Assembly (NCBI GenBank): GCA_900320505.1
Contig: ONSL01000006.1
Span: 1-41,252 of the forward strand
Reading direction: 5' to 3'
DNA from: an uncultured Eubacteriales bacterium
Lineage (GTDB): Bacteria; Bacillota_I; Bacilli_A; RF39; UBA660
Length of the DNA: 41,252 bases
How positions within the stretch are numbered: the first letter of the stretch is position 1; every line of letters starts with the position of its first letter. The notes beneath the pieces were generated by a model. It made no database searches and had not been told where the DNA came from. It worked only from the letters and a program-made list of their open reading frames with translations. Shown piece after piece: positions 1-41,252 of this stretch. The position numbers were made by a program, and so were the translations under genes.

Positions 1-60
1 TTTAATCTCTGTATCCTTATCAGGATACATTCTAAACTTATATGCCTTATATATTTTCAA
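1..60 (-). CDS. 5' end of a TnpB/IS605 OrfB-type gene, cut by window edge
   Basis: Twenty codons read out of the window, starting at a TTG: LKIYKAYKFRMYPDKDTEIK. The 'YKFRMYP' block followed by acidic/lysine residues is how IS200/IS605 OrfB (TnpB) RNA-guided nucleases typically begin. An AAGGTGGTGG ribosome site lies just upstream (about 67-76), which supports the TTG start. Only the N-terminus is visible, so the RuvC and zinc-finger parts and the state of the gene cannot be judged. Confidence 0.55.
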   Translation of the reverse strand, partial: MKIYKAYKFRMYPDKDTEIK

Positions 61-91
61 ATAAACCACCACCTTTATAACTAACCTTATT

Positions 92-112
92 ATATCAACG
101 CTTTGTTGATAT
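92..112. repeat. Perfect hairpin, possible IS200/IS605 left-end structure
   Basis: An 8-bp perfect stem (ATATCAAC/GTTGATAT) closes a 5-nt loop about 30 bp upstream of the TnpB-like start. IS200/IS605 elements carry subterminal hairpins recognised by TnpA, so this may be the element's left end. No T tract follows on either strand, so it is unlikely to be a terminator. Confidence 0.35.
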
Positions 113-189
113 TAAAAGTAATATTTAAGACTTTTCATAAAATTTTCTATAACTTTCCTATTATATAAAAAAAGAGAAGATTACCTTCC

Positions 190-735
190 CTACTCAGCAT
201 TAGTTTGACTACTAACAACACTAATAGTAGCATTGAAAGTCTTATTATAACTACTAGCATCTGCTCCTTCTGTAAGCCAAAGTTTTATAGTATGACTAGC
301 AGATTTAGAAGCATCAAGTGAGCCACTATAAACCTTTATCCTGTTATTATCTAAAGCGAAGGAAGAAAGAAGAACAGGACTACTATAAGTATCATTATTT
401 GATATGCTAAATTTAATTAAATCAAGAGGTAAAGTATAACTAGAAATATTTAAATAAACATCATAATTAAGAGTAATATTTCCAGTATTGTTTAATGTAA
501 ATGAATAACCATTAGTCATTAAACCATCACTATCTTTCATAGGTTCAGTATTTGTCATATTAATAGCTTTACCATCTGCAAATGAAGTTGTGAATTTAGC
601 AGCAGTTGCATTTACACTCGTAGGAGATGTAAGTGTAACTTGATAATAAGCATAGCTAACACTAAGAGTTATAACAAAAAGACTTAATATACCAATTGAC
701 ATCACAATTAAATTGTTTTTTAAATTTTTATTCAT
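190..735 (-). CDS. Exported membrane-anchored protein, function unknown
   Basis: A 181-residue protein. Residues 1-8 are basic (MNKNLKNN) and residues 9-31 form a hydrophobic segment ending near SYAYY, a signal peptide or N-terminal anchor. The rest is rich in Ser, Thr, Asn and short beta-like stretches, with few charged residues, as in small secreted beta-sandwich proteins (TasA/camelysin-like proteins have a similar layout, but I do not see a diagnostic motif). It lies between the TnpB remnant and HU on the same strand and is probably its own transcript. No catalytic residues recognised. Confidence 0.7.
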   Translation of the reverse strand: MNKNLKNNLIVMSIGILSLFVITLSVSYAYYQVTLTSPTSVNATAAKFTTSFADGKAINMTNTEPMKDSDGLMTNGYSFTLNNTGNITLNYDVYLNISSYTLPLDLIKFSISNNDTYSSPVLLSSFALDNNRIKVYSGSLDASKSASHTIKLWLTEGADASSYNKTFNATISVVSSQTNAE

Positions 736-771
736 ATATCATCACTATAACTAGTATAACAGAAAACATTC

Positions 772-795
772 AAAAAAAAAAGGCTTTTTAGCCTT
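772..795 (-). terminator. Rho-independent terminator after HU
   Basis: Stem AAGGCT/AGCCTT with a 4-nt loop, followed on the minus strand by a run of T (A run at 772-779). It overlaps the stop codon of the HU gene. Confidence 0.85.
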
Positions 796-1069
796 ATTTA
801 TTAACTGCGTCTTTTAATGCAGAACCAGCTTTGAAAGTAACAGCATTTCTAGCAGCTATCTTTACAGTTTCACCAGTTCTAGGATTTCTTCCTTCTCTAG
901 CAGCTCTCTTTGAAACAGCGAATGTTCCGAATCCAACTAGTGGAACTCTGTCTCCATTAACAAGTGCATCTGTGATTGCTTTAAATGTAGCATCAATAGC
1001 ACGAGTTGCATCTGCTTTAGTAAGACCAGCTTCTTCAGCAACTGCTTCAACTAATTCAATTTTCTTCAT
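794..1069 (-). CDS. hup: DNA-binding protein HU
   Basis: A 91-residue histone-like protein, the family's normal length. It starts MKKIELVEAVA and contains the family signature GFGTFAVSKRAAREGRNPRTGE, followed by the C-terminal strand and helix ending in AVNK. HU dimers bind and bend DNA non-specifically and compact the nucleoid. An in-frame start six codons further upstream exists, but the GGGAGGT ribosome site lies 9 nt before the ATG at 1069, so that is the start chosen. It is monocistronic, with its own terminator. In B. subtilis hbs sits beside spoIVA; here der and spoIVA are also nearby but separated by accessory DNA. Confidence 0.95.
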   Translation of the reverse strand: MKKIELVEAVAEEAGLTKADATRAIDATFKAITDALVNGDRVPLVGFGTFAVSKRAAREGRNPRTGETVKIAARNAVTFKAGSALKDAVNK

Positions 1070-1169
1070 AGTATATTTACCTCCCATAAATTTTATTAAG
1101 CATACTATGCTTACATATATAAATTATCACATCTAGCATTGAATTACAACATAATTTACGTAATTTTCA

Positions 1170-1508
1170 TTATTTTTTTGTATTTTTTTCTATTTTTTCA
1201 AGAATTTGTATTACATGTCCCATAAAAAATATTGCCATTGAAAATAAGAATGAGAAAAACCAAAAAATAATCGTTAAAGCAACATTATATTCAGTATCTG
1301 TACACTTCTTAGAATAAAGAAAACCAGATTGACAAGAAGGAAAAACATTACCTAAAACAATACCAGTACAAAATCCAATAAACATAGTAAAAATAGCAAC
1401 CTTCTGATACGTATTATAATCATAATTTTTAATATACTTTAATTTCTTTTTAATAGTAGGAATATCTTCCTTATTTTTATCAATCTCTTCAAATAAATTA
1501 TCCTTCAT
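1170..1508 (-). CDS. Two-helix membrane protein, unknown
   Basis: A 112-residue protein with a charged N-terminal helix (residues 1-35, many Lys/Asp/Glu), a hydrophobic segment at about 37-56, a short Cys-containing loop (CQSG...KKCTD), and a second hydrophobic segment at about 74-98 with a lysine-rich tail. It overlaps the end of the next upstream gene by 11 bp, so the two are translated together. No family recognised. It probably works with the membrane and zinc-ribbon proteins encoded just upstream. Confidence 0.65.
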   Translation of the reverse strand: MKDNLFEEIDKNKEDIPTIKKKLKYIKNYDYNTYQKVAIFTMFIGFCTGIVLGNVFPSCQSGFLYSKKCTDTEYNVALTIIFWFFSFLFSMAIFFMGHVIQILEKIEKNTKK

Positions 1509-2136
1509 TTTTAGATGCCTCCTTCTTCTCTATTTTAGAAAGTTCATACTCTTTATATAAATAGATATATCTCGCAAATAAACAAGTATATATAGCATCA
1601 AATAAAGAAAGAACAACTCCATCAAAATTAATTGCACCTATTAAATTAGAAAGTAAAACGATAAAAGCAAAGAAATTAATTGCATAATAATACCATTCAT
1701 TCTTTATTTCATCAAAAGGTAAATTTCCAAGTTTAAAATCTTTCCAAAGTCTAGTATCATATAAAAATGTATAAACCATATAGAAAAGAATAATTATATT
1801 TAAAAGTAAACTGCATAAACTTGAAACACTAAAAGATTGAAATATGGTTAAAAGTGATGCAAAAGAATTTAAAAAATAAAAGAAAATATAAAGTAAATTA
1901 GTTACATTAAAATATTTTTGAAAATGACGACTCTTAATCAAAACAAAATATATAAGAGCAAGAATATAAGAGCCATTGTGATTAAATAAACTTCTAAAAG
2001 TATTAATTGCACCTATGTTATTATTAACAGCAAAAGACTGACTTAAAATAATAGTAATAATAATAAGTCCAATGATGATATTAGTAAGAATAGTAGCATT
2101 ATCATACCACATCTTCTCTTTTTTTATCTTTTCCAC
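1498..2136 (-). CDS. Multi-pass membrane protein, unknown
   Basis: About 212 residues starting at GTG (VEKIKKEKMW). A GAGGTGAT ribosome site 5-6 nt upstream supports this start over an ATG at 2166 that directly abuts the preceding stop. Five to six hydrophobic segments are visible (for example around TIIIGLIIITIILSQSF and the NFFAFIVLLSNLIGAI stretch), separated by short polar loops. The C-terminus is lysine- and glutamate-rich. It sits between a zinc-ribbon membrane protein (upstream) and a small two-helix membrane protein (downstream, overlapping), so it is part of a three-gene operon. No catalytic motif recognised. Confidence 0.65.
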   Translation of the reverse strand: MEKIKKEKMWYDNATILTNIIIGLIIITIILSQSFAVNNNIGAINTFRSLFNHNGSYILALIYFVLIKSRHFQKYFNVTNLLYIFFYFLNSFASLLTIFQSFSVSSLCSLLLNIIILFYMVYTFLYDTRLWKDFKLGNLPFDEIKNEWYYYAINFFAFIVLLSNLIGAINFDGVVLSLFDAIYTCLFARYIYLYKEYELSKIEKKEASKNEG

Positions 2137-2166
2137 TATAATCACCTCACTAATAATAGTATACAA

Positions 2167-3531
2167 TTATTTCTTTAATTTATCAAAGAAATTGCCTATA
2201 ATATTATTCTTGTTTACATTAGAATTATTAGAAGAATTTTCTATAGTCAAGCTAGAAAAATCACTTCCATTTTCATCTTCTATTCTGCTATTTAAAAGAC
2301 CAACCTCATCTTTTACAAAAGTATCATCAGTTGATAAATTAGATAAACTTCTATTAGTATCTAAAAAATTAGTATCATTACTTTCACTCTTATACTTAGA
2401 TAAAAACATAATAAGTAAAACAATAAATGAAATAAAGATAATTGCAGAAAATGTAACACTAATAAATTTAGAAAGTAAAATTATAAATAAGAATGCAATA
2501 ACCCCTATTAAAATAATTTTAGGAACATAATAAGTAATCTTACCAGATACATTCTTATTTCTACCATTTAAGCATACATAAGAAATATCATTCTTATTTC
2601 TATAACTATAAAACCAAACAGGTAAATAAATAACTTTATAGTCTTCACTTTTTAAAGTATAGTTAAAATTATCCCAGTGTACACCTCTATCATAACTATT
2701 CATAGTATCATTCGCAGAAGAGCGAGCAATAGACTTACTCATATTATCAATCTTATTCTTAAATTTAAAAATATTTATATCACCACTTGCTGCTTCATAA
2801 TTATTTAAATATCCACTACTCCACTTTAAAGCATTATTAGTATCAAATGGAAGAATTGAATTGAAACTAGTCTCTTCTATTCCAGCATTTTCAATAACAG
2901 AGGATTGCATAAGACCATTGATATTTATATCAAAACTTCTTGAAACTGAATAAAGTTTAGCATCGTATTTAGTTGCAGTCTTATCATTAACCTTATCCTG
3001 ATACTCTTTAACCTTAGTCTCTGCTTTTCCATTAAAAGATGCATTTGCAGAAATATTTGCAATAACATAAGGAAAATAAATACCCATAATCTTATTTTTA
3101 TCAAGACCAGTCTTAAACTTAGGATCAGCAAGTAAACTTTTCTTATTTACATAATCCTTAATTGCATCATAAGCGTCATCTTTATTAATACTAAAAGGTA
3201 AAATATAATTTGGAGCATCTGCACCAGGAACTTTATCTTTAGCATCTAACTTAGAATGACATACATAGCACGTAGCATCAATACTATTAGCATCAGCAAC
3301 TACATAAGTAGAACAATTAGGACATTTATAAGTAACAATTGATCTATCACTATTATCAAAATCATTTGCAGTTATTGGCTTATTTTCAAAACTTTGTAAA
3401 ATACTGTTGTTGCTATTTCTATCATTTTCTATTTCAAACAAATTTCCACAATTATTGCACTTATAACCAGTACCAGTTGATGCAATATTCATAGATCCAC
3501 ACTTAGGACACTTTCTAATATTTAAAGCCAT
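2167..3531 (-). CDS. Zinc-ribbon membrane protein (TFIIB-type ribbon)
   Basis: A 454-residue protein with two N-terminal zinc ribbons: CPKCGS...CNNCG (about residues 8-28) and CPNC...CYVC (about 70-93). A central soluble part with an 'ILPFSINKDDAYDAI' block and 'MGIYFPYVIANI' follows, as in a broad Bacillota family of TFIIB-type-zinc-ribbon proteins of unknown function. Two hydrophobic segments lie near residues 337-375, and the C-terminal tail is polar and Asn/Ser-rich. The start follows a GAGAGGAG ribosome site. It heads the operon with the two downstream membrane proteins. The ribbons suggest nucleic-acid or protein binding, which is inference only. Confidence 0.7.
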   Translation of the reverse strand: MALNIRKCPKCGSMNIASTGTGYKCNNCGNLFEIENDRNSNNSILQSFENKPITANDFDNSDRSIVTYKCPNCSTYVVADANSIDATCYVCHSKLDAKDKVPGADAPNYILPFSINKDDAYDAIKDYVNKKSLLADPKFKTGLDKNKIMGIYFPYVIANISANASFNGKAETKVKEYQDKVNDKTATKYDAKLYSVSRSFDININGLMQSSVIENAGIEETSFNSILPFDTNNALKWSSGYLNNYEAASGDINIFKFKNKIDNMSKSIARSSANDTMNSYDRGVHWDNFNYTLKSEDYKVIYLPVWFYSYRNKNDISYVCLNGRNKNVSGKITYYVPKIILIGVIAFLFIILLSKFISVTFSAIIFISFIVLLIMFLSKYKSESNDTNFLDTNRSLSNLSTDDTFVKDEVGLLNSRIEDENGSDFSSLTIENSSNNSNVNKNNIIGNFFDKLKK

Positions 3532-3572
3532 ATTATCAGACTCCTCTCATACATATTATATAATATAGAAAA

Positions 3573-3610
3573 AAAGAAAAAAAGAAAAAGAGATATAAAA
3601 ATTATCTCTT
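3573..3610 (-). terminator. Rho-independent terminator
   Basis: Stem AAGAGATA/TATCTCTT, followed on the minus strand by a T-rich tract. It overlaps the stop codon of the 3602-4393 gene. Confidence 0.75.
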
Positions 3611-4393
3611 TACATAATACTTTGCAGCATAATTAATATATTTCATATCATCATCTTTATGAAAATAATAATCATCAACCTTAGCAAGTTCTTCTTCTAC
3701 TGAAACTAATTTAGATAAACTATTATCAAATGTCCTATGAGCAAAAGAATCATAATACTTTAAATAATCAGCCCATTTTTTATTTTTAGATACATCATCT
3801 AAAGAAGCCTCTTTAATTCCAGTTAAATGACCATTTTCAATATCGTCTTCATTAAAAATTTCAGTAACAACTGGAGTAATACTTTGTGCAAAACTTGTTA
3901 AAGCCTCCACACCATCAGTTGTTCTATTAAACTTTTCAACTGTATTAAAACTATAAACCCCAATCTTTAAGCCACTTAAAGGTTCAATAAATAAATTATT
4001 TTCTTTATCATACTTTAATACAATCTTTTCATTTTTAAGTTGTTCATCACTTACTTTATATTTATTGAAAATATAATCAAGATTTTCATCCTTAATCTTA
4101 TATCTATCTTTAATATAAGGAATACGCATATGATTTTCATTAAAACCAACAACAAAATCAGTCTCATTATCATCGATATAGAAATTATCAGAGCCATTTC
4201 TAGCATCTAAAATAAGCTTAACAAGATTATCCTTAGAATCAAATATATCCCATTCATAATTACTTCTAACATTAAAAGATAATGTTGAAAGAACATTTAA
4301 AAGATTAGAAACTTCATAATATTTTCCATCATTTAAATCACTAAAATGAAAATCATTCCCTAAATTATCTTTACCAATAACAAAATTTTCCAT
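3602..4393 (-). CDS. Soluble protein of unknown function
   Basis: About 263 residues from MENFVIGKDNLGNDFHFSDL. The GGGGAGGA site 3-4 nt before the ATG at 4393 decides this start; an in-frame GTG at 4414 lies upstream of that site. No signal peptide or membrane segment. The sequence is charged and mixed alpha/beta, with a C-terminal helix-rich part. A near-consensus TATAAT lies on the minus strand just upstream, so it has its own promoter, divergent from der. I recognise no family. Confidence 0.65.
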   Translation of the reverse strand: MENFVIGKDNLGNDFHFSDLNDGKYYEVSNLLNVLSTLSFNVRSNYEWDIFDSKDNLVKLILDARNGSDNFYIDDNETDFVVGFNENHMRIPYIKDRYKIKDENLDYIFNKYKVSDEQLKNEKIVLKYDKENNLFIEPLSGLKIGVYSFNTVEKFNRTTDGVEALTSFAQSITPVVTEIFNEDDIENGHLTGIKEASLDDVSKNKKWADYLKYYDSFAHRTFDNSLSKLVSVEEELAKVDDYYFHKDDDMKYINYAAKYYVKR

Positions 4394-4445
4394 ATATCCT
4401 CCCCAAATTGACACATATTATACTATAAATGCTTTTAAAAATCAA

Positions 4446-4474
4446 TTGTCAAATAAGATAACTAATGATAAAAT
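4446..4474 (+). promoter_or_regulatory. Sigma-A promoter for der
   Basis: TTGTCA (4446-4451), a 17-bp spacer and TAAAAT (4469-4474), about 25 bp before the der start codon. Confidence 0.6.
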
Positions 4475-4498
4475 AAACTTGTAAAAAGGAGGGATACC

Positions 4499-5800
4499 AT
4501 GAAAACAGTTGCATTAGTAGGACGTCCTAACGTTGGTAAATCTACACTCTTTAATAAAATTGCCGGAAAAAGAATATCAATAGTAGAAGATACGCCAGGT
4601 GTCACAAGAGACAGAATATATGAAAAAGTAAAACATAATGGAATAACATTTAACCTAATAGATACCGGAGGAATAGATGATGAAAAAATAGGATTTAACG
4701 AAAGAATAAAAATGCAAGCAGAACTTGCAATAGATGAAGCTGATGTAGTTATATTTATAGTTGATGGTAAACAAGGGATAACACCAGGAGATATAACAAT
4801 AAAAAACATACTAAAAAGATCAAATAAAAAAGTAATAGTTGCAATCAATAAAATAGATAACAAAGAAAGTGAAAATAACCTTTATGATTTTTATGAACTA
4901 GGATTTGATAGTTATATACCAATTAGTGCAATACATAATACTGGTTATAATGATTTGCTAGATAAAGTAGTTGAAGGATGGAATGAAAACGAAGAAAAAG
5001 AAGATGATAGACTAAAAATATCAATAATAGGAAGACCAAATGTTGGAAAATCATCTCTAATGAATGCCATGCTTGGAAAAGAAAGAAGTATGGTATCAGA
5101 TATTGCAGGAACAACACGTGATTCAATAGATAGCATATTAAAATATAACAAAGAAGAATTTGTGCTTATCGATACTGCAGGAATGAGAAAAAAAGGAAAG
5201 ATATATGAAAATATTGAAAAATATAGTCTAATGCGTTCACAAAGAGCAATAGATAGATCGGATATATGCCTTTTAGTTTTAAATGCAGAAGAAGGAATAA
5301 AAGAACATGACAAACACATTGCAGGATATGCAATAACTGCAGGAAAAGGACTAATAATAGTCGTAAACAAATGGGATACAGTAAAAGATAAAACAATAAA
5401 TGAAACAAGAAAGAAAATAAGAGCAGAATTTCAGTTTGCACCATATGCACCAATAGTATTTTTATCAGCACTAAAGAAAACAAGAATAGAAACATTAATG
5501 CCAGAAGTATTAAAAGTAAGAGAAAGCATACAAAGACAAATAAAAACATCACTATTAAATGAAGTAATAAATGATGCATACATGCTAAACATTCCACCAA
5601 CATATAAAGGCAAAAGATTAAAAATATATTTTGTAAGTGAAACAGACATTAAACCTCCTAAATTCACATTTAGAGTAAATGATAAAGGATTAGTTCATTT
5701 TTCATACGAAAGATATTTAGAAAACAAATTAAGAGAAAACTTTAATTTAGAAGGAACACCAATAATATTACAATTTAAAAATAAAGGAGAAGAAGAATGA
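4499..5800 (+). CDS. der: Ribosome biogenesis GTPase Der (EngA)
   Basis: A 433-residue double GTPase required for maturation of the 50S ribosomal subunit. Two G domains are seen: the first P-loop GRPNVGKS at residues 8-15 with DTPG and NKID; the second GRPNVGKS near residue 180 with DTAG and NKWD. They are followed by the KH-like C-terminal domain (PPTYKGKRLKIYFVSE...). Length is normal. A strong AGGAGGG site precedes the ATG. A 59-codon gene overlaps its stop (ATGA), and a terminator follows that gene. In B. subtilis der lies close to gpsA, spoIVA and hbs; the same genes occur here but spread apart by insertions. Confidence 0.97.
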   Translation: MKTVALVGRPNVGKSTLFNKIAGKRISIVEDTPGVTRDRIYEKVKHNGITFNLIDTGGIDDEKIGFNERIKMQAELAIDEADVVIFIVDGKQGITPGDITIKNILKRSNKKVIVAINKIDNKESENNLYDFYELGFDSYIPISAIHNTGYNDLLDKVVEGWNENEEKEDDRLKISIIGRPNVGKSSLMNAMLGKERSMVSDIAGTTRDSIDSILKYNKEEFVLIDTAGMRKKGKIYENIEKYSLMRSQRAIDRSDICLLVLNAEEGIKEHDKHIAGYAITAGKGLIIVVNKWDTVKDKTINETRKKIRAEFQFAPYAPIVFLSALKKTRIETLMPEVLKVRESIQRQIKTSLLNEVINDAYMLNIPPTYKGKRLKIYFVSETDIKPPKFTFRVNDKGLVHFSYERYLENKLRENFNLEGTPIILQFKNKGEEE

Positions 5801-5976
5801 TATTTGGAAGAAGAAATAAAGAAGATATTCAAAATGAATTAGATAACTTAAAAAAAGCATATGATATATTAGATGAGAGATATAAAAAGAAAACAATATC
5901 TTTACAAGAATTTACAGCAAAATGTAATGAATTAAGTGAAAAAATAGAAAAATTACAAAAAGAACTAGGTAAATAA
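5797..5976 (+). CDS. Small SHOCT-like protein coupled to der
   Basis: A 59-residue protein (MIFGRRNKED...KELGK) whose ATG overlaps the der stop in an ATGA, so it is translationally coupled. The order is a basic start, a helix (DIQNELDNLKKAYDIL), then 'YKKKTISLQEFTAKCNEL', which resembles the short C-terminal SHOCT pattern (a helix, a turn with Ile-Ser/Thr, then E-F-x-x-K). A terminator immediately downstream ends the operon. The similarity is short, so function is not assigned. Confidence 0.6.
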   Translation: MIFGRRNKEDIQNELDNLKKAYDILDERYKKKTISLQEFTAKCNELSEKIEKLQKELGK

Positions 5977-5990
5977 TTACCTAGTTTTTA
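5964..5990 (+). terminator. Rho-independent terminator of der operon
   Basis: Stem ACTAGGTAA/TTACCTAGT with an ATAA loop, then TTTTT. Confidence 0.9.
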
Positions 5991-5997
5991 ATTACCA

Positions 5998-6267
5998 TCA
6001 GAAAAAAAGTAACAAAATTAAAGTCGCTATATCAAAAGAAGTGCCTATAAAAAATAAAAGAATACTCATAATAATTCCAGCAACACAAACTACAATATTA
6101 TTTTTTTTAGATAATGACTTAAAAATAAGTACAATGAAAAGTAATTAACTCTTTAAAAAAACTTTAGCAAAAGCTCCCATAAATAATTCAATAACTAAAA
6201 ATGCAATAACAACAATATAAATATATTGAAAATATTTTCTATCATTTTTTACTTTATCATCATTCAT
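5998..6267 (-). pseudogene. Small membrane protein broken by an in-frame TAA
   Basis: Reading from the ATG at 6267 gives 40 residues with one hydrophobic segment (YIYIVVIAFLVIELFMGAF), then TAA at 6147-6145. The same frame continues for 48 sense codons (LLFIVLIFKSLSKKNN..., then a second and third hydrophobic stretch) to a TGA at 5998. The second half is as coding-like as the first, which suggests one three-helix protein of about 89 residues interrupted by a nonsense change. No clear ribosome site precedes the ATG. The alternative is two short overlapping membrane ORFs. Confidence 0.45.
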
Positions 6268-6321
6268 ACTAACTACAACTTATAACTTCATTATTATATA
6301 ACACACTAATATTATCAATAT

Positions 6322-6393
6322 AAAAACGCTTAACTAAAAAGTTAGGCGCTAAAACACTAAGTGGAGAGCACCTAACTAGATTAGGTACTTCTC
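6322..6393 (-). ncRNA. Antisense RNA of type I TA module 1 (orphan)
   Basis: Minus-strand TATAAT at 6405-6400, then about 65 nt ending in a hairpin (stem formed from AGCGCCTAACT and AGTTAAGCG) and TTTTT at 6326-6322. The same architecture recurs in modules 2 and 3. No toxin ORF lies just to its left, so this copy seems to have lost its partner. The complementary + strand carries the toxin-mRNA-type terminator (6363-6399). Confidence 0.55.
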
Positions 6394-6399
6394 TTTTTT
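6363..6399 (+). terminator. Rho-independent terminator, TA module 1
   Basis: Stem built from GAGAGCACCTAA and TTAGGTACTTCTC with a T tract on the + strand. It is repeated at 6752-6789 and 7169-7204. Confidence 0.7.
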
Positions 6400-6492
6400 A
6401 TTATATGCAAGTTCCACTTGCTAATTAAATTCTAACATAAAAACATTTTATATTCAATATCCCATATACACCAATAATAATACATTAAACTA

Positions 6493-6522
6493 TTGCTTTT
6501 GCAATCATAATTCTGTTATTAT
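6493..6522 (+). promoter_or_regulatory. Promoter of first toxin peptide
   Basis: TTGCTT (6493-6498), an 18-bp spacer and an extended -10, TGTTATTAT (6515-6522). The same elements occur before the second toxin. The predicted 5' leader is about 60 nt and can fold so that GTTCTCC (6552-6558) pairs with the ribosome site GGAGGAAC. Confidence 0.5.
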
Positions 6523-6591
6523 AAAGAACTAGAAGTATCTAGTCGGTTAAGTGTTCTCCATTCATACCACAATATGAAAGGAGGAACTTCT

Positions 6592-6693
6592 ATGATAAAA
6601 GTAAATAAAAAGAATATTTTAATTACCTTTTTAATAGTAATTATATTATTATTACTAGGTATTATTATATTTTTAATATTAAAATTACTATAG
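6592..6693 (+). CDS. Hydrophobic toxin-like peptide 1 (type I TA)
   Basis: A 33-residue peptide beginning MIKVNKKNILITFLIVIILL, with a single membrane helix spanning most of its length and a short basic N-terminus. The ribosome site AAAGGAGGAAC is strong but lies in a leader that can pair with it. Small hydrophobic peptides with a structured leader and a convergent 3' antisense RNA are the hallmark of type I toxins such as TxpA/RatA and BsrG/SR4 in B. subtilis. The 3' UTR contains module 2, whose antisense RNA would pair with this mRNA. The toxic function is inferred. A nearly identical copy follows at 6980. Confidence 0.65.
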   Translation: MIKVNKKNILITFLIVIILLLLGIIIFLILKLL

Positions 6694-6704
6694 GGGTTTG
6701 GTTG

Positions 6705-6783
6705 AAAAAACGCGCTTAACTTAAAAAGTTAGGCGCTAACCCAAAAACTTTGGAGAGCACCTAATTAGATTAGGTACTTCTCT
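6705..6783 (-). ncRNA. Antisense RNA of type I TA module 2
   Basis: Minus-strand TATAAT at 6795-6790, a short transcript, and a terminator hairpin from GCGCCTAACT/AGTTAAGCGC followed by GTTTTTT (6710-6705). It overlaps the 3' UTR of peptide 1 completely. Its 5' part contains AGAAGUACCU, complementary at 9 of 10 positions to the peptide-1 ribosome-site segment AGGAACUUCU, so it could block translation as well as pair with the 3' UTR. Confidence 0.6.
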
Positions 6784-6789
6784 TTTTTT
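6752..6789 (+). terminator. Rho-independent terminator of toxin mRNA 1
   Basis: GGAGAGCACCTAAT/ATTAGGTACTTCTC stem with a TAG loop and seven T. Copy of the module 1 terminator. Confidence 0.8.
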
Positions 6790-6979
6790 ATTATATGCAA
6801 GTTCCACTTGCTAATTAAATTTTAACATAAATATACTTTATATTCAATATCCCATTTACACCAAAGTTAACACATCAACTTATTGCTTTTATCATTATAC
6901 TTCTGTTATTATAGAAAATCAGAAGTATCTAATCGGTTAAGTGTTCTCCAATCTTAAACATATGAAAGGAGAAACTTCT

Positions 6980-7081
6980 ATGATAAAAGTAAATAGAAAA
7001 AATATTTTAATTACCTTTTTAATAGTAATTATATTATTATTACTAGGTATTATTATATTTTTAATATTAAAATTATTATAG
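6980..7081 (+). CDS. Hydrophobic toxin-like peptide 2 (type I TA)
   Basis: A 33-residue peptide identical to peptide 1 except for Arg at position 6 instead of Lys. It has the same promoter layout (TTGCTT, 18 bp, TGTTATTAT upstream near 6893-6915), the same leader fold (TTCTCC against GGAGAA) and the same stop context (TAGGGGTT). Retention of an intact reading frame in both copies, with only near-silent change, suggests both are kept functional. Module 3 lies in its 3' UTR. Confidence 0.65.
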   Translation: MIKVNRKNILITFLIVIILLLLGIIIFLILKLL

Positions 7082-7097
7082 GGGTTCGGTTTGAAAA

Positions 7098-7122
7098 AAC
7101 TTTCATAATATGAAAGAGGATC
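7098..7122 (+). other. Remnant of a third toxin leader
   Basis: The stretch TTCATAATATGAAAGAGGATC resembles the leader and ribosome site found before both toxin peptides (TTCATACCACAATATGAAAGG and so on), but no toxin ORF follows before module 3. The likely origin is a third unit with an internal deletion. Confidence 0.4.
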
Positions 7123-7198
7123 AAATTAGCGCTTAACTTAAAAAGTTAGGCGCTTATCACACAATTCAGAGAGCACCTAATTAGATTAGGTACTTCTC
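7123..7198 (-). ncRNA. Antisense RNA of type I TA module 3
   Basis: Minus-strand TATAAT at 7210-7205 and the same GCGCCTAACT/AGTTAAGCGC hairpin. The T tract after it is weaker (TAATTT) than in modules 1 and 2, so termination may be less efficient. It would pair with the 3' UTR of peptide 2. Confidence 0.5.
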
Positions 7199-7204
7199 TT
7201 TTTT
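7169..7204 (+). terminator. Rho-independent terminator of toxin mRNA 2
   Basis: Third copy of the GAGAGCACCTAAT/ATTAGGTACTTCTC stem with a T tract. Confidence 0.75.
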
Positions 7205-7269
7205 ATTATATGCAAAATTCCTTTTGCTATCTAAATATTAACATAAAATAATAATTATTACAATAGTAC

Positions 7270-8049
7270 TCATTCTCCAATATATGTTATTCTTGCATAT
7301 CCATTACCTGAATGTCCTGTTGTAATTGTTCCATCTGGTTGAGGCTGTCCTACATAATCACCTTTTACAGTTGTCCAGTTATATCCTGCTCCATCTATCA
7401 TTACTGTATCTGTAAACTTATATCCACTATAATGATATGAACATGTTATATCTGTTGTACCATCTGTACACGTTCTTCCATTTGAATCTGTTCTTTGTTT
7501 TATATTATCCTCAGTACTATCCTCTGTTATTGCAACACATCCATTATGACCTGAGATGAAGGAGGAGCCTCCTGATCCCTCGGATCCACCATAATAACCA
7601 TTTCCACCACCGGCAATACTGTCAATATCTGTTGATTTAGACGTTGGAATAAGATATGCATAACCAAATTGACCATTATAAACAGAATTAGATGATCCAT
7701 AATAAACTTGCTTATATATTCCACCAGTTATTTGAGTTGCACCCGTTGGGGAATATTTAGACATATAGCCAGGACCAGTTAAAGTATAGTTTAATTCATA
7801 GCCAATTAATCCACCTCCGGCACCGCCAATAATTTCTACATAGCTTTCTGTGGGATAATTATGGTGATCATATAAAAATCCTCCACCACCAGCAGCAGTT
7901 ATTATTCTAGATTTAATGGAAGAAAAATCATATGATTTCATAAGAAGACTTGAATACAAAAAAGGTGCTATTGGATGTTCAATAGACACATTATACAGAA
8001 TATCAGTAGTACTTGGAGTTACTATGGATAAATTCTTTGAATAAAACAT
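7270..8049 (-). CDS. Glycine-rich domain protein, possibly N-terminally truncated
   Basis: A 259-residue protein dominated by Gly-rich blocks (TAAGGGGFLYDH, IGGAGGGLIGYE, SIAGGGNGYYGG, SEGSGGSSFI) and ending in a 'GNGYARITYIGE' motif. This is the pattern of the bacterial/ALK-type glycine-rich domain, whose repeats pack as polyglycine helices. Such domains usually sit in exported proteins, but no signal peptide is present here, so the gene may have lost its front part. Two Cys pairs (NGCVA, RTCTDGTTDITC) could form disulfides outside the cell. AAAAGGA lies a few nt before the ATG. Function unknown. Confidence 0.55.
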   Translation of the reverse strand: MFYSKNLSIVTPSTTDILYNVSIEHPIAPFLYSSLLMKSYDFSSIKSRIITAAGGGGFLYDHHNYPTESYVEIIGGAGGGLIGYELNYTLTGPGYMSKYSPTGATQITGGIYKQVYYGSSNSVYNGQFGYAYLIPTSKSTDIDSIAGGGNGYYGGSEGSGGSSFISGHNGCVAITEDSTEDNIKQRTDSNGRTCTDGTTDITCSYHYSGYKFTDTVMIDGAGYNWTTVKGDYVGQPQPDGTITTGHSGNGYARITYIGE

Positions 8050-8074
8050 ATAATCCTTTTAGGAGGATTTTTTT

Positions 8075-8314
8075 ATGTTTGGAGATAATTTCTATAAAAA
8101 AGTAGAAAAGAAAACTAAAGTAAATAAAGATACAATATTAGGACTTGCAAAAAAACTTCAAAACTCTAATATGAAAGATGAAAAAACAATAAGAGAAGTA
8201 ATACACGAAATATCAAATCTTACAGGAAAAGATGTAACAAAAGAAAAAGAAGATAAAATAGTATCAAGTATAATAAAAGATAAAGTACCTAAAAACATAG
8301 ATAAAATGTTTTAA
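8075..8314 (+). CDS. spoVIF: Stage VI sporulation protein F (SpoVIF)
   Basis: A 79-residue protein. 'NFYKKVEKKTKVNKDTILGLAKKLQNSNMKDEKTIREVI' followed by 'VTKEKEDKIVSSI' matches the small SpoVIF (YjcC) family, which regulates spore-coat assembly in Bacillus at a late stage. Length is close to the family norm. An AGGAGG site lies 7-8 nt before the ATG. A terminator follows at once, so it is monocistronic. It lies next to the convergent DGR operon and about 4 kb from spoIVA. Confidence 0.8.
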   Translation: MFGDNFYKKVEKKTKVNKDTILGLAKKLQNSNMKDEKTIREVIHEISNLTGKDVTKEKEDKIVSSIIKDKVPKNIDKMF

Positions 8315-8338
8315 AACAGATTTTAATCTGTTTTTTTT
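8315..8338. terminator. Terminator between spoVIF and the DGR operon
   Basis: Stem AACAGATT/AATCTGTT with a TT loop and a T tract on the + strand. The symmetric stem could also end minus-strand transcripts from the DGR operon. Confidence 0.85.
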
Positions 8339-8753
8339 AGAACAAAGAATCTAAATAATTATTTATTTTATCATAATTATCATTAGAAATTTCTAAAAGT
8401 AAATTAATTTTATTAATTAAATCATTTATTTTTTCTTTTTCTAAATGTTTAATACTAGCAGCCTTGCTATAACTACTATAAAAATCATCCTTATTACTAT
8501 ACTCATCTAGCACATTACAATCCAAATCATACACAATAAAACTAATATGTTTAAATTTTAAATTACTAATTACCTTACTATATGAATTAGAACTAAATCC
8601 TAACTCGTTATCCTTTATTTTATATTCAAATAAATACCATAAAAGTATTGCATCATCATTATAAGAATAATAAAAAATACCACTTTTAACAATAACAAGA
8701 ATATCCTTATTATCATCTTTACAATTATTATAACACTTCTCTATTTTACTCAT
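8337..8753 (-). CDS. DGR accessory protein, MutS domain I-like (MSL)
   Basis: A 138-residue protein. Residues about 18-48 (DILVIVKSGIFYYSYNDDAI, then LLWYLFEYKI) follow the MutS mismatch-recognition domain I pattern G-x-FY-x4-DA-x4-L, and 'KHISFIVYD' fits the next strand. The C-terminal 45 residues are helical and charged. The rest of MutS (clamp, ATPase) is absent. Its ATG overlaps the stop of the reverse transcriptase (ATGA), with AGGAG upstream, so it is translationally coupled. MutS-like (MSL) accessory genes have been described for a subset of DGRs. A role in handling TR-cDNA/VR mismatches is plausible but inferred. Confidence 0.65.
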   Translation of the reverse strand: MSKIEKCYNNCKDDNKDILVIVKSGIFYYSYNDDAILLWYLFEYKIKDNELGFSSNSYSKVISNLKFKHISFIVYDLDCNVLDEYSNKDDFYSSYSKAASIKHLEKEKINDLINKINLLLEISNDNYDKINNYLDSLF

Positions 8754-9877
8754 AATTTCTCTCCTAACTTATAAAAACCATTTTTTGCAATAAACATATT
8801 ACATGAACACATATTAAAATAGCCTTGATAACTAGCAAGACTTGAATTATATCTTTTTAAATCATTATGCCTAAAATACCTAAGTCTTCTAGATATTCTC
8901 TTTTTAGTTTCACTATTCATAATAACAATTAGTTTATTATTTTTATTTAATACAAATCTATATCCAAGAAAATTTATACCGTTTTTAATAGAATAAATAT
9001 GAGTTTTCTTCATATTTAACTCTAACTTTTCATTTGAAATAAATTTTTTGATTTCACCATAGCAATATTTAAGATAATCTTTATCTTCATGAAGTAAAAT
9101 AAGATCATCCATATATCTAATATAATACTTAATATGAAGTTTTTCTTTTATATAATGGTCAAGATCGTTAAGATAATAAACAGCAATTAATTGACTAGTC
9201 ATATTACCTATAGGGATACCTTTATTTAAATTATAAAAAGGAATTGAATTTAACTCATCAACCTTAGAAGCTATATGAGGATTCTTAGACCTTTTTAGTC
9301 TATTAATTTCTTTTTGAATTTCTGCTTTAATTCTTACATTAGTTTCTAACCTATTTGTTGTACCAAGTATCTCTTCTAAAACAGAAATTACATCAACATC
9401 ATTAATAATTTTCTTTAGCTTATTAAGAACAATCTCATGATCTATATTGTAAAAATATTTCTTAATATCTAGTTGTAATATATAAAAATTTAAATTATTT
9501 ACCTTTAATTTATTTATATATTTTTTTAAATAACTAATACCCAAACTAGTTCCTTTACCCCTTCTCGTTGCAACATTAGTATCAATAAGTTTAGGTTCTA
9601 TAAGAGGAAGAAGAATCTCTTCACTGATTAAATGATTTATAATTTTATCAGTAATACATTCAGACATAATGAGCCTATATTTTTTTTCTTTGTAAAGAAA
9701 AATATTATACTTTTGATGCTTATAACTTTTAGATTTTAATATTTCATAAATATTCATTACATTAGTCATATAATAAGTTTCAAAATTTATTATCTTATCT
9801 TTATGCTTTGTAGATTTTCTAACATCTTTATATACCTTTTCAATTTTTTCTATGTCAAGAAGACTTTGATAAAGCAT
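8750..9877 (-). CDS. DGR reverse transcriptase
   Basis: About 375 residues. Motifs, numbered from the ATG at 9883, are: 'ATRRGKGT' (105-112), first catalytic Asp in LQLDIKKYF (139), 'GIPIGNMTSQ' (222-231, the SQ-type motif 4 that distinguishes DGR and related RTs), and the YMDD active site (257-260). A thumb-like C-terminus with 'NFLGYRF' follows. It copies the TR RNA with adenine errors into cDNA that replaces the VR. The AGGAG site is 8 nt from the ATG at 9877 and only 2 nt from that at 9883, so 9877 is preferred. It overlaps avd by about 23-29 bp and the MSL gene by 4 bp, forming one operon. Confidence 0.93.
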   Translation of the reverse strand: MLYQSLLDIEKIEKVYKDVRKSTKHKDKIINFETYYMTNVMNIYEILKSKSYKHQKYNIFLYKEKKYRLIMSECITDKIINHLISEEILLPLIEPKLIDTNVATRRGKGTSLGISYLKKYINKLKVNNLNFYILQLDIKKYFYNIDHEIVLNKLKKIINDVDVISVLEEILGTTNRLETNVRIKAEIQKEINRLKRSKNPHIASKVDELNSIPFYNLNKGIPIGNMTSQLIAVYYLNDLDHYIKEKLHIKYYIRYMDDLILLHEDKDYLKYCYGEIKKFISNEKLELNMKKTHIYSIKNGINFLGYRFVLNKNNKLIVIMNSETKKRISRRLRYFRHNDLKRYNSSLASYQGYFNMCSCNMFIAKNGFYKLGEKL

Positions 9878-10229
9878 TTCCATTGCTCCTTATAACACCA
9901 TATACAAGCTTTCTAATAATAATTAAAAGTCTAGCAACACATTCAAGCTGATGATTACTAATATATTTCTTTTTATAAGAAATTTTTATATACATATCAT
10001 ACATAGCAAGCTTAACAAGAAAATTTTTTAAATACTTATCGCGTATCCTAGGACTATTGGAATTAACATTAGAATAAAATATATTCTCAATAAGTTCATA
10101 TTGAGTTTTTTCTAAATTTTGTTTCAGTACTACTTCCTTTTTAGGAAAATTAGGAACTAAATTATTTACATAATCGATTAGCTTATTAGTACTCTCTAGC
10201 AAATTGAACTTAACTTTGCCCTCTTCCAT
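9855..10229 (-). CDS. avd: DGR accessory variability determinant (Avd)
   Basis: A 124-residue, mostly helical basic protein (Lys-rich 'KISYKKKYISNHQLECVARLL'), the size of Avd, a four-helix bundle that forms a pentameric barrel, binds the RT and TR RNA and is needed for adenine mutagenesis. 'ENIFYSNVNSNSPRIRDKYLKN' fits the helix-turn-helix layout of the four-helix family. Position supports the call: it lies between the TR and the RT gene, on the same strand, and overlaps the RT start. GGAGG lies 6 nt before the ATG. Confidence 0.8.
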   Translation of the reverse strand: MEEGKVKFNLLESTNKLIDYVNNLVPNFPKKEVVLKQNLEKTQYELIENIFYSNVNSNSPRIRDKYLKNFLVKLAMYDMYIKISYKKKYISNHQLECVARLLIIIRKLVYGVIRSNGNALSKSS

Positions 10230-10256
10230 AAAACCTCCAAAAAATAAGATATAGTG

Positions 10257-10286
10257 TATAGTATCTAAAGTTTTTAAAACTCTAGA
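10257..10286 (-). other. Hairpin in the TR-avd leader
   Basis: GTATCT...AGATAC encloses a second pairing of AAAGTTTT with AAAACT, about 30-55 nt upstream of the avd start. It lies within the predicted TR RNA downstream region, which in characterised DGRs is needed for priming and RT-Avd binding. Confidence 0.4.
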
Positions 10287-10529
10287 TACATCTATATCAT
10301 CTATTTTGATTATTAGTCAAGGAATGAACTTGTTTCCAATCTGATTAGAAATCATCTTAAATATTAATACGTATTAAATACTAACATTTATCCAGATTTT
10401 ATAAAAACAAATAAATACAAAATCTCCAGATTATACATTAAGTAAACTTAATATACTACTTCTTCTCACTATAAGACGTATCCTATAGTACTCGGTGGCA
10501 TTAGTAAAGCTAATCGTAGTAAGGAAGCT

Positions 10530-10642
10530 CCGGGCGAACCCCATTCGAGTTAGTCGTGTTGTTGTCATCAAGAGCACCGCCACCATTGACGTTGAACACG
10601 TTCGCGTTCCAGGTAGAGTTGCCATAGTTGACATAACCGCCA
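10530..10642 (-). repeat. DGR template repeat (TR)
   Basis: 113 bp aligning without gaps to the VR at 10851-10963. Twelve positions differ, and on the minus (sense) strand all twelve are A in the TR: 12 of 27 template adenines changed, 0 of 86 other positions. Read in the VR frame it gives AAC/AAT/ACN codons at exactly the variable positions. The 3' end, GGGGTTCGCCCGG on the minus strand, is identical in both copies and is the initiation-of-mutagenic-homology end. The TR itself is not translated in this frame as an independent gene. Short ORFs across it are by-products. Confidence 0.95.
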
Positions 10643-10718
10643 TGTCTAAAGGGTTAAACCTGCTATTAAGAACATCCCTATATTAATCTATATTAAATGA
10701 TTAATACCATTGATTGTT

Positions 10719-10764
10719 GTTAACCAAAGGTTAACATTTTTTTCGCAAAGAGTTGCGAAAAAAA
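10719..10764. other. Two adjacent perfect hairpins between VR gene and TR
   Basis: GTTAACC/GGTTAAC with an AAA loop (10719-10735), then a 12-bp perfect stem TTTTTTTCGCAA/TTGCGAAAAAAA with a 4-nt loop (10737-10764). The second is symmetric, so it could stop transcription or form a cruciform. Both lie between the target gene stop and the TR. Confidence 0.7.
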
Positions 10765-10779
10765 CTTATCTGAATCCAC

Positions 10780-11862
10780 TTATCCTACAGTGTATGGATC
10801 AGATGAGGTGCCTGTACCTCCAGTTATCGCATCTGAAGTCAGATTGACGACCGGGCGAACCCCAAACGAGTTAGACGCGTCGTTGTCATCAAGAGCACCG
10901 CCACCAGAGACGTTGAACACGTACGCGTACCAGGTAGAGGTGCCATAGCCGACATAACCGCCACATGGTGTCATAGTCCAGTAATTAGTACCGATATTTG
11001 CATAATTAGTAGCTCCTTTTGTATAATTTGCACCTCCATCAAATATTCCACCTGATGAACCTGCAAGTATAACTTCATCTGCAGTCATAAGACCTATTGG
11101 ATAAGTAAGAGCCTTATTGCCTTTATTTGAAGAAGTAACAGTATATAAATCATTAGATTGACGACACTTCAAGCTAGGTTCACTAAACACAGTACGAGTA
11201 TATCCATCATAATATGTAGTTAAATTACTATATCCATAGTAAGATCCAGACCTTGACCTATCTCCACAAAAACCAGCATTAGTTGATATATATTTTGAAT
11301 AATTAGCAAGATTAGACTGATACCAACTATCAACCGCCTGCTTTATTGAACTAGAATTTGTATTTTTTGTTGAAGCATCATATGAGCTTGCTCCAACTGT
11401 ACCATACATATAAAATGCATTTGCATTATCAGTATAAGAAGGATTAAACTGACTATCAGTTCCAGTCGTACCGTTAAGAACAATTCTAACAGTACCATCT
11501 CCATTAACTCTAATTACTCTCCATGTTTTGCCAGCAAAAGAAACATAGTTATTAGAAGAATTACCTCTAAAGAAATAACTTGTTCCATCATCATCATCCA
11601 TCATATAAACACCCTCTTCTGATGTTGCAACCTTATAATCAGGTGTTCCCTCACTTACCTTGAATGTTAATCCAGACAAATTATGGATAGTAGTTCCAGC
11701 AAGATTTTTTGTAACAGTCATACTAATAGTATTCTTTGTTCCAACTTCTTTTGAAAGAATAGCATGAGAAGAAGGAAGAAATCTAGTAACAATACCACCC
11801 AAAACAAATGCTGAAGCTGCTAGAATAATTGTCTTATTTTTATTCCACTTTACACTTTTCAT
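10780..11862 (-). CDS. DGR target: anchored surface protein with variable C-terminus
   Basis: A 360-residue protein. Residues 1-11 are basic, 12-33 hydrophobic (TIILAASAFVLGGIVTRF; anchor or signal), followed by an extended Ser/Thr-rich part. From about residue 88 it reads 'DDGTSYFFRGNSSNNYVSFA', then 'GKTWRVIRVNGDGTVRIVL', a domain common in exported proteins of gut Bacillota. The C-terminal part ends 'SFGVRPVVNLTSD', the closing motif of the C-type-lectin/FGE-like fold used by DGR targets. The VR covers residues about 300-338. Variable residues are G305, T308, Y312, Y314, S319, D328, A329, S330 and F333. It probably displays a mutable ligand-binding face outside the cell. Confidence 0.9.
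   Translation of the reverse strand: MKSVKWNKNKTIILAASAFVLGGIVTRFLPSSHAILSKEVGTKNTISMTVTKNLAGTTIHNLSGLTFKVSEGTPDYKVATSEEGVYMMDDDDGTSYFFRGNSSNNYVSFAGKTWRVIRVNGDGTVRIVLNGTTGTDSQFNPSYTDNANAFYMYGTVGASSYDASTKNTNSSSIKQAVDSWYQSNLANYSKYISTNAGFCGDRSRSGSYYGYSNLTTYYDGYTRTVFSEPSLKCRQSNDLYTVTSSNKGNKALTYPIGLMTADEVILAGSSGGIFDGGANYTKGATNYANIGTNYWTMTPCGGYVGYGTSTWYAYVFNVSGGGALDDNDASNSFGVRPVVNLTSDAITGGTGTSSDPYTVG
10851..10963 (-). repeat. DGR variable repeat (VR) inside target gene
   Basis: 113 bp matching the TR, with changes only at TR adenines. Codon effects, TR to VR: N305G, N308T, N312Y, N314Y, N319S, N328D, T329A, T330S, N333F. All changed bases are at codon positions 1 or 2, so every change alters the protein. 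The invariant scaffold W311, F316, the GGGALDD block and GVRP is encoded by codons lacking exposed adenines or left unchanged. Confidence 0.95.
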
Positions 11863-11889
11863 TTTTCACCATATCCTCGCTAACCTAAC

Positions 11890-11918
11890 AATATCAAAAA
11901 AAAAAAAAAAAAGGTCAA
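11890..11918 (-). promoter_or_regulatory. Promoter of DGR target gene with homopolymeric T17 spacer
   Basis: On the minus strand: TTGACC (11918-11913, 5 of 6 to the -35 consensus), then exactly 17 consecutive T (11912-11896), then GATATT (11895-11890, 4 of 6 to the -10). The start codon is 28 nt downstream, leaving a short leader with the ribosome site. A 17-bp spacer is optimal, so slippage in the tract would move the promoter off optimum. Confidence 0.55.
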
Positions 11919-12046
11919 TATTTTTAATATAAAAAAATGTAAAGTAAAGAAGATAAATGTAAAAATTTATTGAAAAAAATATTTTTTTATTATTATGAAT
12001 ATTTATATAATTTAAGAATAAAATTAAAAAGAACAGGAGAAGATTT

Positions 12047-13522
12047 ATGGATAAAAGAGAAATATTAAAAAATATAATTGAACGTTCAAATGGAGAGATA
12101 TACCTAGGAGTTGTTGGAGCAGTTAGAACTGGTAAATCAACATTTATAAAAAAAGTTGCAGAAAACTTAATAATTCCAAACATGAACGATGAATATGAAA
12201 AGAAAAGACTACTTGATGAACTACCCCAATCATCAAAAGGTAAAATGATAATGACAACAGAACCCAAATTTGTCCCATCTAAAGCTGCAAAAATAAAAAT
12301 AGATGAATTTTCTTGCAATATAAGACTAATTGACTGTGTTGGATTTGCAATAAATGGTGCAGATGGATTAACAGAGAATGGAATGCCAAGAATGGTTAAA
12401 ACACCATGGTATGATGAAGAAGTACCATTTATAGAAGCTGCAGAAATAGGAACTGAAAAAGTAATAAAAGAACATTCAACAATTGGAATAGTTGTAACAA
12501 CAGATGGTTCAATTGGAGAATTTACAAGACAAGACTATGTAGAAGCAGAAGAAAAAGTAATTAAAGAATTAAAAGAAATAAATAAACCTTTCATAATAGT
12601 GTTAAATACTGCACATAAAGAAAGTATTGAAACAGAGAAAATAAGAAAAAGTATTGAAGAAAAATATAATGCAAAAACACTTGCAATAAATATAGAAACA
12701 ATGAATAAAGAAGACATGTATGAAATATTAAAAGCAGCTCTTTATGAATATCCAGTTGTTGAAATAAAAGTATCTATGCCAGACTGGATAGGAATACTTG
12801 ATTCACACCATGAAATAAAGAAAAAATATATAGAAGAGATTAGGAAAAGTATAACAGATGTAGACAAGTTAAAAGACGTTGAAAAAATAAATAATAACTT
12901 TGAAAAATGTCCTGAGATAGAAAAAGCATTTGTAAAAGAAATAGATCCAAAAACTGGAACAGTAACAATAGAGTTACACGCTCCAAAAGATCTATTTGAC
13001 AAAACATTAAAGGAAGTAATGAACATAGACGTAAAAACAAAAGCAGATTTATTAAAAGTATTCCAAGAATTAAACATAGCAAAAAAAGAATATGATAACA
13101 TCAAATATGCATTAAAAATGGTAAAAGAAACAGGATATGGAGTATCTATTCCAAAAGTGGAAGATATGAAATTATCAAAACCTGAAATAGTAAAAGAAGG
13201 TGCAAGATATGGAGTAAAAATAAAAGCAGTCGCACCAACAGTACACATGTTAAAAGTAAATGTAGAAAGTGTATTTGAACCAATAATAGGATCAGAAAAA
13301 GAATCAAAAGAACTTGTTGATAACCTAATGAAAAACTATAAAGATGATAGAGAAAGCCTTTGGAATAGTGAAATATTTGGAAGAACAATAAATAGTATTG
13401 TTGAAGAAGGAATAAAAGCAAAAATAAATATGATGCCAGATAATGTAAAGTATAAACTTGATAAAACAATTACAAAAGTAATAAATAAAGGATCAAGCAA
13501 TTTAATAACAATAGTAATATAG
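12047..13522 (+). CDS. spoIVA: Stage IV sporulation protein A (SpoIVA)
   Basis: 491 residues, matching the 492 of B. subtilis. SpoIVA is a coat-morphogenetic ATPase that polymerises on the forespore surface and forms the platform for coat and cortex assembly. The N-terminal TRAFAC-like ATPase domain is seen with Walker A GAVRTGKST (24-32), 'MTTEPKFVPSKA', and 'IRLIDCVGFAINGADG' as the Walker B/switch region. The middle and C-terminal domains follow to GSSNLITIVI. CAGGAGAAG precedes the ATG. It is normally expressed in the mother cell from a sigma-E promoter, which I could not pick out here. A terminator overlaps its stop. Confidence 0.96.
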   Translation: MDKREILKNIIERSNGEIYLGVVGAVRTGKSTFIKKVAENLIIPNMNDEYEKKRLLDELPQSSKGKMIMTTEPKFVPSKAAKIKIDEFSCNIRLIDCVGFAINGADGLTENGMPRMVKTPWYDEEVPFIEAAEIGTEKVIKEHSTIGIVVTTDGSIGEFTRQDYVEAEEKVIKELKEINKPFIIVLNTAHKESIETEKIRKSIEEKYNAKTLAINIETMNKEDMYEILKAALYEYPVVEIKVSMPDWIGILDSHHEIKKKYIEEIRKSITDVDKLKDVEKINNNFEKCPEIEKAFVKEIDPKTGTVTIELHAPKDLFDKTLKEVMNIDVKTKADLLKVFQELNIAKKEYDNIKYALKMVKETGYGVSIPKVEDMKLSKPEIVKEGARYGVKIKAVAPTVHMLKVNVESVFEPIIGSEKESKELVDNLMKNYKDDRESLWNSEIFGRTINSIVEEGIKAKINMMPDNVKYKLDKTITKVINKGSSNLITIVI

Positions 13523-13544
13523 ATGGAAAACCATCTATTTTTTT
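13519..13544 (+). terminator. Terminator of spoIVA
   Basis: ATAGATGG/CCATCTAT stem with an AAAA loop and seven T. Confidence 0.9.
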
Positions 13545-13930
13545 ATTACAAAATCTCCAAATTCAATATATTTAATAATATTATCAAGTTTATTTACATT
13601 TATAAAATAATAATCATCCTTAAAAAAATCATAATTATTAACATTAAAGTAATCTTTAAATTTAAAATAAATTTTATCAGTATATACCTTAATCTTATAA
13701 TCAAAAGCATCACATAAGTCATCTATAAAATTAAAAAGAATAATATTAGCATGCTTACTAGTATAAATATTAATAGAATAAAATCCACTTAAATTAATAT
13801 CATAATCTTTTAAAATTAAAATCAAATTATTAACATAGGACTTAACATCATCTTTATCAAAAGAAGATAAATTATTTAATAAAGTAATAGAATAATCTTT
13901 ACCATCTTTTAAAACCTTCAAGTGCCTCAC
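13535..13930 (-). CDS. Hypothetical protein
   Basis: A 131-residue protein with no signal peptide or membrane segment, rich in Asp, Asn, Lys and Tyr with beta-strand-like stretches (FYSINIYTSKHANIILF, YKIKVYTDKIYFKFKDYF). It ends just inside the spoIVA terminator and reads away from engB's end. 'GACGGC'-type known motifs are absent. The ATG follows an AGGTGAGGC ribosome site. I do not recognise a family. Confidence 0.55.
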   Translation of the reverse strand: MRHLKVLKDGKDYSITLLNNLSSFDKDDVKSYVNNLILILKDYDINLSGFYSINIYTSKHANIILFNFIDDLCDAFDYKIKVYTDKIYFKFKDYFNVNNYDFFKDDYYFINVNKLDNIIKYIEFGDFVIKK

Positions 13931-13953
13931 CTAAATTATTGTATGAAAAAAGC

Positions 13954-14547
13954 TTAAATAGTTTCATCTACCAAGCTTTCAATTTTATTTAAAGTTTCAT
14001 TTTTACCAAGTCTAGTATTACTAGAGAAAACAATCAAATCATCACCTAAAACAAGATCAATAGTATCCATAATCTGTTTTAAACATTTTTCTTTTTTAGA
14101 TCCCCCTACTTTATCAGCTTTAGTTGCAATAATAGTAACTGGAATATTATAGTACTTAAGATAATTATACATAAGTACATCATCTTCTGTTGGTTTAATT
14201 CTAAAATCAACTAGCATAAAAACTCTCTTTAATTGTTTTCTAGTCTTTAAATACTCCTCAATCATCATACCAAACTTTTTCTGCTTTTCTTTAGAAACCA
14301 TTGCATAACCATATCCCGGAACATCAACTAAATAAAAGTTTTTATTAATTAAGTAAAAATTAAGAGTCTGTGTTTTACCAGGTTTAGAAGAAGTATATGC
14401 AAGATTTTTTCTTCCAAGTAGACAGTTAATAAAACTACTTTTACCAACATTACTTCTACCAACAAGTAAAAATTCAGGAAGCCCTCCTTCTGGATACTGA
14501 CTAATTCTTGTAGCCATTATCTCTAAATCTGCACTTTTTATTGTCAT
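13954..14547 (-). CDS. engB: Ribosome biogenesis GTPase EngB (YsxC)
   Basis: About 197 residues from MTIKSADLEIMATRISQYP. A single TRAFAC GTPase domain is seen: G1 GRSNVGKSSF, G2 'SKPGKTQTLNFY', G3 DVPGYGYA, G4 TKADK, G5 'SSNTRLGK'. It is essential for a late step of 50S assembly. An AGGTGG site lies 6 nt before the ATG at 14547, so that is chosen over an in-frame GTG at 14556. The upstream nrnA stop is 1 nt away, so they form an operon. Confidence 0.95.
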   Translation of the reverse strand: MTIKSADLEIMATRISQYPEGGLPEFLLVGRSNVGKSSFINCLLGRKNLAYTSSKPGKTQTLNFYLINKNFYLVDVPGYGYAMVSKEKQKKFGMMIEEYLKTRKQLKRVFMLVDFRIKPTEDDVLMYNYLKYYNIPVTIIATKADKVGGSKKEKCLKQIMDTIDLVLGDDLIVFSSNTRLGKNETLNKIESLVDETI

Positions 14548-14548
14548 A

Positions 14549-15505
14549 TTAACCACCTAACTTATTATCTTTTATATATTCTGCACAAGCCTTATCAAGT
14601 TCTTTTACAAGTTCATGAGCCTCTTCGAAAGTTGTTACTTTAGCTCCACTTGCAAATTTATGTCCACCACCATTATGACCTTCAGCAATCTTATTAATAA
14701 CAGGTCCACGAGATCTAATTGAAATTCTAATTAAACCAAGATTAGCATCTTCTGTAATAGTAAGCCAAACAAGAATCTCATTTATAAAATTAAAATCATT
14801 AACCATATTACCTGCTGCAGCACTATCGACACCAAACTTCTTTTGAATATCTTCTGTAATATCTATATAACCTACTCCATTATCTGTAACAATCATATTA
14901 GTTGAAATATAACCCTTTAACCTTATTTCAGATAAAGGTCTAATATATAAATTACTATAAACTGAACTAATATCAAATGGATATTTCTTTAAATATTTAG
15001 AAACAATTCCAAAAGTTCTAGAAGAACTACTAGGAAATAAAAATCTATTAGAATCACTTACAAGACCAGTAAAAAGAGTTTTAGCAATATTGCTATCGCA
15101 TTTAAGTCTAGTACTTAAAATAAGTTCCATAACAAGTTCACAAGCAGAAGATGCAGAAGGGACAATATATTCAAGGCCCCCAAAATCGTCTATAAAAGGA
15201 TGATGATCAATTTTTATTGTATATAGGAAGTCTTTAGGATTTGCACCATCAATTCTCTTTAAATCAGGAGTATCACATACAATTAATAGAGCATTTGAAA
15301 AATCATCAACTTTATCAAGCTTTCCAATATAAGAAAATCTTTGAGGAGCAGAACCTATTGCATAAACTTCTTTTTTAGGAAAAGACTTGCGGATAGAATC
15401 ACGAAGACCTATCTGACTACACATAGCATCAGGATCAACACCCTTATGTCTTGCAATAACAATCTTATTATACTTTTTTATTATCCTATAAATCTCTTTA
15501 TACAT
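14549..15505 (-). CDS. nrnA: NrnA: oligoribonuclease / pAp phosphatase
   Basis: A 318-residue DHH-family phosphoesterase. The N-terminal DHH domain has 'RHKGVDPDAMCSQIGL', 'VCDTPDLKRI' and 'IKIDHHPFIDDFG'. The C-terminal DHHA1 domain has 'GHNGGGHKFASGA', which binds substrate. It degrades 2-5-nt RNA to mononucleotides and dephosphorylates 3'-phosphoadenosine 5'-phosphate in the cytoplasm, replacing Orn in Bacillota. The ATG directly follows the ackA stop (TAGATG), and engB follows 1 nt after its own stop, so ackA-nrnA-engB is one unit. Confidence 0.95.
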   Translation of the reverse strand: MYKEIYRIIKKYNKIVIARHKGVDPDAMCSQIGLRDSIRKSFPKKEVYAIGSAPQRFSYIGKLDKVDDFSNALLIVCDTPDLKRIDGANPKDFLYTIKIDHHPFIDDFGGLEYIVPSASSACELVMELILSTRLKCDSNIAKTLFTGLVSDSNRFLFPSSSSRTFGIVSKYLKKYPFDISSVYSNLYIRPLSEIRLKGYISTNMIVTDNGVGYIDITEDIQKKFGVDSAAAGNMVNDFNFINEILVWLTITEDANLGLIRISIRSRGPVINKIAEGHNGGGHKFASGAKVTTFEEAHELVKELDKACAEYIKDNKLGG

Positions 15506-16693
15506 CTAAATACCACTTTCTAAAGCTTTTTTAACATCACGAGCAATCATAAGTTCCTCATTAGTAGGAATAACATAAACATCAATTTTAGAGCCTTTAG
15601 CACTTATTTTTGCAGTTTCTCCCATAACCTTATTTTTCTCAAGATCAAGCTTAACACCTAGAACACTTAAATTCTCACAAATCTGTCTTCTAGTAGGCAT
15701 AGAGTTTTCTCCAAGACCAGCAGTAAATACTATTGCATCAGCACCACCAAGTAAAACGTAATACTGTGCAATATAATTTGTAACACATCTACAATATTTT
15801 TGGAATGCAAGAGTACATTTTTCATCTCCATTATTCATTCCATCTATAATATCTCTCATATCACTAGACTTTTCACTCATTCCAAGAAGTCCAGACTTCT
15901 TATTTAAATCATCAACAACCTCTGATGCATTTTTGCCTTCCTTTTCCATAACATAAGGAATAATAGAAGGATCAACATCTCCAGATCTAGTACCCATCAT
16001 AATACCAGTAAGTGGTGTAAATCCCATAGTAGTGTCTATTGACTTACCAGAATCAATTGCACAAATACTTCCACCATTACCTAAATGACAACTTATAATC
16101 TTCAAATCATTTCTATTAAGCATTTTAGATAAAGTCTCATTTATATATCTATGACTTGTACCATGGAAACCATACTTTCTAATACCATAATCTTCATACC
16201 AAGAAAGAGGTACTGAATATAAATAAGAAACAGGCTCCATTGTTTGATGGAATGCAGTATCAAAAGTTCCAACCATAAGCTTATTAGGAAGAATCTCTCT
16301 AAAAGCCTTTATACCAACAATATTAGGACCATTATGAAGTGGAGCAAAAGCTTTAAACTCATCTAGATCCTTTACAACTTCATCAGTAATAACAACACTC
16401 TTATTATACTTATCTTTTCCATGAACAACTCTATGACCAATACCATCAATTTCATTTAAATTATTAACAATCTTTAAATTAACTAACTTATCAAGTAAAA
16501 TATTAACAGCATCAGCATGATCCTTCATAGGAATCTTTTCTTCAAGTTTCATACCATTATACTTAATAATAGTATTACTATCAGGAAGACCTATTCTTTC
16601 AAAAAGACCACTAGCAATAACAGATTCATCATCCATATTAAATAGACTAAATTTTAATGAACTACTACCAGTGTTTATAGACATTATTTTCAT
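15506..16693 (-). CDS. ackA: Acetate kinase
   Basis: About 395 residues. It converts acetyl phosphate and ADP to acetate and ATP, the ATP-yielding last step of acetate fermentation. Signatures: 'IMSINTGSSSLKFSLF' near the N-terminus and 'KYGFHGTSHRYI' in the centre. The ATP-site 'ISCHLGNGGSICAI', 'MGFTPLTGIMMGTRSGDVDP' and 'VFTAGLGENS' follow. The ATG at 16693 follows a GAGGTGA ribosome site; an in-frame GTG at 16702 overlaps that site and is unlikely. No phosphotransacetylase gene is seen nearby. Confidence 0.97.
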   Translation of the reverse strand: MKIMSINTGSSSLKFSLFNMDDESVIASGLFERIGLPDSNTIIKYNGMKLEEKIPMKDHADAVNILLDKLVNLKIVNNLNEIDGIGHRVVHGKDKYNKSVVITDEVVKDLDEFKAFAPLHNGPNIVGIKAFREILPNKLMVGTFDTAFHQTMEPVSYLYSVPLSWYEDYGIRKYGFHGTSHRYINETLSKMLNRNDLKIISCHLGNGGSICAIDSGKSIDTTMGFTPLTGIMMGTRSGDVDPSIIPYVMEKEGKNASEVVDDLNKKSGLLGMSEKSSDMRDIIDGMNNGDEKCTLAFQKYCRCVTNYIAQYYVLLGGADAIVFTAGLGENSMPTRRQICENLSVLGVKLDLEKNKVMGETAKISAKGSKIDVYVIPTNEELMIARDVKKALESGI

Positions 16694-16755
16694 TAAACTC
16701 ACCTCAACATTACTAATTATACACGATAAAAGAAAAAAAAGACACCCTAAAGTGT

Positions 16756-17022
16756 CTAATAATTCTTATCTTTTAGAAAATAAACAATCTTTTCTTCTAA
16801 AACTAACAAGTCATTATAGATTTTAACAAGATTATCATCCTCACTATCTTGATTTGTAGGATCATAATTAATCATACTGTTACTTGCAGGATCTTTCTTA
16901 AAAGAAGAAACAGACGTAACAACTTCACTTATCTTATTAAATTCATCAAATATCTCCTTCTTTTTATCTTCTACACCAAGATCATAAAACTTACTTAATA
17001 AAGCATTAAATTCATCATTCAT
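16756..17022 (-). CDS. Small coiled-coil protein, unknown
   Basis: 88 residues (MNDEFNALLSKFYDLGVEDK...), acidic and helical at both ends with a loop of Asp/Asn/Ser in the middle. No signal or membrane segment. Its start lies 8 nt after the stop of the 233-residue gene upstream, so the two are co-transcribed. A hairpin (AAAGTGTC.../GACACTTT) near 16738-16757 likely ends the unit. Function not recognised. Confidence 0.55.
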   Translation of the reverse strand: MNDEFNALLSKFYDLGVEDKKKEIFDEFNKISEVVTSVSSFKKDPASNSMINYDPTNQDSEDDNLVKIYNDLLVLEEKIVYFLKDKNY

Positions 17023-17030
17023 ATTAACAC

Positions 17031-17732
17031 CTACTTATAACTTTCTAAATTACTAATAGTATCACTTAAATGTTTAATGTAATTTTCTTTTATAACTTCA
17101 AAACTATCTTCACTACTAATAGGAGTTGTATTTAAAATACCACTTAAAAACTTTTCTTTCTTACTATTAAAATTAGCATCGTGTGAAACACCACTGGTAC
17201 TTGTAGTCTCTTTTTTCTCTTTAGCTTCTACTCCAAGCTCTTCTTCCTTTTCTTTTATCTTTTTACCATAATCAATCTGATAAATCTTTTGAGTACAATA
17301 ATTTCTAATCGCTTGATTAACACCAAAAGCAATACCATGTTCATTAACTTGAGCACCCAAATTATTACCAATCATCATGTACTTATCATTATTTTCAACC
17401 TTACCAGTTGGACTTTCTTCCTTTGCAATACGAGCTCCTTCTCTTATTAATTTTTCACTAATCTCAACTGGACTAATTAAAGCTTCAGTAATTTCCTTAT
17501 TTAAAGCTTCAGTAATTTTATTAAGCTCACCTATAGTTAATTTATCAAGTTCTTCCATACTACTTGCACTTTTAATTCTATTAAAATAATTAACAACATC
17601 TTTAGTATTAATATTCTTTCTATTAAGTGAATCAATTATAACATTAAAACCAGCTTTTTCAACAGCATCAGCTTTTAATATAGATTCATTTATCTGTTCT
17701 CTATAACTTTTAATAACTAAATCTTCACCCAT
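17031..17732 (-). CDS. Helical soluble protein, unknown
   Basis: A 233-residue protein, mainly helical, with a Lys/Glu-rich stretch (KKIKEKEEELGVEAKEKK) in the second half. It has no membrane segment. 'ATG GGT GAA GAT TTA' starts after AAGGGGCTG, which gives a ribosome site. It is followed closely by the 88-residue protein; the pair lies between thiI and ackA, an arrangement I do not know from B. subtilis. Family not recognised. Confidence 0.55.
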   Translation of the reverse strand: MGEDLVIKSYREQINESILKADAVEKAGFNVIIDSLNRKNINTKDVVNYFNRIKSASSMEELDKLTIGELNKITEALNKEITEALISPVEISEKLIREGARIAKEESPTGKVENNDKYMMIGNNLGAQVNEHGIAFGVNQAIRNYCTQKIYQIDYGKKIKEKEEELGVEAKEKKETTSTSGVSHDANFNSKKEKFLSGILNTTPISSEDSFEVIKENYIKHLSDTISNLESYK

Positions 17733-17794
17733 AAAATCAGCCCCTTATCATAAAATAAATTTTATCACAAAAAGAAAAGATAGGAAATACCTAT

Positions 17795-18976
17795 CTAAAT
17801 TAAATTGTCAAAATCATGATCATTATCAGTTATTTTAATAGTATAAATATTATCGACCGCCTTCTTTATTAGAGAATTATAATCAAACCTATTTTCATAC
17901 TCAATCGCCTTATCAAGACTAGGATTAATAACAGGATGTTTAGGGACAAAAACAGTACAGCAATCTTCATAAGGAAGAATGCTAATATCATAAGTATCAA
18001 TTTTCCTAGCAATATCTATAATTTCAAGCTTATCAAGACAAGCAACAGGTCTAATAACGGGAACATTTGTAACATTATTAACAACACTAATACTCTTTAA
18101 AGTCTGACTAGCAACCTGTCCAATACTTTCACCATTTATAATTGCATATCCTCTATTTCTTCTTAAGATTTCTTCCATAATTCTATACATCATTCTTCTC
18201 ATAATAGTAATTGTATAAGAATTATCTGCATTCTTATAAATTTCTTCTTGTATTTCAGTAAAATTAACAATATGAAGGTCAATACTCTGCGAATATTTAG
18301 CAAGCTTTTTAGTTAAATTAATAACTTTTTCCCTAGCATTTAAGCTAGTATGAGGAAGTGCTTCAAAATATACGAAGCTAACACTAATACCTCTCTTCAT
18401 AGCAAGATAGGCAGCAACAGGGCTATCAATACCTCCACTTAACATTGCAAAAGCTTTAGGTTGTACACCAACTGGATAACCACCAAGTCCCTTATAACTA
18501 TTATAATAAACAAAGCTTTCTTTTTCTCTAATTTCAACACAAACTCTTAAATCAGGATTATGTACATCAACACTTTTGCCTTTAACATTCTTTAAAATAT
18601 AAGATCCAAGTTTTCTAGACATTTCCATAGAGTTTAACGTAAAACCTTTATAAGATCTTTTAGTTTCAACTTTAAAAGTATTAAAAGAATTATCATTAAT
18701 AGTATTTAAAACAGTAGAAAAAATATCTTCTTCTACACTCTTACAAACACTACATATATCATATTCTAAAATACCAAAAGTATGATCAAGTACATCTTTA
18801 ATTTTATTTAAATCATTATCATAAAATCTAATATACATATGACCATTATCAGTACTTATTTTAGCATCTATACCATTAAGTTTATAACTAATATTTTTTC
18901 TTAAAGTATTAATAAAAAATCCTCTATTATCTTTTTTAGTACTTAATTCCCCATATCTAATTAAAATTACTTTCAT
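17795..18976 (-). CDS. thiI: tRNA 4-thiouridine synthase ThiI
   Basis: A 393-residue protein, the short Gram-positive form without the rhodanese domain. N-terminal ferredoxin-like and THUMP domains (about 1-165, 'LIRYGELSTKKDNRGFF'), then the PP-loop ATPase with SGGIDS at 180-185. The conserved 'LPYEDCCTVFVPKHP' block near the C-terminus supplies the catalytic Cys. It adenylates U8 of tRNA and transfers sulfur from a cysteine desulfurase. In B. subtilis it follows ezrA and a desulfurase gene. Here it directly follows ezrA, with a terminator between, and no desulfurase is present. Confidence 0.96.
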   Translation of the reverse strand: MKVILIRYGELSTKKDNRGFFINTLRKNISYKLNGIDAKISTDNGHMYIRFYDNDLNKIKDVLDHTFGILEYDICSVCKSVEEDIFSTVLNTINDNSFNTFKVETKRSYKGFTLNSMEMSRKLGSYILKNVKGKSVDVHNPDLRVCVEIREKESFVYYNSYKGLGGYPVGVQPKAFAMLSGGIDSPVAAYLAMKRGISVSFVYFEALPHTSLNAREKVINLTKKLAKYSQSIDLHIVNFTEIQEEIYKNADNSYTITIMRRMMYRIMEEILRRNRGYAIINGESIGQVASQTLKSISVVNNVTNVPVIRPVACLDKLEIIDIARKIDTYDISILPYEDCCTVFVPKHPVINPSLDKAIEYENRFDYNSLIKKAVDNIYTIKITDNDHDFDNLI

Positions 18977-18990
18977 AAAAACTCCTAAAT

Positions 18991-19015
18991 AAAAGATTAG
19001 AGCAAATCTCTAATC
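18991..19015 (-). terminator. Terminator between ezrA and thiI
   Basis: GATTAGAG/CTCTAATC stem with a 5-nt loop, then TTTTATTT on the minus strand. Confidence 0.75.
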
Positions 19016-19055
19016 ATCAAAATCAGCTATAATATACAATAAAATTATATTAAAG

Positions 19056-20771
19056 TCAATTTTTTTCATATAAACTATTTACATAATTATAACTATTTTT
19101 ATTTAATCTTTTAAGAAGAGAAAGAGAAGTATCTAAACTCTTTCTATAATTACCCTTATTAAATAAATTAATAGCATCGCTAATAATTAGATCATTATTG
19201 GATAAATCACTGAATCTATTTAAAAAGATAATTAGAACTTCAGAAAACCTAGCATCCTTTATAATATTACTAGTAGTATTATAAAGCTTTAAAACAAGAT
19301 CTCTCGCAGTATCAACCCTAGTATTAAGAGTCTCAATAGTAATAGGTTTATTAGAAAGCTCCTTAATAACTTCACTGATTGCTTCATTAGCTTCATTAAG
19401 CTCAACAAAATACTTATCACTTATAACAGGAAGCTTATAACTATGCATCAAATTCTTACTACTTTTTAAGAACTTTTCAATCTCCTCAAGCTGCTCTCTT
19501 GCCCTTTGTTCATCATCATACATAGTACCTAAATTCTTTAAACTATCATCAAGCTTTAAAGTAACATTCTTTAAATCGTTAGAAAGCTTTTCTATTTCAG
19601 AATGAAGTTCAGAATATGGAGTAGTATTATTTTCAAGTCTCTTTTTAAGCTTACTATAATTATCATTAATAACAGTCATTTCTTTATTTTCATTCTTAAT
19701 TAAAGAAACATCATCTTCTCTTAAATTATAAGTATTCTTAATATTATCAAGAGAATCGAAAACACTATTTATTGCATTATTAGTCTTACTAAGTTTTAAA
19801 GCAAAATCATTATTTGCTTCAGTAAATGCATCCTTATTAAGTCTTTCCTTCTCAAAATCCATAAAGATAGAATCTAAATACTGAAGCATAGTATTAACCT
19901 CTAACTTACAATTATCCATATTTAAAACTCTAATTCTATCCAAAATATTTTCAGTATTCTTGCTTATCTCTTTCATATTATAAGGAATATTAAGATAATC
20001 AAGCTGATATCCCTCGCCTATCATTATATCATACTGATCTTTAACATCTTTAACTTTAGATGGAAGAATCTGTCTGCACATTAAAATCAAATCAGGAACA
20101 TCTTTAATAACAACACTCATCTCATCAATCATAGAAGTTAAAGAATTAACAATATGTAAAGCATCACTATAATTATTAGTTTCCATTACCTTTTCAAATT
20201 CCATAAAACGTTTTTCAATACTTTCAAACTTTAAACTAATTGCATCACTAACTTCATCAAAAAGCTTCTTATGACCACCAAAATAACTTGTAAGCTTTCT
20301 GTATCTAACTTTTAATTTAGTAATCATAGATCTATACTTTTCATCACTAGAAGTGATTAAAGTAATATCAGAAAGAAGTGTATTAGCATACTCCCTTGTT
20401 CTATATATTTCAAAAGATGTTTTATTAATCTTCATATCACAGGTTTCATAGTCTTTCTTATCATAAAAAGTATCAAGTTCAATTAACATATCATCAATAT
20501 AAGGTAGCATTTCATTTTTAATTCTATTTAATCTATCATTAAATTCTTCACATTTTTTTTGAAGTTCTTCATTTTTTGATAAAGCTTCTACTTTAGAAAG
20601 TTCAAGAGAAATAGGAATGCTTCCTACTAAATTTTTCTGATATTCCAAATCATCTAAAGTATTTTTATAATACTTATTTTTCTTACTTTTTAATACTTTT
20701 ATAATAATAAATATAAATAAAATAAAGAAAATAATAGTACCAATTAATATAAAATTAGAATTAATCTTCAT
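19056..20771 (-). CDS. ezrA: Septation ring regulator EzrA
   Basis: 571 residues, close to the 562 of B. subtilis. One N-terminal transmembrane helix (about 8-25, FILIGTIIFFILFIFIII) with a short outside end, then a long cytoplasmic part that is almost all coiled coil in spectrin-like repeats ('RIKNEMLPYIDDMLIELDTF', and so on). EzrA binds FtsZ, limits Z rings to mid-cell and links division to wall synthesis. Its position upstream of thiI and near rpsD/tyrS follows the B. subtilis order. Confidence 0.9.
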   Translation of the reverse strand: MKINSNFILIGTIIFFILFIFIIIKVLKSKKNKYYKNTLDDLEYQKNLVGSIPISLELSKVEALSKNEELQKKCEEFNDRLNRIKNEMLPYIDDMLIELDTFYDKKDYETCDMKINKTSFEIYRTREYANTLLSDITLITSSDEKYRSMITKLKVRYRKLTSYFGGHKKLFDEVSDAISLKFESIEKRFMEFEKVMETNNYSDALHIVNSLTSMIDEMSVVIKDVPDLILMCRQILPSKVKDVKDQYDIMIGEGYQLDYLNIPYNMKEISKNTENILDRIRVLNMDNCKLEVNTMLQYLDSIFMDFEKERLNKDAFTEANNDFALKLSKTNNAINSVFDSLDNIKNTYNLREDDVSLIKNENKEMTVINDNYSKLKKRLENNTTPYSELHSEIEKLSNDLKNVTLKLDDSLKNLGTMYDDEQRAREQLEEIEKFLKSSKNLMHSYKLPVISDKYFVELNEANEAISEVIKELSNKPITIETLNTRVDTARDLVLKLYNTTSNIIKDARFSEVLIIFLNRFSDLSNNDLIISDAINLFNKGNYRKSLDTSLSLLKRLNKNSYNYVNSLYEKN

Positions 20772-20813
20772 AAAACCACCTCTATTATTACATAAATATC
20801 ATATCACAAAGAT

Positions 20814-20841
20814 TTGACAAAATAAATAATAATAGTATAAT
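20814..20841 (+). promoter_or_regulatory. Strong promoter of rpsD
   Basis: TTGACA (20814-20819), a 16-bp spacer and TATAAT (20836-20841): both boxes perfect. Transcription would start near 20848. Confidence 0.8.
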
Positions 20842-20847
20842 AAAAAT

Positions 20848-21007
20848 GCATATTTCGTTTAGACAGCATTTCTAGAATATTTTAATGTGTTTTGTAAAAA
20901 AGTTTAGTAACTCTTAAGCTGTAGAGCGAAAAAGAAAAACAAAACTCCCTAAAATATGGCTAGGAAAGTATAAAGGAAATTGTAAAATTAAGGAAAGGAG
21001 AAACAAA
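20848..21007 (+). promoter_or_regulatory. Long rpsD leader, candidate S4 autoregulatory RNA
   Basis: About 160 nt between the predicted start site and the ATG, with no ORF. A long-range pairing ACAGC (about 20861) with GCTGT (about 20919) encloses smaller hairpins. Bacillota rpsD genes commonly carry an S4-binding leader that represses translation or transcription; this one is a candidate by position and length only. GGAAAGGAG lies 7-8 nt before the start. Confidence 0.5.
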
Positions 21008-21610
21008 ATGGCAAGATATACAGGACCTAATTATAAGAAAGCTCGTCGTGTTGGATTCTCAATAACAGAAACAGGAAAAGAATTAGCTCGTCGTCCATAC
21101 GGACCTGGTGATCATGGAAATGGTCGTCATGGAAAATTATCTGACTATGGAGTACAACTTAAAGAAAAACAAAAAGTAAGATTCATGTATGGATTAAATG
21201 AAAAGCAATTTAGAAAAACATTTGATGATGCTGCTAAAATGCCTGGAATACATGGTGAAAATTTCTTAAAACTATTAGAATCAAGACTTGATAACCTAGT
21301 TTATCGTATGGGATTTGCAACTACTCGTCGTGGTGCAAGACAACTTGTAAACCATGGACATATAACTGTTGATGGTAAAAAAGTTGATATTCCATCATAC
21401 AGAGTTAAGCCTGGACAAGTTATAGCAATCAAAGAAAACTCAAAAGATCATAAAGCAGTTAAAGAAGCACTTGAAAAAGTTACAAAGAGAGTTGAATTTG
21501 TAAACTATGATGCAAACAAAATGGCTGGAACTTATGTAAGATATCCAGAACGTTCAGAATTAAATGCTGATATTGATGAATCACTAATAGTTGAATTCTA
21601 CAATAAGTAA
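21008..21610 (+). CDS. rpsD: 30S ribosomal protein S4
   Basis: 200 residues, full length. It starts [18 protein letters not shown] as in other Bacillota. The S4 RNA-binding domain is seen at about 90-150 ('[36 protein letters not shown]'). It binds 16S rRNA early in 30S assembly. It has its own strong promoter and terminator, separate from the main ribosomal operons, as is usual in Bacillota. The N-terminal zinc-binding Cys residues are absent. Confidence 0.98.
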
Positions 21611-21616
21611 AAAGAA

Positions 21617-21639
21617 AAAGACCTAAAGGTCTTTTTTTT
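21617..21639 (+). terminator. Terminator of rpsD
   Basis: AAAGACCT/AGGTCTTT stem followed by T5. Confidence 0.9.
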
Positions 21640-22168
21640 ATACATCAAACTCTTCTAAAGAGCCATTTCCAATATTAAATGATTCAGTATTATCCTTATG
21701 ATTTGAAAGAGTATTATGCATCGCTCTTAAAACAGCACTATGAGAAACTATTAAAATATATTGACCATCATAGTTTTTCTTAAGATAATCAATAAAGTCT
21801 TCTACTCTTTTATAAACATCATTTATAGGTTCTATATGACTATCATCTGAATTAATCTTAGTATCCCAATACTTATCCATATCATAAGTATCTTTACTTT
21901 CACCTTCTAAAAGGCCTAAAGACCTCTCTAAAAGTCTATCATCAGTATTTATAAGACATCTATCCCCTACTATAGTAAAAGCAGTCTGACGAGCTCTAAT
22001 AAGAGGAGAAGAAAAACAAACATCTATCTTTTTATCCTTTAATTTATTTCTAAGTTCATTTGCTTGTCTAATTCCATTTCTATTAAGAACAGTGTCAACT
22101 CTTCCTTGCATTAAACCTTTAGAATTATAAATAGTCTCTCCATGTCTAACTAAATATAAATGTATTAT
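21638..22168 (-). CDS. Histidine phosphatase, apparent ATA start
   Basis: About 176 residues of the phosphoglycerate-mutase-like family. The catalytic N-terminus 'IIHLYLVRHGETIYN' with the RHG motif is present only if reading starts at ATA (22168-22166). The frame has no ATG, GTG or TTG upstream of RHG before a stop. A GGAG site lies 6-9 nt before the ATA, and the codon overlaps the previous stop as ATAA, exactly where ATGA would be expected. Later motifs are 'FSSPLIRARQTAFT', 'ERSLGLLEGES' and the second catalytic His in 'LIVSHSAVLRAM'. The first ATG (22111) would delete the active site. Substrate unknown. Confidence 0.75.
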   Translation of the reverse strand: MIHLYLVRHGETIYNSKGLMQGRVDTVLNRNGIRQANELRNKLKDKKIDVCFSSPLIRARQTAFTIVGDRCLINTDDRLLERSLGLLEGESKDTYDMDKYWDTKINSDDSHIEPINDVYKRVEDFIDYLKKNYDGQYILIVSHSAVLRAMHNTLSNHKDNTESFNIGNGSLEEFDV

Positions 22169-23370
22169 TTTAAATCACTCCTATACGTAACAAACATATT
22201 ATTAAACTTTTTGAAACTAGAATTACCATTATAACCAGAAACAACATATAACTTATCATACTTATTTATACTAGTAAAATAATTACTACTATATTTATTA
22301 TAGACATTCTTATCAAGTAATTTTAAATCTAAATTATATTTATTAATTAAACCTCTATAATCATAAGCATATTCTTTTTTAGTAGAACGTTTCTTATTAA
22401 CAACTGCTTCATGTCCAATAACGTAGATATTATTACCATCAATAATAAAATTATTAAATCTTTCAAGACCTTTTTTAGTATCTTTATATGTTACTTCATC
22501 TTTTTTATTTAAATCAGTATCATACTTAACAATTAAACCATCTATATCATGATCATATTCATCATCAGGATTAACCTTTTTAGCACCAACAACATATAAA
22601 TAGCCATTCTTATACTTTATAGAAGAAAAACCAATAGTATCAGTTTTAGCATAACTAACCGCTTTAACTTCATCTCCAGATAAGGAATATTTAGCAACAA
22701 CTCCATAACGAGTTGCATCTTTACCAGCAAGATATAAGTATTTACCTTCCCTAATAATATCATTGAAAAGTCCAGACTTATTTCCACCTAAATTTTTCTT
22801 CCAAAGCATCTTACCATTCTTATCATATTTAACTAAGATACCACCACCAGTTTTTTCATTACCTAAAACATCATTAGGATAAATACTTTGCCCAACAGCA
22901 ATATAACCATCATCTACTATAGCAAGATTAGTAAATTTAGAAACACCTAAATCCTGATAAGTTTTCTTAAAAACAATATTACCATTCTTATCATACTTAA
23001 CGATTAAAGCCGATCTATAACCATTTTTATTTTCATCTTTACTATTTTCAATCGATCCAACTGCAACTAAATACTTTCCATCACCTTTAACATAAAAGAA
23101 AGTACTATTATATTTAGAATTATATGTAATAGAATCTAATTTTCTAAAATTACTATTATACTTATAAATAGTTGCGAGCTCTTTAGACTCTCTATTATTA
23201 TTCGTACTACCAACAGCATAAATTGTATTATTATCATAGAAATATGAATTAATACTCTCAAAAGAAAGTCTCTTACTCTTTACTTTAAAAAATATAAATA
23301 AATCTATAAAAAGAACAATAACACATAAAATTATAACAACAATAATAATCTTCTTAGTTTTATCCTTCAT
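22165..23370 (-). CDS. Membrane-anchored beta-propeller-like protein
   Basis: 401 residues: basic start, one transmembrane helix (about 8-28), then an outside domain of repeated units of about 50-60 residues. Each contains '[IV]xKYDxNG'-type turns: KYDKNGNIVFKKTY, KYDKNGKMLWKKNL, KYSLSGDEVKAVSY, KYDTDLNKKDEVTY, KYNLDLKLLDKNVY. This spacing suggests a beta-propeller. It lies between tyrS and the phosphatase on the same strand, 4 nt from tyrS, so the three may share a transcript. Function unknown; a sensor or binding role is possible. Confidence 0.65.
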   Translation of the reverse strand: MKDKTKKIIIVVIILCVIVLFIDLFIFFKVKSKRLSFESINSYFYDNNTIYAVGSTNNNRESKELATIYKYNSNFRKLDSITYNSKYNSTFFYVKGDGKYLVAVGSIENSKDENKNGYRSALIVKYDKNGNIVFKKTYQDLGVSKFTNLAIVDDGYIAVGQSIYPNDVLGNEKTGGGILVKYDKNGKMLWKKNLGGNKSGLFNDIIREGKYLYLAGKDATRYGVVAKYSLSGDEVKAVSYAKTDTIGFSSIKYKNGYLYVVGAKKVNPDDEYDHDIDGLIVKYDTDLNKKDEVTYKDTKKGLERFNNFIIDGNNIYVIGHEAVVNKKRSTKKEYAYDYRGLINKYNLDLKLLDKNVYNKYSSNYFTSINKYDKLYVVSGYNGNSSFKKFNNMFVTYRSDLK

Positions 23371-23374
23371 AAAA

Positions 23375-24595
23375 TTACCACCTTACTATAAAATATTTCT
23401 TCTTTCCACGTCTAATAATAGAATATTTACTATCTATTGCATTATCCTTAGATAAATTATAATTAACATCAACCTTTTCACCATTAACGCTAATCGCACC
23501 ATTATTTAAGAACTCACGTGCTTCTCTCTTGCTAGAACAAATCTTATTATCAACTAAATAATCAACTATATTACTTTCAATTCCATTAAACATAGGAACC
23601 CCTTTAAAGACAGACTCTATATCAGAAGATGTAAATGTACTAACATTACCACTAAATAATGCCTCACTAATAGAAAGAGCATGATTATATTCTTCTTCTC
23701 CATGTAAATCAGTAATAATTTCCTTTGCAAGAGTCTTTTGTGCTAAATGAAGTTCAGGCTTCTCATTATGCTTTTTCATAATATCCATAATTTCTTCTGG
23801 AGTTAAAAAAGTATAAACCTTTAAATACTCTTCTACTTTAGTATCACTAGCATTAATTAAAAACTGATAAAGTTCATAACTAGATGTTTTATTTTTATCA
23901 AGCCAAATAGCATTGCCTTCACTTTTACCAAACTTTTTCCCATTTTCATCAAGTATTAAAGGCATAGTAAAAGCATAAGCATCTTTTCCTGTAATCTTTT
24001 TAATTAAATCAATACCAGTAGTTATATTTCCCCATTGATCAGATCCTTCTGCTTGCATAATACAATTTTTTTCTTTAAATAAATGTAAGAAATCATATCC
24101 TTGCATTAAGGTATAAGTAAACTCTGCAAACGTAATACCAGTATCAAGTCTTCTTCTAATTATATCCTTATCAAGCATATAATTAACATTAATATACTTA
24201 CCAGTATCTCTTAAAAAATCAATTAAAGAAACATCCTTCATCCAATCATAATTATTAACAATCTCACAATTACCATCAAAAATATTAGTAACTTGTTTTT
24301 TAATAGCATCAACATTATTTAAAACAGTCTCTTTTGAAATAATCTCTCTTTCAGATGTTGGTCTAGGATCACCTATTAAACCAGTCGCACCACCTATCAA
24401 AAGAATAGGATGATTCCCCATCTTTGCAAGACGTTTTGCAGTTACAAGCGATGAATAATGTCCTATATGAAGTGAATCCGCAGTAGGATCTGTTCCCCAA
24501 TAAAAAGTAAATCCACCTTTATTAATAATTGATTCAACATCACCTGCTTCATCTTTAATTAAACCTCTCCATTTTAATTCATCATAATTTGTCAT
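23375..24595 (-). CDS. tyrS: Tyrosyl-tRNA synthetase
   Basis: A 406-residue class I enzyme. The Rossmann domain has the HIGH motif in 'ADSLHIGHYSS' (near residue 40), 'EGSDQWGNI', and the TyrRS form of KMSKS, 'KKFGKSEGN'. A C-terminal S4-like domain ends 'IRRGKKKYFIVRW' ('AREFLNNGAISVNGEKV'). It charges tRNA-Tyr. AGGAGG lies 6-7 nt before the ATG. A T-box leader lies about 600 bp upstream, separated by a broken gene. Confidence 0.97.
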   Translation of the reverse strand: MTNYDELKWRGLIKDEAGDVESIINKGGFTFYWGTDPTADSLHIGHYSSLVTAKRLAKMGNHPILLIGGATGLIGDPRPTSEREIISKETVLNNVDAIKKQVTNIFDGNCEIVNNYDWMKDVSLIDFLRDTGKYINVNYMLDKDIIRRRLDTGITFAEFTYTLMQGYDFLHLFKEKNCIMQAEGSDQWGNITTGIDLIKKITGKDAYAFTMPLILDENGKKFGKSEGNAIWLDKNKTSSYELYQFLINASDTKVEEYLKVYTFLTPEEIMDIMKKHNEKPELHLAQKTLAKEIITDLHGEEEYNHALSISEALFSGNVSTFTSSDIESVFKGVPMFNGIESNIVDYLVDNKICSSKREAREFLNNGAISVNGEKVDVNYNLSKDNAIDSKYSIIRRGKKKYFIVRW

Positions 24596-24604
24596 AATAA
24601 CCTC

Positions 24605-25186
24605 CTATTTAATTTCAGTTCCACCCCATTCAACAAGAGTGAATCCTTTTCTATCTATTTTATTTAATTTTTCTTTATTTACATTAATATTTCTATCTAA
24701 TCCCTTATATTCCATAAGAATTCTAATACTTGCATCAGGTTTTGGATTAACATTAATCTTCTCCAATTCAACGTTGTTAATAGCAAAATAAATATAATTA
24801 TATTTGTTCTTTTTAAGTATAGGCAACCAGTAAACGATAAACTATTCTCTTTCCTTATAATTAAGTCCAATACTTGTTAACTTATCTTCAAAGAAATTAA
24901 TTAGATCATCACTTTCAACAACAAAACCAGTATCATGCATATTAAATCCCTTATTAAGAGATTCATAATAAAGTGAATAATACTCTCTAGAATTACTATC
25001 TATAAGCTTACCATCTGGATATGCTGTAACATTCCAAGATTTATGATACTCTGGATAAGTAACAGTTAAATTACTAAGATTTTTAAACTTAATACTTACA
25101 TTAGTCTTACTTTCAGTATATAAGTATATTATTGGTTTATAATTAAAGTTTTACCCTTATCTTTTTTATTTTTTTCTTCTTTCATA
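24605..25186 (-). pseudogene. Degraded protein gene between T-box and tyrS
   Basis: After AAGGAG and ATG (25186), 18 codons (MKEEKNKKDKGKTLIINQ) end in TAA. Shifting frame by one base near 25137 opens 'KPIIYLYTESKTNVSIKF...TVTYPEYHKSWNVTAYPDG' through to 'LNYKERE', where an in-frame TAG (about 24840) interrupts. The same frame then continues 'FIVYWLPILKKNKYNYIYF...GFTLVEWGGTEIK' to a stop at 24605. The 'KPIIYLYP...VTAYPDG...FIVYWLPxLExN...VEWGG' series is a conserved family in gut Bacillota, usually with an exported N-terminus. So this is a copy with a lost front, one frameshift and one nonsense codon. Confidence 0.75.
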
Positions 25187-25199
25187 AATACTCCTTAAC

Positions 25200-25330
25200 A
25201 AAAAAGAAAGCCTAAACATAAGGACGAAAACCGCGGTACCACCTTATTTCATAGACTTTCTATGCACTCAAATTCTTAACGCGAATAAACGTTTTTTCTC
25301 ATGGTTTGTAAGGCCACTCATAGAAAAATA
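25200..25330 (-). promoter_or_regulatory. T-box riboswitch leader
   Basis: The T-box core AAGGTGGTACCGCGG is seen on the minus strand (about 25228-25243). AUAAGG/CCUUAU forms the antiterminator base, and a T-rich run (CTTTCTTTTTT) follows. An upstream stem TTTCTATG/CATAGAAA encloses a short stem I. T-boxes sense uncharged tRNA and switch on aminoacyl-tRNA synthetase or amino-acid genes; the intended target is most likely tyrS. I could not identify the specifier codon with confidence. Confidence 0.85.
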
Positions 25331-25333
25331 TAA

Positions 25334-25345
25334 ACTATTATATCA
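25334..25345 (-). promoter_or_regulatory. Extended -10 promoter of T-box transcript
   Basis: Minus-strand TGATATAAT: a perfect TATAAT (25342-25337) with an extended TGn. The -35 is weak. Confidence 0.55.
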
Positions 25346-25365
25346 AATAATAAATATTAAATCTA

Positions 25366-25770
25366 CTATTTATCTTCTAATTTTTTTAAAACTTTTTTAG
25401 TAGCTTTAATAGCTTCTTTTCTAACATTTTCAGCAGCTTCTTCAACATATGGAGTTGCTTTTTCTTTAGCATACTCTGTAAGTTCTTCTGCCTTTTCTTT
25501 AATATCTTCTGCTTTCTTTTTAGCAAGTTTTAAGGCTTTTTCTTTATCAAGATCTTTAAGCTCTTCTTCTATAGAATTAACCTTTTCAAGTAAATTATAT
25601 TTAACTTCTTCTTTATCAATATTCTTTACTTTACGAGCAAAGTCCTTAAAAGCATCCTTTACATCTTCTCTAGTCTCTTCTCCTTTTTTAGGAGCAAGTA
25701 AAACACCAAGACCTGCACCAATACCAAGTCCTAATAAAAATTTACCAAATCCTTTACTTTCTCTACTCAT
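25366..25770 (-). CDS. ytxH: YtxH-like general stress membrane protein
   Basis: About 134 residues from MSRESKGFGKFLLGLGIGAG. The glycine-rich hydrophobic segment 'FLLGLGIGAGLGVLLAPKKGEETRED' is the YtxH-family signature: one membrane-inserted stretch followed by a long charged helix rich in Lys/Glu (residues 40-134). A GAGGATGA ribosome site precedes the ATG at 25770; a longer frame upstream lies inside the preceding gene and is rejected. It overlaps the YtxG-like gene by a few bases, as in the B. subtilis ytxG-ytxH operon. Confidence 0.8.
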   Translation of the reverse strand: MSRESKGFGKFLLGLGIGAGLGVLLAPKKGEETREDVKDAFKDFARKVKNIDKEEVKYNLLEKVNSIEEELKDLDKEKALKLAKKKAEDIKEKAEELTEYAKEKATPYVEEAAENVRKEAIKATKKVLKKLEDK

Positions 25771-26053
25771 AATCTTCATCCTCACTTTCTTCTTCTTTCT
25801 TTTTACGTTTACTAAAAAGCTTTGAAGCAACAAGTCCAAGGCCTTGTAAAACAGTATCACCAATATTTGATAAACCTAAACTAAATTTATCAACAGTTTC
25901 AAATATAGGATCTAAGCTATCAACCTTTTTAGAAACACTGTCTGCTATCTTATTGCACTTATCAACTAAAATAATAGCTTTAATAGCAAGAACAATAAGT
26001 ACAATTAATAGTATGATACCACACATAGTAAGTATTACAGATAAATCAACCAA
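25763..26053 (-). CDS. DUF948-like (YtxG-type) membrane protein
   Basis: 96 residues: N-terminal transmembrane helix (about 5-30, VILTMCGIILLIVLIVLAIK), then a helix 'KCNKIADSVSKKVDSLDPIFETVDKFS', typical of DUF948 proteins, and an acidic/basic tail. In B. subtilis YtxG precedes YtxH, and the same order with overlapping ends occurs here. The exact cellular role is unknown; YtxG/YtxH are linked to general stress. Confidence 0.7.
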   Translation of the reverse strand: MVDLSVILTMCGIILLIVLIVLAIKAIILVDKCNKIADSVSKKVDSLDPIFETVDKFSLGLSNIGDTVLQGLGLVASKLFSKRKKKEEESEDEDYE

Positions 26054-26070
26054 TTAACTCACTCTCCTTT

Positions 26071-27198
26071 TTATTTATTATCATACATCGAATCAATTAA
26101 GTCAAACAAATTATCGTCATCTTTACTATCTTTACTTTTTTTAGTGTCTACTTTTCTCTTCTCTTCTTTCTCCTCTTTCTTTACAGAAACATCTTCACTA
26201 TCTTTACTATTATCTTCAGTTTTCTCTTTTTCATACTCTTCATCAGATTTAACTCTACTCTTATTCTTGCCAGCATCTATATAATCATTGTTATACTCAA
26301 GGCCTAAATCATCATAGTATTCTTCAGCATCACCCATTGTAACCTTATTAACAGATGGAGCAGATGAATTAGTTAAATCTATAACATCTTCTTCAATGTC
26401 ATTATCTTTTGAATCATATGAATCATCACTATTATCATTTACAGAATCAAGTCCAAGTGCCTTACGTCTTACTTCATCAATATCAACTTTCTCATTTGAA
26501 AGAGCACTAGTAAGTCTAATTTCTTTCTTTTCCTCAACTTGAGTATCTGGAACTGGATCATCAATAATACCATAAACTGGGCTTATATTTGGGCTAGGTT
26601 TAAAAGCATGTTTTTCTTTGCTTTTAGGATAAATACCATATTCAGATGAAGTATACTTCTTAACATATTCTGAAGTAGAATCAGTTTGGTATGGGTGATT
26701 ACTAGCACCACCATATGGTTTAGCTTCTTTAACCTCTTCTTTTGCATGCTTTCTTTCAGGCTTTTCATCTTCAAAATCAAGTGTAGGAATGTCATCTTCT
26801 ACTACATTTTTTTCTTCTTTCTTTTCAAAGAAAGAATCATCAACTGCTGGGAAAGTAAAATCAGACTTCTTTTCAGGTCTTATTTCTTCCCTTCTTACCT
26901 CTTCTCTTCTTACTTCTCTCTTAATCTCTGGTCTTACAGGAGGTTCTTTAAACTTTTCTTCTTTTTCTCTTGTATAAACTATTTTTTTAGCAACTGGAGT
27001 ATCATAATCATCAAAGTCATCTCTATCATTATCATCATAATTTGTAACTTTAACATCTCTTACTCTAGTCTTTTCTTTAATTCTATCTACACTGCTTTTA
27101 AATCCATTTTTAGAAGGCTTTTGAGGTTTTACATCTTCTGGTTCATCAACAACTTCCTCCTCAAAAAGAGCATCCTTTAATTTATCAAATAATTTCAT
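26071..27198 (-). CDS. Charged low-complexity protein with ISPVYG motif
   Basis: About 375 residues from MKLFDKLKDALFEEE; a GAGGTG site precedes this ATG. Long acidic and basic low-complexity stretches alternate, probably disordered. The one conserved-looking island is near the middle: 'HPYQTDSTSEYVKKYTSSEYG', then 'FKPSPNISPVYGIIDD'. I recall similar 'F-x-P-S/T-P-x-I-S-P-V/I-Y-G' islands in proteins of related Bacilli, with no known function. It lies between a lipoprotein and the YtxG/YtxH pair. A scaffold or division-related role would be speculation. Confidence 0.6.
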   Translation of the reverse strand: MKLFDKLKDALFEEEVVDEPEDVKPQKPSKNGFKSSVDRIKEKTRVRDVKVTNYDDNDRDDFDDYDTPVAKKIVYTREKEEKFKEPPVRPEIKREVRREEVRREEIRPEKKSDFTFPAVDDSFFEKKEEKNVVEDDIPTLDFEDEKPERKHAKEEVKEAKPYGGASNHPYQTDSTSEYVKKYTSSEYGIYPKSKEKHAFKPSPNISPVYGIIDDPVPDTQVEEKKEIRLTSALSNEKVDIDEVRRKALGLDSVNDNSDDSYDSKDNDIEEDVIDLTNSSAPSVNKVTMGDAEEYYDDLGLEYNNDYIDAGKNKSRVKSDEEYEKEKTEDNSKDSEDVSVKKEEKEEKRKVDTKKSKDSKDDDNLFDLIDSMYDNK

Positions 27199-27209
27199 CT
27201 GAAACACCT

Positions 27210-27887
27210 CTATTCATCCATATCAACGTCAATCATATCTTCATCTTCACCACTATTTTCAACACTAGAAATAGCATTATCATAATTTTGAACATACTCA
27301 AGGTAACTTCCCTTTTTCTTACGATTAGATGTGAAAATATTGAATTCTTCCTCTTTATAATTTAAATCATTATTATCAAAAAAAAGCTTAATTATATCAT
27401 CATTATATTTAATAGAAGACATAACCTCACACATATTTATAATAGTATCAGAAAGTGAATTCTCGCTACTATATACTTCTATTTTAACATAATTATACAC
27501 TCCATGTACAAAATATTTTTTATTATCCTTAATAATTTCTATAAAACCATTATTTTTTTCATTATTAATATCTTTATAATAGTAACTACCACTATACTTT
27601 TTATACTTCTTATTTACTTTATTATAGTAAGAAACAACATCAATATAAACATAATATAAATTATTATATTTATCTCTTAAAATTAAATTATTACTATCCT
27701 TACTGTCTATCTTTAAACCTCTAGGAATATGTAAAGAATATCCAGAAAAAGCATCTCTTTTAACATTTCTTTTATTATTAAAATAAGAATCAATAACACT
27801 ATCATAATTATTAACATCTAATTTTTGTACACTACATCCAGTTACAAATAAAACTAAAACTAAAAAAAGTATAAGTTTTTTCTTCAT
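27210..27887 (-). CDS. Lipoprotein, unknown
   Basis: 225 residues with a classic lipoprotein signal: MKKK, hydrophobic core LILFLVLVLF, lipobox VTGC (Cys18). The mature part contains 'YSLHIPRGLKIDSKDSNNLILRDKYNNLYYVYIDV', a PsbP/NTF2-like-sized alpha/beta domain that I cannot assign, and an acidic C-terminus (GEDEDMIDVDMDE). It is anchored on the outer face of the membrane. Eleven bases separate it from the next gene, so they are co-transcribed. Confidence 0.75.
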   Translation of the reverse strand: MKKKLILFLVLVLFVTGCSVQKLDVNNYDSVIDSYFNNKRNVKRDAFSGYSLHIPRGLKIDSKDSNNLILRDKYNNLYYVYIDVVSYYNKVNKKYKKYSGSYYYKDINNEKNNGFIEIIKDNKKYFVHGVYNYVKIEVYSSENSLSDTIINMCEVMSSIKYNDDIIKLFFDNNDLNYKEEEFNIFTSNRKKKGSYLEYVQNYDNAISSVENSGEDEDMIDVDMDE

Positions 27888-27917
27888 ATGATCACCAACT
27901 ATAAAATATTATAACAT

Positions 27918-28541
27918 TTATTTAGAAGCTTTTAAAGAATAGATTTTTAATCCATTATTAGAAAACTTATCTTCATATTCTGTAGTAATTAAAGAATCAC
28001 TTGTTTTATGTAAATCAAAAGTAACATCAGAAAGGGCATAATGAAAAGAAGATAAAGACTCTATTGAATAAATAAATAATCCTTCATTATCAGTTCTTAA
28101 TTCAATACACTTATTACCTTTAAAAACATTTTCATACTTATTTAAAAATATAGGACTAGTAAGACGTCTATCAGCTTGTCTATTTTTAGGCCATGGATCA
28201 GAAAAATTTAAAAATATCTTATCGATATCTTTATCAAAATAATTATCAATATTAAGAGCATTACCCCTAATAAATTTAAGATTAGGAACATCTTCTGGAA
28301 TCCATTTAATAGCCCTAGCAAGAATATTATCTTGTTTTTCAATACCAATATAATTAATATTAGGATTTGAAATAGCATTATTATATATAAATTTACCCTT
28401 GCCCATACCAACCTCTACATATATAGGATTAGAATTACCAAAAATGTCACAAATATGTCCTTTATACTTTTCTATATCATGAACAACATAAGAGGAATTT
28501 TCTATAAGTTCCTCTTTATTTTTTAAATTTCTAAGTCTCAT
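27918..28541 (-). CDS. trmB: tRNA (guanine-N7)-methyltransferase
   Basis: About 207 residues from MRLRNLKNKEELIENS; GAGG lies 9 nt before this ATG, so an earlier in-frame ATG within the upstream gene is not used. The SAM-binding motif 'YVEVGMGKGKFI' and the TrmB signature 'NFSDPWPKNRQADRRL' are present. It methylates G46 in the tRNA variable loop. The start overlaps the end of the DUF402 gene by 11 bp. Confidence 0.96.
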   Translation of the reverse strand: MRLRNLKNKEELIENSSYVVHDIEKYKGHICDIFGNSNPIYVEVGMGKGKFIYNNAISNPNINYIGIEKQDNILARAIKWIPEDVPNLKFIRGNALNIDNYFDKDIDKIFLNFSDPWPKNRQADRRLTSPIFLNKYENVFKGNKCIELRTDNEGLFIYSIESLSSFHYALSDVTFDLHKTSDSLITTEYEDKFSNNGLKIYSLKASK

Positions 28542-29082
28542 TGTTTTTCCTCGTCTTTTTATATTTTTTATAAATATTGTAATAATGAATAATATTATCG
28601 TGAGTGAAAGCAAGTTCTTTTTTCCTTGCCATATTAATTAAGTTAGTAAGCTCTCCTCTTAAAACAAAATCCAAATCTTCACTATAATGCATAAGATCCT
28701 TATGATATGCATACTCTCCCCTATCTAATACCTTAAATGCACCATCAGGAAAAACCCTTAAATCCAAATCATAATCAATATACTTAATAGTATTATCCTC
28801 AATTATGAAAGGAGTTGCAATATTACAATAATAATATATACCATTCTTTTTTAACTGACCAATTATATTAAACCAACTATCACAAAAAAAATAAAGTATA
28901 GCAGGTTCTTTAGTTCTCCAACTTCTTCCATCGGATTCAGTAACTTTAGTTTTATCATTTCCAAATATTAGATAGTTATCATGGATTTCAAGTAGAACAG
29001 CCTCATCCCATGCCCTATGAATAGTGCCATCATGCTTGTAGCTCTGAATTTCATAGCGCTTGCCAATTTCTAAATTTTCCAT
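28531..29082 (-). CDS. DUF402 nucleoside tri-/diphosphatase (Ntdp, YgaC-like)
   Basis: 183 residues. 'IQSYKHDGTIHRAWDEAVLL', 'ESDGRSWRTKEPAILYFFCDSWFNIIGQLK' and 'GIYYYCNIATPF' are present, followed by 'IKYIDYDLDLRVFPDG'. This is the pattern of the DUF402 family that includes S. aureus Ntdp and B. subtilis YgaC, metal-dependent phosphatases of nucleoside tri- and diphosphates. The acidic residues in DYDLDLRVFPDG are the expected metal ligands. It forms an operon with trmB (overlap). Confidence 0.85.
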   Translation of the reverse strand: MENLEIGKRYEIQSYKHDGTIHRAWDEAVLLEIHDNYLIFGNDKTKVTESDGRSWRTKEPAILYFFCDSWFNIIGQLKKNGIYYYCNIATPFIIEDNTIKYIDYDLDLRVFPDGAFKVLDRGEYAYHKDLMHYSEDLDFVLRGELTNLINMARKKELAFTHDNIIHYYNIYKKYKKTRKNNET

Positions 29083-29123
29083 TTTAACCTCATTTCTCTA
29101 GTATTATATAATTTTTTCAAAAT

Positions 29124-29147
29124 AAAAACAAGTGATAATCACTTGTT
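29124..29147 (-). terminator. Terminator after the 55-residue membrane protein
   Basis: AACAAGTGAT/ATCACTTGTT stem then TTTTATTTT on the minus strand. It overlaps the stop codon at 29139. Confidence 0.8.
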
Positions 29148-29306
29148 TGCATTTTTGCTTATAATAAAACTGAAAATTATAAATACCCCCACAGTTATAA
29201 AACTAGCAACTAAATCATTACTCGTAAACTTATCAGTCCAAGAATTAAAAGAATCATTAATCTTATTTAAAGTATCAGAAAATGTAAGGATATCAATATA
29301 TTTCAT
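29139..29306 (-). CDS. Small single-helix membrane protein
   Basis: 55 residues (MKYIDILTFSDTLNKINDSF...). A polar N-terminal helix is followed by a transmembrane helix at about 33-50 (VASFITVGVFIIFSFIIS) and a short KNANK tail. TTAGGAG lies 8-9 nt before the ATG, and a terminator overlaps the stop, both of which support a real gene. It follows the DUF308 gene within 16 bp, so it belongs to that operon. No family recognised. Confidence 0.65.
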   Translation of the reverse strand: MKYIDILTFSDTLNKINDSFNSWTDKFTSNDLVASFITVGVFIIFSFIISKNANK

Positions 29307-29321
29307 ATAAACTTCTCCTAA

Positions 29322-30056
29322 CTACTTTTCTTTATCTTTACTTGATTTCTTTTTAGTACTAGTCTTAGTTTTTTTACTTGTAGTTTTCTTTTTAGTACTT
29401 TTCTTTTCTTCTTTTTTATCGTCTAATATTTCTGCATCTTCTACCTTTATATCTTCTTCTGAAACATCAATTGGTGCATTAATTATTTCTTTTACATCTT
29501 TCTTAATATCTTTAACTTCTTTTTTAATTTCAAACATATAAATAATATCAAGAACAGAATAGATAATAGTAAATGCTCCAATAATCTTAAATACAACAAC
29601 ACTAGTTTCAAATGGATTAAATAAAATTATAATTCCACAAAGTAAACTAATAAGTGCCATTATAAGAGATGACTTCCAAACATCATTTCCATCTTCTTTA
29701 GCTTCCAATGCATAAGTAATCTTAATTGCACTATTAATTAGTATAATAATACCAACTATAAATGGAATAAGTTTAGCAATTGCATTAGGATTAACAATAA
29801 CTAAAATACCTAATATTAAACTAACTATACCATAAACAATATTTAAATCATTCTTAATATCTTCACTACTTTCTTTAAAAAACATAATAATAGCAACTAT
29901 ACCAAGTACAACAAGAATAGTACCAATTATATAAGAAAGTCCTATAATAGCTTCTTGTGATTTAAAGAAAAGTAAAAGACCAATAACTAATAAAATAATT
30001 GATGTAACAAGAGAAGACTTATAAAATGACTTCATTAATTTTTGTAATCTTTCCAT
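29322..30056 (-). CDS. DUF308 (HdeD-like) membrane protein
   Basis: About 244 residues from MERLQKLMKSFYKSS. Six hydrophobic segments form two sets of three (for example SIILLVIGLLLFF, TILVVLGIVAIIMFF, IVSLILGILVIV). Gly-Ile/Pro turns between them ('GIIILFNPF', 'GILVIVNPNAI') are typical of the DUF308/HdeD family. A long cytosolic C-terminal tail turns from acidic to very lysine/threonine-rich (KKSTKKKTTSKKTKTSTKK), which may bind nucleic acid or the membrane surface. Function unknown; HdeD is linked to acid stress in E. coli. Confidence 0.75.
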   Translation of the reverse strand: MERLQKLMKSFYKSSLVTSIILLVIGLLLFFKSQEAIIGLSYIIGTILVVLGIVAIIMFFKESSEDIKNDLNIVYGIVSLILGILVIVNPNAIAKLIPFIVGIIILINSAIKITYALEAKEDGNDVWKSSLIMALISLLCGIIILFNPFETSVVVFKIIGAFTIIYSVLDIIYMFEIKKEVKDIKKDVKEIINAPIDVSEEDIKVEDAEILDDKKEEKKSTKKKTTSKKTKTSTKKKSSKDKEK

Positions 30057-30152
30057 AACCCTACTTCCTTTCATTATTATATAAAAACATTATAACACTT
30101 TTTATATATAAAAGATAACGAAACTTAAATTATATTAACTTCTTTACGTACA

Positions 30153-31109
30153 TTAATTTGTCACTAAAACATTAAATATATCTTCTTTTGAACTAACACC
30201 ATTTAAAATATTAACAAGGCATTTTAAAAGTTTAGAATTAATCTTATCATAAATGACAAGTTCAGCTATATTACTGATAGTCTGATAACCTTCAACAGTA
30301 TTATTTTTAAGAAAGTCTTTTGAAGCGGAAATTCCAGACTCTCCAAGTATTTTTCCAAAAGAATAATTCCTGCTATCACTACTTGAACAAGTTAGAATAA
30401 GATCCCCTACACCAGCATATGACAAAGCATCATCTCTTAAACAATCTAGTGACTCTAAAATAGCTTCTTCATCTCTAATTGCATCAGTTAAAAATAAAGC
30501 TTTAGTAGATTTTGTCGCACCAAGCCCATCTAAAAGGCCACTAATAATTGCATAAACATTTTTAATTGCACCTAAAAACTCTATAGCATATAAATCATTA
30601 GAATACTGAAGTTTAACATAATTATTTTTAAAAGCAAGCATACATATTCTTTTTAGATTTTCATCAAGAGTTGCAATAGTAAAAGAAATAGGCTTCTTTA
30701 AAACAACATCACTTGCAAAAGTAGGTCCAGAAAGGACAGCAACATTTGCATTAACATATTTTCCTATCAATTCTGATACTAAAAGTTTATCATTAGTTAT
30801 GCCTTTAGAAGCAACAAGAATATTTGCACCATCTTTAATATTTGCATTCTTTAAAGTATCTTCAATAAAAGCAACAGGAATAGCAATAACAAGTAAATCT
30901 TTATCTTTTGCAACTTCATCTAAACTATTTGTAATAGTTATGTTATCACCAATATTGTAATTAGGAAGCATCTTACTTCCTTTATTTTTTATTAATTCAT
31001 CCTTTTCATCTTTAAATTTAGTCCACATAGTAATATTACATCCATTATCAGTAAAAATACTTGAAAGAGCTAAACCAAAAACACCAGTTCCATAAATTCC
31101 TATATTCAT
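30153..31109 (-). CDS. gpsA: Glycerol-3-phosphate dehydrogenase [NAD(P)+]
   Basis: A 318-residue enzyme that reduces dihydroxyacetone phosphate to sn-glycerol 3-phosphate, the backbone of phospholipids. The N-terminal nucleotide fold 'NIGIYGTGVFGLALSSIF', the 'LSGPTFASDV' block and the active-site 'FLGAIKNVYAIISGLLDGLG' with the catalytic Lys are present, as is 'GVGDLILTCSSSDSRNYSFG'. In B. subtilis gpsA lies between der and spoIVA; here it is 25 kb away, so that cluster has been broken up. It overlaps nothing; the YerB-like gene lies 8 nt upstream. Confidence 0.96.
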   Translation of the reverse strand: MNIGIYGTGVFGLALSSIFTDNGCNITMWTKFKDEKDELIKNKGSKMLPNYNIGDNITITNSLDEVAKDKDLLVIAIPVAFIEDTLKNANIKDGANILVASKGITNDKLLVSELIGKYVNANVAVLSGPTFASDVVLKKPISFTIATLDENLKRICMLAFKNNYVKLQYSNDLYAIEFLGAIKNVYAIISGLLDGLGATKSTKALFLTDAIRDEEAILESLDCLRDDALSYAGVGDLILTCSSSDSRNYSFGKILGESGISASKDFLKNNTVEGYQTISNIAELVIYDKINSKLLKCLVNILNGVSSKEDIFNVLVTN

Positions 31110-31117
31110 GCTTTCTC

Positions 31118-32173
31118 CTATTCTATTGTAAGTAAATTATTAATTGGTAAAATCTCAATAAAAGTATTACCATCATTAAATTTTACTTCTTCTCCATCTT
31201 TATAAGTATATTTAGTTTTAGAGCTCCTACTACTTTTAGTTGCATTAATAGGTACAGCATAACCATTAGTAATATAATACCCATCATGTGTTCCAACAGT
31301 TGAAAGATCCTGCCTTCCATAACTATCAATACTTCTATTAGAAACTCTAACAACTATTACATTTTTGTAAGAAAGAACATTGCCAGTTGCAGCATCAACA
31401 TGATTCTCACCATTCATAGTTCTCTCATATCTTTTAGTGTCACTATTATAATTAAAACCTCTTTTTTGATAATTAGAAAAATTCATACTAACACTATTTG
31501 CAGGTTCTACTCCGTCCTTAATACCAGTATTATTATTACTATCAAATAAACTTATATTATCATAACTATAATTTAAAAGCTTCCAATTATCACTAGTAGT
31601 CTTATAATCTTTTTCTTTAGCATAACTATAAAGTTCAGAAGTAGAAGTAAAAACATTATGAGGACTTCTTTTACTTTTATCTCTATAGAAAGCATCGTCA
31701 TATAAACCATTAATATTATTAACACCTAAACTCTTAATATCAGCTTGAGCAAAAGGACTCCAACCATAATGAGCATATATACTATCTTCCTCTAAAGCAT
31801 AATCAAGAAAATAGTGTCTAGAACTTCTGACAGGTCCAATCTTACTAACATCCTTATCCTTAAAAACAGCCATAATACGAGTTAATCCACCCTCAACAAT
31901 ACATTCATAAGTAATATAAGCATCAGAAAGACCATAATGACTATTATTACCAACATTATTATCAATCATAACAGCAATAGGCCTTTTATTACTGTCTTCA
32001 TCAACAATACTTATTTTTTTTACATCTTTCTTTTTAGATTTAGGAATAAGATCATTAACATTCTCTTGAGTCAAAACTAAATACACAAGAATACCAATTA
32101 TAATAATAAGAATTATAATAATTAATTTTAAAAAAATACTCATTTTTTTCTTTTTTCTCTTTTTCATATACAC
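31118..32173 (-). CDS. YerB-like DUF3048 protein, membrane-anchored
   Basis: 351 residues: a very basic start (MKKRKKKK), one transmembrane helix (about 12-33), then a long extracytoplasmic domain. 'KRPIAVMIDN', 'GLSDAYITYECIVEGGLTRIMAVF' and 'KIGPVRSSRHYFLDYALEEDSIYAHYG' are hallmarks of the DUF3048/YerB family. B. subtilis YerB is a lipoprotein; this one is anchored by a helix instead. Function unknown. It is probably co-transcribed with gpsA. Confidence 0.88.
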   Translation of the reverse strand: MYMKKRKKKKMSIFLKLIIIILIIIIGILVYLVLTQENVNDLIPKSKKKDVKKISIVDEDSNKRPIAVMIDNNVGNNSHYGLSDAYITYECIVEGGLTRIMAVFKDKDVSKIGPVRSSRHYFLDYALEEDSIYAHYGWSPFAQADIKSLGVNNINGLYDDAFYRDKSKRSPHNVFTSTSELYSYAKEKDYKTTSDNWKLLNYSYDNISLFDSNNNTGIKDGVEPANSVSMNFSNYQKRGFNYNSDTKRYERTMNGENHVDAATGNVLSYKNVIVVRVSNRSIDSYGRQDLSTVGTHDGYYITNGYAVPINATKSSRSSKTKYTYKDGEEVKFNDGNTFIEILPINNLLTIE

Positions 32174-32248
32174 TTACCTACCTTATTAATATAATAACAT
32201 CATTTTTCTTGAAATTAAATACCCATTATGCTATACTTAACATGTCTT

Positions 32249-32322
32249 AGGGACATAGTTCAATGGTAGAATGTCGGTCTCCAAAACCGCTGATGTGGGT
32301 TCAACTCCTACTGTCCCTGCCA
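32249..32322 (+). tRNA. trnW: tRNA-Trp (CCA)
   Basis: Acceptor AGGGACA/TGTCCCT, D arm (AGTTCAATGGTAGAAT), anticodon loop CTCCAAA giving anticodon CCA, T arm GTGGGTTCAACTCCTAC, discriminator G and an encoded CCA end. TGA is used as a stop elsewhere in the window, consistent with only a CCA anticodon being needed for Trp. Confidence 0.95.
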
Positions 32323-32360
32323 TTTGAAAAAATCGTCGAACCTTTTCGACGTTGAGATAA

Positions 32361-32387
32361 AACTTGATTGAAAAATCAAGTTTTTTT
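32361..32387 (+). terminator. Terminator after tRNA-Trp
   Basis: AACTTGATT/AATCAAGTT stem and seven T. A smaller hairpin CGTCGAA/TTCGACG lies just before it. Confidence 0.85.
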
Positions 32388-32411
32388 GTTGTAGGAAAGG
32401 TTGTGATAGAT

Positions 32412-32699
32412 ATGTTAAATGTCGTTAAAGAAAAACTTGAATTAAGTCCTGATTTAAGAAAGAAAATAAATTGGGCAAGTAAATACACTTCCACATCTAT
32501 TACTCTCGAGAAAGGTGCTTTAATTAAGCTAGAACCAACTAATATTGCTTATGTAGATCCTCACAAAGTAATTATTAATAATATTAAGTTCTTATTCTTC
32601 AATGGTGTTGATTGTTTCTATATTAATTCTTTAAATGATAAACATGAGTTTTCAGAACTTGAAACTATGTTTAAAAAGGCTAAGCTACTTGACTTTTAA
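32412..32699 (+). CDS. Small protein, unknown, left end of recombinase island
   Basis: About 95 residues from MLNVVKEKLELSPDLRKKIN. GGAAAGG lies 11 nt upstream; a GTG further upstream is too close to that site. The protein is mixed alpha/beta, with 'INWASKYTSTSITLEKGALIKLEPTNIAYVDPHKVIINNIKFLFF' in the middle. No membrane segment. Codons end in T more often (ATT, ACT, GTT) than in the der/spoIVA genes, where A-ending codons dominate, which matches the recombinase downstream and suggests one imported unit. Family not recognised. Confidence 0.55.
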   Translation: MLNVVKEKLELSPDLRKKINWASKYTSTSITLEKGALIKLEPTNIAYVDPHKVIINNIKFLFFNGVDCFYINSLNDKHEFSELETMFKKAKLLDF

Positions 32700-32761
32700 T
32701 ATAATCGTGATATTATAAATAACCAATGGAAGAGGTATTCTCTAAGATTGGAGGTACATCT

Positions 32762-32833
32762 ATGATTGAGTGCAAATTTAAAATTTATAATATTGATTAT
32801 AATGAGGAGTCAGTAGTATTTAGACTTTACTAG
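32762..32833 (+). CDS. Leader peptide overlapping a terminator
   Basis: A 23-residue ORF (MIECKFKIYNIDYNEESVVF...) with a good ATTGGAGG ribosome site 8 nt before the ATG. Its last third forms the 5' arm and loop of the terminator at 32804-32855. This is the arrangement of a translated attenuator leader. Whether the peptide itself has a function is unknown. Confidence 0.5.
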   Translation: MIECKFKIYNIDYNEESVVFRLY

Positions 32834-32855
32834 ATACTGTTGACTCCTCTTTTTT
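32804..32855 (+). terminator. Attenuator-like terminator before the recombinase operon
   Basis: GAGGAGTCA (32804-32812) pairs perfectly with TGACTCCTC (32841-32849). An inner AGTAT/ATACT stem follows, and six T come after. It lies 21 nt before the start of the short ORF that leads into the recombinase. Confidence 0.8.
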
Positions 32856-32875
32856 CGTTAATACGAAAGGAAATT

Positions 32876-34845
<1,970 letters not shown>

Positions 34846-35122
34846 TCCATTATAAAATATCAATATATTATGAATTATAAGATTCCAACCATAATTCCGA
34901 CCATAATAAATCCTTATAAAATAAGGTTTTATTATATTTAGTCGTCCATTTTTATGGACTAATTTTGCAAGTGCAAAATAAGTTTTTCCCTATTAAATGC
35001 CTAGATTTTATCTAGGTTTTAATAGTTTTAAGGGAAAATCTCTTATGCTCTTATTATTTTTAATACTAAAAATAATGTAATTATGGTCGAAACTTAACCA
35101 AAATCAACCATATATATGGTTG
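34846..35122. other. Structured non-coding segment
   Basis: No ORF. A 10-bp inverted repeat CGACCATAAT (34898-34907) / ATTATGGTCG (35080-35089) encloses several hairpins: TCCA/TGGA, TTTGCA/TGCAAA, and a nested set TTTTCCC-TATTAAA-CCTAGAT/ATCTAGG-TTTAATA-GGGAAAA at about 34983-35037. A CAACCATA/TATGGTTG hairpin follows near 35105-35122. It could be a terminator cluster, an attachment site or an RNA. Confidence 0.5.
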
Positions 35123-35154
35123 AAAAAAAGAGATAATTTTTTATTAATTATCTC
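35123..35154 (-). terminator. Terminator of the restriction operon
   Basis: GAGATAATT/AATTATCTC stem followed by seven T on the minus strand. It overlaps the methyltransferase stop. Confidence 0.8.
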
Positions 35155-36778
35155 TCTTTCCACGATTGTGTCTTCTATTTACCATGAATTTCCATATATT
35201 TCTAAATTCATTAACAATCTTTTTGTCAATTTTTAATATATTAATTAAAAGCTCCTGATCCATTATATCAAGCAGTTCTTCGATATCATTTTTGTTTCTT
35301 ATTTTTTCATCAATAGTTTTTAAAAGATTTTCAACTTTATTCTTGTCCATTTTTTCTATTTTTGGAAGAAGAATGTTTGAAACTTCTTTAGGTAAAACTT
35401 CGAGAACTCCCCCACCATAACTTCTACCATTCAATTCAACAAATGCAAAAGTTATACTATTATAATAAGATAGTGTAACTATGTTTTTATCTACACCTTC
35501 ATAGAAATTAATTCTATGCATAGTATCTGTTGAAACAGCATTGATTTTATTAATTACAAATTTTGGATAATTATTACTTCTTCTTAAGAAAAAAGCATCT
35601 GGAACCCATATTGAAGGAATGCAATACCATTTATTTCTTATTTTGCATTTATATCCCTTATTTGCTCCTATCTTTTCTCCATATTTAATATATTTTTGTT
35701 GTTTAGTTGGTAGTTCATTAAAATCAATGCTTTCATCAAAATTTAGCAGGAATGCTTTAACACCTTTATTAATGTTAAACTGCCAGTCATTTTTATCAAA
35801 AAATAGTCCATGAGCTTGAGAACTTCTGCCTATCAAAGGTAATGCTACTGATTCCAAATCATATTCATCAACTGTCTTCTTATCTACAGAAAAATAATCA
35901 TTATTTCCAGTTGTTATTCCTACGTTTATTAAAGCTATATCTTCAAATTTTTGAAATCTGTCATCACTTTTAATTTTATTTATTAAGTCATTTTGTTTAT
36001 CTGACAAATAATAGTTAGTCCATTTATTTCTTTCATCGACTAGGTTACTATATTCTAATTTATTTTCATCAAAGTTTTTAATTAAATCATTAATATCTTT
36101 GAAAGAACAATTGGATATTTCACATTTGTTTTTTTCTTTTTCCTTTTCTCCAATTAAAACTATAACTTCTTGTTCAGCATCATCAAATACTAGATTATCA
36201 AATGATATTATTGTTATTTTATTAAGTTCTCTTTTTAAAAAAGCACGTAAATCCTCTGCATATACTACTTGTAATAATTCTGCAGGAATTACAAATCCTA
36301 TTTTTCCATTATCATTTAACAAATTAACACAAGCAACCAAAAAGAAAACCCAACTATTAATTAATTTATTAGGAACCATATTGTTTTCTAATAATACATC
36401 TGATTGTCTTTTTCTTTGCTTTTCAGTTAAATATTGGTAACGTATATATGGAGGGTTACCTACAATTAAATCGTATTTTTCGTTCGTAGATTTATAAAAA
36501 TTATAAAAGTCATCATTAACTATATTAATAAAGGTCTTTTTACTGCATAAATGTTTAGCTTTTTCATATTCTTCTTTTATAATTTCAATTGCATCTACCT
36601 TATTATTCTTTTTTTTACTATCTATTATACTTTCTAAGAAAGCTCCATCACCACAGCTAGGTTCTAATATTTTTAAATTATCTTTATTTAGTAAATTCAC
36701 TATGAAACTTGATAGATTTAAAGGAGTATAATATCCACCTCGTTCTTTCTTAAAAGATATATCTTTTTTTAATTTCAT
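35144..36778 (-). CDS. N6-adenine DNA methyltransferase (M of an Eco57I-like system)
   Basis: 544 residues. The N-terminal 'RGGYYTP' block and motif I 'ILEPSCGDGAFLES' (39-47) bind SAM; motif IV NPPY (108-111) is the catalytic motif of gamma-class N6-adenine methyltransferases. The C-terminal half, with 'GITTGNNDYFSV' and 'PLIGRSSQ', is a TaqI/Eco57I-like target-recognition region. The ATG comes 3 bp after the stop of the fused restriction gene, so they form an operon. From memory, Eco57I also pairs a methyltransferase of about this length with an enzyme of about 1000 residues, so this one likely protects the sites. Confidence 0.88.
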   Translation of the reverse strand: MKLKKDISFKKERGGYYTPLNLSSFIVNLLNKDNLKILEPSCGDGAFLESIIDSKKKNNKVDAIEIIKEEYEKAKHLCSKKTFINIVNDDFYNFYKSTNEKYDLIVGNPPYIRYQYLTEKQRKRQSDVLLENNMVPNKLINSWVFFLVACVNLLNDNGKIGFVIPAELLQVVYAEDLRAFLKRELNKITIISFDNLVFDDAEQEVIVLIGEKEKEKNKCEISNCSFKDINDLIKNFDENKLEYSNLVDERNKWTNYYLSDKQNDLINKIKSDDRFQKFEDIALINVGITTGNNDYFSVDKKTVDEYDLESVALPLIGRSSQAHGLFFDKNDWQFNINKGVKAFLLNFDESIDFNELPTKQQKYIKYGEKIGANKGYKCKIRNKWYCIPSIWVPDAFFLRRSNNYPKFVINKINAVSTDTMHRINFYEGVDKNIVTLSYYNSITFAFVELNGRSYGGGVLEVLPKEVSNILLPKIEKMDKNKVENLLKTIDEKIRNKNDIEELLDIMDQELLINILKIDKKIVNEFRNIWKFMVNRRHNRGKRDN

Positions 36779-36781
36779 AAG

Positions 36782-39739
36782 CTATCCTTTCATTTCAATT
36801 AAAGTATAGATATCATCGTTTATTTCTTTTATAAAATTACTTTTCATTCTATTAATTATTTCTAAACTTTGTATATCTTCGTTGTTCATAATTTTGTCGT
36901 TAATTTCATTTATTGATTTTACCTTTGAATTAATTGAATAATATAATTCTTTTTCCTTTTCATCATCAAAATTTATTTTTATAATTGGTAAAATATTTAA
37001 TACTACAGTTCCTCTTGAATAAAATCCACCTTCAAAATCACTTCCTAAGCATTCCATTACACTTGTCATAATAGGATGACTTAAGTATGCTTGCAAGAAC
37101 TCTAATGAATATGGACTATCTTCTTTTAATTTAATTCCACAATAACCTGCTGTTCCTCCACTTTGAATAACCAAATTATTGTTATCAAACATGAACATTG
37201 GTTCCTTGGACATAACTCCAACAATTAATTTATCTTGATTATTAAATTCTGTTAACGCTTGTGTTCTTCCGTATTGATACCAATTACTAGTATTTGAATT
37301 AGGAACATCTCTTCCTTGTGAATTTCCTGTTACTTGTCGTGGAGCTATAATGTTATAAAATGTTTCCACATAGTTTTTAAATTTAGGAAAGTCATCAATA
37401 TTAATTAGCTCTCCATTTTCGTTATATGGGAAGATAATATATTTATCAGTATATAGAGGATCATAAGTTTTTACGTTTTTTTCTTGCATCGTAATAGGTT
37501 GATAATATCTCTTTAATAAATTCTTTTCAACTTTATACTTTTTATCATTTTTAATGAATTCTAAATATTTTTCATTATCATCTATTATTTCGTTTCCTTT
37601 AATTACATAAATATTATTTAAGCTTGTTTGAACACCATTAAAAGGTGTAGCTATTTCTGATAATAATAGTGAATTTGAAAACAATTTTTTTAAATCGTTC
37701 ATTTTCTTTAAATCATTTGAAAGAATCCATATTTTGTCATCTATTTCATTTGAATTAAAAATAATATTTTGCTCACTTAAATTATTTAATTTCCAATTAT
37801 TATAGTCAGTAATATAATTATATTCAAATTGATTGTTTCCTTCTTTATTTAGCATAATAATACAAGTGTATATTGTTTGATTAATAAAAACTTGTTGATA
37901 ATTAAAATCTAATAACAACTCCAAATAATTATTATTTGCAATTAAATTTCTTAATTCCTTACCAGAAGCAACTTTCATGAATTTATTAGGAACTATATAA
38001 CATAATTTACCATTGTCTTTTAATAGACTTATAGCTCTTTCAATAAATAAAAAATACTTATCAAATTGTTTGTAGGCTGTTTTATATTTTTCTTTATATA
38101 TATTCATTTCTTTTTCAGTTAATAAATTTTTCATATCACTAGTTTTAACATATGGAGGATTACCTATTATTAAATCGAATTTTAATCCTGGTGATACAAG
38201 ATTCCATGAAAAAGGATTTAATTCTATATAATCATCTGTTGAAGGTGCCATGTTAAAATCAATTAGTGAATTTCCAAATTCAACATTCATATCTAGTGAT
38301 GGAAGAATTGGATTAATATCAATAACTGTATTTATAGATTCATTTTCCAAAACTTTTAATAATAAACTAAATTTTGATACTTCTACAGCTTGAATGTCAA
38401 TATCATTACCATATATACATGATGATAACAATTCGCGTTTTTCAATATAAGGTAATTTATATGAATTATTATTTGTTTTTTCTAGTTTAGAAAATTCTTT
38501 ATTATCTTCATACCAATTTTCACAATAATTAATTATATATTCAAGCATATTTGTTAAGAATATTCCTGATCCGCACGCAATGTCAGCAAACTTCATTTTT
38601 TTTATTTCATTTGGAGATTTTCCAACAATTATTTTTTCCATAGATTTTTCTGTCATATATTTGACAATTTCAAATGGAGTAGTAACTATCGATCTATTTA
38701 AGTTTTCTTTTTTAGCTTTTAATCTTAGTACTCCATTATCCTCAACTAGTGTTTCAGACAAAAACAATTCATATATTTCACCTAATATGTCTGAACTAAT
38801 TACTGTAAAATCATATGGACTAATTGGATAATATAGTGATGTAATTATATTTTTTATTATACTTTTATCAAAAAGTTGCAATAATTCTTTATTTTTAAAA
38901 ATTCCAGAATTATAAGTTCTATCAGAAATGGTAAGTAATTTTAATAATTCTGATTGCAAAGTTTCATCCTTTGATGTTGACTTTGCTAATGTTTTATATA
39001 ATGGTAAATTTCTATCTTCACATATTCTTAAAAACACTATTTGATTAATAATCGTTTGTATTTCAAAATTAATATTTTTAATATTTTTTTCTTTTTTGTA
39101 TAAAAAATTCCCTAATTCTAATCTCCAATCATTTATTTGTTTTAAAAAGAATTCATCTACATTTAATCTAATACTATCATTTGAATTAAATAATGTTTCA
39201 TATGTTCCGTTATATATAATTTCTTTTGATATCATTGAATATATTTCATCAAATTTATCATAATACTCTTTATAATTGTATATTCCAACTAAATTATTAT
39301 TTATTTCATCATCTGGTTTTGGCATTACGGACGTATCATATATAATTAAATTTTCAAAATTAGTAAGAATAACAATCTTATGCTTAGCTGACCATCCATA
39401 TCTTTTTGCTTGAAAGCATGGATCTTTGTCTGTTTTAATATCTACATGTGGTTTCTTTGCTTCAACAAAGAAAACTGATCTGCCATTTAAATTAAAAGTA
39501 TAATCAGGTTTTCCTAATTCTTGTTCATATGACTCAACAGTTACTTCTTTTAATTGAGGTTTCTTACCTTGATTATTTTGAACATCCCATCCTAGGCATT
39601 CAAAAAACTTATCTATAAATTCTAATCTACATTGACTTTCATTATATCTATTACTTATATAATAATCATGATTACTATTGTATAAGTTAATTAATTCTTG
39701 TAGTTGTTTTTTAGCTGATTCTTTATTATAATTTGGCAC
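36782..39739 (-). CDS. Type IIG fused restriction-modification enzyme
   Basis: 985 residues. The N-terminal nuclease domain (1-130) has a PD-(D/E)xK site: PD at 78-79 and EAK at 93-95 (GRSVFFVEAKKP). A helical linker follows, then the methyltransferase domain with motif I 'FADIACGSGIFL' (around 384-395) and NPPY (527-530). The C-terminal target-recognition domain (about 690-930) contains 'TPFNGVQTSLNNIYVI' and 'SGGTAGYCGIKL'. One chain both cuts and methylates, as in Eco57I-type IIG enzymes. The start is GTG after AAAGGATGG. Two TACTGCAGTA palindromes flank its promoter. It is divergent from the DUF3800 gene. Confidence 0.92.
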   Translation of the reverse strand: MPNYNKESAKKQLQELINLYNSNHDYYISNRYNESQCRLEFIDKFFECLGWDVQNNQGKKPQLKEVTVESYEQELGKPDYTFNLNGRSVFFVEAKKPHVDIKTDKDPCFQAKRYGWSAKHKIVILTNFENLIIYDTSVMPKPDDEINNNLVGIYNYKEYYDKFDEIYSMISKEIIYNGTYETLFNSNDSIRLNVDEFFLKQINDWRLELGNFLYKKEKNIKNINFEIQTIINQIVFLRICEDRNLPLYKTLAKSTSKDETLQSELLKLLTISDRTYNSGIFKNKELLQLFDKSIIKNIITSLYYPISPYDFTVISSDILGEIYELFLSETLVEDNGVLRLKAKKENLNRSIVTTPFEIVKYMTEKSMEKIIVGKSPNEIKKMKFADIACGSGIFLTNMLEYIINYCENWYEDNKEFSKLEKTNNNSYKLPYIEKRELLSSCIYGNDIDIQAVEVSKFSLLLKVLENESINTVIDINPILPSLDMNVEFGNSLIDFNMAPSTDDYIELNPFSWNLVSPGLKFDLIIGNPPYVKTSDMKNLLTEKEMNIYKEKYKTAYKQFDKYFLFIERAISLLKDNGKLCYIVPNKFMKVASGKELRNLIANNNYLELLLDFNYQQVFINQTIYTCIIMLNKEGNNQFEYNYITDYNNWKLNNLSEQNIIFNSNEIDDKIWILSNDLKKMNDLKKLFSNSLLLSEIATPFNGVQTSLNNIYVIKGNEIIDDNEKYLEFIKNDKKYKVEKNLLKRYYQPITMQEKNVKTYDPLYTDKYIIFPYNENGELINIDDFPKFKNYVETFYNIIAPRQVTGNSQGRDVPNSNTSNWYQYGRTQALTEFNNQDKLIVGVMSKEPMFMFDNNNLVIQSGGTAGYCGIKLKEDSPYSLEFLQAYLSHPIMTSVMECLGSDFEGGFYSRGTVVLNILPIIKINFDDEKEKELYYSINSKVKSINEINDKIMNNEDIQSLEIINRMKSNFIKEINDDIYTLIEMKG

Positions 39740-39760
39740 AAAAATCCATCCTTTCTTTTA

Positions 39761-39806
39761 TACTGCAGTATTTACTAAATACATTATACCATAATTTACT
39801 GCAGTA
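39761..39806 (-). promoter_or_regulatory. Restriction operon promoter with paired palindromes
   Basis: A minus-strand extended -10, TGGTATAAT (TATAAT at 39788-39783), lies between two exact copies of the palindrome TACTGCAGTA (39761-39770 and 39797-39806). One copy would sit between -35 and -10 and the other just after the start site. A further perfect palindrome, GTATTTACTAAATAC (39768-39782), overlaps the first. This looks like an operator; no repressor gene is evident nearby. Confidence 0.55.
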
Positions 39807-39910
39807 GGAATAAATTTAATTAAATTTAATAAAAAAATAGTTCATCATAAGTCAACAATTAGAGATTATATGTTATAATTATTAAAGGTATTTTTAAATG
39901 GGGGGATTCT

Positions 39911-40858
39911 ATGAAAGATATTCATATAACTATTTTTTGTGATGAATCTAAAAATAGAAAAATTGGTCAAACAATATGTTCAGAATCACAGAATTGGAAC
40001 TATATAGGGGTATGTATTGTACCAACAGCTAAAATAGACGATGTTTCAAATAGCTTGAATAATTTAAGATGCGGTGCCAAAGAAAACTATCTTACTTGTA
40101 AAAAAAATTGCAAGTATCATGAAATGAACAAGAAAAAAATACATTATACTCAATCTCAAAATGGGTATATATATAAAACAGCAGATAAATGGACAGATTA
40201 TATCTTAAATAATTTTATTGATAAAGATTTTTTTATAAACATTCTAGGAATTGATTATTGCAAATTAGATAAGTCATATTTTAAATCAGGTGATGAATAT
40301 ACAAATATTGATGAGAATATTTATTGTAGATTTTTTAGAACTGCTATTTTATATGGCATTAAACATCTTTTATCAGATTATGACACTGTGATTGTTGATA
40401 ATATATATCATGATATTGGTGAAATGGAAAACCATAGGTATTTTAGAAAGCAAATTATTAATTATGCAAATTGGAATGAAGACAATATTATAATGAATTG
40501 CGATGAAATTAGCTTTATTCCAACAACTGATGAAAATTGTTTAGAAACTAAGAATGTCTTTTTACAACTAATAGATTTATTTTTAGGCGAATCGATTGCT
40601 TTAATACATGGTGATGTAGATAATGATAGAAAAAAAGATTTGGCTGTTAAATTATTTCCAATTGTTGATCATTGCTTGAATAGACCTAACAATCCTAATA
40701 GTAATTATCACAAATTATATTGTATTAGCTTTTTCCCAAAATATAGAATTAATGATGACATGGATGAATTTGAGAAAACTTTAAAAAAATATGACAATTT
40801 TTTTAATAAAAGAGAAATTAAGTTATCGAAAAGTGGAGAACAATTAACTCTTTTTTGA
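39911..40858 (+). CDS. DUF3800 protein
   Basis: 315 residues. It begins 'IHITIFCDESKNRKIGQ': an acidic CDES at the end of the first strand is the signature of DUF3800, an RNase H-like-fold family. Further conserved acidic residues are seen in 'DTVIVDNIYHDIG' and 'NVFLQLIDLFLGES'. These proteins are often found on phages, plasmids and defence islands; a nuclease activity is suspected but not known for this member. GGGGGATTCT precedes the ATG, and an extended -10 TGTTATAAT (near 39870-39878) lies upstream. It is divergent from the restriction operon. Confidence 0.82.
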   Translation: MKDIHITIFCDESKNRKIGQTICSESQNWNYIGVCIVPTAKIDDVSNSLNNLRCGAKENYLTCKKNCKYHEMNKKKIHYTQSQNGYIYKTADKWTDYILNNFIDKDFFINILGIDYCKLDKSYFKSGDEYTNIDENIYCRFFRTAILYGIKHLLSDYDTVIVDNIYHDIGEMENHRYFRKQIINYANWNEDNIIMNCDEISFIPTTDENCLETKNVFLQLIDLFLGESIALIHGDVDNDRKKDLAVKLFPIVDHCLNRPNNPNSNYHKLYCISFFPKYRINDDMDEFEKTLKKYDNFFNKREIKLSKSGEQLTLF

Positions 40859-40859
40859 C

Positions 40860-40882
40860 AAAAAAAGCATCGATATGATGCT
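40860..40882 (-). terminator. Terminator between DUF3800 gene and zinc-ribbon gene
   Basis: AGCATC/GATGCT stem followed by a run of T on the minus strand; it ends the small zinc-ribbon gene. Confidence 0.7.
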
Positions 40883-41131
40883 CTAGATATTTAATTTTAT
40901 TTTCTCATCTGGATTGTTTTTGTTTATACAATAATAAACTGTATAATCATGTGCAGGTTTTGGATTAAAATACTCTGATTCTATTTTATATTTTTTAGAA
41001 CATTCATCACATTGAATGATTGGAGTTTCTTCTTCTATTCTATTCCAATCATCACCTTTTATTTCTTGTTTTATTGTTCCTTTTCCACAAGGACATTTAA
41101 TTTTGTTTACTCTAATAGTTTCCCAACTCAT
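40883..41131 (-). CDS. Small zinc-ribbon protein
   Basis: 82 residues (MSWETIRVNKIKCPCGKGTI...). Two Cys pairs, CPCG (around 13-16) and CDEC (around 41-44), form a zinc-ribbon. Tyr- and Lys-rich strands follow ('KYKIESEYFNPKPAHDYTVYYC'). GGAGG lies 6-8 nt before the ATG. It converges on the DUF3800 gene. No known family; a nucleic-acid-binding role is inferred only from the ribbon. The last 120 bp of the window contain no recognisable feature. Confidence 0.6.
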   Translation of the reverse strand: MSWETIRVNKIKCPCGKGTIKQEIKGDDWNRIEEETPIIQCDECSKKYKIESEYFNPKPAHDYTVYYCINKNNPDEKIKLNI

Positions 41132-41252
41132 AATACACCTCCGATTTAATACTTATTATATCACGTATAATACTGAGTAGTAAATTGATTAGTTTTGATA
41201 AGTTGAAACTTTTGATATTTACATTATAATATTTATATTCATTTTTATAAAA

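Follow-up and report, generated by a model that had tools for sequence, protein, structure and literature searches.

Layout of the locus

The window, meaning the whole stretch of DNA that was analyzed, spans 41,252 nucleotides of contig ONSL01000006.1 from an uncultured, gut-type Eubacteriales bacterium. Between two of its host genes, spoVIF and spoIVA, lies a cassette with the parts of a diversity-generating retroelement (DGR). Read along the minus strand, the order is target gene, template repeat (TR), spacer, avd, reverse transcriptase (RT) and MSL. The features are as follows.

8075-8314, plus strand: spoVIF, host flank; adjoins spoIVA in congeners without the DGR
8337-8753, minus strand: MSL gene, 138 aa, a stand-alone MutS domain I as judged from Pfam MutS_I and an AlphaFold model
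8750-9883, minus strand: DGR reverse transcriptase, 377 aa (RVT_1, YMDD, GNMTSQ)
9855-10229, minus strand: avd, accessory variability determinant, 124 aa (Pfam bAvd)
10230-10529, minus strand: TR-avd spacer, a conserved structured RNA and the 3' part of the DGR RNA (folding z-score, compensatory changes)
10530-10642, minus strand: TR, intergenic, with 27 adenines, 10 AAY codons and 17 variable codons
10737-10764, no strand assigned: hairpin TTTTTTTCGCAAAGAGTTGCGAAAAAAA, directly past the target stop and kept in the sister species
10780-11862, minus strand: target gene, 360 aa, with a hydrophobic signal- or anchor-like N-terminus and a C-terminal DUF6273-like/C-type-lectin-like domain that holds the variable repeat (VR)
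10851-10863, minus strand: IMH-like 3' end of the VR, GGGGTTCGCCCGG, without A and the same as the TR 3' end at 10530-10542
10851-10963, minus strand: VR, in the late part of the target gene (codons 301-337), ungapped with the TR
12047-13522, plus strand: spoIVA, host flank, divergent from the target gene

The RT matches RVT_1 in Pfam with 80.8 bits against a cut-off of 29.6 and carries an insert of roughly 29 aa at about residues 184-212, which is common to the RT of the sister species. It is of the DGR type and adjoins the TR, and the nearest RTs possess A-biased TR/VR pairs of their own. Avd reaches 43.9 bits on bAvd (PF22296; cut-off 40); its match to the DivGenRetAVD model (E 3e-7) falls under that model's own cut-off. 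The target ends in GVRPVVNL...PYTVG. A first-pass annotation had described a complete DGR with RT (YMDD, GNMTSQ), Avd and a target with the closing GVRPVVNL motif all intact, and this description holds. Absent from it was the MSL gene, the fourth protein gene of the cassette. A sigma-70 promoter scan gave a result no better than shuffles.

Template and variable repeats

A repeat scan of 8000-14000 returned a single direct-repeat family of 113 nt in two copies, the TR and the VR, which are 89% identical. The alignment of 10530-10642 with 10851-10963 is gapless over 113 bp, as had been claimed from the first reading. On the minus strand the TR is made up of 27 A, 28 C, 32 G and 26 T. Recomputation also bears out the adenine-only pattern: all 12 differences (12/12) fall on the 27 template adenines and none on the other sites (0/86), and the nine altered codons reported earlier (N305G, N308T, N312Y, N314Y, N319S, N328D, T329A, T330S and N333F) are all correct. 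By type, the changes from TR to VR are four A>G, six A>T and two A>C (n=12). The hypergeometric probability that 12 random differences would all lie on A is 3.5e-9, and the 0/86 changes at non-A sites place background divergence below about 3.5% (95%). A template A is present in 17 of the 37 codons; none of these can be converted to a stop, and about 9e15 proteins are possible.

The TR closely copies a coding segment, and one could consider an ordinary duplication or gene conversion of the gene end, followed by diversifying selection on the VR with no retro-mutagenesis. The A-only pattern beside an RT of the DGR type refutes this reading, whose probability is negligible: all 12 changes are at A, RT and Avd are adjacent, and dozens of RT-bearing relatives show the same A pattern. 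Among 37 TR/VR pairs of relatives, which had been selected for A bias, changes were seen at 574/1193 A sites compared to 27/2765 other sites. In an unselected repeat search among the relatives, the best repeats fell into two groups, with an A fraction of 0.29-0.6 or of at least 0.73.

The shared 3' end, GGGGTTCGCCCGG, is A-free and G/C-rich in both repeats, and in the alignment the TR/VR identity ends right behind it. Going by what is known of the Bordetella phage BPP-1, GGGGTTCGCCCGG would act as the IMH. No extra full copy of TR or VR was found in the bacterium's own assembly, a fragmented draft of 88 contigs and 1.2 Mb that is 81.6% complete. When the TR/VR pattern was sought in the same genome, in 8 genomes from the genus, in 386 from the family and in IMG/VR, only the window and the sister species matched.

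The target protein

The target resembles DUF6273 without belonging to it by score (16.4 bits, under the Pfam cut-off of 23.5). As DGR targets, DUF6273 domains with a C-terminal VR are known from Faecalibacterium prophages (PMC11792537). The structure model of the target is weak, with a mean pLDDT of 54 and mostly 45-80 in the C-terminal part. Foldseek with this low-confidence model found no PDB match under 0.001, and its realignment gave Z scores of 3-4 to many C-type lectins. A lectin-like fold is likely, given the general picture of DGR targets (PMC8144416). The target protein is probably lectin-like and either secreted or anchored in the membrane. For residues 97-360, the best match among solved structures after realignment is with part of the Thomasclavelia ramosa IgA peptidase (9qa6, Z 10.8, 16% identity), likewise a gut Bacillota protein. 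The hairpin TTTTTTTCGCAAAGAGTTGCGAAAAAAA is a putative terminator of the target, a putative target-site hairpin, or both.

Sister species and the age of the variable repeat

The same cassette, flanked by the same genes, is present in a sister species (G003), where the RT is 79% and the target 85% identical. The two TRs differ at 8 of 113 sites (7%), compared to about 15% for the spacer DNA and about 20% for the DNA of RT and avd. Six of the eight TR differences lie at third codon positions although the TR is no gene itself (binomial about 0.02), as expected if the TR sequence matters through the VR. The TR is under coding-type constraint between the species.

The same eight sites date the VR. 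At seven of them the window VR has the base of the window TR, and at the eighth a template A was changed to G. Since the VR follows its own TR, it was rewritten from the window TR, and the last rewriting came after the two species had separated. The proposal of the first-pass annotation that the VR was recently rewritten thus gains the support of an independent TR comparison.

In the G003 assembly (locus L019, G003:C27, 6732-10177), TR, Avd and RT are kept, the VR is missing from the target, the reading frame is lost just before GGGGTTCGCCCGG at the IMH-like end, and MSL is frame-shifted. The missing VR and the frame-shifted MSL may reflect real decay or a fault of the assembly. They lend some weight to the idea that the window DGR, too, looks intact and is now silent, the last rewriting of its VR falling at some point after speciation and the whole element drifting to loss. 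Against this idea, which is unlikely, stand the four intact protein genes and both intact repeats of the window, the lack of any background change at 86 sites and the coding-type constraint on the TR. The features of the window DNA instead point, almost certainly, to a complete, chromosomally inserted and recently used DGR.

The spacer RNA

The TR together with the spacer folds better than shuffles (z -3.8). Between the window and G003, all of the predicted pairs of the spacer are kept (85/85), a share that is partly built in because the structure was predicted from the same two sequences; 7/85 have changes on both sides and none is broken. Slid controls kept at most 44% of cells, and shuffles equalled the observed covariation in 2/500. 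The RNA fold of the TR-avd spacer is conserved. An Rfam scan of 8000-12100 gave no match. A structured spacer RNA is known from the BPP-1 DGR, with which the spacer fold of the window agrees.

Chromosomal setting

In three congeners (G004, G005 and G006), spoVIF and spoIVA are neighbors with no DGR between them, only 71 bp apart in G005. Since the site is empty there, the cassette was probably gained in the common ancestor of the window species and G003; the alternative is loss elsewhere. A gain would also fit cargo of a prophage or mobile element in place of a resident chromosomal cassette, and DGR RTs of phages are related to the window RT, at about 30%. This origin is very improbable given that only host genes flank the cassette in both species (spoVIF, spoIVA, a ysxC-type GTPase and ackA), that no phage genes were seen near it and that the closest RTs come from gut Bacilli genomes (79%, then 50-59% identity), ahead of the phage ones. 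The DGR is a chromosomal insertion, not a prophage.

The neighboring spoVIF and spoIVA suggested a role of the target on the spore surface. This was rejected: there are congeners without a DGR between the two genes, so location alone is no evidence for such a role.

RTs related to that of the window are present in 5 of the 8 genus genomes. There is also a second DGR in the same genome (L021, G000:C6, 1-3326), with RT at 206-1261, avd at 1248-1613, MSL at 1588-1938, a further MSL-like piece at 2-196 and a TR-like repeat at 2246-2286 that matches 3059-3099 in a cut target.

The MSL gene

The MSL gene lies directly downstream of RT, with a 4-nt overlap between its start and the RT stop. It matches MutS_I (Pfam PF01624) with 23.0 bits (cut-off 20.6), and 46/47 of its relatives match MutS_I as well. 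Its AlphaFold model has a pLDDT of 96.7, and MutS-type mismatch repair proteins make up all of the best 50 PDB matches. PMC10053308, which cites earlier work for it, names MSL as a DGR accessory; judged from profile and model, the gene at 8337-8753 is this known accessory, a lone MutS domain I.

MSL is genetically linked to RT. It adjoins the RT or is fused to it in 59 of 91 RT loci: 45 have it upstream of RT (mostly before avd), 8 downstream and 4 as a fusion to the RT C-terminus, and 2 more have two placements, one of these also being fused. In the remaining 32/91, some on cut contigs, it was not found. On a quick RT tree, at least 16 changes are required to explain the arrangement of MSL, with no fewer than 2 origins of the fusion. 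A clade in which MSL has been repeatedly rearranged and fused to RT is a good place to study its function. The five loci with a C-terminal fusion are L020 (2104-3426), L093 (5956-7509), L103 (2349-3866), L104 (367-1920) and L112 (3583-5370).

The mismatch-reading loop of MutS has the form G-x-F-Y-E, in which the roles of the Phe and the Glu are established. Among the 47 MSL sequences compared, this Phe-x-Glu is not kept: the loop is G-x-F-Y, with Phe in 46/47 and Glu in 3/47, and the window has F-Y-Y. The predicted MutS_I fold and the kept Phe make it plausible that MSL handles mismatched DNA. The host genome encodes its own MutS. A more specific proposal, tentative and on balance doubtful, is that MSL is a stripped-down mismatch-binding module of the DGR RT complex, with the intercalating Phe kept and the Glu mostly gone, which would bind the mismatched cDNA-VR duplex and either shield adenine-derived mismatches from the host MutS or aid strand exchange.

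Proposed mechanism and known systems

DGRs are the best known system for a bacterium deliberately rewriting one of its own proteins. By analogy with BPP-1, retrohoming in the window DGR would begin with the folding of a TR-avd transcript into a structured RNA, of which the RT-Avd complex would copy the TR part to cDNA, with random bases going in opposite template adenines. The cDNA would take the place of the VR in the target gene, starting from the IMH, the 3' end without A that both repeats share. The 17 variable codons would then give the target a changeable binding face with which it presumably binds a ligand. MSL may be a partner of the RT complex; what it binds would most likely be the cDNA or the mismatched duplex of cDNA and VR.

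The Bordetella phage BPP-1 DGR (brt, avd, TR, and VR in mtd) shares with the window DGR its RT, Avd, TR and a VR that lies at the target's 3' end, as well as A-only mutagenesis, the G/C-rich shared 3' end and a hairpin downstream of the VR. The window DGR differs in being chromosomal, in its extra MSL gene, in the order target-TR-avd-RT-MSL and in its DUF6273-like target. Gut Firmicutes have cellular and phage DGRs (Roux et al. 2021, PMC8144416) with the same adenine bias and the VR at the target C-terminus, and the window DGR fits their enrichment in Firmicutes and in the gut; it is set apart by its place between sporulation genes and by MSL. In the DUF6273 targets of Faecalibacterium prophages, the VR is likewise at the C-terminus of a DUF6273-type domain, but those are phage proteins, whereas the window target is chromosomal and under the DUF6273 cut-off (PMC11792537). 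The MSL accessory protein of DGRs (PF01624; PMC10053308) agrees with the window gene in being a MutS domain I that stands alone within a DGR operon; the window gene differs in lying downstream of RT, and in related loci MSL is fused to the RT C-terminus. DGRs of the same kind are known by tens of thousands (PMC8144416), and the window DGR is ordinary in kind: it belongs to a family of elements already known and has one extra gene that had been overlooked. Its value is as a clean, chromosomal case in which comparison with a sister species dates the rewriting after the split.

Elsewhere in the window

A 139-bp direct repeat (6572-6710 and 6960-7098) has 7 differences and no A bias, and each copy holds a tiny hydrophobic ORF (MIKVNKKNILITFLIVIILLLLGIIIFLILKLL in the first) behind a ribosome-binding-like site. 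The region 33055-40858 encodes a large serine recombinase of the cassette-recombinase type, an Eco57I-like methylase/restriction protein, a second methylase-like ORF and one ORF without a family match, and is a possible defense island.
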